DNA of 64,000 bases, from NCBI GenBank assembly GCA_030746435.1, contig JASLMV010000010.1, positions 1-64,000 on the forward strand, in the 5' to 3' direction. The position numbers and the translations under genes are program-made. Shown here piece by piece: positions 1-64,000 of the stretch (positions are counted from its first letter, which is position 1; every line of letters starts with the position of its first letter). The DNA is from Gammaproteobacteria bacterium (GTDB lineage: Bacteria > Pseudomonadota > Gammaproteobacteria > Steroidobacterales > GCA-2729495). The notes under the pieces were generated by a model. The model was not told the DNA's origin and ran no database searches. It saw only the letters and a program-made list of their open reading frames with translations.

Positions 1-797
1 CGTGGCTCAAGTTCTGCCAGCGCATAGCCACACTCGGGACACGCAAACTTGTCCGAGAACACGAGTTCGGCATGGTCAGGTTTATCCATCCAGGCGACCC
101 GGGCGACACCGTCTGCAAGCTTGAGTGCCGTTTCGAAGGACTCGCTCAGCCGCAACCGCAGGTCTTCGCGCACCTTGAAGCGATCGACCACGACATCGAT
201 GCTGTGTTTGCGGCGCAGGTCCAGTTTGGGCGGATCGTCCAGTTCATAAACTTCACCGTTGATGCGCGCGCGTACAAAACCCTGGGCGCGCAGGTCGGCG
301 AGCAGTTGCAGGTGTTCACCCTTGCGTTCCTGCACAACGGGTGCCAGCAGCAACAGTTTCGTGCCGTTCCTCAACGCCAGCACCTGGTCGACCATCTGGC
401 TGACGGTCTGGGCCTGCAGGTCGTTACCGTGGTCCGGGCAACGCGGCCGGCCCGCACGCGCGTAAAGCAGGCGCAGGTAGTCGTAAATTTCGGTGACCGT
501 GCCCACAGTCGAGCGCGGGTTATGCGATGTCGATTTCTGCTCGATGGAAATAGCCGGAGACAAACCCTCGATGTGGTCCACATCGGGTTTCTCCATCATC
601 GACAGGAACTGCCGGGCATAGGCAGACAGTGATTCGACATAGCGGCGCTGACCTTCCGCGTAAATCGTGTCAAAAGCCAGCGACGATTTACCGGAGCCAG
701 ATAGGCCGGTAATAACGATGAGCTGGTCCCGGGGGAGGTCCACATCGATATTCTGCAGGTTGTGGGTCCGGGCTCCCCGGATACTGATATGTTGCAT
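1..797 (-). CDS. uvrA: UvrA excinuclease ABC subunit A, N-terminal part (runs off window start)
   Basis: DNA-damage recognition ATPase of UvrABC nucleotide excision repair. About 265 N-terminal residues are present, beginning [14 protein letters not shown], the usual UvrA start. The first Walker A ([19 protein letters not shown]) follows at about residue 31, then the family signature [15 protein letters not shown]. Close to the window edge the first Cys pair of a UvrA zinc finger appears (CPECGYAL). The reading frame is open to the window edge, so the gene is cut by the window rather than broken. It is divergent from ssb with a 231-base gap, an arrangement common in gammaproteobacteria. I saw no canonical CTGT-N8-ACAG LexA box in the gap, although I did not score the sites. 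Confidence 0.96.
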
Positions 798-954
798 GAC
801 GAAACTCAAAAGGCCGAATAGTCGATCGAACCGGGAAATATAGCGCGTTTCGCTTCGTCACGTGTCCGGCGGGCACCCGTGCCTTGTTTTTCCGGCCGCT
901 TCGGCCGTTATTGCGCGTGTGTTTTTGAGGCTTTGCGCATACAATGAGACATCG

Positions 955-970
955 CTGCCATGTATGGCAG
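955..970. promoter_or_regulatory. 16-base palindrome in the uvrA–ssb divergent gap
   Basis: CTGCCATGTATGGCAG is a perfect inverted repeat with 7-base arms and a 2-base centre. It sits 59 bases before the ssb start and directly upstream of an AT-rich stretch (TTATAAATTAG) that could hold a promoter. A dimeric repressor site is possible, and so is chance. It does not match the Escherichia-type LexA consensus. Confidence 0.3.
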
Positions 971-1028
971 AAATTATAAATTAGTCTTATAAAACAAATA
1001 GTTAAGATAAAAGGTATAGGGGAACAGC

Positions 1029-1472
1029 ATGGCGCGCGGAGTCAATAAAGTCATACTTATCGGTAACCTGGGCAAGGATCCGGATACCAAGTACATGCCC
1101 AGCGGCGATTGCGTCTGCAACTTCAGCCTCGCGACCACCGAGTCCTGGAACGACAAGACCAGCGGCGACAAGGTGGAGAAAACCGAGTGGCATAACATCG
1201 TTATGTTCAGACGCCTGGCAGAAATCGCGGGTGAATACTTGCGGAAGGGTTCGCAGGTTTATATAGAAGGCAAGCTGCAAACTCGCAAATGGCAGGATCG
1301 TGACGGCAACGACCGCTACACCACCGAGATTCGCGCCGACCAGATGCAGATGCTGGGCGGCCGGGGCGGCAGCGCCGGGGCCAGCGCCTCTGCTTCTGCT
1401 GCACCGCAATCACCCCCTGCGCAGACCCAGGCCAAAGCATCCGGTGATTTTGAGGATGACATCCCGTTCTAG
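1029..1472 (+). CDS. ssb: Single-stranded DNA-binding protein
   Basis: Binds and protects single-stranded DNA during replication, recombination and repair. The 147-residue protein starts [19 protein letters not shown], typical of bacterial SSB, with an OB fold over residues 4–108. A low-complexity Ala/Ser/Gln/Pro linker follows, then the acidic tail DFEDDIPF that recruits SSB partners. A purine-rich AGGGGAA lies about 7 bases before the ATG. Length and tail are normal for the family. Confidence 0.97.
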
Positions 1473-1787
1473 CCGGGTTTTCCAGGGTAAAAAACCAGGG
1501 CAAAAAATCAGGGGCAATAACAACTGGCCCGGGCCGGTCGATAAGGCCGGGGACTTCGGCGGCGGAAATAAGCGGCCAGTATCACCATATAACCATTAAG
1601 TATCAGTAGCTTTAAGCGCCTGTGCTAATTTACGCGCCGCTGCCGGGAAGGTTCCCGGACTGGTCTTCCGGCAGACTAATAATAAGGTGACGGGTTTTAC
1701 CCGAAATCTGCGGCGCATCACTGCACGGATGCGCCGTTCTACGTTTAATCGGGTCCGTTTGACAATATATCTTCAGGAAACACACTC
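1473..1787 (+). promoter_or_regulatory. 315-base leader between ssb and the sat fusion, with hairpins
   Basis: No gene is visible. The clearest structure is a 9-bp stem at 1711–1736 (CGGCGCATC, 8-base loop, GATGCGCCG) followed by TTCTACGTTT. A second imperfect stem is formed by CTGCCGGGAAG and CTTCCGGCAG near 1640–1675. A TTGACA-like hexamer occurs at 1759–1764, but no matching -10 lies before the start codon. The leader may be an untranslated regulatory region of the sulfate-activation gene. I do not recognise a known riboswitch in it. Confidence 0.3.
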
Positions 1788-3500
1788 ATGGGTGCATTTA
1801 AAGAGCCACACGGTGGCGAACTCAAACAGCTGTATCTCGACGATGCGGCGATTGACCAGGCCAAACAGGAAGCCCTGGACTACAAGTCCTGGGACCTGAC
1901 CGACCGGCAGCTTTGCGATATCGAGATGATCCTCAACGGTGCGTTCTCGCCCCTGGAAGGCTTCCTGACCAAAGCAGAGTACGATGGCGTACTCGACAAC
2001 ATGCGCCTGCCGAGCGGCGTGCTCTGGCCGATGCCCGTTACCCTCGACGTGAGCGAAGAATTCGCTGGCGACGCAAGTGAGGGCGAGAAGATCGCGCTGC
2101 GCGATCCGGAAGGCGTGCTGATCGCCGTCCTGGAAATTGCCGATATCTGGACCCCGGACAAGGCGAAGGAAGCGGGTGCAGTGTTCGGTTCCGAGGATGA
2201 GGCGCATCCGGCGGTGCATTACCTGAATAATATTGCCGGCCCGGTTTATATAGGCGGCAAACTGCAGGGGATCGAGCGGCCTACACACTATGATTTCAAA
2301 CTGCTGCGGGATGATCCTGCGGATCTGCGGGCACGCTTTGAAAAACTTGGCTGGCGCCGGGTCGTCGCGTTCCAGACGCGCAATCCCCTGCATCGCGCCC
2401 ATCAGGAACTGACTTTTCGGGCCGCGAAAGAGGCCGAGGCCAACCTGCTGATCCAGCCGGTTGTGGGTTTAACGAAGCCTGGTGATGTCGATCACTACAC
2501 GCGCGTGCGTTGCTATGAAAAAGTGCTTGAGCAATATCCGGAGCAAACCACGACACTGAGCCTGCTCAATCTTGCTATGCGTATGGCCGGTCCGCGTGAA
2601 GCGCTCTGGCACGGCATTATCCGCAAGAACTACGGTTGCACACACCTGATTATTGGCCGCGATCATGCCGGCCCGGGTAATGATTCCAACGGCGATCCTT
2701 TCTACGGCCCCTACGATGCGCAGGAACTTTTCCAGCAGCACGAGGAAGAAGTCGGTATTTCGATGGTGCCGTTCAAAATGATGGTATATGCAGAGAACAA
2801 AGCGCAGTACATTCCGGCTGATGAGGCAGGGGATGATGACAAGGTGCTGAGTATTTCCGGTACCGAGTTCCGTCGTCGCCTGGAAGAAGGCCTCGAGATT
2901 CCGGACTGGTTCTCATATCCCAACGTAGTCGAGGAGTTGCGTAAATCGTATCCGCCACGTCACAAGCAGGGCTTTACCATATTCTTTACCGGCCTGTCCG
3001 GTTCGGGTAAATCGACTATTGCTAATGCATTGCTCGTAAAAATGCTTGAGGCGGGTGACCACAATGTCACTTTGCTGGATGGTGATCATGTCCGTCAGCA
3101 CCTGTCGAGTGAGCTTGGGTTTTCGAAAGAACACCGCGATTTGAATATTCAGCGTATTGGCTATGTCGCGAGCGAGATCACGAAGCACGGTGGTATCGCG
3201 ATATGTGCACCCATCGCACCGTATGCAGCGACGCGCAGAATCGTGCGTGACATGTGCGAAGCTGGCGGCGGTTTCATAGAAGTTCATGTTGCGACTACGC
3301 TGGAAACCTGCGAAGAGCGCGATCGCAAGGGCCTGTATGCGAAAGCCCGGGCCGGAATCATCAAGGAATTCACCGGTATCAGTGACCCTTATGAAGAGCC
3401 CGAGAATGCTGAAGTTATTATAAAAACGGAAGAGCTTACGCCGGATCTGGCTGCACAGCGCATCCTGGTCAAGCTGGAAAGTATGGGCTTCATACGCTAG
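1788..3500 (+). CDS. Bifunctional sulfate adenylyltransferase / adenylylsulfate kinase
   Basis: Activates sulfate to APS with ATP and then phosphorylates APS to PAPS. The 570-residue protein has an N-terminal ATP sulfurylase of the single-chain Sat type: QTRN at 196–199, HRAH at 202–205 and GRDHAGPG at 290–297. The C-terminal APS kinase has its Walker [10 protein letters not shown] at 402–410 and then DGDHVRQHLS. Both sets of active-site motifs are intact, so the protein is probably active at both steps. This is the Sat–CysC fusion, not the CysD/CysN system usual in enteric bacteria. It stands alone: no reductase or sulfate transporter gene is nearby. The ATG at 1788 begins directly at the conserved PHGG region. 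Confidence 0.95.
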   Translation: MGAFKEPHGGELKQLYLDDAAIDQAKQEALDYKSWDLTDRQLCDIEMILNGAFSPLEGFLTKAEYDGVLDNMRLPSGVLWPMPVTLDVSEEFAGDASEGEKIALRDPEGVLIAVLEIADIWTPDKAKEAGAVFGSEDEAHPAVHYLNNIAGPVYIGGKLQGIERPTHYDFKLLRDDPADLRARFEKLGWRRVVAFQTRNPLHRAHQELTFRAAKEAEANLLIQPVVGLTKPGDVDHYTRVRCYEKVLEQYPEQTTTLSLLNLAMRMAGPREALWHGIIRKNYGCTHLIIGRDHAGPGNDSNGDPFYGPYDAQELFQQHEEEVGISMVPFKMMVYAENKAQYIPADEAGDDDKVLSISGTEFRRRLEEGLEIPDWFSYPNVVEELRKSYPPRHKQGFTIFFTGLSGSGKSTIANALLVKMLEAGDHNVTLLDGDHVRQHLSSELGFSKEHRDLNIQRIGYVASEITKHGGIAICAPIAPYAATRRIVRDMCEAGGGFIEVHVATTLETCEERDRKGLYAKARAGIIKEFTGISDPYEEPENAEVIIKTEELTPDLAAQRILVKLESMGFIR

Positions 3501-3552
3501 GCTGGAACCCGTTAAAACGTAAGCGAGGCGCGGGGAACAAAGGTTCCCGGGT

Positions 3553-4911
3553 ATGCCAGGCAAGCTCTATATAAAGACCTTCGGGTGCCAGATGAACGAG
3601 TACGATTCCGCCAGGATGGTGGATGTACTGCACGCGAGCCACGGTCTGATGCTTACCGAAGATCCTGCAGAGGCGGATGTACTCCTGCTGAATACCTGTT
3701 CAGTGCGCGAGAAAGCGCAGGAAAAAGTGTTCTCGCAACTCGGGCGCTGGAAACGGTGGAAGGCCGAACGTCCAGGCCTCGTGATCGGTGTCGGTGGCTG
3801 CGTGGCCAGCCAGGAAGGTGATGCCATTCTTGACCGCGCCCCGTATGTTGATCTTATTTTTGGGCCGCAGACACTGCATCGTTTGCCAGCCATGCTGGAA
3901 GAATGTCACGGCGATGGTGACGACAATAACAATAGCCATGCAGTTGTTGATGTAAGTTTTCCTACGATAGAGAAGTTCGATAACCTGCCACCACCGCGCA
4001 AGGAAGGCCCATCTGCCTTTGTTTCGGTAATGGAAGGGTGCAGTAAATACTGCAGCTACTGTGTGGTTCCCTATACTCGCGGTAAAGAAATAAGCCGGCC
4101 ACTCGATGATGTGACCGCGGAGATTTTACAGCTTGCCCAGCAGGGTGTTCGGGAAGTAAACCTGCTCGGGCAGAACGTGAATGGTTACCGCGGCAAGACA
4201 CATGATGGCATGTTGGCTGACCTGGCAACACTCATCCACCATGTGGCAGCGATCGATGCAATAGAGCGCATTCGTTATACAACCTCCCACCCGCTTAAAT
4301 TTAATGACCGGCTGATTAAGGCTTTCGCAGATATTCCCAAACTGGCCGGCTATCTTCACCTCCCGGTACAAAGTGGTTCAGATCGTATACTGGCACTGAT
4401 GAACCGCCGCTATACGACACAGGAATACAAACAGAAAATACATCGCCTGCGTGAGGTGCGACCCGATATCTGCCTGTCTACCGATATTATTGTCGGCTTC
4501 CCGGGCGAGACCGAGCAGGATTTCGAGGCCACCATGGAACTGGTTGAAAAAATCGGTTTCGATCAGTCCTTCAGCTTCATCTATAGTGCCAGGCCGGGGA
4601 CGCCGGCTGCTTCGTTTCCGGACGATGTAAAGAAGGAAGAAAAACTGGCACGGCTCTCGCGGCTGCAGGCACTGATCAACGAACAGGCACAGGCAATCAG
4701 TGCATCGATGGTTGGTACCGTGCAGCGGGTGCTTGTGGAGCGGCCGTCGCTGAAAAATAACCGTGAAATGGCAGGCAAGACCGAAAATAACCGCTGGGTC
4801 AATTTCCAGGCCGATACGGAAGTCATCGGCCGCTTTGTCGATGTGGTCATTACCGAGGCGCTGCCCAATTCCCTGCGCGGACGATTGAATGTTGTGACCG
4901 AGGCAGCCTGA
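3553..4911 (+). CDS. miaB: tRNA-2-methylthio-N6-dimethylallyladenosine synthase
   Basis: Radical-SAM methylthiotransferase that converts i6A37 to ms2i6A37 in tRNAs reading UNN codons. The 452-residue protein begins [15 protein letters not shown], the UPF0004 domain whose three Cys bind one 4Fe-4S cluster. The radical-SAM motif CSKYCSYC follows, then YTRGKE and a C-terminal TRAM domain. It is the first gene of a miaB–ybeZ–ybeY–ybeX–lnt run found widely in gammaproteobacteria. Confidence 0.97.
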
Positions 4912-4941
4912 GAACGGAGTGAGGACGGACACTTTTAAGTC

Positions 4942-5991
4942 TTGAACGTTGCAATAGAAACCCGGGAATTCCTGCTGGAGCCCACAGACAATAATGTACT
5001 GGCGAACCTTTGCGGCCAGTTCGACGAACACCTTCGGCAAATCGAACAACGCCTGAATATAAGAATCAGCAACCGCGGTAACCATTTTCGTATTGTCGGG
5101 ACCCATAATGCGTCTGCGGTGGGCGCGCAGGTCCTGCAAGACCTTTATGTGCTGGCAGGCAAAGAAAACCTCGACTTGCAGCGGGTACACATGTGTTTAC
5201 AGGAAGCGGCTATGAACCAGGAAAGTGAATCCGATGCCCCGCCTCCGGCCGATGCGGCGGCGCCGGGTCCGGACGAAGAATCTGTCGATCAGCAAGCGGA
5301 TAACACGGAACAGGTCATTGTCACCCGGCGGGTGAGGATAAAACCTCGCGGCAAGCATCAGCATAGCTATGTCGAACACCTGCGTAACAAGGAACTCGTG
5401 TTCGGTATAGGGCCGGCGGGTACCGGTAAAACCTTTCTTGCAGTGGCAAGCGCAGTGGAGGCGCTGGACCAGGAACGCGTACGGCGTATCGTCCTCGTGC
5501 GCCCGGCGGTCGAAGCGGGTGAGCGGCTCGGATTCCTGCCGGGGGATATGTCGCAGAAGGTTGACCCTTATCTGCGGCCGATGTACGACGCACTTTACGA
5601 AATGCTCGGCTTCGACCGGGTAGCCAGGCTGGTCGACAAGAATATCATCGAGGTTGCGCCGCTGGCTTTTATGCGCGGCAGGTCACTGAACGAGAGTTTC
5701 GTGATACTCGATGAAGCCCAGAATACGACGGTCGAGCAAATGAAAATGTTTCTGACCAGGATGGGATTCGGTTCATGCGCGTGCGTGACGGGGGATATTA
5801 CCCAGATCGATTTGCCGCGCCACCAGACTTCCGGCCTGAAACATGTAATCGAGGTATTAGGCAATGTAGACGGTGTGGCCTTCGATTATTTCTCGCCTCG
5901 TGACGTCGTGCGCCATCCGCTTGTGCAGAGGATCGTCGAAGCATACGAGGGCTACGAAAATGATGCTCAGGAGTCCGGTGAAGATCAGTGA
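4942..5991 (+). CDS. ybeZ: PhoH-family ATPase YbeZ
   Basis: PhoH-like P-loop ATPase that works with the neighbouring endoribonuclease YbeY in ribosome and RNA quality control. The 349-residue protein carries Walker A GPAGTGKT and the DEAQN Walker B. Its N-terminal part, with [16 protein letters not shown], is typical of YbeZ. Residues about 93–120 form an acidic, Pro/Ala-rich insert ([15 protein letters not shown]) before the ATPase. No ATG exists near the expected N-terminus, and the frame starts with TTG at 4942. The gene lies 30 bases after miaB and overlaps the ybeY start. Confidence 0.95.
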
Positions 5992-6485
5992 ACGCGGAGC
6001 CTGTCAGGGTGAATTTACAGGTCGCAACCGATGCGCCGGGTCTGCCGGACGAAGCTGAGTTCGCTGCCTGGGTGAATGCAGCAGTGGTCGCGGGCGATAC
6101 CGGGTCGCGGGCCAACGGCAGTGCCAGTTTGGTTACTATACGGGTAGTCGATGATCAGGAAAGCAGCGCCCTGAACGGGGATTTTCGTGACCAGCACAAG
6201 GCGACCAACGTTCTGGCCTTTTCCGCGGGTGCCGTGGTGCCGGACGAGGAACAAGGGGATGATAAAGAACTCGGCGATCTGGCCATCTGCTTCGACGTTG
6301 TCGTGAGCGAAGCCGTGGAACAGGCCAAACCCGTCGCGGCGCACATGGCGCATCTGACCGTACATGGTACGTTGCACCTGCTCGGTTACGACCACCAGAA
6401 TGACGTGGATACGAAGATCATGGAAAGCCTGGAAACCCGGATAATGACGAAGCTCGGCTTTCCCGAGCCTTACGGTGACTTGTAG
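5988..6485 (+). CDS. ybeY: Endoribonuclease YbeY (rRNA maturation factor)
   Basis: Zinc-dependent single-strand endoribonuclease involved in 16S rRNA 3' end maturation and 70S quality control. The metal-binding motif [15 protein letters not shown] supplies the three His ligands (HxxxH…H). The length of 165 residues is normal. The GTG start overlaps the ybeZ stop by 4 bases (GTGA), implying translational coupling between YbeZ and YbeY. Confidence 0.95.
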
Positions 6486-6512
6486 TGTGGCTGGACAGCC
6501 GGTTAAGACACA

Positions 6513-7361
6513 ATGAATGACGAAGACTCTAAAGTAGACGAAAGCCTGATCCTGCGCGTAAAGCGAATGATCATAAGTGAACCGGACAGCCGCGACAGCC
6601 TGATCGAACTGCTCGATGAAAAGCGCTGGAAATCAGTGCTGGAGAAGCATGAACAGCGCATGCTCAAGGGGGTGTTGCAGGTTTCCCAGCAGCAGGTCAG
6701 GGAGGTCATGGTGCCCCGTTCGCAGATGGTTGTGCTTGAACGCGAAGCGCCCATGGAAGAGTTGCTGCAGGCGATCGTCAAATCCGGCCACTCACGGTTT
6801 CCGGTGATCGGTGAAGACCGCGACGAGGTTGTGGGCATATTGCTTGCCAAGGATGTGCTGCGGTTTTTCGTGGAATCTCCGGGCGAAACCCTGGACGTAA
6901 CAGGTTTTCTGAGATCGGCCACTTTCATTCCCGAAAGCAAGCGTCTGGACACCCTGTTGCAGGAATTTCGCAGCGGCCGTAACCACATGGCCATAGTCGT
7001 TGACGAGTACGGCGGCACGTCCGGGCTGCTGACAATTGAAGATGTCCTCGAGGAAATCGTCGGTGAGATTGACGATGAACACGATCCGCAGGAAGCCGAG
7101 CATATACAGGAACAGGGTAGCCACTGGAATGTTATGGCCCTTACTCGTATAGACGAGTTCAATGAATACTTCTCGGCCGACCTGGACGATGACGATTATG
7201 AAACGGTTGGCGGCCTCGTAATGCGTGAGTTTGGCCGGCTGCCGAGACGGGGCGAAAGCGTTCGCCGCGGTGGTTTTGAATTCAAAGTAGCGCAGGCCGA
7301 CCGGCGGCGTATTCACCGACTCGAAGTAACGCGCACGGAAGTTGCGGAAACATCGGAGTGA
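6513..7361 (+). CDS. ybeX: CBS-domain protein of the CorC/YbeX family
   Basis: CorC/YbeX-like protein, historically tied to magnesium/cobalt efflux and more recently to ribosome maintenance through its neighbours. The 282-residue protein is soluble. A charged N-terminal helix is followed by a CBS pair at about 65–190 (VMVPRSQM, VVDEYGGTSGLLTIEDVLEEIVGEI) and a C-terminal CorC_HlyC domain. Its stop overlaps the lnt start by 4 bases. Confidence 0.93.
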   Translation: MNDEDSKVDESLILRVKRMIISEPDSRDSLIELLDEKRWKSVLEKHEQRMLKGVLQVSQQQVREVMVPRSQMVVLEREAPMEELLQAIVKSGHSRFPVIGEDRDEVVGILLAKDVLRFFVESPGETLDVTGFLRSATFIPESKRLDTLLQEFRSGRNHMAIVVDEYGGTSGLLTIEDVLEEIVGEIDDEHDPQEAEHIQEQGSHWNVMALTRIDEFNEYFSADLDDDDYETVGGLVMREFGRLPRRGESVRRGGFEFKVAQADRRRIHRLEVTRTEVAETSE

Positions 7362-8869
7362 GCCGACTGCTCAGTTTCCTGCATGCCACACCGGGGAGGC
7401 GGAACCTGATCGTCCTCGGCCTGGGCGCCCTGCTGGTGCCCGCGTTTGCGCCTTTCGGTTTCGCATGGCTCGCACCGCTGGTCATCGGCATATTTATCCT
7501 GGCACTCGAAGGTATCGATGCGCGTGAGGCCGCCCGCACCGGTTTCATGTTTGGTTTCGGGTTGTTTGCCGCCGGCACATGGTGGCTCTATATCAGCCTG
7601 AACATACTGGGTGGCCTGTGGCCCCCGATCGCATTACTCATGATGTTTTGCCTGGCCGCAGTCATGGGTATCTTCCTTGCCCTGATGACCTGGGGGGTCA
7701 ACCGGCTAATTCCCGAGGGGAATGCCGTGCGCAGGCTCATCGTGTTGCCGGCTGCCTGGACGGTGATCGAATGGCTGCGTGGCTGGATTTTTACCGGTTT
7801 TCCCTGGCTCAGCATCGGCTACAGTCAGACGGATACGCCGCTGGCTGCACTCGCGCCGCTGACGGGTGTATACGGCATTAGCTGGGCAACCCTGCTGTGC
7901 GGGGGCGTGCTGGCAAGTTTGGTTGTCGGAACCCGGCACGAACGCCGGGTGGCCCTTGTGGTCGCCGGCGTGCTGGCCGTCTTGCTTGCGGGCCTTGCAT
8001 CGCTGACCTGGACCGAAAACTCTGGTCGCGACCTGCAGGTAAGACTGGTGCAGGGAGCCGTTTCCCAGGAACTCAAATGGGATGTAGCGCAGCGGCAGCC
8101 GACGCTCGATCTGTACCGCGAATTGAGCCTGACGGACGACGATCCGGATTTGATCATCTGGCCTGAAGCTGCGGTGCCGGCGCTGCCGTTCGAGGTGAGT
8201 GACTTCCTGCTGGAGATGAATGCGGAAGCAGTGTCCCGTGGAACCCAGTTACTGGTTGGCATACTTACCTACAACCTCGACCAGGGCCAGTTTCAGAATA
8301 CGCTCTGGGCGATAGGTGCCGAAGGAGGGCGGTATCACAAACGTCACCTTGTTGCGTTCGGCGAATATTTTCCGTTGCCGGATTTTGCTCGCCGCTGGCT
8401 GCGAATCATGAACCTGCCGTCCGAAAATATTCTGCCGGGTGAGAATGATCAGCCGTTGTTAACGGCACAGGGTGTGCCGCTGGCCGCGACTATTTGTTAC
8501 GAAATGGCGTTTGGTGCCGAGCAGCTGCACTTTTTCCCGGAAGCCGAACTGATGGTGAACGTAAGTAATGATGCCTGGTTCGGCGATTCAATCGCGCCCC
8601 ATCAGCACTTGCAGATCGGCCGTATGCGGGCGATGGAAACCGGGCGCTACCTGTTGCGTGCGACCAACACAGGCATCACTGCGATTGTCGATCCGTTCGG
8701 CGAAGTGCAGCAGCGTCTGCCGCAGTTCGAGAAAGGCGTGCTAGATGCAGTAGTGCATCCTTATACGGGTGCAACTCCTTACGTGCGCGTCGGGAACTGG
8801 CTGGTGATATCGGCCATGTGCCTGCTGGTGGCGGGCGGTGCTCTGGTCAGCCGCCGACAGGGTGGCTGA
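7358..8869 (+). CDS. lnt: Apolipoprotein N-acyltransferase
   Basis: Inner-membrane enzyme that adds the third acyl chain to the N-terminal Cys of lipoproteins. The 503-residue protein has about six N-terminal transmembrane helices in residues 1–210, then a periplasmic nitrilase-like domain, then a last helix near the C-terminus. The catalytic Glu–Lys–Cys triad is visible as [24 protein letters not shown] and ATICYEMAF. The lipoprotein LptE is encoded two genes downstream. Confidence 0.96.
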
Positions 8870-8952
8870 GCTCACCTTATACATACCGGTCATGCGGTAG
8901 CGGGCGGCTCTGGTGTATCCTAGCCGGTCTGTTCGCTGCCGGAGATGCCGAT

Positions 8953-11409
8953 TTGAGTACGGCCCCTTACAACCCCGCCGAAATCGAGGCCGAAGCTCAG
9001 GCTTTCTGGGACTCAAATAACAGCTTTAGTGCAACGGAGGACCCGTCACGGGAGAAATTCTATTGCCTGAGCATGTTTCCGTATCCCAGCGGCCGGCTGC
9101 ATATGGGGCATGTCCGTAACTACACGATCGGCGATGTGGTTTCCCGTTACCAGCGCATGCTGGGGAAGAATGTATTGCAGCCCATGGGCTGGGATGCGTT
9201 TGGTTTGCCTGCAGAAGGGGCGGCCCTGAAGCATGGCTCGCCGCCGGCGAAATGGACCCGCGAAAATATCGACTACATGCGTGCCCAGCTCAAGAGCCTC
9301 GGCTTCGGTTACGACTGGGACCGTGAACTGGCGACCTGTGATGCCGATTATTATCGCTGGGAGCAGTGGTTCTTCACGCACCTCTTCGAAAAAGGCATCG
9401 CTTATAAAAAGGAAGCGGTCGTCAACTGGGACCCTGTCGACCAGACCGTTCTCGCCAATGAACAGGTTATAGATGGCAAAGGCTGGCGCTCGGGCGCCGA
9501 GGTCGAGCGCCGCGAGATTCCCCAGTGGTTCCTGCGCATAACCGACTATGCGGATGAACTGTTGTCCGGCCTGGACGATCTTGACTGGCCGGAACCCGTG
9601 AAGATCATGCAGCGCAACTGGATTGGCCGGTCCGAGGGCCTGGAGATGGACTTCGGCGTGCAGGGCTCGGACGAGGTGCTGCGTATCTATACGACCCGGC
9701 CCGATACCCTGCTGGGCGTCAGTTACATGGCGGTCGCGGCCGAGCATCCGCTCGCGGTCGAGGCCGGCAAAGGTGATCCGGAAATTCAGGCGTTCCTGGA
9801 TGAATGCCAGCGTAGCGGCGTGTCCGAAGCGGTCGTCGAGACCATGGAAAAGAAGGGCATGCCCTTAGGGTTAAACGCGATCAACCCGGTCAGCGGCGAG
9901 GACATTCCGATCTGGGTCGCCAACTTCGTATTGATGAGTTATGGCACAGGTGCCGTGATGTCGGTGCCGGCACATGATCAGAGAGATTATGAATTTGCCC
10001 TGGCGTTCGGGCTGCCGATACGCCAGGTGATTGTGCCGGCCGGCGACAAAGCCGGGTGCGACCTGGACAAAGAGGCCTTCGTCGGGAAAGGTGTGCTGGT
10101 TAATTCCGGCAAGTACGACGGTCTGAGTTCGGCTGATGCATTTGCTGCCATTGCGGATGATATGGAAGCTGCCGGCAAGGGTCAGCGGCAGACCAATTAC
10201 AGGCTGCGTGACTGGCTGGTCTCGCGGCAGCGTTACTGGGGCGCCCCGATACCGATGATCGATGCCGGTGACGGTCAGGTACCGGTTCCCGAGGGAGACC
10301 TTCCGGTTGTGTTGCCCGAAGACGTGACCCTCGACGGTGCGGGTTCACCACTGAAGGGTATACCCGCGTTCCTCGATACCACCGACCCGCAGACCGGTAA
10401 GGCGGCGCAGCGGGAAACCGATACCTTTGACACGTTCATGGAGTCGTCGTGGTATTACGCGCGCTTTTGCTGTCCGGACGCGAACCAGGCGATGCTGGAT
10501 GAACGCAGCAACTACTGGCTGCCGGTAGACCTTTATATAGGTGGCATCGAACACGCCATCCTCCATCTCCTGTACGCGCGCTTCTATCACAAGCTGCTGC
10601 GTGACGAGGGGCTGGTGGAATGCGACGAACCGTTTCGCCGTCTGCTGACCCAGGGGATGGTACTGAAAGACGGTGCCAAGATGTCCAAGTCGCTGGGCAA
10701 CACGGTCGATCCCGAGGGCCTGATCAATACTTACGGCGCCGACACGGTAAGGCTCTTTATGATGTTCGCTTCGCCGCCGGAGCAGTCGCTCGAATGGTCG
10801 GACGAGGGTGTGAAAGGGGGGTACCGCTTTCTGCGCCGCCTGTGGGAGCGTGTGCAGGCCCACCTGGACGGTGGTGATCCGCAGGGCGGGGAAGCCGATC
10901 CCGCTGGCCTTGATGCACGCCAGAAGGAGTTTCGTAAGCAGATTCACGATACGGTCGCAAAGGTCAGTGACGATATCGGCAGGCGCTACACCTTTAACAC
11001 GGCCATTGCCGCGATGATGGAACTGGTTAACGCGGTTGCCCGCTTTGATGTAAACGATGCGAATGACCGTTTGCTGGTGCAGGAGGCGCTGGATCGTATT
11101 GTGCTGATGCTGGCGCCGATCGTGCCGCACATCTGTCACTATCTTTGGCTGGCTTTGGGCCATGCGGATGCGGTCATCGACGCCGCATGGCCTGTCGCGG
11201 ACGAGAAGGCCCGCCAGTCAGACAGCATAACGCTGGTCGTGCAGGTCAACGGCAAACTGCGGGCCCGCATCAGTGTGCCGGCCGACGCATCGAAAGATGC
11301 TGCCGAGGAAGCGGCGCTGACGGACGATAATGTACAACGGTTTATTGAAGGTAAGGCGATCCGCAAGGTCATCGTCGTGCCGGGGAAGCTTATTAATGTC
11401 GTGGTTTAA
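8953..11409 (+). CDS. leuS: Leucyl-tRNA synthetase
   Basis: Charges tRNA-Leu. The family N-terminus ([17 protein letters not shown]) fixes the start at TTG 8953 within a longer open frame. GGAG lies 8 bases before it, and no in-frame ATG occurs between lnt and this motif. This gives 818 residues. HMGH lies in the class I HIGH position ([16 protein letters not shown]) and KMSKS is in [11 protein letters not shown]. The CP1 editing domain has TTRPDTLLG. The stop lies 14 bases inside lptE. Confidence 0.97.
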
Positions 11410-11905
11410 GGTTTTGGGTACAGGCTACCCGGGGAAGGTCCTGGTGCTGGTGGTTGCCGCGTTGATAACTGCCTGCGGTTTCCGGTTGCGCGGGACCGAA
11501 GGTTTTTCCGACAGTATGGCAACCACCTATATCGATGCCGAGGACCGATATACCAGGTTCTACCGTGAGTTGGTGTCCACGCTGAGCGGGGGCGGCGTCG
11601 AGGTGGTCGATTCTGTCGTCGATGCGTCAGCCATCATCCGGATTTCGAAAGACTCGTCCGGCCAGGATGTCCTGACCGTTTCCGCGCGCAACGTGCCAAC
11701 CGAGTACAACGTTTTTTACGTCGTGGAGTATTCGGTCTGGATAGACGGGCAGGAAGTGTTGCCCGAGCATTCCGTTGCCCTGAGCCAGGACTACACCTAT
11801 GACACGACCCTGGTGCTCGGCAAAAACCGTGAAAGCGAGGCTATCCTCGAATCGATCGTGGGCGATGTCGTGCGCCAGGTTAGCCAGGAACTGTCAAGGC
11901 TCTGA
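11396..11905 (+). CDS. lptE: LPS-assembly lipoprotein LptE
   Basis: Outer-membrane lipoprotein plug of the LptD LPS translocon. The ATG at 11396 lies inside the end of leuS and gives 169 residues. A signal peptide ([14 protein letters not shown]) ends in a lipobox Cys followed by GFRLRG, the classic CGFxLRG start of mature LptE. LptE is usually followed directly by holA; here holA lies 3.7 kb away. Confidence 0.93.
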
Positions 11906-11922
11906 CAAGCCGGCTTTGTCGC

Positions 11923-12597
11923 ATGCTTAAAATCTTTTATCGATACCTTTTGTACGGGACGGCAGTTACGGCCGGTACCGTCATCCTGATGGTATTGTCT
12001 GTGCGCATGCCGGACGGACTGCTGCTCGAAGAACCTGTGCCGGGCATGGGACTTCCAACCAGCGAGTTTTCGCCGGTGGAGCTTTTGCAGAATATGCTGC
12101 TTATTTTCTGTGCAGGCAGTTTCTGCTGGATCGCCGCCCGTGACCGGCTGCGCAGGCCGATGGCGGTCGGTTTTATCGCGCTCTTCCTCGTCATCCTGAT
12201 CAGAGAACTGGATTTTTTTCTCGATTACTATCTCGTCGATAATCTCTGGCAGGTATTGTGCGCGCTGCTGGTATCGGTATCCTTTGTGTACATCGTCAGA
12301 AATCGGAGACGGTATGTGCATGGCTGGCGGCGCTCATGGCCGTCCGCGGGGCTGGCGTTGATCATCGGCGGTTTCATTTTGCTGATTCCCTTTGCTCAGC
12401 TACTCGGCCACGAGGCGTTCTGGCAAGCGCTGATGCAGGAATCCTACGTGCGCGTCGTCAAGGTGGCGGCCGAAGAATTACTGGAGCTCGGCGCCTATAC
12501 GATTATTACTCTTGGGTCGATCGAGTTCCTCTACGCATGGTCGCGTTTGCCGCGCACCCGGAACCTCGACGCGCGTCCGCGTCGCCGCGGTCGTTAG
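11923..12597 (+). CDS. Polytopic membrane protein, function unknown
   Basis: I do not recognise this 224-residue protein. About six hydrophobic segments are visible, at roughly residues 8–26, 55–70, 80–98, 104–122, 138–160 and 180–205. A conserved-looking [10 protein letters not shown] follows the third segment. The C-terminus is strongly basic (RPRRRGR). It starts 17 bases after lptE and is probably cotranscribed with it. Its stop overlaps the stop of the convergent hisI by 3 bases. Confidence 0.7.
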
Positions 12598-13079
12598 AGC
12601 TTGGTAGGGTTCGGTACGCCCGGATAGACTTCTTCGGGATCGAATACCTTTTCGTGCTCGGTAAACTCGAGTTCGAGCGGCGCATCGGCACTCAGCCCCG
12701 GGCCTGACGGTACCTTGCGGTAGAAACAGGAACGGTAGCCGACATGGCAGCTCGCGCCGCCGATGACCTCGACACGGAGCCACACGCAGTCCTGATCGTC
12801 ATCGATCCGCAACTCACGAATCTTCTGCACGAGGCCACTGGTCGCGCCCTTGTGCCATATGGCCTGCCGGCTGCGGCTGAAATAGTGGGCTTCGCCCGTG
12901 TCGATCGTCAGCGCCAGTGCCTCGGGATTCATATAGCCGTGCATGAGCAACTCGCCCGACTCTATATCGGTCGTTACGGCCGGGATGAGGCCATGGGCAT
13001 CGAATTTTGGCGCGAGTTCGTGGCCTTCTTCTACCTGTTCAACCGACTTTCGCGCTCCGAAAATCTTGTCTGGATCCAC
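12594..13079 (-). CDS. hisI: Phosphoribosyl-AMP cyclohydrolase
   Basis: Third step of histidine synthesis: opens the purine ring of PR-AMP. The 161-residue protein lacks the HisE pyrophosphohydrolase domain. Diagnostic stretches are [30 protein letters not shown] and [15 protein letters not shown], the last with Cys residues that bind zinc. About 20 extra N-terminal residues and a C-terminal tail surround the core. It is transcribed against its neighbours and away from any other his gene. Confidence 0.95.
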
Positions 13080-13171
13080 CTTGCTGCTAACTCCGCTTCT
13101 CTATGCCGGACCTTCTCGGGCCCGCGTTCAAACTTGGTATTATACCGGGCTCATTTATCCAGAAGTGCCTC

Positions 13172-14554
13172 ATGAGCCTTATCCTTTACAACACCCTGTC
13201 GCGCGAGAAGGAAGAATTCGTGCCCGGCCAGCCGGGCAAGGTCTCTGTGTACGTGTGCGGGCCCACCGTTTACAACCGTCCGCATATAGGCAATGCGCGG
13301 CCGGCCGTGGTATTCGACGTGCTGGTGCGCTTCCTGCGTACTCGCTTTGATGTCATCTATGTCCGCAACATCACCGACATAGATGACAAGATCAATGCGG
13401 CTGCTGAAGAAAGCGGGGAAAGTATTGAGGTCATCGCCGCGCGCCATGCGGCAGACTATCATGCTGATATGGAAGCCCTGGGCGTGCTCTCACCCGATGT
13501 CGAGCCATACGCGACCCACCACCTTGCCGAGATGATCAGGATGATCGAGGGCCTGATCGAAGGCGGGCATGCTTACGAAGCTGAGGGTCACGTGCTGTTT
13601 CGGGTCGGCTCGTTCAGCGATTACGGTATGTTGTCGCGGCGCGACCGTCGCCAGTTACTGGATGGCGCGAGGGTGGAGGTAGCCCCTTATAAGGAAGACC
13701 CGGGTGATTTTATTTTGTGGAAACCATCGACACCCGAACAACCGGGGTGGGAGAGTCCCTGGGGCCGTGGCCGCCCCGGCTGGCATATTGAGTGTTCCGC
13801 AATGGCGGCCACGCACCTTGGGCGCACCATCGATATACACGGCGGCGGTAATGATCTGATTTTTCCCCACCACGAGAATGAAATTGCGCAGAGTACCTGC
13901 GCACATGGCGGTGATCTGTTCAGCCGCTACTGGTTGCATAACGGTTTCGTCAACGTCGACCACACCAAAATGTCCAAGTCGCTCGGCAATATCGTGCTGG
14001 TTCATGATCTCCTTGACGACGCGCCAGGCGAAGTAGTGCGGCTGGCGCTCCTGAACGCGCATTATCGGCAACCGCTCGACTGGTCGGCCGACCTGATGCT
14101 GGAGTCCCGCCGCAAACTCGATCGCCTGTACAACGCCCTGCGCAATGTGTCCGGGTGGGAGCAGGACTGGCAGGATGCAGAGCCCGCCGCCGGGTTTATG
14201 GCCGCGCTCGAAGATGACCTCAACACGCCGCGTGCACTCGCGGCGCTATTCTCACAGGCGCGTGAAATCAATCGTCTGGGCGAGGCGCCCGAGGCAGTTG
14301 AACTCGCGCGGCAACTGCGGGCAAGCGGTGAAATGCTGGGTCTCCTTGGCCAGGATCCGGCCAGGTGGTTTGTACAGGGTATAGGCGGTGCCGCTGAAGC
14401 CGACGAGATCGAAGCGTTGCTTGCCAAACGCGCCGCTGCTCGTGAGGTGGGTGATTTTTCTGAAGCCGACAGAATCCGTGGCAAGCTGACCGAAATGGGT
14501 ATCGTAATCGAGGATGGTCCTGACGGCACCCGCTGGCGACGTGTCGGTTCCTGA
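13172..14554 (+). CDS. cysS: Cysteinyl-tRNA synthetase
   Basis: Charges tRNA-Cys. The ATG at 13172 (MSLILYNTLSREKEEF) is the family start and gives 460 residues. The zinc and ATP site appears as VCGPTVYNRPHIGNAR and the KMSKS loop as [19 protein letters not shown], part of the Cys-recognising zinc site, is intact. It is followed one base later by a SufE-like gene. Confidence 0.97.
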   Translation: MSLILYNTLSREKEEFVPGQPGKVSVYVCGPTVYNRPHIGNARPAVVFDVLVRFLRTRFDVIYVRNITDIDDKINAAAEESGESIEVIAARHAADYHADMEALGVLSPDVEPYATHHLAEMIRMIEGLIEGGHAYEAEGHVLFRVGSFSDYGMLSRRDRRQLLDGARVEVAPYKEDPGDFILWKPSTPEQPGWESPWGRGRPGWHIECSAMAATHLGRTIDIHGGGNDLIFPHHENEIAQSTCAHGGDLFSRYWLHNGFVNVDHTKMSKSLGNIVLVHDLLDDAPGEVVRLALLNAHYRQPLDWSADLMLESRRKLDRLYNALRNVSGWEQDWQDAEPAAGFMAALEDDLNTPRALAALFSQAREINRLGEAPEAVELARQLRASGEMLGLLGQDPARWFVQGIGGAAEADEIEALLAKRAAAREVGDFSEADRIRGKLTEMGIVIEDGPDGTRWRRVGS

Positions 14555-14555
14555 T

Positions 14556-14984
14556 ATGGATGAACCGGTGTCAGGAATAGATGCAGCGCAGGCTGAACTG
14601 ATCGATGAGTTCCAGCTCTTCGATAACTGGCTGGATCGTTACCAGTACCTGATAGACCTGGGCCGCAAGTTGCCCGAGTTTCCCGAGCAGTTGAAAAACG
14701 AGGACTGTCGGTTGCATGGATGTCAGTCGCAGGTCTGGTTGCGGGCGGAAACGGATAATGACCGGCTGGTCTTTCAGGCGATCAGCGATTCGGCGATTGT
14801 CTCGGGGCTGATCGCCGTGCTGATGCGCGTCTACAGTGGCCGCACACCACGCGAAATACTCGACACGCACCCGGATTTTATCGATGCGATCGGCTTGCAT
14901 GAGCACCTGAGTCCGACACGCAGCAACGGACTGCACGCCATGATTGATGCCATCAAGGGGCACGCGGCCAGGTGCGCTGGCTGA
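14556..14984 (+). CDS. SufE-like Fe-S cluster assembly / sulfur-acceptor protein
   Basis: SufE/CsdE-family sulfur acceptor, which takes persulfide sulfur from a cysteine desulfurase. The 143-residue protein has the active-site region [14 protein letters not shown] with the acceptor Cys in the usual position. ATG 14556 is preferred over upstream GTG codons. It sits in the cysS–sufE–yidD run with no desulfurase gene nearby. SufE and CsdE cannot be told apart from sequence alone. Confidence 0.88.
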
Positions 14985-15229
14985 TCCGGCTGTACCGTCG
15001 CTACCTGTCGCCGTTTTTTGCGCCGGCGTGTCGCTTTCAGCCTACCTGTTCCGCCTACGCCGACGAGGCGATCGAACGCTACGGCAACCTGCGTGGCGGG
15101 TGGCTGGCGTTCCGGCGAATACTGCGCTGCCAGCCGCTCGGGCCCTGCGGCTACGATCCCGTGCCCGAGGAATTCAGCTGGTGGGGCCGCGGTGTCGATG
15201 CCGCGCGCGATGGTGAAGACAACCACTGA
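14972..15229 (+). CDS. yidD: Membrane protein insertion efficiency factor YidD
   Basis: Small inner-membrane-associated protein that assists YidC/Sec insertion. The 85-residue sequence contains the hallmark [19 protein letters not shown] and GPCGYDPVP. YidD normally sits between rnpA and yidC; here it is displaced next to sufE. The GTG start at 14972 lies inside the end of the SufE-like gene. Confidence 0.93.
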
Positions 15230-15316
15230 GCGGCCTGCAGCCGGTCAGGCAGGTTGCCGCGACTCATGTAGAATGAAGACCTGTAAGCGGTTACAACTTA
15301 TCCGCCGGACCAATGA

Positions 15317-15577
15317 ATGGATAGCAGGTTACTCGAGATTCTTTGTTGCCCCATCACCCGCCGTTCCCTGAACCGGCTGGGCCAGGACGATCTGGAGCAG
15401 GTCAATAACGCAATCCGGCAGGGCGATATCCGTAACCATGGCGGCGCCGAATTAACCGAACCACTCAGTGAAGCGCTGGTGACCGAAGACGGTGACCTCG
15501 TTTATCCCGTGAAAGACGGTATACCGGTGTTGCTGGAGGAAGAGTGCATCAACTGGGCGGCATTTAATGTGAGGTGA
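15317..15577 (+). CDS. Trm112-like / UPF0434 family protein
   Basis: The 86-residue protein starts MDSRLLEILCCPITRRSL, and the second half (LVTEDGDLVYPVKDGIPVLLEEE) is the UPF0434/Trm112 signature. Members of this family are small zinc-ribbon-like scaffolds. Only the N-terminal CC pair remains visible as potential metal ligands, so metal binding is uncertain. The in-frame ATG at 15317 overlaps another ATG (15313) that is out of frame. Confidence 0.85.
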   Translation: MDSRLLEILCCPITRRSLNRLGQDDLEQVNNAIRQGDIRNHGGAELTEPLSEALVTEDGDLVYPVKDGIPVLLEEECINWAAFNVR

Positions 15578-15616
15578 TACGGTTTTGAGACGGGGGAACA
15601 TGGCGATAACAAGGGA

Positions 15617-16666
15617 GTGCGACAGCCGCACGTGAAAATTACAGCCGATAAGATAACCTCACAACTTTCCAAAGGCCTGTCACCGGTCTGGTTTATTTCA
15701 GGCGACCAACCCCTGCTAGTTGGCGAAGCTGTAGACGCTGTTCGCGCCGGCGCGCGTGCAGAAGGATTCGATGAGCGCGAATCCCATGTTGCCGATGCTC
15801 GATTTAACTGGGATAAATTACTGGGCGGGCTCGATAACCTGTCGTTATTTGCAAACCGCAAAATTGTCGAAGTGCAGCTTGCAACCGGTAAACCCGGCCG
15901 TGAAGGGGGCGCTGCAATCGTCGAACTGGCAGCAAACCCGCCACCCGATACCCTGTTCATCATCAGTTCGCCCAAACTCGATTCGTCGACCGCGAAGACA
16001 AAATGGGCAAAGACGCTCGCCAGTGACGGAGTGTATGTCGAGGTACGTTCACCCAAACCCGGGCAGCTACCGGGCTGGCTCCGGGGCCGGCTGCGCGATG
16101 CCGGGCTGGAGTGCGATAACGAAGCGCTGGAACTGCTTGCCCAGCGTGTAGAGGGCAACCTGCTCGCGGCACAGCAGGAAATCAACAAGCTGGTCTTGCT
16201 GGCAGAGGGTCAGCGGGTCACGGCTGAAGTCGTGCAGCGTAGCGTTGCAGACGGCAGTCGCTATGACGTTTTCCAGCTTGCCGATGCGGCGATTGGCCAG
16301 GATGTGACCAGGGCGGTGAGGATTCTTTACGGACTGCGCAGCGAAGGCGTGGCGCCGGAGCTGACACTCTGGGCACTGGCGCGCGAGACGAATACACTGG
16401 TATCGCTCTGGGCATGCGTCGAACAGGGCACACCACCGGGCCGTGCCATGAGTGAGGCGCGGGTCTGGTCGAGTAAGCAGCCCATGTTGTCGCGGGCACT
16501 CAAGAATCATGACCAGGGCAGCATACGCAAGCTGGCCGCCAAGGCGAGTCTGACCGACCGCATTATCAAGGGCGCGAGTCCCGGGCTGCCCTGGAATGCA
16601 TTGCTGGAACTGGTGTTGCTCATCGCGCGGCCGCAACATCCTGTGCTGGCCGGATACGAGGCATGA
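15617..16666 (+). CDS. holA: DNA polymerase III delta subunit
   Basis: Clamp-loader delta subunit that opens the beta clamp. The 349-residue protein contains FISGDQPLLVGEAVDAVR, the usual HolA N-terminal strand and helix, then the AAA-like and collar domains (RVEGNLLAAQQEINKLVLL). The GTG at 15617 has its purine-rich AAGGGA immediately adjacent. GTG 15632, starting at KITADKITSQL, is equally possible. Its stop overlaps nadD by 4 bases. Confidence 0.94.
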   Translation: MRQPHVKITADKITSQLSKGLSPVWFISGDQPLLVGEAVDAVRAGARAEGFDERESHVADARFNWDKLLGGLDNLSLFANRKIVEVQLATGKPGREGGAAIVELAANPPPDTLFIISSPKLDSSTAKTKWAKTLASDGVYVEVRSPKPGQLPGWLRGRLRDAGLECDNEALELLAQRVEGNLLAAQQEINKLVLLAEGQRVTAEVVQRSVADGSRYDVFQLADAAIGQDVTRAVRILYGLRSEGVAPELTLWALARETNTLVSLWACVEQGTPPGRAMSEARVWSSKQPMLSRALKNHDQGSIRKLAAKASLTDRIIKGASPGLPWNALLELVLLIARPQHPVLAGYEA

Positions 16667-17313
16667 CGGTCGGACAGGGTCCCCTGGCAATTCTGGGTAG
16701 CGCCTTCGACCCCGTGCACTACGGTCATCTGCGCACGGCATTCGAGCTGCACGAAGCCCTGCAACTGGACGAAGTGTTGTTCGTACCCTCCGGAATTCCG
16801 CCCCGGCGAGAGTCGCACGTAGCAAGCGGCGAGATTCGCCTGCGCATGCTGGAAGTCGCAATTGAAGGACTGGAGTGGGGCAGCGTCGATCAGCGCGAAC
16901 TCAGGCGCGAAGGACCGTCGTATTCGGTACTTACGCTGGGCGAGTTGCGGCAAACACACGGCGACCGGAGTATCAGTATGATTATCGGGATGGACGCCTT
17001 TCTGGGGTTGCCGGGCTGGCACCGCTGGGAAGAGTTGTGCGACCTTGCACACCTGGTCGTAGTACACCGGCCGGGCTGGTCGGGGCCGGAAGACGGAGTA
17101 CTTGCCGAACTATTGCAGGCCCGCCATACACGCGACATGCAGGCGTTGCACTCAAGCCCCGCAGGACACATCTTCGTTCACGAAGTTACCCAACTCGAAA
17201 TCTCTTCGAGCGCAATTCGCACCGGCATACGTGCGGGCATCGGGCCGCGTTACCTCGTGCCAGACGGCGTGTGCAACATCATTCAGCAAACGGGCTGCTA
17301 CGGCGGCCCGTAG
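16663..17313 (+). CDS. nadD: Nicotinate-nucleotide adenylyltransferase
   Basis: Adenylylates NaMN to NaAD in NAD synthesis. The nucleotidyltransferase motif GSAFDPVHYGHLRTA (GxFDPxHxGH) is near residue 12 and the ISSxxIR equivalent EISSSAIRTGI lies near the C-terminus. The 216 residues match the family length. It overlaps holA by 4 bases, as in most gammaproteobacteria. Confidence 0.96.
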   Translation: MTVGQGPLAILGSAFDPVHYGHLRTAFELHEALQLDEVLFVPSGIPPRRESHVASGEIRLRMLEVAIEGLEWGSVDQRELRREGPSYSVLTLGELRQTHGDRSISMIIGMDAFLGLPGWHRWEELCDLAHLVVVHRPGWSGPEDGVLAELLQARHTRDMQALHSSPAGHIFVHEVTQLEISSSAIRTGIRAGIGPRYLVPDGVCNIIQQTGCYGGP

Positions 17314-17343
17314 GAAAACTTATACAAAAGGAGACCAACCCAT

Positions 17344-17706
17344 ATGCAAAGTGAGGCGTTGTTGAAACTGGCTCAGTCGTCACTGGAAGACCTGAAGGCA
17401 CGGGACATCCGGGTACTGGATGTGCGTACCCTGACGACCGTGACCGATTACCTGCTTATCGCGAGCGGCACATCGGACCGCCATGTTAAATCCATGGCAG
17501 ACCAGTTGATAGAAAACGCCAAGTTCGCGGGACAGCCGCCGCTGGGTATCGAGGGACAGGAAGCCGGCGAATGGGTGCTCATCGACCTTGCGGACATAGT
17601 CGTACATGTCATGCAGCCGCGGACCCGTGAATTCTACAAACTTGAAGATCTTTGGGCGGTCGGCTCGGGTGTGGCGGCCGAGTCTTCCGGTACCCGCGTT
17701 CCCTGA
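17344..17706 (+). CDS. rsfS: Ribosomal silencing factor RsfS
   Basis: Binds ribosomal protein L14 and blocks 50S–30S joining during starvation. The 120-residue protein has the conserved core DYLLIASGTSDRHVKSMAD and GEWVLIDLADIVVHVM…REFYKLEDLW. A strong AAAGGAG Shine–Dalgarno site precedes the ATG by about 10 bases, stronger than those of its neighbours. Confidence 0.96.
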   Translation: MQSEALLKLAQSSLEDLKARDIRVLDVRTLTTVTDYLLIASGTSDRHVKSMADQLIENAKFAGQPPLGIEGQEAGEWVLIDLADIVVHVMQPRTREFYKLEDLWAVGSGVAAESSGTRVP

Positions 17707-17723
17707 CTTTTGACCCGGGCGCC

Positions 17724-18194
17724 ATGCAGCTTACCGCCCTTGTGATCGGCACCCGCATGCCTTCCTGGGTCGAGGAAGGCGTTGCGACCTACACGAAGCG
17801 GCTGCCAAGGCATATAGCGCTAAGTTTCAGGGAACTGCCGGCCGCGCAACGCTCATCAGGATCTGATGTATCGAAGCAGAAGGCGCTGGAGGGCGAGCGG
17901 CTGCTGAAAGCGCTGCCCGAACCCGCGTATTGTGTCGCCCTGGACGAGCACGGTAAGTCCTGCACATCGGTCGCGCTTGCGGGGCAGCTGGAAGACTGGC
18001 TGGCCAGCCATTCACAGGTGGCTTTTATGATCGGTGGCGCCGATGGTCTTGCCGAGCCCTGCATGGAACGCGCGGATCGTATTTGGTCACTGTCCCCACT
18101 CACGCTCCCGCACGCGCTCGTCAGGGTGTTGCTGGCCGAGCAGATCTACCGTGCCTGGACCGTACTCCAGGGACATCCCTACCACCGCGACTAA
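17724..18194 (+). CDS. rlmH: 23S rRNA (pseudouridine-1915 N3) methyltransferase RlmH
   Basis: SPOUT methyltransferase acting on pseudouridine 1915 of 23S rRNA. ATG 17724 begins MQLTALVIGTRMP and gives 156 residues. The SAM-binding knot shows FMIGGADGL and LPHALVRVLLAEQIYRAW. It lies 17 bases after rsfS, in the usual order. Confidence 0.96.
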   Translation: MQLTALVIGTRMPSWVEEGVATYTKRLPRHIALSFRELPAAQRSSGSDVSKQKALEGERLLKALPEPAYCVALDEHGKSCTSVALAGQLEDWLASHSQVAFMIGGADGLAEPCMERADRIWSLSPLTLPHALVRVLLAEQIYRAWTVLQGHPYHRD

Positions 18195-18802
18195 TGGCCG
18201 GTAACGCAGACCAAATGCCTGAACTGCTACTCGCGTCGGCCTCGCCACGGCGGCGGGAATTACTCACGCAGCTTGGTGTCCAATTCACTGTTGTGCCTGC
18301 GAATATTGATGAGAGCATTTTGCCGGGCGAACTGCCCGAGTCGTATGTCAGGCGTATGGCCGCCGGCAAGGCAGAGGCCGGCCGGCGAAGTGCCGGTGGC
18401 CGGCCTGCACTGGGCGCCGACACCGCGGTGATTATCGACGATCGCATCCTCGGCAAGCCGCGCGACCGTGCAGATGCGCTCGACATGCTTGAGCTATTGG
18501 CAGGCCGGACCCACCAGGTCATTAGTGGGGTCGCGGTTGCGGACGGCACGCAAGTCCTGGAACGGCTGAGTACAACCAAAGTCAGTTTCGGCCCGATATC
18601 GGCCGCGGAGCGGGAAGCTTACTGGGCAACCGGTGAGCCCCGGGACAAGGCGGGTGCCTATGCCATCCAGGGCTACGGGGCTGTATTTGTCAGGCATATA
18701 AATGGAAGCTATACGGGGGTTGTCGGGCTGCCTCTTTATGAAACGGCAGAATTGTTACGATGCATAGGGCTCAATCCGGGCTCCGGCCCGGCGGATTCGT
18801 AA
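18194..18802 (+). CDS. maf: Maf-type nucleoside triphosphate pyrophosphatase
   Basis: Maf/YhdE-family pyrophosphatase, probably on dTTP/UTP (and modified pyrimidines). The ATG at 18194 shares a base with the rlmH stop (TAATG) and gives 202 residues. Signature parts are LLASASPRRRELLTQLG, GADTAVIID and DKAGAYAIQGYGA. Substrate class is inferred from the family and the rng neighbour. Confidence 0.93.
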   Translation: MAGNADQMPELLLASASPRRRELLTQLGVQFTVVPANIDESILPGELPESYVRRMAAGKAEAGRRSAGGRPALGADTAVIIDDRILGKPRDRADALDMLELLAGRTHQVISGVAVADGTQVLERLSTTKVSFGPISAAEREAYWATGEPRDKAGAYAIQGYGAVFVRHINGSYTGVVGLPLYETAELLRCIGLNPGSGPADS

Positions 18803-18849
18803 CCTGACAGGACACAACCGGGTTCCCGTGCGGCGCACCCAGGGCATTC

Positions 18850-20316
18850 ATGAAGGAAGAAATACTTATAAACGTGACGCCACGAGAGGTGCGGGCCGCC
18901 GTCCTGAATGACGGGGTGTTGCAGGAACTTCTGGTCGAGCGCGTTTCCCGTACCGGCCTCGTCGGCAATATCTACAAGGGCCGTGTATCCCGGGTGCTGC
19001 CCGGCATGCAGGCGGCTTTCGTAGATGTCGGTCTGCAGCGCACGGCTTTTCTCCACGCCTCGGATATCCACAAACCGGGGTCGGAGGAAGCAGCGGAAGA
19101 CCATAACTCTGTCGACATCCGCCAGCTCGTGCGGGAAGGCGATGAGTTGCTGGTGCAGATCCTGAAGGAGCCGCTGGGAGACAAGGGTGCGCGGCTCAGC
19201 ACCTTTGTCACGATCCCGTCGCGGTACCTCGTCATGATGCCCGACCGGCCCGGTGTGGGCGTGTCGGCTCGAATCGATGACGAATGCGAACGCGAACGCC
19301 TGCGCAGTGAATTGGAAGCGCTGCTTCCCGAAAATGCGACGCACGGCTTTATCGTGCGCACAGCGTCCGAAGGTGAGGATGCGGATGCACTGCTTGCAGA
19401 TATGCAGTTTCTTGACAAACTCTGGCGTGTTATCCGGGAAAAGGCGCAGGCCGAACCCGGGGTGAGGCTGGTGCATGCAGACCTGCCGCTGGCGGTAAGG
19501 GTTATCAGGGACCTTGCACATCACCAGGTAGAGCGTGTGCGTGTCGATTCCGAAGAGTGCCTGCAGAGCATGCTGGATTTCGCCCGTACCTTTATGCCTG
19601 AGCTGCCAGCGGCTATCGAGCTTTATACAGGGCAGCGGCCTATCTTCGACCTGTATGCCATTGATGACGAAATCGATCAGGCACTGGACTGTAACGTCCG
19701 GCTCAAGTCAGGTGGCTACCTGATCATCGAACAGACCGAGGCCATGACGACAATCGACGTCAATACGGGTGGTTACATCGGCCGCAGTAACCTCGAAGAA
19801 ACTATATTCCGGACCAACCTCGAAGCTGCAGCAACCATTGCACGGCAACTTCGGGTCAGGAACCTGGGTGGGATAATTATCATAGACTTTATCGATATGC
19901 AGACCGACACTCACAGGCGGCAAGTCCTCGAAGCGCTCGAACTGGCGCTGGCCGCGGATCATGCCCGCAACCAGATCTGCCATATTTCGCCACTGGGACT
20001 TGTAGAGATGACGCGCAAGCGTGCCCGCGAAAGCCTGGAGCATGTTCTGTGCGAGGCTTGCCCGACCTGTAACGGACGCGGGCATATAAAGACGCCGGAA
20101 AGCATTTGCTACGAAATTTTTCGCGAGATACTTCGCCAACACCGCCAGTTTCCCCTGGGAGAACTCGTTATCCTTGCCCACGAGGAAGTGGTGGAGCTGC
20201 TGCTGGATGAAGAATCGGACACACTGGCGGAACTCGAAGAACTCACGGGCAGGCCGTTACGCCTGCAGGCGCAGGCTATGAGTGCCCAGGACTCCTTTGA
20301 CGTGGTGCCCATGTAG
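18850..20316 (+). CDS. rng: Ribonuclease G
   Basis: Endoribonuclease of the RNase E/G family that matures the 5' end of 16S rRNA and takes part in mRNA decay. The 488-residue protein starts MKEEILINVTPREVRAAVL. It has an S1 domain with GNIYKGRVSRVLPGMQAAFVD and the catalytic DNase-like part with TIDVNTGGYIG and IIDFIDM. The zinc-link region CEACPTCNGRG is present. There is no RNase E-like C-terminal scaffold, which marks it as RNase G. Confidence 0.96.
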   Translation: MKEEILINVTPREVRAAVLNDGVLQELLVERVSRTGLVGNIYKGRVSRVLPGMQAAFVDVGLQRTAFLHASDIHKPGSEEAAEDHNSVDIRQLVREGDELLVQILKEPLGDKGARLSTFVTIPSRYLVMMPDRPGVGVSARIDDECERERLRSELEALLPENATHGFIVRTASEGEDADALLADMQFLDKLWRVIREKAQAEPGVRLVHADLPLAVRVIRDLAHHQVERVRVDSEECLQSMLDFARTFMPELPAAIELYTGQRPIFDLYAIDDEIDQALDCNVRLKSGGYLIIEQTEAMTTIDVNTGGYIGRSNLEETIFRTNLEAAATIARQLRVRNLGGIIIIDFIDMQTDTHRRQVLEALELALAADHARNQICHISPLGLVEMTRKRARESLEHVLCEACPTCNGRGHIKTPESICYEIFREILRQHRQFPLGELVILAHEEVVELLLDEESDTLAELEELTGRPLRLQAQAMSAQDSFDVVPM

Positions 20317-20338
20317 CGATGAATTCGGGTTTGTGTAC

Positions 20339-23300
20339 ATGACTGCATTGCTGAGCAAACTGAGCCGCTGGATTTTGCAGATCGTAGCCGGTCTGGTCAT
20401 CGTTCTGGCATTGCTGGTCGGGGTGGTGCGGCTGTTGTTGCCGGAGGCCGCGGACTTTACCGATGACATCAAGGCGGAAGTTCGCGACCGCTCGGGCTAC
20501 CAGGTCGACTTCGGGCATATCAGCGCCGGCATTTCCATTTACGGGCCTGAACTCCGTTTATCGCAAACGACTATAAAGCTGCCGGACGGACAGCAGGTTG
20601 CAGTCGCGGAGGAGGCAGCCGTCAGTCTTGACCTGTTTGCCCTGCTGAGTACCGGCAAGCTTGCGCCCGGCAGAGTTTACGTGGAAGGTATAAGCGTCGA
20701 TGTACAAATCGATACCGAGGGTGTGTTGCTGCTACAGGGCCGCCCTCTAAGCGACTATGTACCGGGCGACAGTGAAACCGAGTTCGATCCGGACAAACTT
20801 CCGGAAGGCTTGCTGCAACTGACGGACGTTGCGTTCAGCTTCCAGGACAGGAAGCGCGACCGGCCACAGATTACCGGCCAGCTGAAGAGTTTCAGCCTGG
20901 AACTTGATAACGGCCGGCTGAACCTTGCAGGCGAGGTGGAACCGGGCGGCGATCTCGGCGACTGGCTCGAACTCGAGGGCGAAATACCGCTTGCGCTGTT
21001 GCTTGACCCCGACGAGATGGACCGCGAAACTCCGTGGGAACTCAGACTGCGCGCGGATGATTTCCGGCTGGACCCGTGGTTGCGGCTGGCCGATCTCAGC
21101 GATATCCCGGTTATCGACAGTGAGGGTTCGGTAGATGCAGCGGTCGAGTTTCGGGGGCTCGTACCCATCGGGCTGGCCGCGGAACTGGACATCGAGCGGC
21201 TGCAACTGGCGCAGCCCCAGGGGCCGCCGACCACTATAGATATATTTGAAGGCCGGTTGGCCTGGCGGAAAACCGAGGGGGGCTGGGACGCGAACGGTGA
21301 GCGGCTGGTGATCGGGCGGTTGGGCCGCATCTGGCCATCCAGTAGTTTTACCTTCCGTTACCTGCAGGAACCCGACGAATCCGCCCAGTCGGTCAGGTTC
21401 AGCGCGCTGTTTTTGCGCCTGGAAGACCTGATGCCTTTCGTTCAGGCCGTCGCGTCGGAGCAGTTAATCGATGCGGGCGTGGAGGGTAGTTTCAGTGGCG
21501 ATGTTGAAAAGCTGCGCCTGAATCTTTCGCTGGTTGACAAAAAACCCGGCAATTTCGATCTGGCGCTTAGTTTCAGCAAGCTCGGTTACAAAACGCCCGG
21601 CCCGGAGTTCGACCTCAGTGGATTCACGGGCAGTGTGCAGGCAGACCAGGACGGCGGCAACCTGAAAGTCGAATCGCGCAAGGCGAGGTTCGGTGTGGCA
21701 AAACTGTTCAGGCATGTGCTGGATATTGACAGCCTCGACGGCCTGGCCATCTGGCGCGTAACGCCGGACGGCTATCGCGTGCTCGCAGACGGCGTGCAGG
21801 TTGAAACGCCCGTCGGTGTGGGACAGGCTTCGTTCGAACTCAACATCGATCCGGAATTTAAAACACCGCTCCTGGATATTAGCGGTACCGGTCGAATCGA
21901 CGATGCGGCCGCAGGCAAGGTTTATCTGCCCAACGTACTGCCCGATAAGGTTACCGAGTGGCTGGAGGAAGGCATCATTGGCGGCCGGGTCCCGCACGCC
22001 GAATTCAAAATTGACGGACCTCTCCTCGATTTTCCTTTCGATAAGAATCAGGGTGTTTTTTATCTCGAGGGGGAATTTGAAGATGCTGTGCTCGACTATG
22101 CGCCGGGGTGGCCGGTGTTGAGGGACGCGAGTGGGGCGCTCGTGTTCGACGGGGTGTCGATGCACAGCAGCCGCAACAGGCTCAACCTCGCGGGGATACG
22201 CCTGGAGAATGTTACCGCGCACATAGAAGACTTGAGAGACGGTATCGTAGAACTCGAGGGTGGCGGCAGAAGCGATGCTGACAAGTTACTGCGTTTCCTG
22301 CAGCAAACACCCGCCGGTAAAAATATGGGGCCGGTATTCGCCAGGGTCCGGGCTGAAGGCCCTGCCGAGGCAAGTGTAAAACTGATTCTGCCTGTCCTGG
22401 ATATAGACCAGTGGCAACTCGATGGTGAGGTAACAATTTCGGATGCCTCGGGGTGGCTTGACGGAATAGATCCCCGCTTCACGGATCTCAATGGCACCGG
22501 CCGCGTGCACAATACGGACGTAACCGCCAGTGGCGTCACCGGCAAGCTGCTGGACGAAGCCTTGCAAATTGATGTTTTGCCCACGGGCGACCCGGCTGCG
22601 GCCTACAGTCACCGGGTAACAGTGTCCGGCAATCTGCAGGTGGACAAGGCCGAGGAAGCGCTCCACTTACCCGAGACCCCGTTTTTCACGGGGAAAACGC
22701 CCGCAAAAGTTACTGCCTTGTTTCCGGTGCCCAATAACCCGGATACCGAGTTTCGTCTGCTGTTCGAGTCCAGGCTGGAGGGCGTGACTAGCCTGCTGCC
22801 GGCCCCTGTCGACAAGGCGGCGGCTGAGCGGGAGGCGGTGCAACTCAAGATTCGGTTTCCGGAGACCGGCGTTATAGACCTGAACGGAGCGCTCGAGCGC
22901 GGTATCGGCTTCGCATTAAGGATGCGGGAAGATGAGGATGGCTGGCAGATAGACCGCAGCCATTTCCGGGGCAGGGGCGAACTGCCGGAATTGCCGGACC
23001 GACCCGGCACACGTTTAAGTGGCTACGTCGACAGTGTCGACATTGCAGAATGGGTAGCAGCGTTTTCGGGCGAAGTCGTCCAGTCCCGCGGAAGGGATAA
23101 AGGTGAGCCGCAGATATGGCAGCATTACTTCAGCCAGGCTGATGTGCAAATCGGCGAACTGTACGCGCTTAATCATCGCTTTGTGGATGTCGACGCGCGC
23201 GTCGACTTCAACGAGCGTTCCTGGGATATCTATGTTGCGGGGCCGTGGCTCGAGGGACTTGTAGAGCTGCCCTACGATTTTACCGGTTCTCTGCCGGCGG

Positions 23301-24343
23301 AACTTGCGCTGGAGCGTGCGTTACTGATCGAGCCCGTGGAAGAAGAAGGTTCCGAGGACGAAGAAGCGGATTACGCGGTTGATCCGCGTGAACTGCCGGC
23401 GATACGGGGGAGTATCGATGATTTCGCAATTGGCAACCTGCGCCTGGGCAAACTCGAACTGGATGTGCGTCGCAACCAGGATGGCCTGCGCTCAACCCTG
23501 CTGAATACCAACGCATCCAGTTTCTCCACCGAAATGTCGGCGGACTGGACGGTAGTAGACAAGGCCCAACGCAGCCGTCTGCATGTGGAGCTGGTCAGCA
23601 CTGACATGGCGGATACCCTGCAGAAGCTTGGTTACACGCCGCTCATCAGTGCAGAATCGGCAAAGGTCGTTGCCGACTTCCTCTGGGAAGGCGGGCCCGG
23701 ACTGGGCATCGTTTACGAGTCCACCGGAGAGCTCGAGCTCGAAGTCAAAGACGGGGTCGTCAATGAGGTCGACCCGGCCGGTGGCAGAATACTCGGGTTG
23801 TTGAGTGTCGCGGCCCTGCCGCGCAGGCTTGCACTGGATTTCAGCGAATTGACCGCTGACGGCCTGAAGTTCAACCGCATACAGGGCAAGTTCCGGATGG
23901 ACTTCGGCGACGCCTGGACCTGTAACCTGGGCCTTGAAGGACCGGTGGCCGACATGGGTATTGTGGGCCGTACAGGTGCGGCCGCGCAGGATTACGACCA
24001 GGTCGCGGTGGTAAAACCACATGTGTCGCAAATTATGCCGGCCGCGGGCTATATGTTCGGCGGTCCGGCCGTCGGGGGGCCCCTCTTGCTGATTACCCAG
24101 TTTTTCAAGAAACCGCTGAGCGGTATCGGCGAAAACTATTACAAGATTTCGGGTAGTTGGGATGAGCCTGTCATCAACCAGGTAGAACGTTCCGAGCTGG
24201 ATACGACGGCATACGCGGACTGCGAAGATCAGTTGCCGACGCTTTCACCTGAAGAAATCGAGGCGATTAAAGGCCTGATTACAGGGGAGCCCGAAGTCGC
24301 CGAAGAGATTGATTCCGAATCGCCGGGCAACGAAGGAAGCTGA
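20339..24343 (+). CDS. yhdP: YhdP-like AsmA-family large envelope protein
   Basis: Very large (1334 residues) AsmA-like protein with one N-terminal transmembrane helix (WILQIVAGLVIVLALLVGVV) and a long periplasmic beta-rich repeat body. The C-terminal DUF3971/AsmA-like region includes AAGYMFGGPAVGGPLLLITQFFKKPLSGI. YhdP, TamB and YdbH are thought to bridge phospholipid transport between membranes. Here, as in E. coli, it follows rng. ATG 20339 was chosen because it directly precedes the membrane helix. Confidence 0.92.
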   Translation: MTALLSKLSRWILQIVAGLVIVLALLVGVVRLLLPEAADFTDDIKAEVRDRSGYQVDFGHISAGISIYGPELRLSQTTIKLPDGQQVAVAEEAAVSLDLFALLSTGKLAPGRVYVEGISVDVQIDTEGVLLLQGRPLSDYVPGDSETEFDPDKLPEGLLQLTDVAFSFQDRKRDRPQITGQLKSFSLELDNGRLNLAGEVEPGGDLGDWLELEGEIPLALLLDPDEMDRETPWELRLRADDFRLDPWLRLADLSDIPVIDSEGSVDAAVEFRGLVPIGLAAELDIERLQLAQPQGPPTTIDIFEGRLAWRKTEGGWDANGERLVIGRLGRIWPSSSFTFRYLQEPDESAQSVRFSALFLRLEDLMPFVQAVASEQLIDAGVEGSFSGDVEKLRLNLSLVDKKPGNFDLALSFSKLGYKTPGPEFDLSGFTGSVQADQDGGNLKVESRKARFGVAKLFRHVLDIDSLDGLAIWRVTPDGYRVLADGVQVETPVGVGQASFELNIDPEFKTPLLDISGTGRIDDAAAGKVYLPNVLPDKVTEWLEEGIIGGRVPHAEFKIDGPLLDFPFDKNQGVFYLEGEFEDAVLDYAPGWPVLRDASGALVFDGVSMHSSRNRLNLAGIRLENVTAHIEDLRDGIVELEGGGRSDADKLLRFLQQTPAGKNMGPVFARVRAEGPAEASVKLILPVLDIDQWQLDGEVTISDASGWLDGIDPRFTDLNGTGRVHNTDVTASGVTGKLLDEALQIDVLPTGDPAAAYSHRVTVSGNLQVDKAEEALHLPETPFFTGKTPAKVTALFPVPNNPDTEFRLLFESRLEGVTSLLPAPVDKAAAEREAVQLKIRFPETGVIDLNGALERGIGFALRMREDEDGWQIDRSHFRGRGELPELPDRPGTRLSGYVDSVDIAEWVAAFSGEVVQSRGRDKGEPQIWQHYFSQADVQIGELYALNHRFVDVDARVDFNERSWDIYVAGPWLEGLVELPYDFTGSLPAELALERALLIEPVEEEGSEDEEADYAVDPRELPAIRGSIDDFAIGNLRLGKLELDVRRNQDGLRSTLLNTNASSFSTEMSADWTVVDKAQRSRLHVELVSTDMADTLQKLGYTPLISAESAKVVADFLWEGGPGLGIVYESTGELELEVKDGVVNEVDPAGGRILGLLSVAALPRRLALDFSELTADGLKFNRIQGKFRMDFGDAWTCNLGLEGPVADMGIVGRTGAAAQDYDQVAVVKPHVSQIMPAAGYMFGGPAVGGPLLLITQFFKKPLSGIGENYYKISGSWDEPVINQVERSELDTTAYADCEDQLPTLSPEEIEAIKGLITGEPEVAEEIDSESPGNEGS

Positions 24344-25191
24344 TGCGGCTGGCCGCACTACAGCTTAATTCGAGCGCTGACGTTCAGGACAACCTTGTGC
24401 AGGCGGGGGAGCAACTCACCCGCGTAGCAGCAGACGGTGCGCAACTGGTCGTGCTGCCCGAAAATTTTGCACTCATGTCCGAGACCCGCGCGGACCGGCA
24501 TGCCCTGACCGAAGCTGACGGCGATGGTCCGTTGCAGGCCTTTCTAGGCGCACACGCCCGGGAACTGGGCCTGTGGATAGTCGGGGGTACCCTGCCGATC
24601 CGCAGCAATGATCCGGAACGGCCATTTTCTGCATGTTGTGTTTATAACGACAGTGGCGAGCGCGTCGCACGCTACGACAAAATTCACTTGTTTGACGTGC
24701 AGGTACCGGATGCCGAAAAGCATGACAAAAACTCCATTGCCGAGGTTTACAAAGAATCGTCATTTACGTCGCATGGTTCTGAACCCTGTGTCGTTAACAC
24801 ACCCTGGGGCAATCTCGGCGTGGCCGTGTGCTATGATCTTCGCTTCCCGGAACTGTTCCGACAAATGCTTTCGAGCGGTTTTGAACTGCTCGCGGTACCG
24901 GCCGCGTTCACGGTCGCAACGGGCAGCGCACATTGGGAATTGCTGTTGCGGGCCCGGGCTGCAGAAAACCTTAGCTATGTAATTGCGGCTGCGCAGGTTG
25001 GCGTGCACCCGGGGGGGCGGCATACCTGGGGTCATACAATGATCGTGAGCCCCTGGGGCGAGGTCCTTGCCGATGCAGGCAGCGAACCGGGCGTTGTGCT
25101 GGCCGACTTTGACAGGGCCGAGCTAAGCAGGCTGCGGCAGGAATTTCCGGTGCTGCAGCACAAACGAACAGGACAAACAGACACGGAGTAG
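24343..25191 (+). CDS. Carbon–nitrogen hydrolase (Nit-type amidase)
   Basis: Nitrilase-superfamily amidase; probable deaminated-glutathione or omega-amidase by comparison with Nit1/YafV-type proteins. The 282-residue protein shows the Glu–Lys–Cys triad as [23 protein letters not shown] and [14 protein letters not shown]. Its ATG overlaps the yhdP stop by one base (TGATG). Exact substrate cannot be read from the sequence. Confidence 0.88.
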
Positions 25192-25193
25192 GC

Positions 25194-26651
25194 ATGACAG
25201 GTTCTGCGACAGACAATCCCATAGAACTTGCACGAAGTTTCCTGCTTGCGCCGACTGGTGTGGAAGATCGCCATCTGGACGATGCGCTGGGGAAAATGCT
25301 GACCGGCGGCGTCGACTCTGCGGATATTTATTTCCAGTTCGTGCGTCACGAAGCCTGGTCGCTTGAAGACAGCATGGTCAAAGAGGGTAGCCACAGTATC
25401 GATCAGGGCGTGGGCGTGCGGGCCATCGCCGGAGAGAAAACCGGTTTTGCCTATTCTGATGAACTGGTAGTCCCTGCCCTGATGTCCGCCGCAGAAGCCG
25501 CGGGCGCTATCGCGCGGCAGGGCAAGTCGGGCCGGTTGCAGTCGTGGGAGGCCCGGCCGGGGCACCGGCTTTACCCGGCGATCGATCCCCTGAGCACGAT
25601 CAGTGACGAGGCCAAGGTGGAACTGCTCCAGGCTATCGACCGTGAAACCCGTGCCATAGATCCACGTGTAAAACAGGTGATAGCCGCTCTGGCCGCGGCG
25701 CATGAAGTCGTCCTGGTATGCGCAAGTGACGGTGTACTTGCTGCAGATATTCGCCCGCTGATCCGGTGCAATGTTTCGGTGATCGTGGAATCCGGCGGCC
25801 GGCGTGAACAGGGCTTCAGTGGCGGCGGCGGTCGCCATAGTTACGAGTACTTCCTGGAAGAAGACCATGCACTTGAATACGGCCGCGAAGCAGTCCGCCA
25901 GGCGCTGGTGAACCTCGAAGCCATTGCCGCCCCGGCAGGCGAAATGCCGGTCGTGCTCGGCCCGGGCTGGCCGGGCGTGCTGCTGCATGAGGCCATAGGC
26001 CATGGACTCGAGGGTGACTTTAACCGTAAAGGCACATCCGTTTTCGCGGGCCGCATTGGCGAAAAAGTGGCCACCGAATTTTGCACGGTTGTCGACGACG
26101 GCATGATGGAAGGGCGCCGCGGTTCGCTCAACGTCGATGATGAAGGTACGCAGACGGCCCAGACAACGCTTATCGAAAACGGCCGGCTGACCGCCTATAT
26201 GCAGGACAAGCTGAACGCGCGCCTGATGGGTATGGAGCCCACCGGTAACGGCCGGCGCCAGTCATTTGCGCACCTTCCCCTGCCGCGTATGACGAACACT
26301 TACATGTTGCCCGGTCCACATGATCCGGAAGAAATAATTGCGTCGGTAGACAAGGGTATTTACGCACGCAACTTCGCCGGGGGGCAGGTAGACATTACTT
26401 CGGGCAAGTTCGTATTTTCCACGAGCGAGACCTACCTGATCGAGGACGGTCGCATCGGTAAGCCACTTAAAGACGCCACCCTGATCGGTGACGGCCCGTC
26501 CGTGCTGACGCAGGTCTCGATGGTGGGCAACGATCTTGCGCTGGACGCTGGTATCGGTGTCTGCGGCAAAGAAGGCCAGTCGGTTCCGGTTGGTGTCGGC
26601 CAGCCGACCTTGCGTGTCGACCGGCTTACCGTCGGCGGTGTCGCGGCCTAA
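25194..26651 (+). CDS. tldD: Metalloprotease TldD
   Basis: Catalytic subunit of the TldD/TldE zinc protease that processes modified peptides and CcdA. The HExxH motif appears in [14 protein letters not shown]. The length of 485 residues matches E. coli TldD. It starts 2 bases after the nit gene. Its partner pmbA (tldE) lies 0.9 kb downstream. Confidence 0.96.
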
Positions 26652-26727
26652 AGACACCGTTCCATTACGCGTTTTGTAAAGCGGACACTTGACCCGAAGG
26701 GCCATGTGATGGGATAAACAAGCCGAC

Positions 26728-26946
26728 ATGCGTATCTGGATTTCCAAACCCTTTTACGAAATACTGCCGTATCTGTACGCAGCTTCCGGGCTTGTGCTGT
26801 TAACCGCTTCGCTTTACCTGGATTTCTGGTACTGGCCAACCATATGCCTCGTCCTGGGCATCGCCTGCCTGATCTACGGATTATTTGTTTTCCTGAAGCG
26901 GCGTGATTTTCGCCACGACCGACCGGCCCTCCCGAAAGAAGACTAG
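26728..26946 (+). CDS. Small two-helix membrane protein, unknown
   Basis: The 72-residue protein has two hydrophobic segments (about residues 13–30 and 33–55: LYAASGLVLLTASLYL and TICLVLGIACLIYGLFVFL) and a charged C-terminus. I do not recognise a named family. It is 76 bases after tldD, on the same strand, ahead of antisense purE. Composition and frame use look like a real small gene. Confidence 0.6.
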   Translation: MRIWISKPFYEILPYLYAASGLVLLTASLYLDFWYWPTICLVLGIACLIYGLFVFLKRRDFRHDRPALPKED

Positions 26947-26965
26947 GGATATTTCGTCTTAATCT

Positions 26966-27460
26966 TTATCGGGCCTGATCGGGCGGCGGCATATCCGCAA
27001 TTTTCTGCGTCTGTTCGGCCCGGTAATCATCCAGCGCCGCGCGTATCCTGTCGTCGTTTAGCGCCAGGATGGCGGCTGCCAGCAACGCGGCATTGATAGC
27101 CCCGGGCTTGCCAATGGCGAGTGCGCCGACCGGTATACCGGGCGGCATCTGCACGATCGCGTGCAGTGCATCCTGGCCCTTCAGTGCACCGGCATCGAGC
27201 GGGACGCCCAGCACCGGCAACGGCGTGTGCGCAGCCGCTACGCCGGGCAAAGCGGCCGCAAGGCCCGCCCCGCACACGAGCACCTTAATGCCCCGGTCAC
27301 GTGCACTTTCGCAGTATTCGGTCAGGAGTTTCGGCGCGCGGTGGGCGGAAATCACCCGGTTTTCGCTGTCAATTCCGAGTTTGTCGAGCGTTGCCGATAC
27401 CTGGGACATGACTTCCCAGTCCGACTGCGAACCCATGATGATGCCTACCTGTGCGCCCAT
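26966..27460 (-). CDS. purE: N5-carboxyaminoimidazole ribonucleotide mutase (PurE, class I)
   Basis: Purine synthesis: converts N5-CAIR to CAIR. The 164-residue protein starts MGAQVGIIMGSQSDWEVM and carries SAHRAP and GAGLAAALPGVAAAHTPLPVLGVP. That is the class I type, which needs PurK, but no purK is beside it. It lies antisense between the two halves of the TldD/TldE system. purC is 3 kb away on the same strand. Confidence 0.95.
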   Translation of the reverse strand: MGAQVGIIMGSQSDWEVMSQVSATLDKLGIDSENRVISAHRAPKLLTEYCESARDRGIKVLVCGAGLAAALPGVAAAHTPLPVLGVPLDAGALKGQDALHAIVQMPPGIPVGALAIGKPGAINAALLAAAILALNDDRIRAALDDYRAEQTQKIADMPPPDQAR

Positions 27461-27546
27461 CTGCGCATTCTATAGCGAAGTGCATCGATGTAAAGATGGT
27501 TTAGAATTCGCCACTTCCTGAGAGATACCCAAGCGATGAGAATCTG

Positions 27547-28887
27547 ATGGCCACGACCGAGACAGATAATAGTCTGGCGAAACTTGAAAGCAGTATAGAG
27601 AGTGTGCTCGCGCAGGCCGGTGAGGCCGGAGCCAGCCAGGCTGAAGCGAGCGCCAGCGCAGGTTCCGGATTGTCGGTAACCGTCCGCAAACAGGAAGTCG
27701 AAACGCTCGAGTACCATCGCGACCAGGGACTCTCGCTGACAGTTTATTTCGGTAAACGCAAGGGCAGCGCCAGCACGACCGATCTCCGTGCGGAATCGCT
27801 GCAGGAGACCGTTGCAAAGGCCTGTTCCCTCGCACGCTACGGCGCGGAGGATGATGCGGCCGGGCTGGCGGATGCCGAACGAATGGCAACCGATTTCCCT
27901 GACCTCGACCTCTACCACTCGTGGGCGCTGGACGCGGATCAGGCAATCGGGCTGGCAACCGAATGCGAGGCGGCTGCACTGGGTTTTGACACGCTCATCA
28001 GCAATTCTGAAGGCGCCTCGGTCCACAGTCATGAAGGCGGGCATGCCTATGGCAACAGCCACGGGTTCCTCGCGGCCTATCCAGACAGTCAGCACAGCCT
28101 GTCGTGTGCCGTGATTGCCGCACAGGGATCGGACATGCAGCGCGACCATGAATATACGGTTGCGCGTGATCCCGCGGACCTGGTGGGCGCAGAAGCCATT
28201 GGCAGGGAAGCCGCCGGCAAAACGATAAAACGTCTCGGTGCCGTAAAACTCGATACGCGTGTAACCCCGGTCATTTATCCCGCGCACCTGGTCCGGGGCC
28301 TGTTTCACCATGCGGTGGGTGCGCTGCGCGGTGCCGCACTGTACCGGCGGGCCAGTTTTTTGCTGGACAGCCTCGGGCAGCAGGTCTTTGCTCCGCATGT
28401 ATCGATAGTGGAACGGCCGCATATCCCGAAGGCGCTGGGAAGTGCGGCATTCGATGATGAAGGTGTTGCGACCCGTGAACGTGGGCTTGTCGAGTCGGGA
28501 GTATTAAAAGGCTACGTACTCGCCAGTTACTACGCACGCAAGCTCGGTATGGAATCGACCGGCAACGCGGGCGGTGTCCATAACCTTGTCGTGAGCGATA
28601 CGGGCGTGACCTACGCCGACCTGGTACAGGAAATGGGGACGGGTTTTATCGTGTCCGAGTTGATGGGGCAGGGCGTAAATACCGTGACCGGCGACTATTC
28701 CCGTGGCGCAACCGGGTTTTGGGTGAAGGACGGCGAGATCGCCCATCCGGTCCACGAAGTCACGATCGCCGGCAATCTGCGTGACATGTACAAGGGTATG
28801 CTGGCAATTGCCACGGATACCGATTTCCGGGGCGGCATACACACCGGTTCCGCACTCATCGATAAGGTAACCATCGCCGGCAACTGA
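27547..28887 (+). CDS. pmbA: TldE/PmbA non-catalytic subunit of the TldD/E protease
   Basis: Partner of TldD, also needed for microcin B17 maturation in E. coli. The 446-residue protein has the U62-family fold regions (LVRGLFHHAVGALRGAALYRRASFL, GVHNLVVSDTG, GTGFIVSELMGQGVNTVTGDYSRGATGFWV) but no HExxH, as expected for TldE. It ends 12 bases from the convergent yihY gene. Confidence 0.95.
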   Translation: MATTETDNSLAKLESSIESVLAQAGEAGASQAEASASAGSGLSVTVRKQEVETLEYHRDQGLSLTVYFGKRKGSASTTDLRAESLQETVAKACSLARYGAEDDAAGLADAERMATDFPDLDLYHSWALDADQAIGLATECEAAALGFDTLISNSEGASVHSHEGGHAYGNSHGFLAAYPDSQHSLSCAVIAAQGSDMQRDHEYTVARDPADLVGAEAIGREAAGKTIKRLGAVKLDTRVTPVIYPAHLVRGLFHHAVGALRGAALYRRASFLLDSLGQQVFAPHVSIVERPHIPKALGSAAFDDEGVATRERGLVESGVLKGYVLASYYARKLGMESTGNAGGVHNLVVSDTGVTYADLVQEMGTGFIVSELMGQGVNTVTGDYSRGATGFWVKDGEIAHPVHEVTIAGNLRDMYKGMLAIATDTDFRGGIHTGSALIDKVTIAGN

Positions 28888-28899
28888 ATGTTTCCGGTT

Positions 28900-30213
28900 T
28901 CAGGCGGCTTCCTCGTCGAGCAGGTCGTAAAGGCTGGTGTTATCCAGCCTGGGGCCGACAAGCGCTTCCATTTCAGCCAGCACACCGCTTACGTTGGCCG
29001 GCCACTTACCGCCACGGAAAACATCCTCCGCGTTACGCGTACGCACGGCCTGCACGATTTCACGGAGGTTGATGCTGCCTGGATCGCGCGCGGGTATCAG
29101 TTGGCCGCGCCCGCCCATCTCCAGTAATCCTGTTGCGATCAGGCGTCTGGTGACGAGTCCGACGAGCATCCCCGGCACGCGGAGCTTCCCGCCTATAACG
29201 TTGGTCGTTAGCGCTTTGCCGCCTTTTCTGAACGAGTCCGCAACCAGCATCATGATGCTGAGTGCGATCTCCTCCCGCATCTGGTTGCCGATATTGAGCT
29301 GGCGGTAACCAGTCCGTATGTAGTCCGGGTTCTGGAAGTAGAATGAGGCCTGCGCGCCGACCAGCAGAATCAGCCAGGAAATATACAGCCACATCAGCGC
29401 GATGATCACGATGGCAAATGAGGCATAGATAGTAACGTTGCGGGTCGAGGTGACGACAAAGGTTGCGAACAGCATCCCGCAGGTTGCCCAGAGTACGCCA
29501 CCCGTCAGCCCGCCGATCAGCGCCGAGCCGACGCGAACACGGGTATTCGGGATAAACCAGTAGAGCAGGCTGAACATCAGGCTGACCAGGAGGTACGGCA
29601 TCATCTTGCCGATCATGACCGCGGTAGCGCCGAACGGGCCTATTTGCAATAAGCGGTCGACCAGTGCATTGCTGCCTATTGTGGCGATGAGACCCACGGC
29701 CGTTACCATCAGCAACGGACCGACCAACACGACGCTCAGGTATTCGCCAAACCGCTGCACAAAACTGCGTGCCGCATCGACCCGCCAGATATGGTTCAGG
29801 CTGTCCTCAATTTTTTTAATCATCGACACGGTGGTGTAAATCAGCAGGACCAGTCCGACACCCGCCAGCAAACCACCCTGTACGTTGTCGACGAAACCGA
29901 TGAGCTGATCGGTCAGTTCAACGCCTTTTTCGCCCAGTGGTGCGAGCAGACTGCGCAGTGCGGGTTCGATTCGGGTGCGGTGGATGCCGAAACCCTTCAG
30001 CGCGGAAAAGCTCAGGGCGAGCAGCGGGACGATGGACAAAATAGTGATATAGACGAGCCCCATCGCGCGCAGCGTAAGCGTGGTAGTAATGACATCACGG
30101 ATGATGGCATAGACGAAGCGTACGAACCGGATCAGTAGCTGCAGGCCCGGGTGCAGCGACTTGATACCGCGATGCCAGAGCAGCGCTTCGAGTTTCAGCA
30201 GGAGTTCGTCCAA
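28900..30213 (-). CDS. YihY/BrkB-family inner-membrane protein
   Basis: The 437-residue protein has six probable transmembrane helices in residues 35–285, matching the UPF0761/BrkB family (YITILSIVPLLALSFS; GVLWATCGMLFATFV). A soluble C-terminal part of about 150 residues resembles a winged-helix domain (LVGLVTRRLIATGLLEM). The family was once called RNase BN, an assignment since withdrawn. Its real function is unknown. Confidence 0.88.
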   Translation of the reverse strand: MDELLLKLEALLWHRGIKSLHPGLQLLIRFVRFVYAIIRDVITTTLTLRAMGLVYITILSIVPLLALSFSALKGFGIHRTRIEPALRSLLAPLGEKGVELTDQLIGFVDNVQGGLLAGVGLVLLIYTTVSMIKKIEDSLNHIWRVDAARSFVQRFGEYLSVVLVGPLLMVTAVGLIATIGSNALVDRLLQIGPFGATAVMIGKMMPYLLVSLMFSLLYWFIPNTRVRVGSALIGGLTGGVLWATCGMLFATFVVTSTRNVTIYASFAIVIIALMWLYISWLILLVGAQASFYFQNPDYIRTGYRQLNIGNQMREEIALSIMMLVADSFRKGGKALTTNVIGGKLRVPGMLVGLVTRRLIATGLLEMGGRGQLIPARDPGSINLREIVQAVRTRNAEDVFRGGKWPANVSGVLAEMEALVGPRLDNTSLYDLLDEEAA

Positions 30214-30276
30214 GGAACCTTTCCGTGCAAATTCAGCAAGGCAATGCGTTGTCCGGATTGTACATGACGAGCGTCT

Positions 30277-31167
30277 TCAGCCCGCCAGTTGATTGAAGGC
30301 CTGTTGGTATTTTTCTGCGGTACGGGCAATAACTTCGTCCGGTAACTCGGGACCGGGCGCTGTCTTATCCCAGTCGAGCGTCTCGAGGTGATCGCGTACG
30401 AACTGTTTGTCGAAACTGGGCGGGCTGATTCCGGTTTTGTATTGATCGGCCGGCCAGAAGCGAGATGAATCGGGTGTCAGTACCTCATCGATCAGGTAGA
30501 GTTTCCCCGCATCGTCCAGCCCGAACTCGAACTTTGTGTCAGCGATTATAATGCCGTGTTTGCGTGCATAATCTGCGCCGTGTTGATAGATCTTTATCGA
30601 CAGGTCGCGCACATGTTCAGCAAGTTCCGTGCCAATCATGTCGCACATACGGTCAAAGTCGATATTTTCATCGTGTTCGCCGACCTCCGCCTTGGTGGCG
30701 GGCGTGAATATCGGTTCGGGCAGTTTTGCTGCCATATCCAGACCTGCAGGCAGCTCGATGCCACAAACAGCACCGGATTGTTGATAATCCTTCCAGCCCG
30801 AACCGATCAGGTAACCGCGCACTACAGCTTCCACCGGCAAGGGTTTTAACCTCTTTACGACAATCGCGCGATCGCCCAGTTCGGCACGCTCCGACTCGTC
30901 CTGTACCACATCGGACAGGCTAAGCTCACTCAGGTGATTGGGAACGATACTTGCGGTTCGATCGAACCAGAAATTTGACAGCTTGGTGAGCACTGCACCT
31001 TTGCCCGGAATAGGGTCAGGCAGTACCACGTCAAAGGCAGACAGGCGATCGCTGGTAACGATCAGCAAGTGATCGTCATCGACCGAATAAATATCCCGTA
31101 CTTTCCCCTGGCTGATGCGTTTGAGTCCGGAGAGTTTCGATTCGTAAAGTGTGTTATTCATAGTCAT
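30277..31167 (-). CDS. purC: SAICAR synthase
   Basis: Joins CAIR and aspartate in purine synthesis. The 296-residue protein has [44 protein letters not shown] and the DTKFEFGLD motif. It is the longer SAICAR synthase type. Start ATG 31167 and ATG 31161 are both possible; neither has a clear Shine–Dalgarno site. Confidence 0.95.
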
Positions 31168-31291
31168 GTTTGTGTTATTGACGGCGGCTGGTTCTGTTTA
31201 TTGTGATGGCCTACTCCGTGGCCTGGAGCTGGCGTATTTTAGCCCCGGATGACCGTTTAGCGAAATCCGGGACGGCGGATATATTACATCG

Positions 31292-32119
31292 ATGGACAAG
31301 GTTAACTGGACAGGCAAACTCATAGGGGCCGTACTCGGCTTCCTGCTGTCCAAAGGCAGTTTCACTGGTGCGGCGGTCGGCTTCTTTATTGGTCACCTGA
31401 TCGATGGATACAGATCGGGAGGCCTTAATCGCGGCAGCCGCCGTTTAGGCGGTTTTTCCACTGCAACGGCTGCCGAGCGCCAGAGGGTATTCTTCGAAAG
31501 CCTGTTCCTTGCGATGGGGCACCTCGCGAAAGCCGATGGCCGGGTTTCGGAAGAGGAAATCCGGATAGCGCGCGGCATCATGCACCAGTGGCAGTTGCGG
31601 CCGGAGGAAGTGCAGGCGGCAATCGAACTGTTCAGCCGCGGCAAGCAACCGGATTTTCCGCTGGATACGCAGATGCAGAAACTGGCCAGTGCCTGCCGGG
31701 GGCAGCCGGAACTCACGCGGACCTTTCTCGAAATCCTCATGGAAATACCATTGGGCAAAGGCCAAATAGATGCGGCCGAACGCGATGTGCTTTGGCGAAT
31801 TGCCGGCAACTTAGGCGTAGGCCGGGTGGAAATGGCGCAGTTAGAGGCGTTGTTGCGCGCGCAACGGAGTTTCGGTCAGCAGGCGGCGGCGTCGAGTGCT
31901 GCAGCCGAACTCGAACAGGCATACAAGGCGCTGGATATAGAGCCCACTGCCACGGACAAGGAAGTCAAGACGGCCTACCGCCGCCTCATGAACCAGCACC
32001 ATCCGGACAAGCTCGTGGCGAAGGGCCTGCCGGACTCGATGCTTGAGGTCGCCAAGGAGAAAACCCGCGAGATCAGGGCGGCCTATGAGCGTATTCGCGA
32101 CCATCGCGGAATTAAGTGA
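31292..32119 (+). CDS. djlA: Membrane-anchored DnaK co-chaperone DjlA
   Basis: Type III J-protein that stimulates DnaK at the inner membrane. The 275-residue protein has an N-terminal Gly-rich membrane helix (LIGAVLGFLLSKGSFTGAAVGFFIG), a central TerB-like helical domain at about 60–185, and a C-terminal J domain with the HPD motif (RLMNQHHPDKL). A perfect terminator hairpin follows 20 bases after the stop. Confidence 0.94.
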   Translation: MDKVNWTGKLIGAVLGFLLSKGSFTGAAVGFFIGHLIDGYRSGGLNRGSRRLGGFSTATAAERQRVFFESLFLAMGHLAKADGRVSEEEIRIARGIMHQWQLRPEEVQAAIELFSRGKQPDFPLDTQMQKLASACRGQPELTRTFLEILMEIPLGKGQIDAAERDVLWRIAGNLGVGRVEMAQLEALLRAQRSFGQQAAASSAAAELEQAYKALDIEPTATDKEVKTAYRRLMNQHHPDKLVAKGLPDSMLEVAKEKTREIRAAYERIRDHRGIK

Positions 32120-32138
32120 CACCATTTTAAGTGACGCC

Positions 32139-32174
32139 ATTTTTCCCGCCATCGCGAAGCATGGCGGGAAAAAT
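32139..32174 (+). terminator. Hairpin terminator after djlA
   Basis: A perfect 14-bp stem (ATTTTTCCCGCCAT / ATGGCGGGAAAAAT) encloses an 8-base loop. With A and T runs at both stem ends it can work in either direction. It is preceded by a 15-base tandem duplication, AAGTGAC(A/G)CCATTTT, at 32114–32143 that begins inside the djlA stop region. Confidence 0.75.
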
Positions 32175-32194
32175 CTGAGGCGGAACTTATGTCA

Positions 32195-32286
32195 GGCGGC
32201 GCGCTGAAGCGCCGTCGGACTTCTATCAGTTTCCAGCACCGTTGGGATGGGCCGCCTTTCGGCGGCGCGCTGAAGCGCCGTCGGAC
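32195..32286. repeat. Two copies of a 26-base GC-rich repeat, 66-base period
   Basis: Identical 26-base copies lie at 32195–32220 and 32261–32286. Each contains a small stem (GGCGC, loop GCTGAA, GCGCC). A separate hairpin, GCCGCC-TTTC-GGCGGC at 32251–32266, overlaps the start of the second copy. The copies are followed by partly similar bases (CTATCAG and GGATCAG). This resembles a REP-like extragenic palindromic element between djlA and rpe. No gene is in the stretch. Confidence 0.65.
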
Positions 32287-32387
32287 GCGGATCAGCCTCA
32301 TGTGGCATCGATTGGGTCAGAACCCATCATCACAGCATACTTCAGGCAAGTCGCGTATAGTCCTGACCCGTACAAGGGATCCGGATC

Positions 32388-33071
32388 ATGACCTTTAAGC
32401 CTGACTACCTGATTGCGCCATCGATATTGTCGGCCGACTTCGCCCGGCTGGGCGAAGAGGTTGACGCGGTCCTGGCGGCCGGGGCCGATGTCGTGCATTT
32501 CGACGTCATGGACAATCATTACGTGCCCAACCTCACCATCGGACCGCTCGTCTGTGAGGCGTTGCGCAACCATGGTGTCACCGCACCTATAGACGTGCAT
32601 TTGATGGTACGGCCGGTTGATCGGCTTGTTGCCGATTTTGCTGCAGCCGGGGCGACCTACATCAGCTTCCATCCGGAAGCGAGCGATCACGTGAACCGGA
32701 CCATTGCGTTGATCCGCGATGCCGGGTGCAAGCCCGGCCTGGTACTGAACCCGGCTACGCCGCTGACACACCTGGATCATTGCCTGAACGATCTGGACCT
32801 GATCCTGATCATGTCAGTGAATCCCGGCTTCGGCGGGCAAAGCTTCATTGCCTCGAGCCTGGATAAGTTACGGGCCGCGCGACAACTGGTAGACGCGCAG
32901 GACCGGGAGATTCGCCTGGAAGTCGACGGGGGGGTCAAAGTCGACAACATCGCGGGGATTGCCGCCGCGGGGGCCGATATGCTGGTCGCCGGTTCCGCGA
33001 TTTTTGGCAGTGACGACTACGCCGTGACGATTGCCATGATGCGCGCCGAACTCTCCCGGGCGGCAGCCTGA
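32388..33071 (+). CDS. rpe: Ribulose-phosphate 3-epimerase
   Basis: Interconverts ribulose-5-P and xylulose-5-P in the pentose phosphate pathway. The 227-residue TIM barrel shows [46 protein letters not shown] and the catalytic VDGGVKVDN. rpiA, acting on the same substrate, is 3.5 kb downstream. It ends at a bidirectional terminator shared with crp. Confidence 0.96.
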
Positions 33072-33102
33072 GCCCAGGTCACACCCGTAACGCACCTATA
33101 AT

Positions 33103-33132
33103 AAAGCCGCGACGTTTGCACGCCGCGGCTTT
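33103..33132. terminator. Bidirectional terminator between rpe and crp
   Basis: AAAGCCGCG and CGCGGCTTT form a perfect 9-bp stem around a 12-base loop. The A/T ends allow it to serve both the rpe transcript and the convergent crp transcript. Confidence 0.7.
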
Positions 33133-33158
33133 GTGTCTGCCTTAGCTCGCCGGACCGA

Positions 33159-33830
33159 CTAACGGTTGGCGGATGCCGGAACCTGCTGTTTCGGCCGGGC
33201 GTTATAAACCACGATGGTTTTACCGCTGGCCGAGACCAGGCCTTGTTCCTCGAGCACTTTTAGTACGCGACCTGCCATTTCCCGGGAACAACCGACCAGC
33301 CGGCTGAGTTCCTGCCGGCTGACCTTGATCTGCATCCCGTCCGGATGCGTCATCGCATCGGGTTCGTTGCACAGATCCATGATGGCGTGTGCGACCCGTC
33401 CCGTAACGTCGACGAAAGCCAGGTCACCCAGTTTACGGTTGGTGCGATCAAGCCTCAGTGCCAGTTGCGTGGCCAGTTCAAACACAAGTCCGGGATTCTC
33501 GCTGGCAATTTGTCGGAACCGAGGGTAAGTCATCTCGGCTATTTCTGATTCGATCCGAGTCCTTACCCAGGCGCTGCGCGCAGGCTCATCGTGGAACAGG
33601 CCCATCTCACCAAAGAACTGCCCTTTGTTGAGATAAGCGAGGACCATTTCGTTACCGTCCTCGTCCTCGATCATGACTTCTACCGAACCGCTGATGATGT
33701 AATAGAGACTGTCGGGCAAATCCCCGGCATGAATCATCACCACCTTGGCCGGTACCGTTCGCGTGCGACAATATGTCAGAAAGCGATTAATGGCGGGCAC
33801 GTCGCTAAGTGCCTTTCCATCGGCTGCCAT
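33159..33830 (-). CDS. crp: cAMP receptor protein family regulator (Crp/Vfr-like)
   Basis: Global transcription regulator with an N-terminal cyclic-nucleotide domain and a C-terminal winged helix. FFGEMGLFHDEPARSAWVR holds the phosphate-binding Gly-Glu and Arg-Ser. The dimer helix reads RLDRTNRKLGDLAFVDVTGR, so the E. coli Thr127–Ser128 pair is Thr–Asn here. The recognition helix VGCSREMAGRVLKVLEEQGLV keeps the Arg, Glu and Arg that read the CRP box. ATG 33830 has a GTGAGGAAA ribosome site; an upstream TTG at 33848 is possible. The predicted length is 223 residues. Confidence 0.92.
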   Translation of the reverse strand: MAADGKALSDVPAINRFLTYCRTRTVPAKVVMIHAGDLPDSLYYIISGSVEVMIEDEDGNEMVLAYLNKGQFFGEMGLFHDEPARSAWVRTRIESEIAEMTYPRFRQIASENPGLVFELATQLALRLDRTNRKLGDLAFVDVTGRVAHAIMDLCNEPDAMTHPDGMQIKVSRQELSRLVGCSREMAGRVLKVLEEQGLVSASGKTIVVYNARPKQQVPASANR

Positions 33831-34106
33831 GTGTATTTCCTCACCCAATAACCCAACCCCCTTTTAACCGTTTCAGGGGAGCCGCGCAAGCCGCGGAGCC
33901 GGCGCTGAAGCCGAAAAGATATGCCTGCCATTACCCTCGGGGCCGCTTGCATGGCTTTAGGGGCGGGCGGGAGCAGGCGTATCGCGCCCCTCTCTGAAGC
34001 GTCTTCTATGCGGTCGATTAAGGGCTATCATACGACCCTTTTGCGAAAGGCCCGGCCGGGCAGCAGGGCTGCCTGGCCTCTTTTGAGAATACTAAAGGAG
34101 AACGAA

Positions 34107-34850
34107 ATGAACGTGAGTCGGTATTGCAGCGCGTTCGTGCTGTGTGCAATCGGCTGGCCGGCAATCGGTGCAGACGTCGATGCCGCTGAAGATAATCCCT
34201 GGTCAGGTGAGGTTGAGTTTGGCTATATCGCTTCCAGCGGTAACACGGACAGTACCAGCGGCACGGCTCGGGTGTTGGTGGCTTATGTCACAGGGGACTG
34301 GGAGCACAAGGCTGAGGCCAAGGTTTTCGGTGCAAGCGAAGACGACGATACTACCGCCGAAAACTACCAGATCTGGGGCAAAAGCTTGAAAAACCTGACC
34401 GATCGCAGTTACGCTTTCGGTCGCCTGGAATGGAAAAAGAACCGCTTCAGCGGCTACCCTGAACAGACTTTCGAAACCATAGGCTACGGGCGCCGGATCC
34501 TTGACGATGAGCGCTTCACGCTGAATATCGAGGGTGGCCTGGGCGCGACCCAGCAGGATAAGCTCATTGCGGAGGACCCCGACGTGATCGAGGACGAGAA
34601 CAGCGGGCTCCTGACGCTGGGAGGCGATTTCACCTGGGCAATCAGCGAGACCAGCACCTTCGAGCAGCTCCTGGCGATCAATTCCTCCTCCGACAACACC
34701 TACTGGGAGTCGATCACCCGGCTCAAGGCGAATGTCATCGGCGGCGTGGCGCTGGCTATCGGATATACCATCCAGGGCAATACGGATGTGGATGCCGGCA
34801 CCGAGAAGACCGACCGATTTACCTCGATTTCGCTCGAATATGCCTTCTGA
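34107..34850 (+). CDS. DUF481 outer-membrane beta-barrel protein
   Basis: The 247-residue protein has a signal peptide (YCSAFVLCAIGWPAIGA) then a barrel body starting WSGEVEFGYIASSGNTDSTSG, the DUF481 hallmark. Alternating strands end in the outer-membrane C-terminal aromatic signal SISLEYAF. AAAGGAG 7 bases before ATG 34107 sets the start inside a longer open frame. Relatives are called salt-induced outer-membrane proteins; the function is unproven. Confidence 0.88.
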   Translation: MNVSRYCSAFVLCAIGWPAIGADVDAAEDNPWSGEVEFGYIASSGNTDSTSGTARVLVAYVTGDWEHKAEAKVFGASEDDDTTAENYQIWGKSLKNLTDRSYAFGRLEWKKNRFSGYPEQTFETIGYGRRILDDERFTLNIEGGLGATQQDKLIAEDPDVIEDENSGLLTLGGDFTWAISETSTFEQLLAINSSSDNTYWESITRLKANVIGGVALAIGYTIQGNTDVDAGTEKTDRFTSISLEYAF

Positions 34851-34879
34851 ATCAGGCGCTTTTAGACTGCCTGGAAGCG

Positions 34880-34908
34880 TTGAAAATACTGGATTACTTG
34901 GCTAAAAT
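34880..34908 (+). promoter_or_regulatory. Sigma-70 promoter for rplM–rpsI
   Basis: TTGAAA at 34880–34885 and TAAAAT at 34903–34908 are separated by exactly 17 bases. Transcription would begin near 34915, giving a leader of about 70 bases before rplM. This is the best promoter match I found in the window and fits a highly expressed ribosomal operon. Confidence 0.7.
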
Positions 34909-34986
34909 GGCGCGCTTTTCTGCGGTCAGGGTCCGCATACCCGCACTAAAAATCAGGGCCCTAATAGACACGTCACAGGATTATTC

Positions 34987-35415
34987 ATGAAAACCGTTTC
35001 TGCCAAGCCTGCGGAAGTCAGGCGTGACTGGTTCGTCGTAGACGCGACCGACAAGACTCTGGGCCGGCTGGCCACAGAGCTTGCCTCCCGTCTGCGCGGC
35101 AAGCACAAACCTGAATTTACGCCGCATGTCGATACGGGCGATTACATCGTCGTGGTCAATGCAGCCCGCATCCGGGTAACCGGCAACAAACTGCAGGACA
35201 AAATGTACCACCGCTACACGGGTTACATTGGTAACCTGAAATCCACGAACCTGCAGAAACTGATGGACGATTCTCCGGAAGAGGTCCTGAAAATCGCGGT
35301 TAAAGGCATGTTACCGAAAAACCGCCTGGGTCGGGCAATGCTGGGCAAGTTGAGGGTGTTTGCAGGCCCGGAACACAATCACCAGGCGCAACAGCCCCAG
35401 CCACTGGATATCTGA
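34987..35415 (+). CDS. rplM: 50S ribosomal protein L13
   Basis: Large-subunit protein assembled early around 23S rRNA. The 142-residue sequence starts [20 protein letters not shown] and includes [28 protein letters not shown] and [13 protein letters not shown]. It is directly followed by rpsI (29-base gap), the universal L13–S9 operon. Confidence 0.98.
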
Positions 35416-35444
35416 ACGTCGACAGGACTATTTAGAGTAAAGGT

Positions 35445-35837
35445 ATGAGCACAGACATTTATTACGGTACCGGCCGCCGCAAAACATCGACCGCGAGGGT
35501 TTACCTGCGTCCCGGTAAAGGCGACATTACCGTAAACAATCGCCCGCTGGATATATTTTTTGGCCGTAAGACAGCCAGGATGATCGTCCGACAGCCGCTT
35601 GAGGTTGCCAACCTCGAAAGCAATTTCGACATAGCTGTAACCGTCAGCGGCGGCGGAACGACGGGCCAGGCCGGTGCTATTCGCCACGGTCTGACCCGCG
35701 CGCTGCTCGATTACGACGACAGCCTGCGTTTGACACTGCGCCAGGCCGGCTACGTGACCCGCGATGCGCGTAAGGTGGAACGCAAGAAAGTCGGTCTGCG
35801 CAAGGCACGCCGCGCTACCCAGTTCTCGAAGCGCTAA
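35445..35837 (+). CDS. rpsI: 30S ribosomal protein S9
   Basis: Small-subunit protein whose C-terminal tail reaches the P-site tRNA. The 130-residue sequence has [19 protein letters not shown] and the basic tail [18 protein letters not shown] ending in the conserved SKR. tRNA-Gln follows 32 bases later and may share its transcript. Confidence 0.98.
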
Positions 35838-35869
35838 CCCTTTTGTTAAGGACAAGCGGTTCTCGATCT

Positions 35870-35943
35870 TGGGGGATCGTCTAGCGGTAGGACTGCGGAC
35901 TCTGACTCCGCCAACCCAGGTTCGAATCCTGGTCCCCCAGCCA
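35870..35943 (+). tRNA. tRNA-Gln (anticodon CTG)
   Basis: A complete cloverleaf of 74 bases including an encoded CCA. The acceptor is TGGGGGA/TCCCCCA with discriminator G. The anticodon stem GCGGA/TCCGC closes the loop CTCTGAC, which gives anticodon CTG. The T arm is CCAGG-TTCGAAT-CCTGG. The weak U1–A72 pair is typical of glutamine tRNAs. Confidence 0.95.
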
Positions 35944-35981
35944 AATAAAAATGGGCCCGCAGGGCCCTTTTTTATTTGGCT
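35944..35981 (+). terminator. Extended terminator hairpin fused to the tRNA 3' end
   Basis: AAATAAAAATGGGCCC-GCA-GGGCCCTTTTTTATTT is a near-perfect stem with one T·T mismatch. The pairing can extend through AGCCA, the last bases of the tRNA, to AGCCA…TGGCT (35939–35981). Full pairing would compete with the acceptor end of tRNA-Gln. Confidence 0.8.
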
Positions 35982-36176
35982 TGTGGGCCCATATGGATTC
36001 GAACCTCCGTTCGACCCGGGTCCGGATAGCGGACCGCGCAGCGGTAAGCTAGACGGGGAGGGCGATGCGCGAACAGCGTGCCAGCAAGTCAGACACGGCA
36101 GTTCATTGGAGAAAATCGGCGCGCGCAGTGAGCGCACCCGAAGGGCGAAGGCGCGGAGCGCCGAGTCAATCCTGGT
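35982..36176. other. Structured intergenic stretch with tRNA T-arm-like fragments
   Basis: No convincing gene. GGATTCGAACC at 35995–36005 is the exact reverse complement of the tRNA T-arm bases GGTTCGAATCC at 35919–35929. GTCAATCCTGGT at 36165–36176 is a near copy of tRNA bases 35922–35933 (TCGAATCCTGGT) in direct orientation. Hairpins include GGTCCG-GATAG-CGGACC and GGCGC-GGA-GCGCC. The best reading is decayed tRNA-derived sequence or a small structured repeat. Confidence 0.5.
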
Positions 36177-36213
36177 ATAGAAAAATGGCTCCTCGATGGG
36201 GCCATTTTTCTAT
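36177..36213. terminator. Bidirectional terminator hairpin
   Basis: ATAGAAAAATGGC and GCCATTTTTCTAT pair perfectly over 13 bp around an 11-base loop. It lies 25 bases beyond the end of the minus-strand small gene at 36238 and probably ends the rpiA transcript. It also faces the tRNA side. Confidence 0.7.
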
Positions 36214-36237
36214 GGTCTAGCTTTCGGCCGCGGCTAG

Positions 36238-36522
36238 CTAAATTCTTCTCAGCAAGTAGGGCTCAACAAAAATCGAGTGCACGCCCTTGTGTAGACCGAT
36301 CGGGATCAGCAGGTTTAGGCATACCAAACCATCGTCCTCAAAATAGCTAATTCGAGCGCTGTGTCGAATAGCAAAGCGAAAAGCAGGTATCGATTCCACG
36401 ATCCCGTTTTTTGACATTCCGGAGAGGTCGGGTAGTCGGCAAAGCCTGACCCAATCGCCAACTTTTAGGGGTTTGCCAAAGGTGTCCGAGCGAAAACGCA
36501 GCTTAAAAGCAGCAGCGCTCAA
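36238..36522 (-). CDS. Small unknown protein downstream of rpiA
   Basis: The 94-residue protein contains GKPLKVGDWVRLCRLPDLSGMSKNGIV, which suggests a small SH3-like barrel, but I recognise no named family. The start is a TTG placed immediately after the rpiA stop (TAATTG), so it would depend on translational coupling. No ATG is available. It is followed by a terminator, which supports a real transcription unit. Confidence 0.5.
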   Translation of the reverse strand: MSAAAFKLRFRSDTFGKPLKVGDWVRLCRLPDLSGMSKNGIVESIPAFRFAIRHSARISYFEDDGLVCLNLLIPIGLHKGVHSIFVEPYLLRRI

Positions 36523-37182
36523 TTACTTCTCCATCACCCTGACTTCCCGGTCATCCGCCACCAGGATCACATCGGCGCCCCGGTGGCCGAATATCCCTAC
36601 TGTCACAACCCCCGGTATCCGGCTGAAGCGCTCCTCCATCTCCGGCGGGTTGGTAATGCTCAGGTTGTAAACGTCGATAATCTCGTTGCCGTTATCGGTC
36701 AGGAAACCTTCACGGTACACCGGTTGGCCCCGATGCTTGATAAAGCGCCGGGAGACGAAGGAGCGTGCCATCGGGATGACCTCGACGGGCAACGGGAAAG
36801 TACCGAGTGCACCGACCATCTTCGTGTCGTCGATGATACAAACGAATTTGCTCGATGCGCCCGCAAGTACTTTCTCGCGCGTCAGTGCGCCACCGCCGCC
36901 CTTGATCAAATGAAAATGCTTGTTGGCCTCGTCGGCGCCGTCCACGTATAAATCGAGGTCGCCGGTTTCCGCTAGTTCCAGAACTTTGAAGTCGAGTTTT
37001 TCGAGCCGCTCCCGGGTTGCTTCAGAGCTTGCGACGACGGAACTGATCTTCGACCGGACCTCGGGTAAAGCATCGATGAAATAATTGACGGTCGAACCCG
37101 TGCCTACACCTAACTGCGCACCATCCGGAATGTATTCCAATGCAGCCAGCGCAGCCTGGCGCTTTTTTTCCAATTGATGCAT
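36523..37182 (-). CDS. rpiA: Ribose-5-phosphate isomerase A
   Basis: Interconverts ribose-5-P and ribulose-5-P. The 219-residue protein shows LGVGTGSTVNYFIDAL, DGADEANKHFHLIKGGGGALTREKV and GNEIIDVYNLSI, with the catalytic Asp and Glu in place. It pairs functionally with rpe 3.5 kb upstream. Confidence 0.96.
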   Translation of the reverse strand: MHQLEKKRQAALAALEYIPDGAQLGVGTGSTVNYFIDALPEVRSKISSVVASSEATRERLEKLDFKVLELAETGDLDLYVDGADEANKHFHLIKGGGGALTREKVLAGASSKFVCIIDDTKMVGALGTFPLPVEVIPMARSFVSRRFIKHRGQPVYREGFLTDNGNEIIDVYNLSITNPPEMEERFSRIPGVVTVGIFGHRGADVILVADDREVRVMEK

Positions 37183-37270
37183 TAATTTCCCCGTGTTTCA
37201 GGGCAGCGATTATACATACCGGTGCGCCGTGAGAATTGACCTGGGCGGGTTCCCGGAGGCAGAAATGAAT

Positions 37271-37318
37271 GTGCCCGCGGTTAAGCGGGCACATCCTCAG
37301 AAACCACCGTAAAGGTGG
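37271..37318 (-). terminator. Two hairpins after the Lys/Arg repeat gene
   Basis: Read on the minus strand, CCACC-TTTAC-GGTGG followed by TTTCT lies 10 bases after the gene stop. A second stem, GTGCCCGC with GCGGGCAC (37271–37292), follows. Together they would stop the repeat-gene transcript before rpiA. Confidence 0.55.
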
Positions 37319-37328
37319 CTACAGGAGC

Positions 37329-37853
37329 CTATCTGCGCTTCCTGCGGCTAGCCTTCTTCCTAGCCTTTTTCCTTGTCTTACGCTTGGCCTTCTTCTTAGC
37401 CTTGCGCTTCTTCTTACGCTTGGCCTTCTTCTTGGCCTTGCGCTTCGTCTTACGCTTGGCTTTCTTCTTGCGCTTGGCTTTCTTCTTGCGCTTGGCCTTC
37501 TTCTTGGCCTTGCGCTTCGTCTTACGCTTGGCTTTCTTCTTGCGCTTGGCCTTCTTCTTGGCCTTGCGCTTCGTCTTACGCTTGGCTTTCTTCTTGCGCT
37601 TGGCCTTCTTCTTGGCCTTGCGCTTCTTCTTACGCTTGGCTTTTTTCTTAGCCTTGCGTTTCGTCTTACGCTTGGCTTTTTTCTTAGCCTTGCGTTTCGT
37701 CTTACGCTTGGCTTTTTTCTTAGCCTTGCGTTTCGTCTTGCGCTTGGCTTTTTTCTTAGCCTTGCGCTTCGCCTTCTTGCGACTCACCTTCTTCTTTGTC
37801 TTCCGTTTCGCCGAAGATTTTCTCTTTCGGGAAACCTTCTTTCGCTTTGCCAT
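37329..37853 (-). CDS. Lys/Arg-rich repeat protein (histone H1-like, probable nucleoid protein)
   Basis: The 174-residue protein is almost entirely K, R, A and T after the first 25 residues. A 12-residue unit, KAKRKTKRKAKK, is repeated about eight times, with KAKRKK half-units inserted in some copies. The DNA carries matching 36-base and 18-base tandem repeats. No Pro or Gly interrupts it, unlike AlgP or chlamydial Hc-type proteins. Binding to DNA or RNA is inferred from charge. ATG 37853 (GGAG 7 bases upstream) is preferred over ATG 37865. Long open frames on the other strand across the same bases are artefacts of the repeat. Confidence 0.7.
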   Translation of the reverse strand: MAKRKKVSRKRKSSAKRKTKKKVSRKKAKRKAKKKAKRKTKRKAKKKAKRKTKRKAKKKAKRKTKRKAKKKAKRKKKRKAKKKAKRKKKAKRKTKRKAKKKAKRKKKAKRKTKRKAKKKAKRKKKAKRKKKAKRKTKRKAKKKAKRKKKRKAKKKAKRKTRKKARKKASRRKRR

Positions 37854-38070
37854 AGCAGTCTCCATGTCGGGTTAACCGCGATTGAGTATATACAAGCGTA
37901 GCCAAAATTCCAGCTAGTCAAGAATTTTTTAGTAATTGTGTTAACAGGGATTTTTTGCCTTATTCGAGGTGCATAACACCTGGAAAAAAACATACGGAAA
38001 AATAGAAATTTTCGTGCAGGAAATTACGCTTGATGTGCAGAAAAACCGATTTGTTTTTGACAGCTATACA

Positions 38071-38661
38071 TCAATAACTTCCGTAACTTTCTTTCTCTGT
38101 TATGACAGCATGTAAAGGCACGTCCCAGGCTGCAGGCTGCAGGTCAGAAACTTGCTGAAAGTCATATGCCACACCAATTAGAAGCGGTCGGCGAAGTTTT
38201 TTACGGTGTCGCATAAAAGCAAAAGTTCGATCGTAAAAACCGGCTCCCATACCCAGCCGGTTGCCGTTCCGGTCGAATGCAAGCAGCGGGGTGATGACCA
38301 CATCAAGATGTTTGGCAGAAACGCATTGGGCACGTTTGTAGACAGGTTCTAATATCCCGTAGCGGTTGCTCTGAAGCGGGGTGTCTTTATCAAGGGGGGC
38401 AAAAATCAGTTGCTTACCGGTCAATACGGGCGCAAAAACGCGCATTTTGCGCAACCAGGCTGTTTCGGCGATCGGATGACAGTCGATTTCACCGGCTACA
38501 GACATATATATAGCGACCCGTTTTGCACGTCGCAGCGCAGGAATCTGCCAGAGTTTTTTGCAAACGGATGCAGATGCTATCCGTATTTCAGCGTGACCGA
38601 GCTCGCGGCGGCGTTGATTCATGAGTGCGCGTTGCGCGCAGGGGTTACTACCGGGCTTCAT
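38071..38661 (-). CDS. fau: 5-formyltetrahydrofolate cyclo-ligase
   Basis: Converts 5-formyl-THF to methenyl-THF; called ygfA in E. coli, where it follows 6S RNA exactly as here. The 196-residue protein shows RRRELGHAEI, AIYMSVAGEID and the nucleotide-binding GNRLGMGAGFYDRTFA. It probably shares a transcript with 6S RNA. Folate one-carbon chemistry links it to the gcv genes nearby. Confidence 0.93.
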   Translation of the reverse strand: MKPGSNPCAQRALMNQRRRELGHAEIRIASASVCKKLWQIPALRRAKRVAIYMSVAGEIDCHPIAETAWLRKMRVFAPVLTGKQLIFAPLDKDTPLQSNRYGILEPVYKRAQCVSAKHLDVVITPLLAFDRNGNRLGMGAGFYDRTFAFMRHRKKLRRPLLIGVAYDFQQVSDLQPAAWDVPLHAVITEKESYGSY

Positions 38662-38687
38662 TACACTCCCGCTGTGTGTGCATATAG

Positions 38688-38881
38688 AAGAGGCTCCTCC
38701 CGCATGTGCCGTTACGAATCATCGCTCTCGAACCAGAGCGGAAGGTGGGGTCAACCGCGGCAGCGAAGGCTTTCCGCCGAAGCGGTTATGCACACAGCTG
38801 CCTGCAGAGAACGACCCCGATCTGAAATTTAGGGTCGAGGGACTTCCAGACTCGCATCGAACACTGCAGGAGGAGCCAGAA
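38688..38881 (-). ncRNA. ssrS: 6S RNA
   Basis: Regulatory RNA that mimics an open promoter and sequesters sigma-70 RNA polymerase. On the minus strand a closing stem GGCTCCTCC/GGAGGAGCC (38869–38877 with 38692–38700) bounds about 186 bases. Inside are the 6S-typical 5' segment TGTTCG…GCGAG…GGAAGTCCCTCGACCC and a GCGGTTGACCCCACC segment on the 3' side. GATAAT at 38885–38890 is a good -10; the -35 is weak. The zapA–6S–ygfA order is the gammaproteobacterial standard. Confidence 0.9.
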
Positions 38882-38925
38882 CTGATTATCGGCCCGGAGC
38901 TTCAATACCTCCAGTACCGAAGTCA

Positions 38926-39240
38926 CTAAATTTCGAGCTGTTGGCCGAACTGAAGCGCAGTCTCCACGCGTTCGCGCATGGACTGCAGGCGGCCAGCAGC
39001 CTCAACTTCAATGGTATCGCCTTGGCCACGGGCCTGTATCAGCTCATTGGCCATATTCAGCGCCGCCATGACGGCGATTCTGTCCAGCCCGGTGACTTTT
39101 CCGCTATCCCGAATTTCCTGCATTTTGGAATTCAGCAACTCGGCTGAATCCAGGAGGTCAGCTCGTTCATCTGCTTTACAGGAAACCTGGTATTCCTTCT
39201 CCAGTATTTTTACGTTGACGTGAGCGTACATCTCCGTCAT
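38926..39240 (-). CDS. zapA: Cell division protein ZapA
   Basis: Cross-links FtsZ protofilaments at the Z ring. The 104-residue protein has VNVKILEKEYQVSCKADERADLLDSAELLNSKM, followed by a coiled-coil C-terminal helix with RIAVMAALNMANEL. Its start overlaps the stop of the upstream ZapB-like gene by 4 bases (ATGA). Confidence 0.93.
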   Translation of the reverse strand: MTEMYAHVNVKILEKEYQVSCKADERADLLDSAELLNSKMQEIRDSGKVTGLDRIAVMAALNMANELIQARGQGDTIEVEAAGRLQSMRERVETALQFGQQLEI

Positions 39241-39476
39241 GTGCCGTGCTCCATTGCCTTAAGTCGACTAATCATTGCTTCTACCCTGGCACGAACCTGC
39301 TCGTTCTTTTGTAGCAGGGTAGCTCTGTCCGCAATCAGAGAGTCTTGGCGCTCCTTAAGAGAACGGTTTTCTTCCTTCAACTGGCCGCAAATTACCACCA
39401 GTTCATCGAGACGCTTCTCAAGGCGCTCGAGTTCCTGACCAAAGTTGTGTTCGGGTGATTCAGACATGCGGCTCAA
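39237..39476 (-). CDS. ZapB-like coiled-coil protein (TIGR02449-like)
   Basis: The 79-residue protein is one continuous heptad-rich helix (QELERLEKRLDELVVICGQLKEENRSLKERQDSL). It sits directly before zapA on the same strand, the usual position of the TIGR02449 small coiled-coil family. A role at the division site is inferred from size, structure and position only. Confidence 0.75.
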   Translation of the reverse strand: MSRMSESPEHNFGQELERLEKRLDELVVICGQLKEENRSLKERQDSLIADRATLLQKNEQVRARVEAMISRLKAMEHGT

Positions 39477-39591
39477 TATAGTGTCTGCGCTGCATCATGG
39501 TCAATATGCGGTTACAAGTCTCGATGATAGGATATACGACCTTTTCAGTCTGGCCGCGGCGCTTGCCGTGTCTTTTTGTACGGAAACATCC

Positions 39592-40188
39592 ATGCCCGAC
39601 CATCAGACAGACGATTTCGATGATATTGAGCGCTTGCTGACTGTAGCCGGCTCGGCATGGGACGCGGCCGAAGCGCACGGTGCGTTTTGCGGTATGGCAT
39701 GCCTGGGCGGCGCCGGTGCAATTAGTGAGTGGGTGGAAGAGCTGTTCGCAGCGTCGGACCGGGATGACGTACTTGCCGAAGAGCGCGCCGTCGTCCTCAG
39801 GCAACTGGCGGCAAAAACTCTGTTGAGCCTCGAGGCAGGCGATATGCGCTTTACGCTCCTGTTGCCCGATGACGACGGGCCCCTGCATGACCGTACTGCG
39901 GGTCTGGCCGACTGGTGCCACGGGTTTATGCACGGTCTCGCGACGGCCGGCGGGGCCGATGAGGGGCCGCAGGCCGATGCCCTCGATGCTTCGATTCCGG
40001 CCGAGATACTGGATGATTTCAGTGAAATAACGCGGGCCGGCGTAGATGAAGGGGGCGGGGAAGAATCCGAGCAGGCCTTTGCTGAGCTCGTGGAATATGT
40101 GCGCGTATCAGCACAACTAGTGTATGACGAAACGATGGCGCTGCGGCCATCGGGCGAAAACCATAAAGGCAACCGGGCCAGCGGATGA
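39592..40188 (+). CDS. ygfB: UPF0149 family protein YgfB
   Basis: The 198-residue all-helical protein shows AHGAFCGMACLGG and LADWCHGFMHGLA, signatures of UPF0149. In Pseudomonas, YgfB affects antibiotic tolerance through regulation of ampDh3; whether that applies here is unknown. The start at ATG 39592 is chosen from the MPDHQTDDFDDIERLL alignment expectation. It is coupled to pepP by a 4-base overlap. Confidence 0.9.
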   Translation: MPDHQTDDFDDIERLLTVAGSAWDAAEAHGAFCGMACLGGAGAISEWVEELFAASDRDDVLAEERAVVLRQLAAKTLLSLEAGDMRFTLLLPDDDGPLHDRTAGLADWCHGFMHGLATAGGADEGPQADALDASIPAEILDDFSEITRAGVDEGGGEESEQAFAELVEYVRVSAQLVYDETMALRPSGENHKGNRASG

Positions 40189-41495
40189 ATTTCAAGGAAT
40201 TTGCGAGACGCCGGCGGGCGCTGATGCGCATGATGGGTAAAGGCAGTATCGCGATATTGCCCACCGCGCCGGCGACCCAGCGCAACCGGGACGTAGAGTA
40301 TCCCTACCGGCCGGACAGTGACTTTTACTACCTGACGGGCTTCACGGAACAGGAATCCATTGCGGTATTGGTACCGGGCAGGTCAGAGGGTGAGTTTTTA
40401 CTGTTCTGTCGCCGGAAGGATCCCGGACGGGAGATATGGGACGGCAGGCGCGCGGGTCCGGCAGGTGCGGTTGCAGAATTTGGCGCGGACGAAGCCTTTT
40501 CAATTGAAGAGATAGATGAAGTCCTGCCCGGCCTGGTGCAACATTCCGAGCGCGTCTATTACACGATGGGTGCGCGCCCCGAATTCGACAGCAAGCTCAT
40601 TGGCTGGGTCACGGAGATGCGTTCGAGGGGCGGCGTGGGCGCGCATACGCCGGACGAGTTTATTGCCCTCGACCATCTGCTCCATGACCTGCGCTTATAC
40701 AAGAGCAGGGCGGAACTGGGCGCTTTACGCAAGGCAGCGAAAATTGCGGTCGGTGCCCACCGGCGGGCGATGGCGGTCTGCAGGCCCGGAATCTATGAAT
40801 ACGAGCTGGAGGCCGAATATTTACATGAGTTTCGCAGCAATGCCGCCAGCCTTGCTTATCAACCCATCGTGGGGGGCGGTAAGAATGCCTGTGTGCTGCA
40901 TTACGTCCAGAACGATCAGCCGCTGGTCGACGGCGAACTGGTGCTGGCCGACGTGGGTTGCGAGTACGATTACTACGCGTCGGACGTTACCCGGACCTGG
41001 CCTGTAAATGGTCGCTTTTCTGCCGCCCAGCGGGAAGTCTACGAGCTTGTTCTGGAAGCAAGTACGGCCGCAACCAAAAAAGTGCAGCCGGGCAATCACT
41101 GGAACGACCCGCACGATGCCGCCGTCAAGGTCATAACCCGGGGCCTGATCGATATCGGGCTGCTGAAGGGGGTGCTGAAAACCCTGTTGCGCGATTCAAA
41201 GTACCGGAAATATTTCATGCACCGGACGGGGCACTGGCTCGGTATGGATGTGCATGACGTGGGGGACTACAAAGTATCTGACCAGTGGCGGCTCCTGGAG
41301 CCAGGTATGGTGATGACGATCGAGCCGGGCCTGTATATAGGCGGTGCGCGCAATATCGCCAAAAAGTGGCGCTATATCGGTATCCGTATCGAGGACGATG
41401 TAGCAGTCACCCGCGATGGCCACGAAGTGCTGACCCGAGCTTTGCCGACGGACCCGGATGAGATCGAAAGACTGGTGGGCACACGGGCGGCCTGA
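40185..41495 (+). CDS. pepP: Xaa-Pro aminopeptidase (aminopeptidase P)
   Basis: Removes N-terminal residues before proline. The 436-residue protein has an N-terminal creatinase-like domain (FARRRRALMRMMGKGSIAILPTAP) and an M24 pita-bread domain. Metal ligands are visible in LADVGCEYDYYASDVTRTWP, HRTGHWLGMDVHD, TIEPGLYIGG and GIRIEDDVAVT. The usual ubiH/ubiI genes do not follow; the gcv riboswitch does. Confidence 0.95.
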   Translation: MNFKEFARRRRALMRMMGKGSIAILPTAPATQRNRDVEYPYRPDSDFYYLTGFTEQESIAVLVPGRSEGEFLLFCRRKDPGREIWDGRRAGPAGAVAEFGADEAFSIEEIDEVLPGLVQHSERVYYTMGARPEFDSKLIGWVTEMRSRGGVGAHTPDEFIALDHLLHDLRLYKSRAELGALRKAAKIAVGAHRRAMAVCRPGIYEYELEAEYLHEFRSNAASLAYQPIVGGGKNACVLHYVQNDQPLVDGELVLADVGCEYDYYASDVTRTWPVNGRFSAAQREVYELVLEASTAATKKVQPGNHWNDPHDAAVKVITRGLIDIGLLKGVLKTLLRDSKYRKYFMHRTGHWLGMDVHDVGDYKVSDQWRLLEPGMVMTIEPGLYIGGARNIAKKWRYIGIRIEDDVAVTRDGHEVLTRALPTDPDEIERLVGTRAA

Positions 41496-41610
41496 TGGAC
41501 ACAGGACAAGGGTTGCCTGCCGCAGCGCGGCTTCGATCTTTGTAACAGCAAATGTCCAATTACGCTGGCTCGACAGTATTTTTTGGGTATCATGCGCTTT
41601 CAATCTTTCA

Positions 41611-41821
41611 GGCTCGCGTGAGAGTGCCGTGCAGGTTTAATCCTGCAGCAGGCCGCCGAAGGCGCAACTCGCTCGGAAACGCTCAGGCAAACGGACTGCG
41701 GACCTGGATTGACTCTGGAGAGCGGCTGTATCGTCAGCCCACCGAAGGGGTGCGGTTGAGTGCCGTGAGACACCCATACAGGGTGCGCACTCGACCCGAT
41801 CTCTCAGGTAACAGGACAGAG
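41611..41821 (+). promoter_or_regulatory. Tandem glycine riboswitch
   Basis: Two consecutive glycine aptamers. The first has GAGAGTGCC, GCCGCCGAAGGCGCAA and CTCAGGCAAACGGAC (about 41619–41695). The second, after a short linker, has GGAGAGCGGC, CCACCGAAGGGGTGCGG and CTCAGGTAACAGGACAGAG (about 41716–41822). The second aptamer leads directly into an intrinsic terminator. This is the classic leader of gcv operons, in which glycine binding relieves termination. Confidence 0.95.
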
Positions 41822-41822
41822 G

Positions 41823-41852
41823 GGCGGCAGGCTTGGGCCTGCCGCCTTTTTT
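41823..41852 (+). terminator. Riboswitch expression-platform terminator
   Basis: GGCGGCAGGC-TTGG-GCCTGCCGCC is a perfect 10-bp stem followed by six T. It starts right where the second aptamer closes (GGACAGAGG). Binding of glycine is expected to prevent this hairpin and let transcription reach gcvT. Confidence 0.88.
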
Positions 41853-41870
41853 GTTGCCGGCCTGAAAGTG

Positions 41871-42959
41871 ATGCAAATGGGAAAACAAACAGATTTTTTC
41901 GAGCGGCATTTGGCAGCGGGCGCCAGGATCGTTGATTTCGGCGGCTGGGATATGCCGCTGCATTACGGATCGCAGCTTGACGAGCACCATGCCGTCAGGA
42001 ATGGTGCCGGCGTATTCGATGTCTCGCATATGACCGTTGTCGATGTAGCCGGTGCTGACAGCCGTAACTGGTTAAGGCGGCTGCTGGCGAACGACGTCGG
42101 GCGGCTCTCTTCCCCCGGCAAGGGACTCTACAGTTGCATGCTTAACCCGGCGGGTGGCGTTATCGATGACCTGATCGTTTACCGGCGCCGGGGTTCCGGG
42201 TACCGCGTAATCGTCAACGCCGCAACGCGCGATACGGACCTCGAGTGGATGCAGGCAACGGCCGCCGACTTCGACGTGGCTATAAACGAACGCAGCGATC
42301 TTGCGATGCTCGCGGTGCAGGGTCCCGCTGCGCGCGAGAAGGTCGCGCCGCTGCTACCGGAAGGCCTGGGGAAAGAGGCGCTGCAGCTCGGCACTTTCGA
42401 GTCGCTCGATCACGACGATGTGTTCGTGGCGCGCACGGGTTATACCGGTGAGGACGGCTGGGAAATCCTGCTCGAACCTGCGGCAGCCCGGAAACTGTGG
42501 GATGCATTAATTGCGGCCGGCGTGCAGCCCTGCGGCCTCGGTGCCAGGGATACGCTGCGGCTCGAAGCAGGGCTAAACCTCTATGGGCAGGATATGGACA
42601 CGCAAACCTCACCGCTGGTGAGCAACCTGGGCTGGACGGTTTGCTGGGAACCGGGCGACCGGGATTTTATCGGCCGGAAGGCCCTGGAAGAGCAAAGAGA
42701 GAAAGAGCTTTCACACCGGCTGGTAGGTCTGGTACTGGAAGATCGTGGCGTTATCCGAACGGGGCAACGTGTCGTGACGGATGCCGGCGACGGCCGGGTG
42801 ACGAGCGGCGGATTCTCACCCACACTTGAATGTTCCATAGCGCTTGCGCGTGTGCCGGCGGATGCCGGCGAACATTGCGAAGTCGAGATAAGGTCTAATC
42901 TAAAACCGGCACGCGTCGTGCGCCCGCCATTTGTAAAACAAGGACAAAGACAGGTTTAA
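41871..42959 (+). CDS. gcvT: Glycine cleavage system T protein (aminomethyltransferase)
   Basis: Transfers the aminomethyl group's carbon from H-protein to tetrahydrofolate and releases ammonia. The 362-residue protein starts MQMGKQTDFFERHLAAG and shows DFGGWDMPLHYGSQLDEHHAVR and LRLEAGLNLYGQDMD. GTG 41868, ATG 41871 and ATG 41877 are all plausible starts. It is the first gene behind the glycine riboswitch. Confidence 0.96.
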   Translation: MQMGKQTDFFERHLAAGARIVDFGGWDMPLHYGSQLDEHHAVRNGAGVFDVSHMTVVDVAGADSRNWLRRLLANDVGRLSSPGKGLYSCMLNPAGGVIDDLIVYRRRGSGYRVIVNAATRDTDLEWMQATAADFDVAINERSDLAMLAVQGPAAREKVAPLLPEGLGKEALQLGTFESLDHDDVFVARTGYTGEDGWEILLEPAAARKLWDALIAAGVQPCGLGARDTLRLEAGLNLYGQDMDTQTSPLVSNLGWTVCWEPGDRDFIGRKALEEQREKELSHRLVGLVLEDRGVIRTGQRVVTDAGDGRVTSGGFSPTLECSIALARVPADAGEHCEVEIRSNLKPARVVRPPFVKQGQRQV

Positions 42960-42973
42960 CGCGGAGAAGAAAG

Positions 42974-43369
42974 ATGAGTGAAGTACCCGACAGTTGTATG
43001 TACACGAAAGATCACGAATGGTTAAGGCTGGAGGATGACGGGAGCGTCACCATCGGGGTTACCGACCATGCGCAGGAGGCACTGGGCGAACTCGTGTTCG
43101 TCGAGACTCCGGAAGCAGGTGCGGCATTTGGCGTGGGCGATGCCTGTGCTGTCGTTGAATCGGTCAAGGCTGCCAGCGATATTTATTGTCCGGTAGCGGG
43201 CGAAGTTACCGAGGCTAATGCGGCGCTCGTCGATAAACCTGAGCTGGTAAACAGCAGCCCCTATGATGACGGCTGGGTGTTCCGCCTGCGCCCGGAGAAT
43301 GCGAAGGCGATCGACGAACTTATGGATGCGGAAGCCTACAACCGCTTCCTTGCCGAACTCGAAGACTGA
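42974..43369 (+). CDS. gcvH: Glycine cleavage system H protein
   Basis: Lipoyl carrier that shuttles the aminomethyl intermediate among P, T and L proteins. The 131-residue sequence has the lipoylation site VVESVKAASDIYCPVAG with Lys65. It lies 14 bases after gcvT with an AGAAAGA ribosome site. Confidence 0.97.
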   Translation: MSEVPDSCMYTKDHEWLRLEDDGSVTIGVTDHAQEALGELVFVETPEAGAAFGVGDACAVVESVKAASDIYCPVAGEVTEANAALVDKPELVNSSPYDDGWVFRLRPENAKAIDELMDAEAYNRFLAELED

Positions 43370-43386
43370 AAGGCTAAACAGCAACC

Positions 43387-44748
43387 ATGCCATTTGTCCC
43401 GCATACAGAATCCGATATCAGTGCGATGCTGGCACGTCTGGGCGTTGCCGACATCGCTGACTTGTTCGATGAAATCCCCGCCGGATTGCGAATTAAGGGC
43501 CTGGAGGGCATAGGCCCTGCATTGAGTGAGGCCGATATATCGAGGCTTATGCAGACACGCGCCCGCCAAGATGGTGAGCCGTTGTGTTTTACCGGTGCCG
43601 GCGCTTACGACCACTATGTCCCGGCGGCCGTATGGGATATCGCAACCCGCGGTGAGTTCTACAGTGCGTACACGCCCTACCAGGCCGAAGCGAGCCAGGG
43701 GACACTGCAGGTTATTTACGAATTCCAGACGATGCTGGCGAGCCTGACCGGCCTCGATGTATCCAACGCGTCTCTTTACGATGGTGCGACAGCATTCGCG
43801 GAAGCGTGTCTGATGGCGGTGCGCGCGAATCGCAGGAACCGGTCGCGCAAAATCCTGGTATCCAGGACACTCAGTCCGGCCTGCAGGGAGGTCGCGCGGG
43901 TCATGCTGAAGGGCCAGCAGATCGAACTGGTCGAGTTAGCGATACGGGACGGGGTCAGTGATTCCGATGCGCTGAATAATCTGTCGGCTGCAGATTTTGC
44001 GGCGGTGGCCATTCAAAACCCAAATTTTCTCGGCTCACTCGACGCGGTTGATGTACTGACCGACTGGGCACACAGTGGCGGCGCACTCGTGATCGGGGTT
44101 GCCAACCCGATGGCGCTTGCGCTCCTCAAGCCACCGGGGCAGTGGGGTGCGGCCGGTGCCGACATTGCGTGTGGCGAAGGACAACCCATGGGTATTCCCA
44201 TGTCGTCGGGCGGACCTTATTTCGGTTATCTCGTTTGCCGGCAGGACATCGTCCGGCAGATGCCGGGCCGAATTGTCGGCCGCACGGTTGACCTTGAAGG
44301 CAAGCCCGGTTTTACGCTCACTTTGCAGGCCCGCGAGCAGCACATCCGCCGGTCGCGTGCGACATCCAATATCTGTACGAACCAGGGCCTGGTCGCGACA
44401 GCCGCAACAATCTATATGTCGCTTATGGGCGCGTCCGGATTGCGCAGCGTTGCGACGAAGTGCAACGCTAATACCAATGCACTGGTCGATGCGTTAACAG
44501 CGCTTCCCGGTGTAACCAGGGCTTTTGCGGCACCGTTTTTCCACGAGGCGGTGCTTACTTTTGATCGTCCGGTTGCCGGCGTGCTCGATACCTTGTCCTC
44601 GAACGGCATCCTCGGCGGTTACGATTTGTCTGCCGATTACCCGGAACTGGGCAATGCGTTGCTGGTATGTGCAACGGAAATGCGCAGCGCCACTGATATT
44701 TCGGCTTATGCCGGCATAGCGAGCGAAATATTCGGAGCAGCGGCATGA
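43387..44748 (+). CDS. gcvPA: Glycine dehydrogenase (decarboxylating) subunit 1
   Basis: Alpha half of the two-subunit P protein. The 453-residue protein starts [19 protein letters not shown] and includes [22 protein letters not shown] and [12 protein letters not shown]. coli has a single long GcvP; this genome has the split form. Its stop overlaps the gcvPB start by 4 bases, as suits an obligate complex. Confidence 0.96.
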
Positions 44749-46202
44749 CTGAAGCACTGATCTTCGAGTACCGGTCCGAGGGCCGGAAAGGCTTTGTAGC
44801 GGGACCGGATGCAGTGCCGAAACTGCCCGCAGAAGCGCTCCGGGCCGATGAACCGACCTTGCCAACCGCTTCCGAGTTGGAAGTTGTGCGCCATTTTACC
44901 CGGCTTTCGCAACAGAACTTTTCCATAGACACACAGTTCTATCCCCTGGGTTCGTGCACGATGAAATACAACCCGCGTGTCTGTAACCAGCTCGCAATGC
45001 TGCCGCAGTTTCTTGGGCGACATCCGCTCGGCCCTGTGGAGCATGGACAGGGCTATCTGCAGACCATGTTCGAACTCCAGGAAATGCTGCGGATTGCGAC
45101 GGGCATGGCGGCCGTATCGCTGACGCCGATGGCTGGCGCGCAGGGAGAATTTGCAGGCGTGGCAATGATAAAGGCCTATCACGAGTCACGTGGCGACGAT
45201 GCGCGTAACCAGATTATCGTGCCTGACGCAGCGCACGGTACCAACCCTGCGACGGCAACCATGTGTGGTTGTGAGGTCGTCGAGATTTCCACCCGGCCGG
45301 ACGGCGACCTCGATATCAACCGGCTGCGCGAGGTTTTGGGACCGAACACCGCAGGCATCATGCTGACCAACCCGTCTACACTGGGATTATTTGAACGGCA
45401 AATAGAAGAAATCGCTGCAATCGTTCATGCAGCCGGCGGGCTTCTTTATTACGACGGTGCCAACCTGAACGCGATTCTGGGTAAAACCCTGCCGGGCGAT
45501 ATGGGTTTTGACGTCATACACATGAACCTGCACAAAACCTTTTCTACACCGCACGGAGGGGGTGGCCCCGGCTCCGGTGCCGTGGGCGTTGCGGAGCGGC
45601 TGAAACCCTTTTTACCGGTACCGTTCGTGCAACGGCTGGACGGCCGTTACACCTGGGCGACGGAAGAACATTACCCGCAAAGTATCGGACGCCTGTCTGC
45701 CTTTATGGGTAACTCAGGCGTATTGCTGCGTGCCTATGTGTATATGCGTATGCTTGGCCGGGCAGGAATGGAACGCGTGGCGGATTTTGCCGTACTAAAT
45801 GCCAACTACCTCATGGTATGTCTGCGCGAGGCGGGCTTCGATGTCGCCTTTCCCGAACGGCGTGCCAGCCACGAATTTATTATTTCCCTGAAATCGATTG
45901 CGCGGGAGACGGACGTAACCGCAATGGATTTTGCGAAGGCATTGCTGGATTATGGCTTCCACGCACCAACGACTTACTTTCCGTTGCTGGTGCCGGAGTG
46001 CCTGTTAATCGAGCCTACCGAGAGTGAATCGCGGCATGCGCTTGATGCCTTTGTCGCCGCACTGGTGGACATACGCGATACGGCGTACTCGAATCCGGAC
46101 AAGGTAAAGGAGGCGCCCGTAACGATGCCGGTCCGCAGGCTCGATGACGTGCGTGCCGCTAAACAACCGGACCTGGTGTGGCAAGCACCCGGTGCCGGCT
46201 AA
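44745..46202 (+). CDS. gcvPB: Glycine dehydrogenase (decarboxylating) subunit 2
   Basis: Beta half of P protein; decarboxylates glycine with PLP. The 485-residue protein holds the PLP Lys264 in [19 protein letters not shown], and [11 protein letters not shown] upstream. The length is normal. No lpd (L protein) gene is in the operon, as expected because L is shared with other complexes. Confidence 0.96.
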
Positions 46203-46249
46203 CGAAAGGCTGCCGCCTTACCAGGCACAGCCGACCCAGGAGTAAATGA

Positions 46250-47188
46250 ATGTCAGCATTAATTTGCGGCTCGATGGCTTACGACAACATCATGGTGTTT
46301 CCCGGCCGATTTAAGGAGCAAATCCTTCCGGACCAGATTCATATCCTTAACGTGGCTTTCCTGGTGCCGGTCATGCGCAAGGAGTTTGGTGGTTGTGCCG
46401 GCAATATCGCATACAACCTTAACCTGCTCGGCGGCACAGGTTTCGCGATGGCGACCGTTGGCACAGACTTCGAGCCCTACCGGGCGTGGCTGGAACAGCA
46501 GGGCCTCGACAGCCGTTACCTGAAGGCAATAGATACCGCGCTTACTGCCCAGGCCTATATCACGACCGACCTGGACGATAACCAGATTACGGCTTTTCAT
46601 CCGGGTGCCATGGACCACGCGCACCTGAACGAGATTCCCGCCGATGCAGGCATTAGCATCGGCATGATTTCACCTGACGGCAAACAGGGCATGGTGGATC
46701 ACGCCCATCAGTTCGCGGCCGCCGGCATACCGTTTGTATTCGACCCCGGCCAGGGACTGCCGATGTTTGACGGTGATGAACTGCGGGACCTGATTGCCAA
46801 GGCAAGCTGGGTCGCGGTGAACGATTACGAAGGGCAGATGTTGCAGGAACGCACCGGCTGGTCGGAAGATGAGATCGGCGCACAGGTAGACGCGCTGATC
46901 GTTACACGCGGTGCGAAGGGTTCCGCTATCCTGAGTGACGGTGAGCGCATCGAAATACCGGCGGTCGAAGCGGTTAGCGTCAGTGACCCGACCGGTTGCG
47001 GTGACGCTTACCGCGCAGGCCTGCTTTATGGGCTGCTGAACCAAATGAGCTGGGCCGATACCGGCCGTCTTGCGGCGGTACTCGGCGCTATCAAGGTGGC
47101 CAGCCAGGGCACGCAGAACCATGATTTCACGCGTGACAGCGTTAACGACGTGTTCGAGCAGAATTTCGGATACCGGCTGGATTTCTAA
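46250..47188 (+). CDS. PfkB-family carbohydrate / nucleoside kinase
   Basis: The 312-residue protein has the PfkB N-terminal Gly-rich part (GGCAGNIAYNLNLLGG) and the C-terminal signature DPTGCGDAYRAGLLYG with the catalytic Asp. The sequence pattern is closest to bacterial adenosine-kinase-like members, but ribokinase-type substrates are possible. It starts 48 bases after gcvPB and may be cotranscribed, so it may fall under glycine control. Confidence 0.85.
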   Translation: MSALICGSMAYDNIMVFPGRFKEQILPDQIHILNVAFLVPVMRKEFGGCAGNIAYNLNLLGGTGFAMATVGTDFEPYRAWLEQQGLDSRYLKAIDTALTAQAYITTDLDDNQITAFHPGAMDHAHLNEIPADAGISIGMISPDGKQGMVDHAHQFAAAGIPFVFDPGQGLPMFDGDELRDLIAKASWVAVNDYEGQMLQERTGWSEDEIGAQVDALIVTRGAKGSAILSDGERIEIPAVEAVSVSDPTGCGDAYRAGLLYGLLNQMSWADTGRLAAVLGAIKVASQGTQNHDFTRDSVNDVFEQNFGYRLDF

Positions 47189-47216
47189 GCCGCAGTCGGG
47201 TTTATAAAGTGTTTTT

Positions 47217-50033
47217 ATGCACATGAAGCTTTGCATACGGTCGACAGTAATGCGTTTCGCATTGCTGCTTTTGTTGCTTGTACAGACTGCAATTGCAGAT
47301 AGCGAAACTGCCGACTGGAGCGAGATGATCGAGCGCATCTCCACGGGCGTTGTGTCACTGAAGATCGATGTAACCCGATCATTCGATACCGAACGTAGTG
47401 TGTCCACGCAGGCAACAGGTTTCGTTGTCGATGCCGACAAGGGCCTGATTCTGACTAATCGACACGTGGTAACGCCGGGGCCGGTGCGCACGGAGGCGCT
47501 GTTCCTGAACCAGGAAGAAGTGCCGCTGATCCCGGTGTATCGCGATCCGGTCCACGACTTCGGGCTGTTTCGTTACGACCCGGAAGCGTTGAGCTATATT
47601 CAGCCGGTTGAACTGACCCTGACACCCGAGCGTGCCGCTGTCGGCCTGGAAGTGCGTATCGTGGGTAACGATGCCGGCGAACAACTGTCCATCCTGTCTG
47701 GCACAATCGCGCGCCTCGACCGCCGCGCACCGACCTACGGTTTTGCCAACTACAATGATTTCAATACTTATTACATTCAGGCGGCGTCCGGCAGTTCCGG
47801 GGGTTCGTCCGGGTCGCCGGTGCTGGACAAGCAGGGACGGGTCGTGGCCCTGAATGCGGGGGCCAGCAGCACAGCCGCGTCCAGTTTTTTCCTCCCGCTC
47901 GATCGCGTGAAGCGAGCGGTCGATCTCATTCGGGCAGGTAAACCGGTGACCCGTGGCACCCTCGGTGTCCAGTTCGTACAGGTTGCATTCGACGAACTGC
48001 GCCGGCTGGGGTTGCAGGCAGGAACCGAAGGCAACTTCCGCCGGGAGTTCCCGCAACAAACGGGTATGCTGGTCGTCAGCAATATTCTGCGTGGCAGCCC
48101 GGGCGAGGGTTCTCTGCAGGTTGGTGACATACTGCTCTCGGTCAATGGCCGCAATCTCACCGATTTTGTGCCCCTAGAAGCGATTTTGGACGACGGCGTC
48201 GGAGTGCCGGTGCGCCTGACTGTCGAACGTAACGGCGCCCGTCTCGAGCAGGAGTTAATCGTCGCCGACCTGCATGCCATTACGCCCGGGCAATATATCG
48301 AGATCGGGGACGGCATCGTCCATGAACTCTCCTACCAGCAGGCGTGGCATATTAATCGTCCCATCGCGGGCGTTTATGTTGCTGCGCCCGGATACGTGTT
48401 AGGTACGGCTAATATTCCCCGCCGGAGCGTCATCGTCGAAATGGATGGCCAGACCATCGACAACCTCGATGACTTTGAAGCCGTGCTCGCACAGTTTGCG
48501 GACCGCCAGGAAGTAGCCGTGCGCTACTTCACCATGGAGGATCCGTCGAACAGTAAGCTGCGTATCATCCGGATGGACCGGCGGTGGTTTCCTCTAAACC
48601 GCTGCGTGCGCGATGATGTGCAGGGTTACTGGCCGTGCAGGGCACTCGACCCGGGCCCGCCTGCAAAGCCTCCCGAGCCGGCGACAGCCGGTTTTATAGA
48701 GCAGGAAAGCAGGCTGTTGCAGAAGCTGGCACCGTCGCTCGTGCTGATCAACTTCGATATGCCCTACACGATATCGGGCGTCAGTGACCGACACTATTAC
48801 GGTACCGGGGTCATTGTCGACACCGAACGGGGCTATGTCGTCGTGGACCGCAACACGGTGCCGGTCGCCATGGGCGACGTGCGCATCACCTTCGCCGGTT
48901 CGGTGGAAACCACTGCCAAGGTCGAGTTTGTACATCCGCTCCATAACCTCGCGCTGCTTTCTTACGACCCTGCGCGTATTGGCGATACACCCGTTCGCCC
49001 CATTACGATTCACAACAGGGAGCAACGCGCAGGCGCTGAACTGGTTGCGGTCGGCCTGCGGCCCGACAGCAAACTCGTGAGTCAGGATGTACAGGTCGCA
49101 TCGGTCGATGCTGTCAAGCTGCCGTTATCGCGCACGATGAGGTTCCGTGAATCGAACCTCGAAACGCTGTCACTGGTGACGCCGCCGCGTGGTATCGATG
49201 GTGTCCTCGTTGACCGGCGCGGAAGGCCGGTAGCGCTATGGTCCAGCTTTGCCTATGACAGCGGTGGCGACGTTCGCCAGGAAAACAAAGGTGTGCCCAT
49301 AGATCTCGTGGAAGAAATGCTCGAGATCGTCCGCAGTGGTGCCGGGGTGCGTTCGATCGAGGCGGAATTCAGCCAGATGCCTTTGTCCGCCGCACGTAAC
49401 TTCGGCCTGTCCGATCAGTGGGCCGCGCGTATGGAAAAAGCTGATCCCGAACGCCGGCAGCTGTTGTCGGTGGTCCGGACAGTCGGTGGTACGAAGACGG
49501 CCGAAGTACTCGAACCGGGCGATCTGCTCCTGAGTATCGAGGGTAATCCGGTAACCCGGTTTCGCGAGGTCGAGAAAGCTACGCAAAAAGACAAGGTCCG
49601 TGTGACGGTATGGCGTAACAAGGGCGAGCAGAGTTTCGATATCGAGACGACGCGTCTCGATGGCCGCGGGGTACGGCGGGTAATTATGTGGGGCGGGGCG
49701 CTGCTGCAGGAACCTTACCGGGAAATGGCGGCGCAACGCGCCATCAGTACCGAGGGTGTGTATGTGGCCTATTTCGGTTACGGCTCACCCGCATCCCGCT
49801 ACGGGCTCACGGCCGGGAGCCGCATCGTGGAAGTCAACGGGACAAAAGTCGCGGGCCTGGATAGCTTCCTCGAACTGGTCGGTGATGTGCCCGGCGGTCA
49901 GTCGGTGCGGCTCACGACAGTGAGCTGGAACGATGTCCCGCGGGTCATTACGCTGAAACTCGACCCGGTTTACTGGCCTGCATGGGAAATCCTGTACAAC
50001 GGGGACTGGCACCGAATCGCGCTTAGCGATTGA
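47217..50033 (+). CDS. Large two-lobed HtrA-like protease with PDZ domains (Nma111-like)
   Basis: The 938-residue protein has a signal peptide (RFALLLLLLVQTAIA), so it is probably periplasmic. Its first trypsin-like domain has the triad: His83 in TNRHVV, Asp114 in PVHDFGLF, and Ser198 in SSGGSSGSPV. PDZ-like segments follow (about 235–345 and 350–450). A second protease-like lobe (about 505–700) has lost the triad: DRNTV, HNLALL and GIDG replace His, Asp and Ser. More PDZ-like parts fill the C-terminus. This active-plus-dead tandem layout, and SSGGSSGSPV itself, match yeast Nma111/Ynm3 and plant Deg7 rather than DegP/DegS. Starts at 47223 or 47250 are possible. Confidence 0.88.
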   Translation: MHMKLCIRSTVMRFALLLLLLVQTAIADSETADWSEMIERISTGVVSLKIDVTRSFDTERSVSTQATGFVVDADKGLILTNRHVVTPGPVRTEALFLNQEEVPLIPVYRDPVHDFGLFRYDPEALSYIQPVELTLTPERAAVGLEVRIVGNDAGEQLSILSGTIARLDRRAPTYGFANYNDFNTYYIQAASGSSGGSSGSPVLDKQGRVVALNAGASSTAASSFFLPLDRVKRAVDLIRAGKPVTRGTLGVQFVQVAFDELRRLGLQAGTEGNFRREFPQQTGMLVVSNILRGSPGEGSLQVGDILLSVNGRNLTDFVPLEAILDDGVGVPVRLTVERNGARLEQELIVADLHAITPGQYIEIGDGIVHELSYQQAWHINRPIAGVYVAAPGYVLGTANIPRRSVIVEMDGQTIDNLDDFEAVLAQFADRQEVAVRYFTMEDPSNSKLRIIRMDRRWFPLNRCVRDDVQGYWPCRALDPGPPAKPPEPATAGFIEQESRLLQKLAPSLVLINFDMPYTISGVSDRHYYGTGVIVDTERGYVVVDRNTVPVAMGDVRITFAGSVETTAKVEFVHPLHNLALLSYDPARIGDTPVRPITIHNREQRAGAELVAVGLRPDSKLVSQDVQVASVDAVKLPLSRTMRFRESNLETLSLVTPPRGIDGVLVDRRGRPVALWSSFAYDSGGDVRQENKGVPIDLVEEMLEIVRSGAGVRSIEAEFSQMPLSAARNFGLSDQWAARMEKADPERRQLLSVVRTVGGTKTAEVLEPGDLLLSIEGNPVTRFREVEKATQKDKVRVTVWRNKGEQSFDIETTRLDGRGVRRVIMWGGALLQEPYREMAAQRAISTEGVYVAYFGYGSPASRYGLTAGSRIVEVNGTKVAGLDSFLELVGDVPGGQSVRLTTVSWNDVPRVITLKLDPVYWPAWEILYNGDWHRIALSD

Positions 50034-50094
50034 AAGGGTGTGAAAGAAAAATCATGCAGCAATCATAAAAAACTCAGGTAACCGTTCCATCGTT

Positions 50095-50247
50095 CTAGCC
50101 CTCACTGTCCTGATGATTTTCTTTTCTCTCATGTTTGGGTTTGCGTCTGTATGATCCCGGCCCTTTTGCGGGGCGTTCTACCTTCGAACCGAACCGGGGC
50201 TGGCTGACCACCCGCTTGGCGCGGTTTACGCGGCGCTTCTTTTTCAC
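50095..50247 (-). CDS. arfA: Candidate alternative ribosome-rescue factor ArfA
   Basis: A 50-residue basic protein starting MKKKRRVNRAKRVV. Its middle, SQPRFGSKVERPAKGPGSYRRKPKH, follows the ArfA pattern of DPLFRQRV-x-K-KKGKGSYxRKxKH seen in E. coli and Pseudomonas. ArfA recruits RF2 to ribosomes stalled without a stop codon. The GTG start overlaps the stop of the upstream Rieske gene (GTGA), implying coupling. One Gly of KGKGSY is replaced (KGPGSY), and the N-terminal half is divergent, so identity needs a profile search. Confidence 0.6.
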   Translation of the reverse strand: MKKKRRVNRAKRVVSQPRFGSKVERPAKGPGSYRRKPKHERKENHQDSEG

Positions 50248-51206
50248 GGCATGTCAGTCCCTGGCCCGCTAAACAGGCTGCCGGCGTGACCGTTACCATG
50301 TGCATGCAGGAGTTTTCTGTAGGCTATTACGGGCGCATCGCTCGGCAACAATTTCTCGCCGGCAACATCTTTTACATCGATCGGCCACTGGCCCGCTACG
50401 ATGGGCCAGTCTTCCCGAAACACAAGGAACTGGGAGATACGGGTATACAGGTCCATCAAAATGCGTTTACCCGGGAAATCAGACCGGTAAACAGTCCTTC
50501 CGTAAACCTCGGTAGTGTGCTCGTCAACGGGCGCAAACATTGCTGTCATCGGAAATCCACTGCTGATTTTCAGCATCCACAGGTTTGGGTACAGAAACTC
50601 CAGGCATTGTGCGGGCTTATTCTCCTCGATAAGGTATGCCCGGAATCCCTGGTCGATCTCTTCGATTTCCACATTGGACTGGGTTTCGCTTCTGAACATA
50701 CCGATGGTCGTACGATGCACGAACGGAAGATGGCTGAAGTCACACACATTTTCTATACAACGCGTGAAGTGAGCAGGCCAGATAGAAGTCGATTCGCCAT
50801 AAGGCAGGCCGTCCATATCAGAGTGCCGGGGTGGTTCGGGCAGGGACAGGGCATCCACGTCGGAGCCCGTCCACAACCAAATGTACTCGCCAGACTCGAA
50901 ACACGTTAGTGTTTGTACGCAGAAATCATCGGGGATCGGGCGTTCACCTTCCGGAGGAATACGTGCGCAATGCCCCTGGCTGTCGAACTCGATACCATGA
51001 AAGGGGCAGGTGATCACGTCGTCCTTGATATGGCCAGGGCTGAGTTTGGCGCCCCGGTGAGGGCAGATGTCGCGCATGCATACAGCCCTGCCTTTGCTGT
51101 CCCGCCAAAAAACCAGGGCCTGCCCAAAGCGTTTTTTCGCCAGCGGTTTGTCACGTAACTCACGCGTACTGATTACGGGAAACCAGTTACCGGTCGATTG
51201 CTCCAT
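50244..51206 (-). CDS. Rieske-type ring-hydroxylating oxygenase, alpha-subunit-like
   Basis: The 320-residue protein has an N-terminal Rieske [2Fe-2S] domain with Cys48, His50, Cys67 and His70 (CPHRG…CPFHG). The mononuclear iron site is ENVCDFSHLPFVH, giving Asp156, His159 and His164. It is shorter than dioxygenase alpha subunits and resembles single-component or PaO/VanA-like oxygenases. No reductase or ferredoxin gene is beside it. The substrate cannot be read from the sequence. Confidence 0.9.
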   Translation of the reverse strand: MEQSTGNWFPVISTRELRDKPLAKKRFGQALVFWRDSKGRAVCMRDICPHRGAKLSPGHIKDDVITCPFHGIEFDSQGHCARIPPEGERPIPDDFCVQTLTCFESGEYIWLWTGSDVDALSLPEPPRHSDMDGLPYGESTSIWPAHFTRCIENVCDFSHLPFVHRTTIGMFRSETQSNVEIEEIDQGFRAYLIEENKPAQCLEFLYPNLWMLKISSGFPMTAMFAPVDEHTTEVYGRTVYRSDFPGKRILMDLYTRISQFLVFREDWPIVAGQWPIDVKDVAGEKLLPSDAPVIAYRKLLHAHGNGHAGSLFSGPGTDMP

Positions 51207-51274
51207 GCAGCCATGGTGGGGCAGCGTTTACGCACCGCGCAAGTTCTGTGTCCTGTGTTGCCACTGTGTGATTG

Positions 51275-53725
51275 CTATTGCCTGATCAGACGTGGGCTCA
51301 GAACGAGCGATTCGGCGGTCTTGCTGTCCGATTCATCTTCACCGGCAAGGTGTTCCCAGCTGCGCAGCCAGCCGACGAACCGTTCGGCAGGCATCGGTTT
51401 GCTGAGGTAATAACCCTGGGCACGCTCGCAGCCTTCTTCGCGGAGCCAGCGGAGCGCCGCCGTGGTTTCCACGCCTTCTGCGACGACTTCAAGGCCAAGG
51501 TCGTGCGCGAGTTCGATGACGGTGCGTACGATTGCCGCATTTTCCCTGTCATCCGGCAGGTAAGTTACGAAACTGCGGTCGATCTTCAGTTCGTCCATCG
51601 GCAGATTCTTCAGATTACTCAGCGTGGAGTAACCCGTGCCGAAGTCATCCATCGAGGTGCTTATACCCATCTCACGCAGCCGGTTCAGAATGTAAATGGC
51701 ACGATCGATGTCGCGTGCTGCCGCTTCTTCGGTGATCTCCAGTATCAAACAGCTTGCGTCCATGTCGTGTGCGTCAAGCTCAGCGCGAATTTGTTCGGGC
51801 AGACGATCGTTCTGCAGATCCTGGCCGGATAAGTTAACTGCGATCGGAAGGTTTACTCCCAGTTCTTTCCAGGAGCGGGCGAGATGAATCGAGTGGTGGA
51901 GTACCCAGCTTGTTACCGATGAAATGCTACCGGCACTTTCCGCCAGCGGGATAAATTCTTTAGGGTTGATATTGCCAAGTTCCGGGTGTTCCCAGCGCAA
52001 CAAGGCTTCGGCGCCACAAACCTGGGAATTTTTGAGGGTGATCTTGGGTTGCAGAAATAGTCTGAGTTCGTTTTCCTGGGTCGCCCGGCGCAGATCACCG
52101 AGGATGGCAAGCTGCCTGACGTGCCGTGCTTCGCGGCCGTTCTGATAAATCCGGATGCGTTGCTGTGAGTGTTGTGCATCGTTCTTGGCGACCGCGGCCC
52201 GGCGGAGCAGTTCATCCGGCTGCCGGCCGTGCTCAGGAAAAACGCATAGGCCTATGCAGGCATCCAGCGTGACGTTGACCGACTGCACGGTTAGTCCGGT
52301 GTCGAGTATGCTCTCCAGCTTGTGCGCGAGTTCTTCACCACCCGCGCTGTCGGTATCGGGCGCGACTATCAGGAACTGGTCGCCCTCCAGCCGCGCAAGC
52401 GCAAAGTCTTCCGGCAATGCTTTGTTCAACCGCTGGGCGGTCTGACGCAATACCTCGTCACCGATCTCGTGCCCGAGAGATGACTGGATTTCCCTGAATC
52501 GCTGCAGGTGCATTATTATCACGACCATGGATTCATTCTCGTGCGCACAGGCCCGCAGTGAGTCGCGCAGGAGTTCCATCGCCTGGATTCGGTTTGGCAG
52601 GCCGGTCAGCCCGTCAAACCTTGCCTGGTAGACGATACGCTGCTCACGTTCGGCAATACCTTCACGCATCGAATCGAAGGCCTTGGCGAGATCTTTGAAC
52701 TCATCGTTGGTATTTATGTCGAATTTCTTCTTGTAGTTACCGACCTGCATGTGGTGCGCCGCAAGGAGCAGAGCATGGATTGGCCGGGTTATGCTGCGCG
52801 ACATGAAGTAAGCCATAATCAGCGCACACAACAGCGTGGTTGTCAGGGCATGCAGCATCGAACCCTGTAGCATCTTGTACGGAGCCATCGCCCGCTTAAG
52901 CGGTTCCTGCATTAGCACGAATACACTTGGGTCGTTCGGCAGAAATGCCCGCCGACGGGTTATGTACTCGGCTTCCATGTCAGAAGCTGCGATCGTCTGG
53001 TCGGTGCCCGCGGAGAGGCGTAACGCAGTATTGATGATCAGGGTGCGCTGGTCCCGGGACAGCGAACTGCCAAGCAACTTGTGCCGGCCGTCCGAGTCGA
53101 CGCCCAGGAAAGTGGTTTCGAGTCCGGTAAGACCGGCAATGCGTTCGGCGAGCGCGCCATCGACAATGTAGCCGACGGATACCCAGCCGATCACATTGGG
53201 TGCATTGATCGGCATCGTCAGCATCTCGTAGGCGCGGTGACCGGCCAGCAGCCCCGATCGGGTGTTGGCAATAAGTTTCGCAGATTGCTCGTTGCTGGTG
53301 ATCATCTGATCGGTAGAGGCGATAACTGTGCCGTCCAGCGACATCAACAGGGCGATATCCGCGTCGGCGCGGCGAGCGTTGTTTACGAGTGCGGACCGGA
53401 TAGTCTCGGTATCACCGGTCGCGACAGCCGATTTGAAGGCAAAGTCTTCCACCAGCGGGCGTACTGTCTTCTCGAGCAGGCTACCGCGTGTAAGTACAAT
53501 CTCCTCGAACACGTTGCCGCCATTCTCGAGACGGTTCTCAGTACGGACAGTCGTGTCGCGATTCATGGCAAACAGTACAGCCAGCATATTGGCGATCTGC
53601 GAGCCAAGGACAACGAGCAGCGTCAAAACAATAACTTTACTTCTGTAACTTTTGAATAACTTCCGCACAGAAGGACTCCACCATCTGTCTGGAAGCGGTA
53701 AAGACCGCCTCCATAATCCGAACAT
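51275..53725 (-). CDS. Membrane c-di-GMP phosphodiesterase with degenerate GGDEF and intact EAL
   Basis: The 816-residue protein has a transmembrane helix at about 30–54, a periplasmic sensor of about 230 residues, a second helix at about 288–310, HAMP, GGDEF and EAL domains in that order. The GGDEF signature is LEGDQF, which lacks the first Gly and the final Glu-Phe context, so cyclase activity is doubtful. The EAL domain keeps EALLRW, AVNLSG, EITEEAA, DDFGTGYSTL, KIDRSFV and AEGVET, so it should hydrolyse c-di-GMP. It is divergent from the cupredoxin–MMPL pair. Confidence 0.93.
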   Translation of the reverse strand: MFGLWRRSLPLPDRWWSPSVRKLFKSYRSKVIVLTLLVVLGSQIANMLAVLFAMNRDTTVRTENRLENGGNVFEEIVLTRGSLLEKTVRPLVEDFAFKSAVATGDTETIRSALVNNARRADADIALLMSLDGTVIASTDQMITSNEQSAKLIANTRSGLLAGHRAYEMLTMPINAPNVIGWVSVGYIVDGALAERIAGLTGLETTFLGVDSDGRHKLLGSSLSRDQRTLIINTALRLSAGTDQTIAASDMEAEYITRRRAFLPNDPSVFVLMQEPLKRAMAPYKMLQGSMLHALTTTLLCALIMAYFMSRSITRPIHALLLAAHHMQVGNYKKKFDINTNDEFKDLAKAFDSMREGIAEREQRIVYQARFDGLTGLPNRIQAMELLRDSLRACAHENESMVVIIMHLQRFREIQSSLGHEIGDEVLRQTAQRLNKALPEDFALARLEGDQFLIVAPDTDSAGGEELAHKLESILDTGLTVQSVNVTLDACIGLCVFPEHGRQPDELLRRAAVAKNDAQHSQQRIRIYQNGREARHVRQLAILGDLRRATQENELRLFLQPKITLKNSQVCGAEALLRWEHPELGNINPKEFIPLAESAGSISSVTSWVLHHSIHLARSWKELGVNLPIAVNLSGQDLQNDRLPEQIRAELDAHDMDASCLILEITEEAAARDIDRAIYILNRLREMGISTSMDDFGTGYSTLSNLKNLPMDELKIDRSFVTYLPDDRENAAIVRTVIELAHDLGLEVVAEGVETTAALRWLREEGCERAQGYYLSKPMPAERFVGWLRSWEHLAGEDESDSKTAESLVLSPRLIRQ

Positions 53726-53830
53726 ACAAACCTATAAGCCTTTTGCAGCAAGCGATGTGGACTAGGTCACGTACCAGTTACATCGTGCGGCATTAATAGC
53801 GTGAACTGCCAAATTATGGAAAATAAACCT

Positions 53831-54298
53831 ATGAACCGAACGCTTCGGAAGCTGCCAAATCTGCTGCTGATTGCGGGCCTGCTGGCGGGTCTGGATGCCG
53901 CGGCCGCCGGCCGCAACCTGGATATTGAATTGTGCGACGAACGGGGTCACCCGCTTGCGGGCGCAGTGGCCTACGCAATACCGGAACCGGTTGCTGCAAC
54001 TTTGCCGCAGCGCAATTTGACGGTGGTTATGGACCAGGTCAACAACGAGTTTGCGCCCGAACCCCTTTTTATCGCGGCAGGACCCCAGGTTACTTTTCTG
54101 CGCAGCGATGCGACAAGTCACCACGCTTACTCTTTTTCGGAGGCGAAAAGATTCAAACTCAGCCTCAGCCTCTTCAAAGGTAATGCACGCCCGCCGGTGT
54201 TGTTCGACAGGTCCGGGCTCATCATCCGCGGGTACAATATCCATGCCCTTATGATCGGGTATGTGCTCGTTGTGGAAATGCCCTACAAGGAAAGATGA
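53831..54298 (+). CDS. Secreted cupredoxin-like protein (methylamine-utilization-type)
   Basis: The protein of about 155 residues has a signal peptide (LPNLLLIAGLLAGLDAAAA) and a small beta fold with VTFLRSDATSHHAYSFS and FDRSGLIIRGYNIHALMIGYVLVVE. The two His-containing stretches sit where cupredoxins place copper ligands (His in the first, His near the C-terminus), but the usual Cys–His–Met loop is not seen. Relatives are annotated as methylamine utilization proteins. Upstream starts at 53801 (GTG) and 53816 (ATG) are possible. Confidence 0.7.
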   Translation: MNRTLRKLPNLLLIAGLLAGLDAAAAGRNLDIELCDERGHPLAGAVAYAIPEPVAATLPQRNLTVVMDQVNNEFAPEPLFIAAGPQVTFLRSDATSHHAYSFSEAKRFKLSLSLFKGNARPPVLFDRSGLIIRGYNIHALMIGYVLVVEMPYKER

Positions 54299-54405
54299 AG
54301 ACTAATCGCCGTCCCGGGGCGCTTATTGACGAATCCGGTTGCCACTGCAAGCGCCCGCAGGGCAGAATACGCCCGATGAAAACGACTGATCGTTTCTGAG
54401 CTGCC

Positions 54406-56931
54406 ATGCGTTCCCTGTTCGCGGCTGCACTCGACCGGTGCATACTTGCCCATCCCTGGATTACGCTGGCGCTCGTTGCACTCGTTAGCCTGGGCCTTGC
54501 AGGTTTTCTGCCGCAGTTCGAGCTCGACGCCTCTTCTGATTCCCTTCTGCTCGAGCAGGACGCCGACCTGCGTTACTACCGGGGCACAATTGCGCGTTAC
54601 GGAGCAGACGATTACCTGGTTATTACTTACACGGCGAACAGGGACCTGTTCGGTGCGGCGACCCTGGCCGAAATACGCCGGTTGCGCAGCGAACTGCTGG
54701 AACTGGAGAACGTCGACCAGGTCATCAGCATGCTCGATGTACCCCTGATCGACAGCCCGCGGACTACGCTTGCAGCGCTGCAGAAGCACGTGCCGACTCT
54801 GCAGGACCCCGGCATCGACCTGGAGCTTGCACGTAAAGAACTGCGCTACAGCCCCGTGTACAGCAACCTGCTTATGAGCCTCGACGGTGATACAACGGCG
54901 CTGCTCATGAAGTTCCGCAAGGACGAGGAATACGTCGGGCTGCAGACCGAACGCGACCGGTTGCGCGAAAAAATGCTGACGTCGGACCTTAGCCAGGGGG
55001 AAATCGAGGCTATGGACCTTATGACGGAGCGCATAAAGGACTTGCGGCTGTCGCTCATGGACCGGCAGCAGGCCGACGTGCAGAAAGTCCGGGAGATCAT
55101 GACGCGTCACGCCGAGTATGGCGTCTTGCACCTCGGCGGTCTGCCGATGATCGTCAGTGACATGATTGATTACATACGTTCCGACCTGGTCGTGTTCGGT
55201 GCGGGGATACTTGCCTTCCTGGTAGTACTTCTCAGCCTGATTTTCGGGCGGGTACGCTGGGTCGTCGTATCGCTGCTGTGCTGCCTCATATCAGTGCTGG
55301 CAATCGCTGGTTTCCTGGGCATGCTGAAATGGCGGGTCACAGTCGTATCATCCAATTTCGTCGCCCTGATGCTGATATTCAGCCTGTCGCTGACCGTGCA
55401 TCTCATTCAGCGCTATCGCGAGTTGCATACCGACCGGCCGGACGCGGAGCAAAGCTGGTTACTGCACCAGACCATGCGTGACAAGGCGCGACCGTGTCTG
55501 TTTACGGCGCTTACAACCATGGTGGGCTTCGCCTCACTGCTGGTGAGCGGTATTCGCCCGGTTATCGACTTTGGCTGGATGATGGTCTTCGGCATGGTTG
55601 CCGTGCTGATTACCGCATTCGTCATGTTTCCGGCTGTGCTGGTTTTGCTTGAGCCGGGGATGCCGACTGACCGTGGCGATTCCACCCGCAGAATCACGGG
55701 TTTGTTCGCGGCGCTGGTCGAGGATCACCGGGTTTTCACGGTCGTGTTGTGCATCTTGTTGTCGGTTGCAAGCCTGGTCGGTATGGGCCGGTTAAAGGTC
55801 GAAAACCGGTTTATTGACTACTTCAGGGAAAATACCGAGATCTACCAGGGCATGTTGACAATCGACCGGGAACTCGGGGGCACGGTGCCGCTCGACGTCG
55901 TGCTGGATGCCGACCCGGAATTCCTGGAGCAGGCGAAATCCAGGGGAACGGCCACAAGTGATGACGAATTTGATGACGAATTTGATGACGACTTCGGCAA
56001 TGAGTTCGAAGATGAGTTTGCGGATGACTCGGAAACCAGCGACCTTGGCGCAACGAGCTATTGGTACAACACTTTCAGACTGGAGCAGATCCGCGACGTC
56101 CACAACTACCTGGATGCCCTGCCCGAGACGGGCAAGGTGCTGTCGATGGCCACAACCATCGAGATGCTGGAGATACTGAATCAGGACGAAACGCCCGGAA
56201 CCTTCTTTCTTTCGGTGCTGTACAACCGTTTGCCGCCCGATATCAAGCAGGCACTGTTCGACCCCTATATGTCGAAAGACGGTAACCAGGTTCGGTTGAA
56301 TATGCGGGTAATCGAGTCGGATAAAAATCTGCGGCGCGATGAGTTGTTGAAAGAGATCCGCACCCATATCGTGGAAGAAATGGGCTTCCATCCTGATCGT
56401 GTTCATGTCACCGGGATGCTGGTCCTGTACAACAATGTGCTACAGAGTTTGTATCGCTCGCAGATACTCACGATGGGCGTGGTATTCACCGCAATCATGG
56501 TGATGTTCGGGCTTTTATTTCTGTCGATCAGGATAGCTTTTGTCGCGATACTGCCGAGTATGCTGTCGGTCGGTGTAGTGCTGGGCGTCATGGGACTGCT
56601 GGGTATCCCGCTCGATATCATGACCATTACCATTGCTGCAATCAGCGTCGGTATCGGCGTTGACGATTCGATCCATTACATACACAGGTACAGACAGGAG
56701 ATTGTCGTCGATAATGAACCCGTGGCTGCCATGCACAGGAGTCATGCAAGCGTAGGCCGGGCGATGTTCTATACGTCGGTAATCATTATCGCCGGGTTCG
56801 GGATTCTGGCGCTCTCCAACTTCATACCCAGTATTTTGTTCGGTTTGTTAACGGGTCTGGCCATGCTGATGGCGCTGGCTTCGAACCTGACCCTGCTGCC
56901 GCTGCTCCTGTTCTGGGCAAAAATACGCTAG
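54406..56931 (+). CDS. RND/MMPL-superfamily exporter
   Basis: The 841-residue protein has the two-half RND layout: one N-terminal helix, a large periplasmic loop, five helices (about 262–425), a second helix and loop, and five C-terminal helices. Typical parts are GIGVDDSIHYIHRYRQEI and the matching helix pair in the first half. This is the single-gene MMPL/HpnN type rather than AcrB. The second periplasmic loop carries a run of Asp/Glu/Phe repeats at about residues 519–545. It is 107 bases after the cupredoxin gene and probably cotranscribed. Confidence 0.9.
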   Translation: MRSLFAAALDRCILAHPWITLALVALVSLGLAGFLPQFELDASSDSLLLEQDADLRYYRGTIARYGADDYLVITYTANRDLFGAATLAEIRRLRSELLELENVDQVISMLDVPLIDSPRTTLAALQKHVPTLQDPGIDLELARKELRYSPVYSNLLMSLDGDTTALLMKFRKDEEYVGLQTERDRLREKMLTSDLSQGEIEAMDLMTERIKDLRLSLMDRQQADVQKVREIMTRHAEYGVLHLGGLPMIVSDMIDYIRSDLVVFGAGILAFLVVLLSLIFGRVRWVVVSLLCCLISVLAIAGFLGMLKWRVTVVSSNFVALMLIFSLSLTVHLIQRYRELHTDRPDAEQSWLLHQTMRDKARPCLFTALTTMVGFASLLVSGIRPVIDFGWMMVFGMVAVLITAFVMFPAVLVLLEPGMPTDRGDSTRRITGLFAALVEDHRVFTVVLCILLSVASLVGMGRLKVENRFIDYFRENTEIYQGMLTIDRELGGTVPLDVVLDADPEFLEQAKSRGTATSDDEFDDEFDDDFGNEFEDEFADDSETSDLGATSYWYNTFRLEQIRDVHNYLDALPETGKVLSMATTIEMLEILNQDETPGTFFLSVLYNRLPPDIKQALFDPYMSKDGNQVRLNMRVIESDKNLRRDELLKEIRTHIVEEMGFHPDRVHVTGMLVLYNNVLQSLYRSQILTMGVVFTAIMVMFGLLFLSIRIAFVAILPSMLSVGVVLGVMGLLGIPLDIMTITIAAISVGIGVDDSIHYIHRYRQEIVVDNEPVAAMHRSHASVGRAMFYTSVIIIAGFGILALSNFIPSILFGLLTGLAMLMALASNLTLLPLLLFWAKIR

Positions 56932-56957
56932 CAGGACAACACCTGCGGGGGCGCCGG

Positions 56958-57950
56958 TCAAATAACTTCTTTGTATTTCTCGAGGTGCAACGCCCGGGCC
57001 TGGTCATGCCATGCGTCGCGTTTCACGCGTTTCTCAAGGTTTGGAATAATGAGGTTGGCACGTTCATAGTCATCTGGCTGTAGCTCGAGTATTTCCTTGA
57101 AGCTGAATATTCCGAGCAGGTTGAGTTTCTGTTCGAGCTTCTCGCCGACGCCACGAATGGACTTGAGGTTGTCCCGGCCAAGGCCGTCACCATTGGTCGA
57201 TTCCGCAACTGTTTCCGCCGGATGTTCGTCATCGTGAGATGGCTCAGCAAAGGCTGATTCGCTGATATCGTGCCCATTGGATGCTTCCACCGGGCGATGT
57301 TCGGGCTCAATGTGGTCGTGCGCGGCGACAGGTTCCTGTACTTCGGGAACTTCATCTCTGGTACCGAGTTCAGCAAATTTCGCACGCAGGCTTTTGTTGG
57401 TTTTACTCATTACCGTGCAATGCTGTTTCCAACGCTCGACTTCATTGCGCAGCAATTCGATTTCCTGATGTGCTTCGAGGAGCTCGTCGCCGTCGTCTGC
57501 AACATCATCCAGCCCGGCAATCATGTTGCTGCCATGTGAAAGTTTTGCCTGGACTTCGAGTTCCGTCAGGCGTGACTTCGCTGTCTCGCACTCACGGTGT
57601 AATTGTGCCAGCTCTTCCAGTAAGTCGGCTTTTTCTTCGAGTTCTTTGTTGTAGCTGGCCTTGGTGGCGTTGAATTTTTGCTGCGTATCGGTGAGGGAGT
57701 CGCTCGCTTTCTTCAGCCGATCTTCAAGTTCAGCAAGCTGTTTCTGGTGGTCATCATTACTGCCCTCGAGTTTCTGGGCATCCTTGCGGGCGATGCTCAG
57801 GGCCGCATTGAGTTCCCTGATTTCCTGGTCGCGTGGGTCCTCCGATTTTGGCCCACGGTTCCGGTTGTGCCAGTAAAGCGCGCCCTTCCAGCTGCCGATG
57901 CAGCCAGCCGTAAAGACAAGCAGAAATATCAGAAATGCAACAATTGACAT
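56958..57950 (-). CDS. Membrane-anchored coiled-coil protein with C-terminal helix-hairpin-helix domain
   Basis: The 330-residue protein begins with one transmembrane helix (IVAFLIFLLVFTAGCIGSW), then a coiled coil at about 40–200, an acidic linker, and a C-terminal domain from about 262. That domain, DNLKSIRGVGEKLEQKLNLLGIFSFKEILEL, is a HhH module related to the flap-endonuclease-like domain of COG3743. DNA binding is inferred from this module. The membrane anchor suggests tethering of nucleic acid to the envelope. Confidence 0.8.
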   Translation of the reverse strand: MSIVAFLIFLLVFTAGCIGSWKGALYWHNRNRGPKSEDPRDQEIRELNAALSIARKDAQKLEGSNDDHQKQLAELEDRLKKASDSLTDTQQKFNATKASYNKELEEKADLLEELAQLHRECETAKSRLTELEVQAKLSHGSNMIAGLDDVADDGDELLEAHQEIELLRNEVERWKQHCTVMSKTNKSLRAKFAELGTRDEVPEVQEPVAAHDHIEPEHRPVEASNGHDISESAFAEPSHDDEHPAETVAESTNGDGLGRDNLKSIRGVGEKLEQKLNLLGIFSFKEILELQPDDYERANLIIPNLEKRVKRDAWHDQARALHLEKYKEVI

Positions 57951-58088
57951 AATGTCTCTTTTCCAACCTCTCTCCGCGTGAAATTAAAGTAAGGCACTGG
58001 TGTAATCTTTGCGCTGGCTCTCACTTTTAAGGCTTGCAGGCCTTTGCCGCGGCTGCAGGCTTTTGACCAAAAGGCGCCCGGCGAAGGG

Positions 58089-58116
58089 TTTGCAGCGGTT
58101 CCGGAGGGGGTATTAT
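58089..58116 (+). promoter_or_regulatory. Candidate promoter of the SnoaL-like lipoprotein gene
   Basis: TTTGCA at 58089–58094 and TATTAT at 58111–58116 are 16 bases apart, 45 bases before the ATG at 58161. Only the -10 is close to consensus. Confidence 0.35.
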
Positions 58117-58160
58117 TTGCGCAGGACGCGTTTATCAATGCTTATTTAAGAGGCAGCGAA

Positions 58161-58751
58161 ATGAAGCTTAGATTCCCTGGCTGGCATGGCCTCATGCTGA
58201 TACTCGTGCTGGTTGCGGCCTGCGAAGGGCCGATTTCGGAAGAGGCGGCAAAGCCGCAGGTTGTAGATCCGGATGCCGAGCGCGCGAGTCTTATCCAGGC
58301 CGATCTGGATTTTGGTGATACGGCCCTGCAACAGGGGCTTGCTCCTGCTTACCTGCAATTCCTGGCGGACGACGCGGTACAACTGCCTGACGGAGATTTG
58401 CCGATCGAGGGCAGGGACGCGATCTACGAAAATATTTTGCTGGCGACCGAGGACGGTAGTTTTTCGCTTAGTTGGGAGCCCGTGGCTGCGGAAGTTTCAG
58501 CTTCCGGTGACCTGGGGTACACGTGGGGAGGTTACCGCTTCGAGGCACAGGATGAATCAGGGCAGCCAGTTTCCTACGAAGGCAAATATGCCAATTTCTG
58601 GCGTAAGTCTGCCAAGGGAAGGTGGCAGATAGTGCTGGATATAAGTAACCAGAACCAGGTTGCTTATGAATTTTATGGCGATCCTGATTTCGATCCAAAT
58701 GCCGATGGTGTCGGATACGACGACGCGGGCCTGACTAATGAGGCATTGTAA
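58161..58751 (+). CDS. Lipoprotein with SnoaL/DUF4440-like domain
   Basis: The 196-residue protein has a lipoprotein signal ending in LVAAC and a mature part resembling the ketosteroid-isomerase-like fold (DLDFGDTALQQGLAPAYLQFLADDAVQLPDG…GRDAIYENI…WRKSAKGRWQIVLDIS). ATG 58161 fits the signal peptide; the frame is open further upstream. Catalysis is not shown; many such proteins bind small ligands. Confidence 0.82.
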   Translation: MKLRFPGWHGLMLILVLVAACEGPISEEAAKPQVVDPDAERASLIQADLDFGDTALQQGLAPAYLQFLADDAVQLPDGDLPIEGRDAIYENILLATEDGSFSLSWEPVAAEVSASGDLGYTWGGYRFEAQDESGQPVSYEGKYANFWRKSAKGRWQIVLDISNQNQVAYEFYGDPDFDPNADGVGYDDAGLTNEAL

Positions 58752-58767
58752 CCGATGCTTAATCGGG

Positions 58768-58797
58768 AAAAAAAGAAGGGGGGCGGGGGGACCCCCC
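58768..58797 (-). terminator. GC-hairpin terminator, minus strand
   Basis: On the minus strand, GGGGGG-T-CCCCCC is followed by a GCCCCCCTTC and then seven T. The orientation fits the small minus-strand gene at 58862–58969 and not the lipoprotein gene on the plus strand. Confidence 0.65.
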
Positions 58798-58861
58798 AGG
58801 GGATAAACAGTTCTACGCGCTAAGCAATTGCGACAATGTGTTACCGATATGCCGAATTTGT

Positions 58862-58969
58862 TCAGGCGATCATTGCGGTTAGCGTTGCCACCGGTATAAA
58901 TGCGACGACCAGCCCGAGTAAAAACTCGTCACGACCATCGAGATTTAAAAAGCCTTTGCTGTTGATCAT
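58862..58969 (-). CDS. 35-residue single-helix membrane peptide
   Basis: MINSKGFLNLDGRDEF is followed by a hydrophobic helix (LLGLVVAFIPVATLTAMIA) that ends the peptide. CAGGGAGTAAAAA gives a good ribosome site ahead of the ATG, and a terminator in the right direction lies 65 bases downstream. The gene has its own leader of about 150 bases. Function unknown. Being so short, it could still be a chance frame. Confidence 0.5.
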   Translation of the reverse strand: MINSKGFLNLDGRDEFLLGLVVAFIPVATLTAMIA

Positions 58970-59126
58970 TTTTTACTCCCTGTGCGGTATGTGTTGCCCC
59001 CGCCGGTTTCAGTTTCTATGCTGAAATAATAGGGATGATCAGGCGAACCTTCTTTTCGGAAGGGTAACCGTTTGTAGCAAAATGTAACTTGGTTAACTTA
59101 TTGAAAAATAAGCTAATAAAAAGGTT

Positions 59127-60992
59127 TCAGGGGGCAAGCTTGAGGTCAGGTGGGCGCGTGTGTGACTGGATAGAGAGCGCATCTTCTTCGGCTGACCTGA
59201 ACTGCAACTCGGCCAGTCGCGCATACAGCGGGTTCTTCTGCACCAGTTCGGCATGACTGCCAATGTCCTGGATGCGGCCTTCATCCATTACGACGATGCG
59301 TTGAGCTTTTAGCACCGTCGCGAGTCGGTGCGCGATGATAATTGTCGTACGGTTCTGCATCAGGTTCTCGAGCGCTTCCTGCACCAGGCGTTCGCTTTCC
59401 GCATCCAGTGAACTGGTGGCTTCGTCGAGCAGGAGTATCGGCGGGTTCTTAAGAATTGCGCGGGCAATCGCGACGCGCTGACGCTGGCCGCCCGACAATC
59501 GCATGCCCTTCTCTCCCAGGAAGGTATCAATGCCGTCAGGCAGCTTGTCGATAAACTCATCGGCTTCGGCTGCTTCTGCCGCGGCACGCACTTCGGCATC
59601 CGTGGCATCGGGACGCCCGTAGCGAATATTCTCCAGCGCGCTTGTGCCGAAGATCATGGTTTCCTGCGGCACGACACCGATACGAGTGCGGACTTCCTGA
59701 GGGTCTGCGGCCGCGATGTCCACGCCGTCGATCCTGATCGTGCCGGATTGAGGGTCATAAAACCGCAACAGCAACTGGAAGGTCGTGCTTTTACCGGCGC
59801 CGGACGGACCCACGAAGGCGATGGTTTCGCCGGGTTCTATATCCAGGGTGAAATCATCGATCGCCCGTGTGTCGGGCCGGGACGGATAGCAGAAGTTCAC
59901 GCCTTCAAAAGCGATGCGGCCCTCACCTATGTCGGGCATGGGAACCGGGTTATCGGGTGTGCGTATATTAGGCTCCGCTTCCAGTAGCTCGATCAGCCGT
60001 TCCATAGCCCCGGCAGCCCGTTGGACCTCGCCCCACATCTCGCTCAGCATCGCTCCGGAACTGCCGAGCAGGACCGTGAATATCACGAACTGCGCGAGCT
60101 CACCCGGCAACATGTCGCCCGCCAGTACTTCCCGGGTGCCCGTCCAGAGCACCAGCGTGATAGCCCCGAACAGCAGGAACATGGTGCCAAAGGACATGAC
60201 GAAACGCACCCGGATCCGGCGTATGGCGGCGAGAAATGCGTCCTCGACGGCCGTCCCGAAACGTTTGCTCTGCAGGGATTCGAGTGTGAAGGCTTGCACG
60301 GTCTGAATGGCGTTCAGCGTCTCGTTCGCCATACCGCTCGAGTCCGCTACCCTGTCCTGCGCGGTGCGTGAGAGTTTGCGCACTTTGCGGGCGATCCACA
60401 GCACCGGCAGGATCACTGCAGGCACCAGCAACAGGATCATCATTGTCAGCCGGGGGCTTGTGTAGAGCACACCCGCTATTGAAATAAACAGCATCACTGT
60501 CGAACGCAGCGCGATCGAAATCCCGACCCCCGATATCGACTGCACCAGCGTCGTATCGGTCGTCAGCCGCGAGAGCACTTCGCCGGTCTGGGTGACCTCG
60601 AAGAATGCCGGGTCCTGGCGGATTACATGGGCATAAACCTTGTCGCGAATATCAGCCACCACCCGTTCGCCGAGCCAGGTAATGAGATAAAGACGGGCGG
60701 CCGACAAAATACTGATTGCAAGGATCACGCCGAAGACGACCATGAAATAGAAATCGATCATCTCCGCGTCGCCGGTGGTGATACCGTTGTCGATCAGGTA
60801 GCGCGCTGCCAGCGGCAGGCTGCCGGTCGCTGCCGATGCGGCTAGCAGCACGATAATGGCAACCACGAGCGTACCTGCATACGGGCTTATGAACGGAATG
60901 ATTGCCCGGAGCGGTTTAAGCGAGGTGCCTTTCGGGCGCCATTCTTTCTGATCATGTGGAGGCATATAAGCTTCTGCTTGTTTTCCGGGCAA
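59127..60992 (-). CDS. ABC exporter, fused permease–ATPase (MsbA-related)
   Basis: The 621-residue protein has six transmembrane helices in residues 25–330 and a C-terminal ATPase. Walker A is GPSGAGKST, the signature is LSGGQRQRVAIARAIL, and Walker B is ILLLDEATSSLD. The wording of the linker and NBD (YPSRPDTRAIDDFTLDIEPGETIAFVG) fits the MsbA-related TIGR02204 group. Its substrate is unknown; lipid A is handled by true MsbA elsewhere. Confidence 0.92.
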   Translation of the reverse strand: MPGKQAEAYMPPHDQKEWRPKGTSLKPLRAIIPFISPYAGTLVVAIIVLLAASAATGSLPLAARYLIDNGITTGDAEMIDFYFMVVFGVILAISILSAARLYLITWLGERVVADIRDKVYAHVIRQDPAFFEVTQTGEVLSRLTTDTTLVQSISGVGISIALRSTVMLFISIAGVLYTSPRLTMMILLLVPAVILPVLWIARKVRKLSRTAQDRVADSSGMANETLNAIQTVQAFTLESLQSKRFGTAVEDAFLAAIRRIRVRFVMSFGTMFLLFGAITLVLWTGTREVLAGDMLPGELAQFVIFTVLLGSSGAMLSEMWGEVQRAAGAMERLIELLEAEPNIRTPDNPVPMPDIGEGRIAFEGVNFCYPSRPDTRAIDDFTLDIEPGETIAFVGPSGAGKSTTFQLLLRFYDPQSGTIRIDGVDIAAADPQEVRTRIGVVPQETMIFGTSALENIRYGRPDATDAEVRAAAEAAEADEFIDKLPDGIDTFLGEKGMRLSGGQRQRVAIARAILKNPPILLLDEATSSLDAESERLVQEALENLMQNRTTIIIAHRLATVLKAQRIVVMDEGRIQDIGSHAELVQKNPLYARLAELQFRSAEEDALSIQSHTRPPDLKLAP

Positions 60993-61152
60993 TCGGGTAT
61001 TCGGCAGCTACACGATAACGGATTCCGGATACCATCAAGGTCCCGGCAGAATACCTGACCGAAGCTTGGCTGATACCGTGACGCGTGTATACCAAGCCCT
61101 GCCGGGAATTCCTGTATAACATAACCGACTTCGTACGGACCCGGTTGCGCCG

Positions 61153-62639
61153 ATGCACGATCAACACGACCTCAGCCTCATCCTTGACTCGCGGGTGCCC
61201 CTGGTCGTCGTCGAAACGCATGACGAAGATCGTTTCCTGACTTTTCTGACCGGTGTCGTGACGGCTTCCGCAACAGGTGATTACCGCCCCCTGTTCCGCT
61301 GGACCATTACCGATGGCCTGCAGCGGCTGGATATAGAAATGGAGCCGCAGCCGACTAACTCGGCCCCCGACCAGGTGCTCAGGCATATACGTGCCGTTTC
61401 GCAACCGGGGATATTCGTGTTGCTGGATTTCCATCCCTACCTCCAGGACCCGGTCAACGTCAGGCTCGTAAAAGATATTGCCATCAAGGCGGAAGAGGGT
61501 CGGCAAACAGTAGTGCTGGTAAGTCATGACATCGAGTTGCCGCCGGAACTCGATCGCTTCGCCGCCCGCTTCGAAATGTCACTGCCGGGCGACAAAGAGC
61601 GCGCCAATATCGTGCTGTCGGTTGTCGAGGAGTGGAACAGCGCGAACCGGGGTTCCGTCAATGTCGATCAGCGCGCATTCGATTTGCTGGTGCGTAACCT
61701 CGCGGGCATCACGCGGGCAGACACCGAACGCCTTGCGCGCAATGCCATCTACCATGATGGTGCAATTTCTGAATCGGATTTGCCTGCGGTCGCTAAAGCC
61801 AAGTACGAACTGCTGAACCAGCAGGGCGTACTCAGTTTTGAATACGAAACGGCAAGGTTTTCCGATGTTGGTGGGCTGAACCGGCTTAAGGCCTGGCTGG
61901 AGCAGCGCAAGCGGGTGATGCAGAGCGATGCAGCCGGGCCACCGCTGGACCCGCCGCGCGGCCTGCTGTTGCTGGGGATACAGGGCTGCGGTAAGAGTCT
62001 GGCCGCCAAGGCAACGGCCGGGATATTGGGTGTACCGCTGCTACGCCTCGACGTGGGCACCCTGTACAACAAGTACCACGGCGAAACGGAACGGAACCTG
62101 CGTGAATCACTGCAGCAGGCCGAAATCATGGCACCCTGCGTGTTGTGGATCGATGAAATAGAAAAGGCCTGGCAACGGGCAGCGGCGATGATGGCTTGTC
62201 ACGCCGGGTGCTAGGCACATTTCTTACCTGGCTGGCCGAGAAAGCGGCAACGGTGTTCGTGGTGGCAACCGCGAACGATATCAGCCAGCTTCCACCCGAA
62301 CTCGTGCGCAAGGGGCGCTTCGACGAGATATTTTTTGTGGACCTGCCGGCGCCGCGTGTACGCATGGATATACTGGGAATCCACCTGCGCCAGCGTGAGC
62401 TCGACCCGGCTACATTCGATATGGTGGGGCTGGTCGAAGCAAGTGAAGGGTTTTCGGGTGCGGAGATTGAGCAGGGGATAGTGGCTGCGCTGTACGCGGC
62501 CCGCGCGGTGCGCCAGTCACCCGAGACGAACCATATACTTGCTGAATTCAGGCGCAGCCGCCCCCTGTCCGTACTGATGGCTGAAAAATTGCAGGCATTG
62601 CGAAACTGGGCGGCGGAGCGCACAGTAGCTGCTGACTGA
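61153..62639 (+). pseudogene. Ycf46-type AAA ATPase interrupted by a one-base frameshift
   Basis: Residues 1–337 read in one frame to LWIDEIEKA, with Walker A GIQGCGKSLAAK and Walker B CVLWIDEIE. Then the frame runs into a stop at 62214. From 62169 the next frame resumes with LATGSGDDGLSRRVLGTFLTWL and continues to 62639, with ATANDISQLPPELVRKGRFDEIFFVDLP. Adding one C in GGCCTG at 62168–62170 (to GGCCCTG) restores one 495-residue protein. Both sides keep strong family sequence, so this is a very recent mutation or a sequencing error. Function of the family: AAA ATPase, possibly in inorganic-carbon or photosynthetic regulation in cyanobacteria; unclear here. Confidence 0.88.
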
Positions 62640-62650
62640 CAGAGGGTGTT

Positions 62651-63082
62651 ATGGCTGATATCCCTGTTTGCTGGCGCTGCGGACGCGGCCTGGAAGACCT
62701 CAACTTGCCGTTCGGACGGCTGGATGAGTGTCCGGAATGCAGGTCGCAACTGCATGTCTGCCGCATGTGTATTTTTTTTGACCCCGCCGCCATAAAAGAA
62801 TGTCGGGAAGATGATGCGGACGAGGTCAGGGGAAAAGAACGCGCAAATTTCTGCGACTACTTCCAGGCGAATTCAAACGCTTTCGATGAAAGTATTGCAG
62901 CGGCCGACCGCGATGCCAGCGAGCAACTGGAGCAGTTGTTCGGGGACAAAAGTCCTGCCAAAGGCAAGTCGAACAAGGGCAAGTCACACAAGGGCAAGTC
63001 CAAAAAAAAGAAGAAGAGCTCAGGCAAGAAAGCAAACAAACCCGTAAGCGACCCGTCCCCGGAAGACCTGTTCAAAAAATAG
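62651..63082 (+). CDS. Zinc-ribbon protein with Lys-rich tail
   Basis: The 143-residue protein begins with CWRCG, then CPEC and CRMC, probably binding one or two zinc ions. Residues about 103–127 are a Lys/Gly/Ser repeat (KGKSNKGKSHKGKS). It starts 12 bases after the split AAA gene and is probably cotranscribed. I do not know a named function; nucleic-acid or partner-protein binding fits the composition. Confidence 0.72.
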   Translation: MADIPVCWRCGRGLEDLNLPFGRLDECPECRSQLHVCRMCIFFDPAAIKECREDDADEVRGKERANFCDYFQANSNAFDESIAAADRDASEQLEQLFGDKSPAKGKSNKGKSHKGKSKKKKKSSGKKANKPVSDPSPEDLFKK

Positions 63083-63086
63083 CAGG

Positions 63087-63527
63087 CTAGCGTTCGCTGC
63101 GAATTAAAACCATGACGACATCGTCGTTGTTATCGAGCAGCTCAAGTACATTGCCGATGACTTGCCATTTGTGCGTCATGTCGAGCGCCTCGAGGAACAC
63201 CGTTTCCTGGCCGTTTACAGCCGGCTGACACATGCGCTTTGTAACGGCCAGGGGGCCGAAAGTCATCGTATTTGCTGCAATCATGGCGGAGCCCTGAAAG
63301 CGATTGCAGCCGGCCGTACCGCCGATTGCCCCCGCTTCCCGAAATTCGAGCGCCGAAAGCGCCGCGGTGGCCGGCCTGGTAAGGATACGGCTAGCTTCCC
63401 ATACCGTGCCCTCAAGCTGGTCGGGAACGCCGGTTTCCAGGCGCTTGCCGGTGAGATCCGCGCAGCCGGAGAGCGCGGCCATGGCAAGGACTAACGCCGC
63501 GCGGCCGAACCGCCGGCGATGGCTCAC
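63087..63527 (-). CDS. META-domain lipoprotein
   Basis: The 146-residue protein has a signal peptide with lipobox ALSGC and a META/HslJ-like domain (LEGTVWEAS, GTAGCNRFQGSA, GPLAVTKRMCQP). HslJ-type proteins are linked to novobiocin and heat resistance in enteric bacteria; the role here is unknown. It is convergent with the zinc-ribbon gene, with only 4 bases between. Confidence 0.86.
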   Translation of the reverse strand: MSHRRRFGRAALVLAMAALSGCADLTGKRLETGVPDQLEGTVWEASRILTRPATAALSALEFREAGAIGGTAGCNRFQGSAMIAANTMTFGPLAVTKRMCQPAVNGQETVFLEALDMTHKWQVIGNVLELLDNNDDVVMVLIRSER

Positions 63528-63596
63528 AGGGCCCTCGTGAAGAAACGTTGCAAGGCGCGAATCCGGATCGTGCTATCGGCTTGTCATGGTCACCGC

Positions 63597-64000
63597 TTAG
63601 GCGATATCCGGGATGCTGATCGTGACCATGCCGTCGTCCTGCCAGTCGGTAATCTGAATATCTACGCCCAGCACTTCCGACCAGACCGCTATATGCGGCT
63701 TCGTCCACAGGTCATGGATTTCCTGTTCCGTCAGGTCATGCATGCCCATACGCCGTGTTTGTGTCAGCACGTGTCCGTAGGGGGCCCGGTAAGTGATGCT
63801 GCCTTTCCCGCGCTCTACCTGTCCCGCAAGCTGGAAAAAACAGGTTGTCTGGTCGGTAATAGCAATGAGCGCAAGTTCCGTGTTCCCTGTCTGGTCGATC
63901 ATTTTCGCAACCCGCCTCAGCATCGGGAACTGGGTCATCGCGTCCTCACGGGCGATGTCTTCCATTTGCCCCTGGTCCTTGGCGTACTGAATAAACTCGA
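63597..64000 (-). CDS. Unknown protein, 5' end probably beyond the window
   Basis: The frame reads EFIQYAKDQGQMEDIAREDAM before the first possible ATG (63965) and is open to the window edge, so the true start is likely outside. The visible part of about 134 residues is a soluble alpha/beta sequence ending DIQITDWQDDGMVTISIPDIA. I recognise no family. Nothing is visible in the 69-base gap to the META lipoprotein. Confidence 0.6.
   Translation of the reverse strand, partial: EFIQYAKDQGQMEDIAREDAMTQFPMLRRVAKMIDQTGNTELALIAITDQTTCFFQLAGQVERGKGSITYRAPYGHVLTQTRRMGMHDLTEQEIHDLWTKPHIAVWSEVLGVDIQITDWQDDGMVTISIPDIA

Follow-up and report, generated by a model that had tools for sequence, protein, structure and literature searches.

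A gammaproteobacterial tandem HtrA protease with a dead second lobe probably belongs to the Nma111/Deg7 family

Introduction

Do bacteria possess their own branch of the tandem HtrA proteases whose second lobe is dead, a kind that the literature we searched describes from fungi and plants? The question is raised by a gene in a 64,000-nucleotide stretch of gammaproteobacterial DNA (the window), whose product was proposed, in a first-pass annotation made from the sequence, to be a relative of the eukaryotic tandem HtrA family. Proteins of this kind, ~1000 aa long, are known as Deg/HtrA clade III (PMC3473262), and plant Deg7 is taken as an orthologue of the fungal protease (PMC4130198); it is for Deg7 of plants that the duplication has been discussed. 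As noted by Klim et al. 2018 (PMC5982838), human HtrA is more distant from some bacterial proteins than the yeast protein is, and a link between bacteria and Nma111 is thus not entirely new. Our literature search, which covered what is accessible without subscription journals, found no paper on the bacterial branch, its order-wide presence or the cysteine pair described below.

Results

The ORF list and translation give an intact ORF of 938 aa at 47217–50033 on the + strand. Two HtrA proteases are fused in this one chain, the first with an intact active site and the second dead. The gene and protein have the following features.

47217–50033, + strand: tandem HtrA protease, complete gene including the stop codon (ORF and Pfam)
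47217–47297, + strand: predicted signal peptide, residues ~1–27, h-region FALLLLLLVQTAIA, with a possible cleavage site, predicted from the sequence, after AIA
47322–47936, + strand: protease lobe 1 (active), residues 36–240 (Trypsin_2; fold Z 24–27 to DegP/DegQ)
47463–47465, + strand: catalytic His83 (invariant in 57/57)
47556–47558, + strand: catalytic Asp114 (invariant in 57/57)
47808–47810, + strand: catalytic Ser198 in GGSSGSPV (invariant in 57/57)
47958–48266, + strand: PDZ 1, residues 248–350 (PDZ_6/PDZ_2 in Pfam; model)
48276–48581, + strand: PDZ 2, PDZ_1-type (PF12812), residues 354–455 (Pfam, 53.8 bits)
48585–48644, + strand: linker hairpin carrying the invariant Cys463/Cys474 pair, putative disulfide (57/57; model strands)
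48729–49331, + strand: protease lobe 2 (dead), residues 505–705 (profile comparison, model and fold matches)
48852–48854, + strand: Asn546 at the catalytic His position (half-versus-half profile, 57-row alignment)
48945–48947, + strand: Asn577 at the catalytic Asp position, motif HPLHN (half-versus-half profile, 57-row alignment)
49194–49199, + strand: Ile660-Asp661 at the catalytic Ser position (half-versus-half profile, 57-row alignment)
49359–49652, + strand: PDZ 3, residues 715–812 (profile match to the first half's PDZ 1; model)
49680–49991, + strand: PDZ 4, PDZ_1-type, residues 822–925 (29.1 bits; model)

The module order, protease-PDZ-PDZ-protease-PDZ-PDZ, and the length class of ~1000 aa are as in Nma111/Deg7 (clade III). 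Pfam detected two stretches of Trypsin_2 (101 bits), three of PDZ_6 and two of PDZ_1 (PF12812), the last with 74.3 bits for the whole protein against a Pfam cut-off of 28; the curated Do-family model TIGR02037 scored 146.9 bits, below its cut-off of 416.2. The two halves are repeats of one another: BLAST aligned residues 35–459 with 498–921 (21.6% identity, E 5e-17), and profile-profile comparison of the halves extended over 422 columns (probability 100, E 1.6e-46). Four PDZ-type modules, two behind each protease lobe, were found by Pfam and in the models, extending the first-pass annotation, which had placed PDZ-like parts around the lobes. Single-lobe Do proteases of ~500 aa (L011–L036) match PDZ_1 weakly on their second PDZ; PF12812 alone is therefore insufficient to identify the tandem family.

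Alignment A2 (57 rows) comprises the window protein and 56 homologues from bacteria. His83, Asp114 and Ser198 of lobe 1 are present without variation in 57/57 rows. At the equivalent sites of lobe 2, the His position is Asn in 48/57 rows and His in none (Asn546 in the window protein), the Asp position is Asn in 56/57 and Asp in one (Asn577), and Ser is found at the Ser position in 0/57 (Ile660/Asp661). The earlier description of a secreted 938-residue protein with an intact triad in lobe 1, and with His, Asp and Ser all replaced in lobe 2, thus stands, the secretion resting on a likely signal peptide. The serine site, said to be worded as in Nma111 and not as in DegP, indeed reads SGGSSGSPV where DegP-type proteins have GNSGGAL. 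In conservation the dead lobe roughly equals the PDZ domains (1.71 bits of mean entropy in A2 versus 1.64–1.89), which suggests that it is retained for something other than cutting. The pseudo-site region of lobe 2 is itself conserved (DRNTVP, HPLHN).

AlphaFold, run on A2, produced a model with a mean pLDDT of 90.3 and a pTM of 0.87; pLDDT was <50 at both protein ends, and confidence was lower in the lobe 1 loops around residues 150–220. The whole model matched DegP, DegQ, Deg2 and Deg9 (Z 24–27) in its first half only, at most over residues 28–479, and the second half, residues 495–938, was therefore modelled separately (A3). The A3 model (pLDDT 93.2, pTM 0.91) matched complete protease-PDZ-PDZ chains of DegP/DegQ (Foldseek E 1.8e-21). 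Its superposition on DegP covered 353 residues with a VIA Z of 22.6; the rmsd of 10 is large because domains are shifted. The superpositions on Deg2/Deg9 had a Z of ~21 and an rmsd of 5.2–5.4 over 374–385 residues. The predicted fold of the second lobe is that of trypsin, and this half, folded alone, is an HtrA protease-PDZ-PDZ unit, which settles in the model a check that the first-pass annotation had called for. The listed PDB matches name no solved Nma111/Deg7 structure, which says nothing about the fold.

The sequences of yeast Nma111 (997 aa) and Arabidopsis Deg7 (1097 aa) used in our comparisons are uncurated versions of these proteins. Both pass length and Pfam checks (PDZ_1 191.9 and 97.4 bits, above the 74.3 of the window protein), and their triads lie at 121/152/236 in Nma111 and 91/122/206 in Deg7. 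The yeast serine is residue 235 in the literature, so the sequence used may be off by one residue. The Deg7 length of 1097 aa is also given in PMC4754418.

The window protein is colinear with both, sharing 35.5% identity over 923 aa with the uncurated Nma111 (E 0), and 45% in the N-half and 35% in the C-half with the uncurated Deg7. In a tree of N-lobes, 21 bacterial and the two eukaryotic proteins form one clade (100/100) that excludes 13 Do proteases, among them DegP, DegQ, DegS and the genome's own Do protease. In a tree of both lobes, the N-lobes (100/100) and the C-lobes (99/96) form separate clades, each mixing bacteria and eukaryotes, for which the simplest explanation is a single duplication and a single loss of the triad. 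On these trees, in which eukaryotes are represented by two uncurated sequences, the unit was probably duplicated and lobe 2 inactivated a single time, earlier than the split of the bacterial and eukaryotic lineages. In the HPxHN motif of lobe 2, Asn replaces Asp in the bacteria, Nma111 and Deg7 alike, and NTV at the lobe 2 His site is common to the bacteria and Deg7.

An ordinary DegP/DegQ paralogue that became tandem independently, and came to resemble Nma111/Deg7 by convergence, would also have the DegP/DegQ fold in each half. This scenario, however, is rejected on the lobe trees: it conflicts with the fully supported clade that joins the protein to Nma111/Deg7, with the separation of the N-lobe and C-lobe clades, and with the shared substitutions at the lobe 2 Asp and His sites, and we regard it as scarcely credible. 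On this evidence, the protein is probably a bacterial representative of the Nma111/Deg7 tandem HtrA family. The relationship to the eukaryotic tandem proteases proposed at the outset is thereby upheld by the joint clade, the colinear halves and the lobe-by-lobe grouping, and the protein falls outside DegP/DegQ/DegS (100/100) in the tree that had been suggested as a check.

A strongly hydrophobic leader is present in 56/62 ORFs, a count that includes near duplicates; the remaining 6/62 are under the signal-peptide hydrophobicity limit, some of them because the true N-terminus lies further upstream. Lipobox-like leaders, with LTSC or LTAC, were seen in rows L008/L067 and L009 of class family f3. 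Given these hydrophobic leaders and lipobox-like motifs, export to the periplasm is likely, in some relatives as a lipoprotein. In some relatives (L053, L056, L066 and L003, the last at 5710–6030, with up to ~80 residues), a low-complexity stretch rich in Pro and Ala separates the leader from the protease lobe.

Cys463 and Cys474 are invariant in 57/57 rows, and in 51 they are the sole cysteines of the mature protein. They sit between the halves, on model strands 461–464 and 474–476, and the natural reading is that they probably form a disulfide in the oxidising periplasm. The same sites are Tyr/Tyr and Tyr/Ala in the uncurated Nma111 and Deg7, which have 15 and 13 cysteines elsewhere. At the level of sequence, the pair, a further addition to the first-pass annotation, is a bacterial hallmark, missing from both eukaryotic sequences.

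Searches for the gene covered Pseudomonadota, in samples of the window's order, class and phylum. In the window's order it was found in 352/396 genomes and 68/72 genera, nearly always as a single copy; it is near-universal there and no oddity of one genome. Within that order, it was not found in the listed genomes of the family f101 (1.1–1.6 Mb) or in the three of the genus g218. In the class sample, 25/369 genomes have it, spread over at least 11 families outside the window's order. In the phylum sample of 398 genomes, it is confined to the window's own genome and to four from class family f3, with no full-length copy outside Gammaproteobacteria. Five further gammaproteobacterial or proteobacterial MAG contigs with the gene were found by name; no relative was found on viral contigs, and none on plasmids at E 1e-30. 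In one genome (G1080) the protein is split over two contigs at residue ~396–424 (L090 and L091), probably by an assembly break.

The genes upstream of the tandem protease lie on the same strand, and the stop codon of the kinase gene is 28 bp before it.

41868–47188, + strand: gcvT, gcvH, gcvPA, gcvPB and a pfkB-type kinase gene, upstream conserved neighbours (Pfam/curated models; conserved context)

We compared this context in 20 regions, four further loci and the window. The gcv genes lie upstream in most order members and in two outside families (L105, L106), with pfkB, dgkA or neither in between; downstream genes among the compared loci include Sua5 and a cpYpsA protein. The succession gcvT-gcvH-gcvPA-gcvPB, then pfkB or dgkA, then the tandem protease recurs across several families (L097–L106, L116). 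The gcv arrangement was not found in the more distant families among the compared regions. Gene order kept across families supports long vertical descent, and we do not take the gcv neighbourhood as a sign of a metabolic link. A scan for promoters and terminators gave nothing above chance.

These data bear on the direction in which the gene moved. We consider it an evenly balanced proposition that the bacterial family was the source of eukaryotic Nma111/Deg7, early eukaryotes having acquired the already fused, half-dead protease in a single transfer from a gammaproteobacterium (or a relative); in the eukaryotes the protein would then have lost the signal peptide and the Cys pair. The reverse, a transfer from a eukaryote into an early gammaproteobacterium, where the signal peptide was gained, would suit the confinement of full-length copies in the phylum sample to Gammaproteobacteria, and bacteria as one clade are not rejected (p-AU 0.355 for N-lobes; for C-lobes 0.402 without long rows and 0.124 with them). 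It seems improbable, however, given the deep bacterial spread (at least 12 families, with identity to the window protein down to 29%), the families that mostly form clades of their own in the tree and the neighbourhood conserved across families. Moreover, the uncurated Deg7 reaches ~52% identity (N-half) to order members, compared with 29–31% for f3 rows L010/L018 to the window protein. In the C-lobe tree, the eukaryotes diverge later than L010/L018 (99/97), although these two rows sit on a long branch; the nesting of the eukaryotes depends on these long rows, and without them the tree has an unresolved fork. None of three AU tests on the direction of transfer was significant.

Discussion

The following model, which as a whole we consider probable, would account for the protein. 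A protease-PDZ-PDZ unit would have been duplicated in tandem and fused, the second lobe then losing its triad. The product would be exported to the periplasm, as its signal peptide and Cys pair suggest, where lobe 1, with its intact triad and HtrA fold, may act as a serine endoprotease on unfolded or damaged envelope proteins, clients perhaps being brought to it by PDZ 1. Lobe 2, unable to cut, would most likely be a scaffold for assembly and for holding clients, a role carried over from Deg7; the Cys463-Cys474 disulfide would probably fix the hinge between the halves. By this analogy, a periplasmic protease-chaperone with the dead lobe as scaffold is the likely role. Deg7 reportedly forms trimers by way of the degenerate lobe (PMC4754418, citing Schuhmann 2011; PMC3473262), and chaperone-like holding is reported for Ynm3 (PMC4877387). 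Since the genome also encodes one copy of an ordinary Do protease (L094, 463 aa), beside which the tandem protease would act, the latter probably has its own task in envelope quality control.

Alternatively, the dead lobe might be mainly a regulator, or a client-binding decoy that controls lobe 1, rather than an assembly scaffold. The full protease-PDZ-PDZ fold retained by the modelled second half, the conserved pseudo-site region and the less confidently modelled loops of lobe 1 (~150–220), which would fit a switchable active site, all agree with this; trimerisation, the role reported for the degenerate lobe of plant Deg7 (PMC4754418, PMC3473262), speaks against it. We think this control function possible but rather unlikely, and prefer the scaffold.

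Given a near-universal, single-copy bacterial branch, the duplication and the inactivation of lobe 2 probably date from before the bacterial and eukaryotic lineages diverged. The origin of Nma111/Deg7 thereby becomes open to test, and the bacterial protein, likely periplasmic, is a simple system in which to study the purpose of a dead protease lobe.

Known members of the Nma111/Deg7 family are eukaryotic, nuclear or plastid (locations that do not define the family), whereas the window protein is bacterial with a likely signal peptide. Yeast Nma111 is nuclear. Nma111/Ynm3 of S. cerevisiae (997 aa, uncurated sequence) resembles the window protein in domain order, active lobe 1, dead lobe 2, two occurrences of PDZ_1 and the GGSSGSPV serine site, but has no bacterial-type leader and no counterpart of the Cys463/474 pair, and the lobe 2 His is replaced by Arg instead of Asn. 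Arabidopsis Deg7 (At3g03380, 1097 aa, uncurated sequence) shares the NTV...HPxHN pseudo-site of lobe 2; unlike the window protein, it has a long insert between the halves, no bacterial-type signal peptide and no Cys pair. Its published architecture, PD-PDZ-PDZ-PDia-PDZ-PDZ (PMC3473262), is that of the window protein, and its location is reported as plastid, nucleus, mitochondrion or cytosol (PMC4130198). E. coli DegP, DegQ and DegS and the genome's own L094 share with the window protein the HtrA fold of each half, the His-Asp-Ser triad and the likely compartment, but have one protease lobe and a GNSGG serine site, and belong to another clade.
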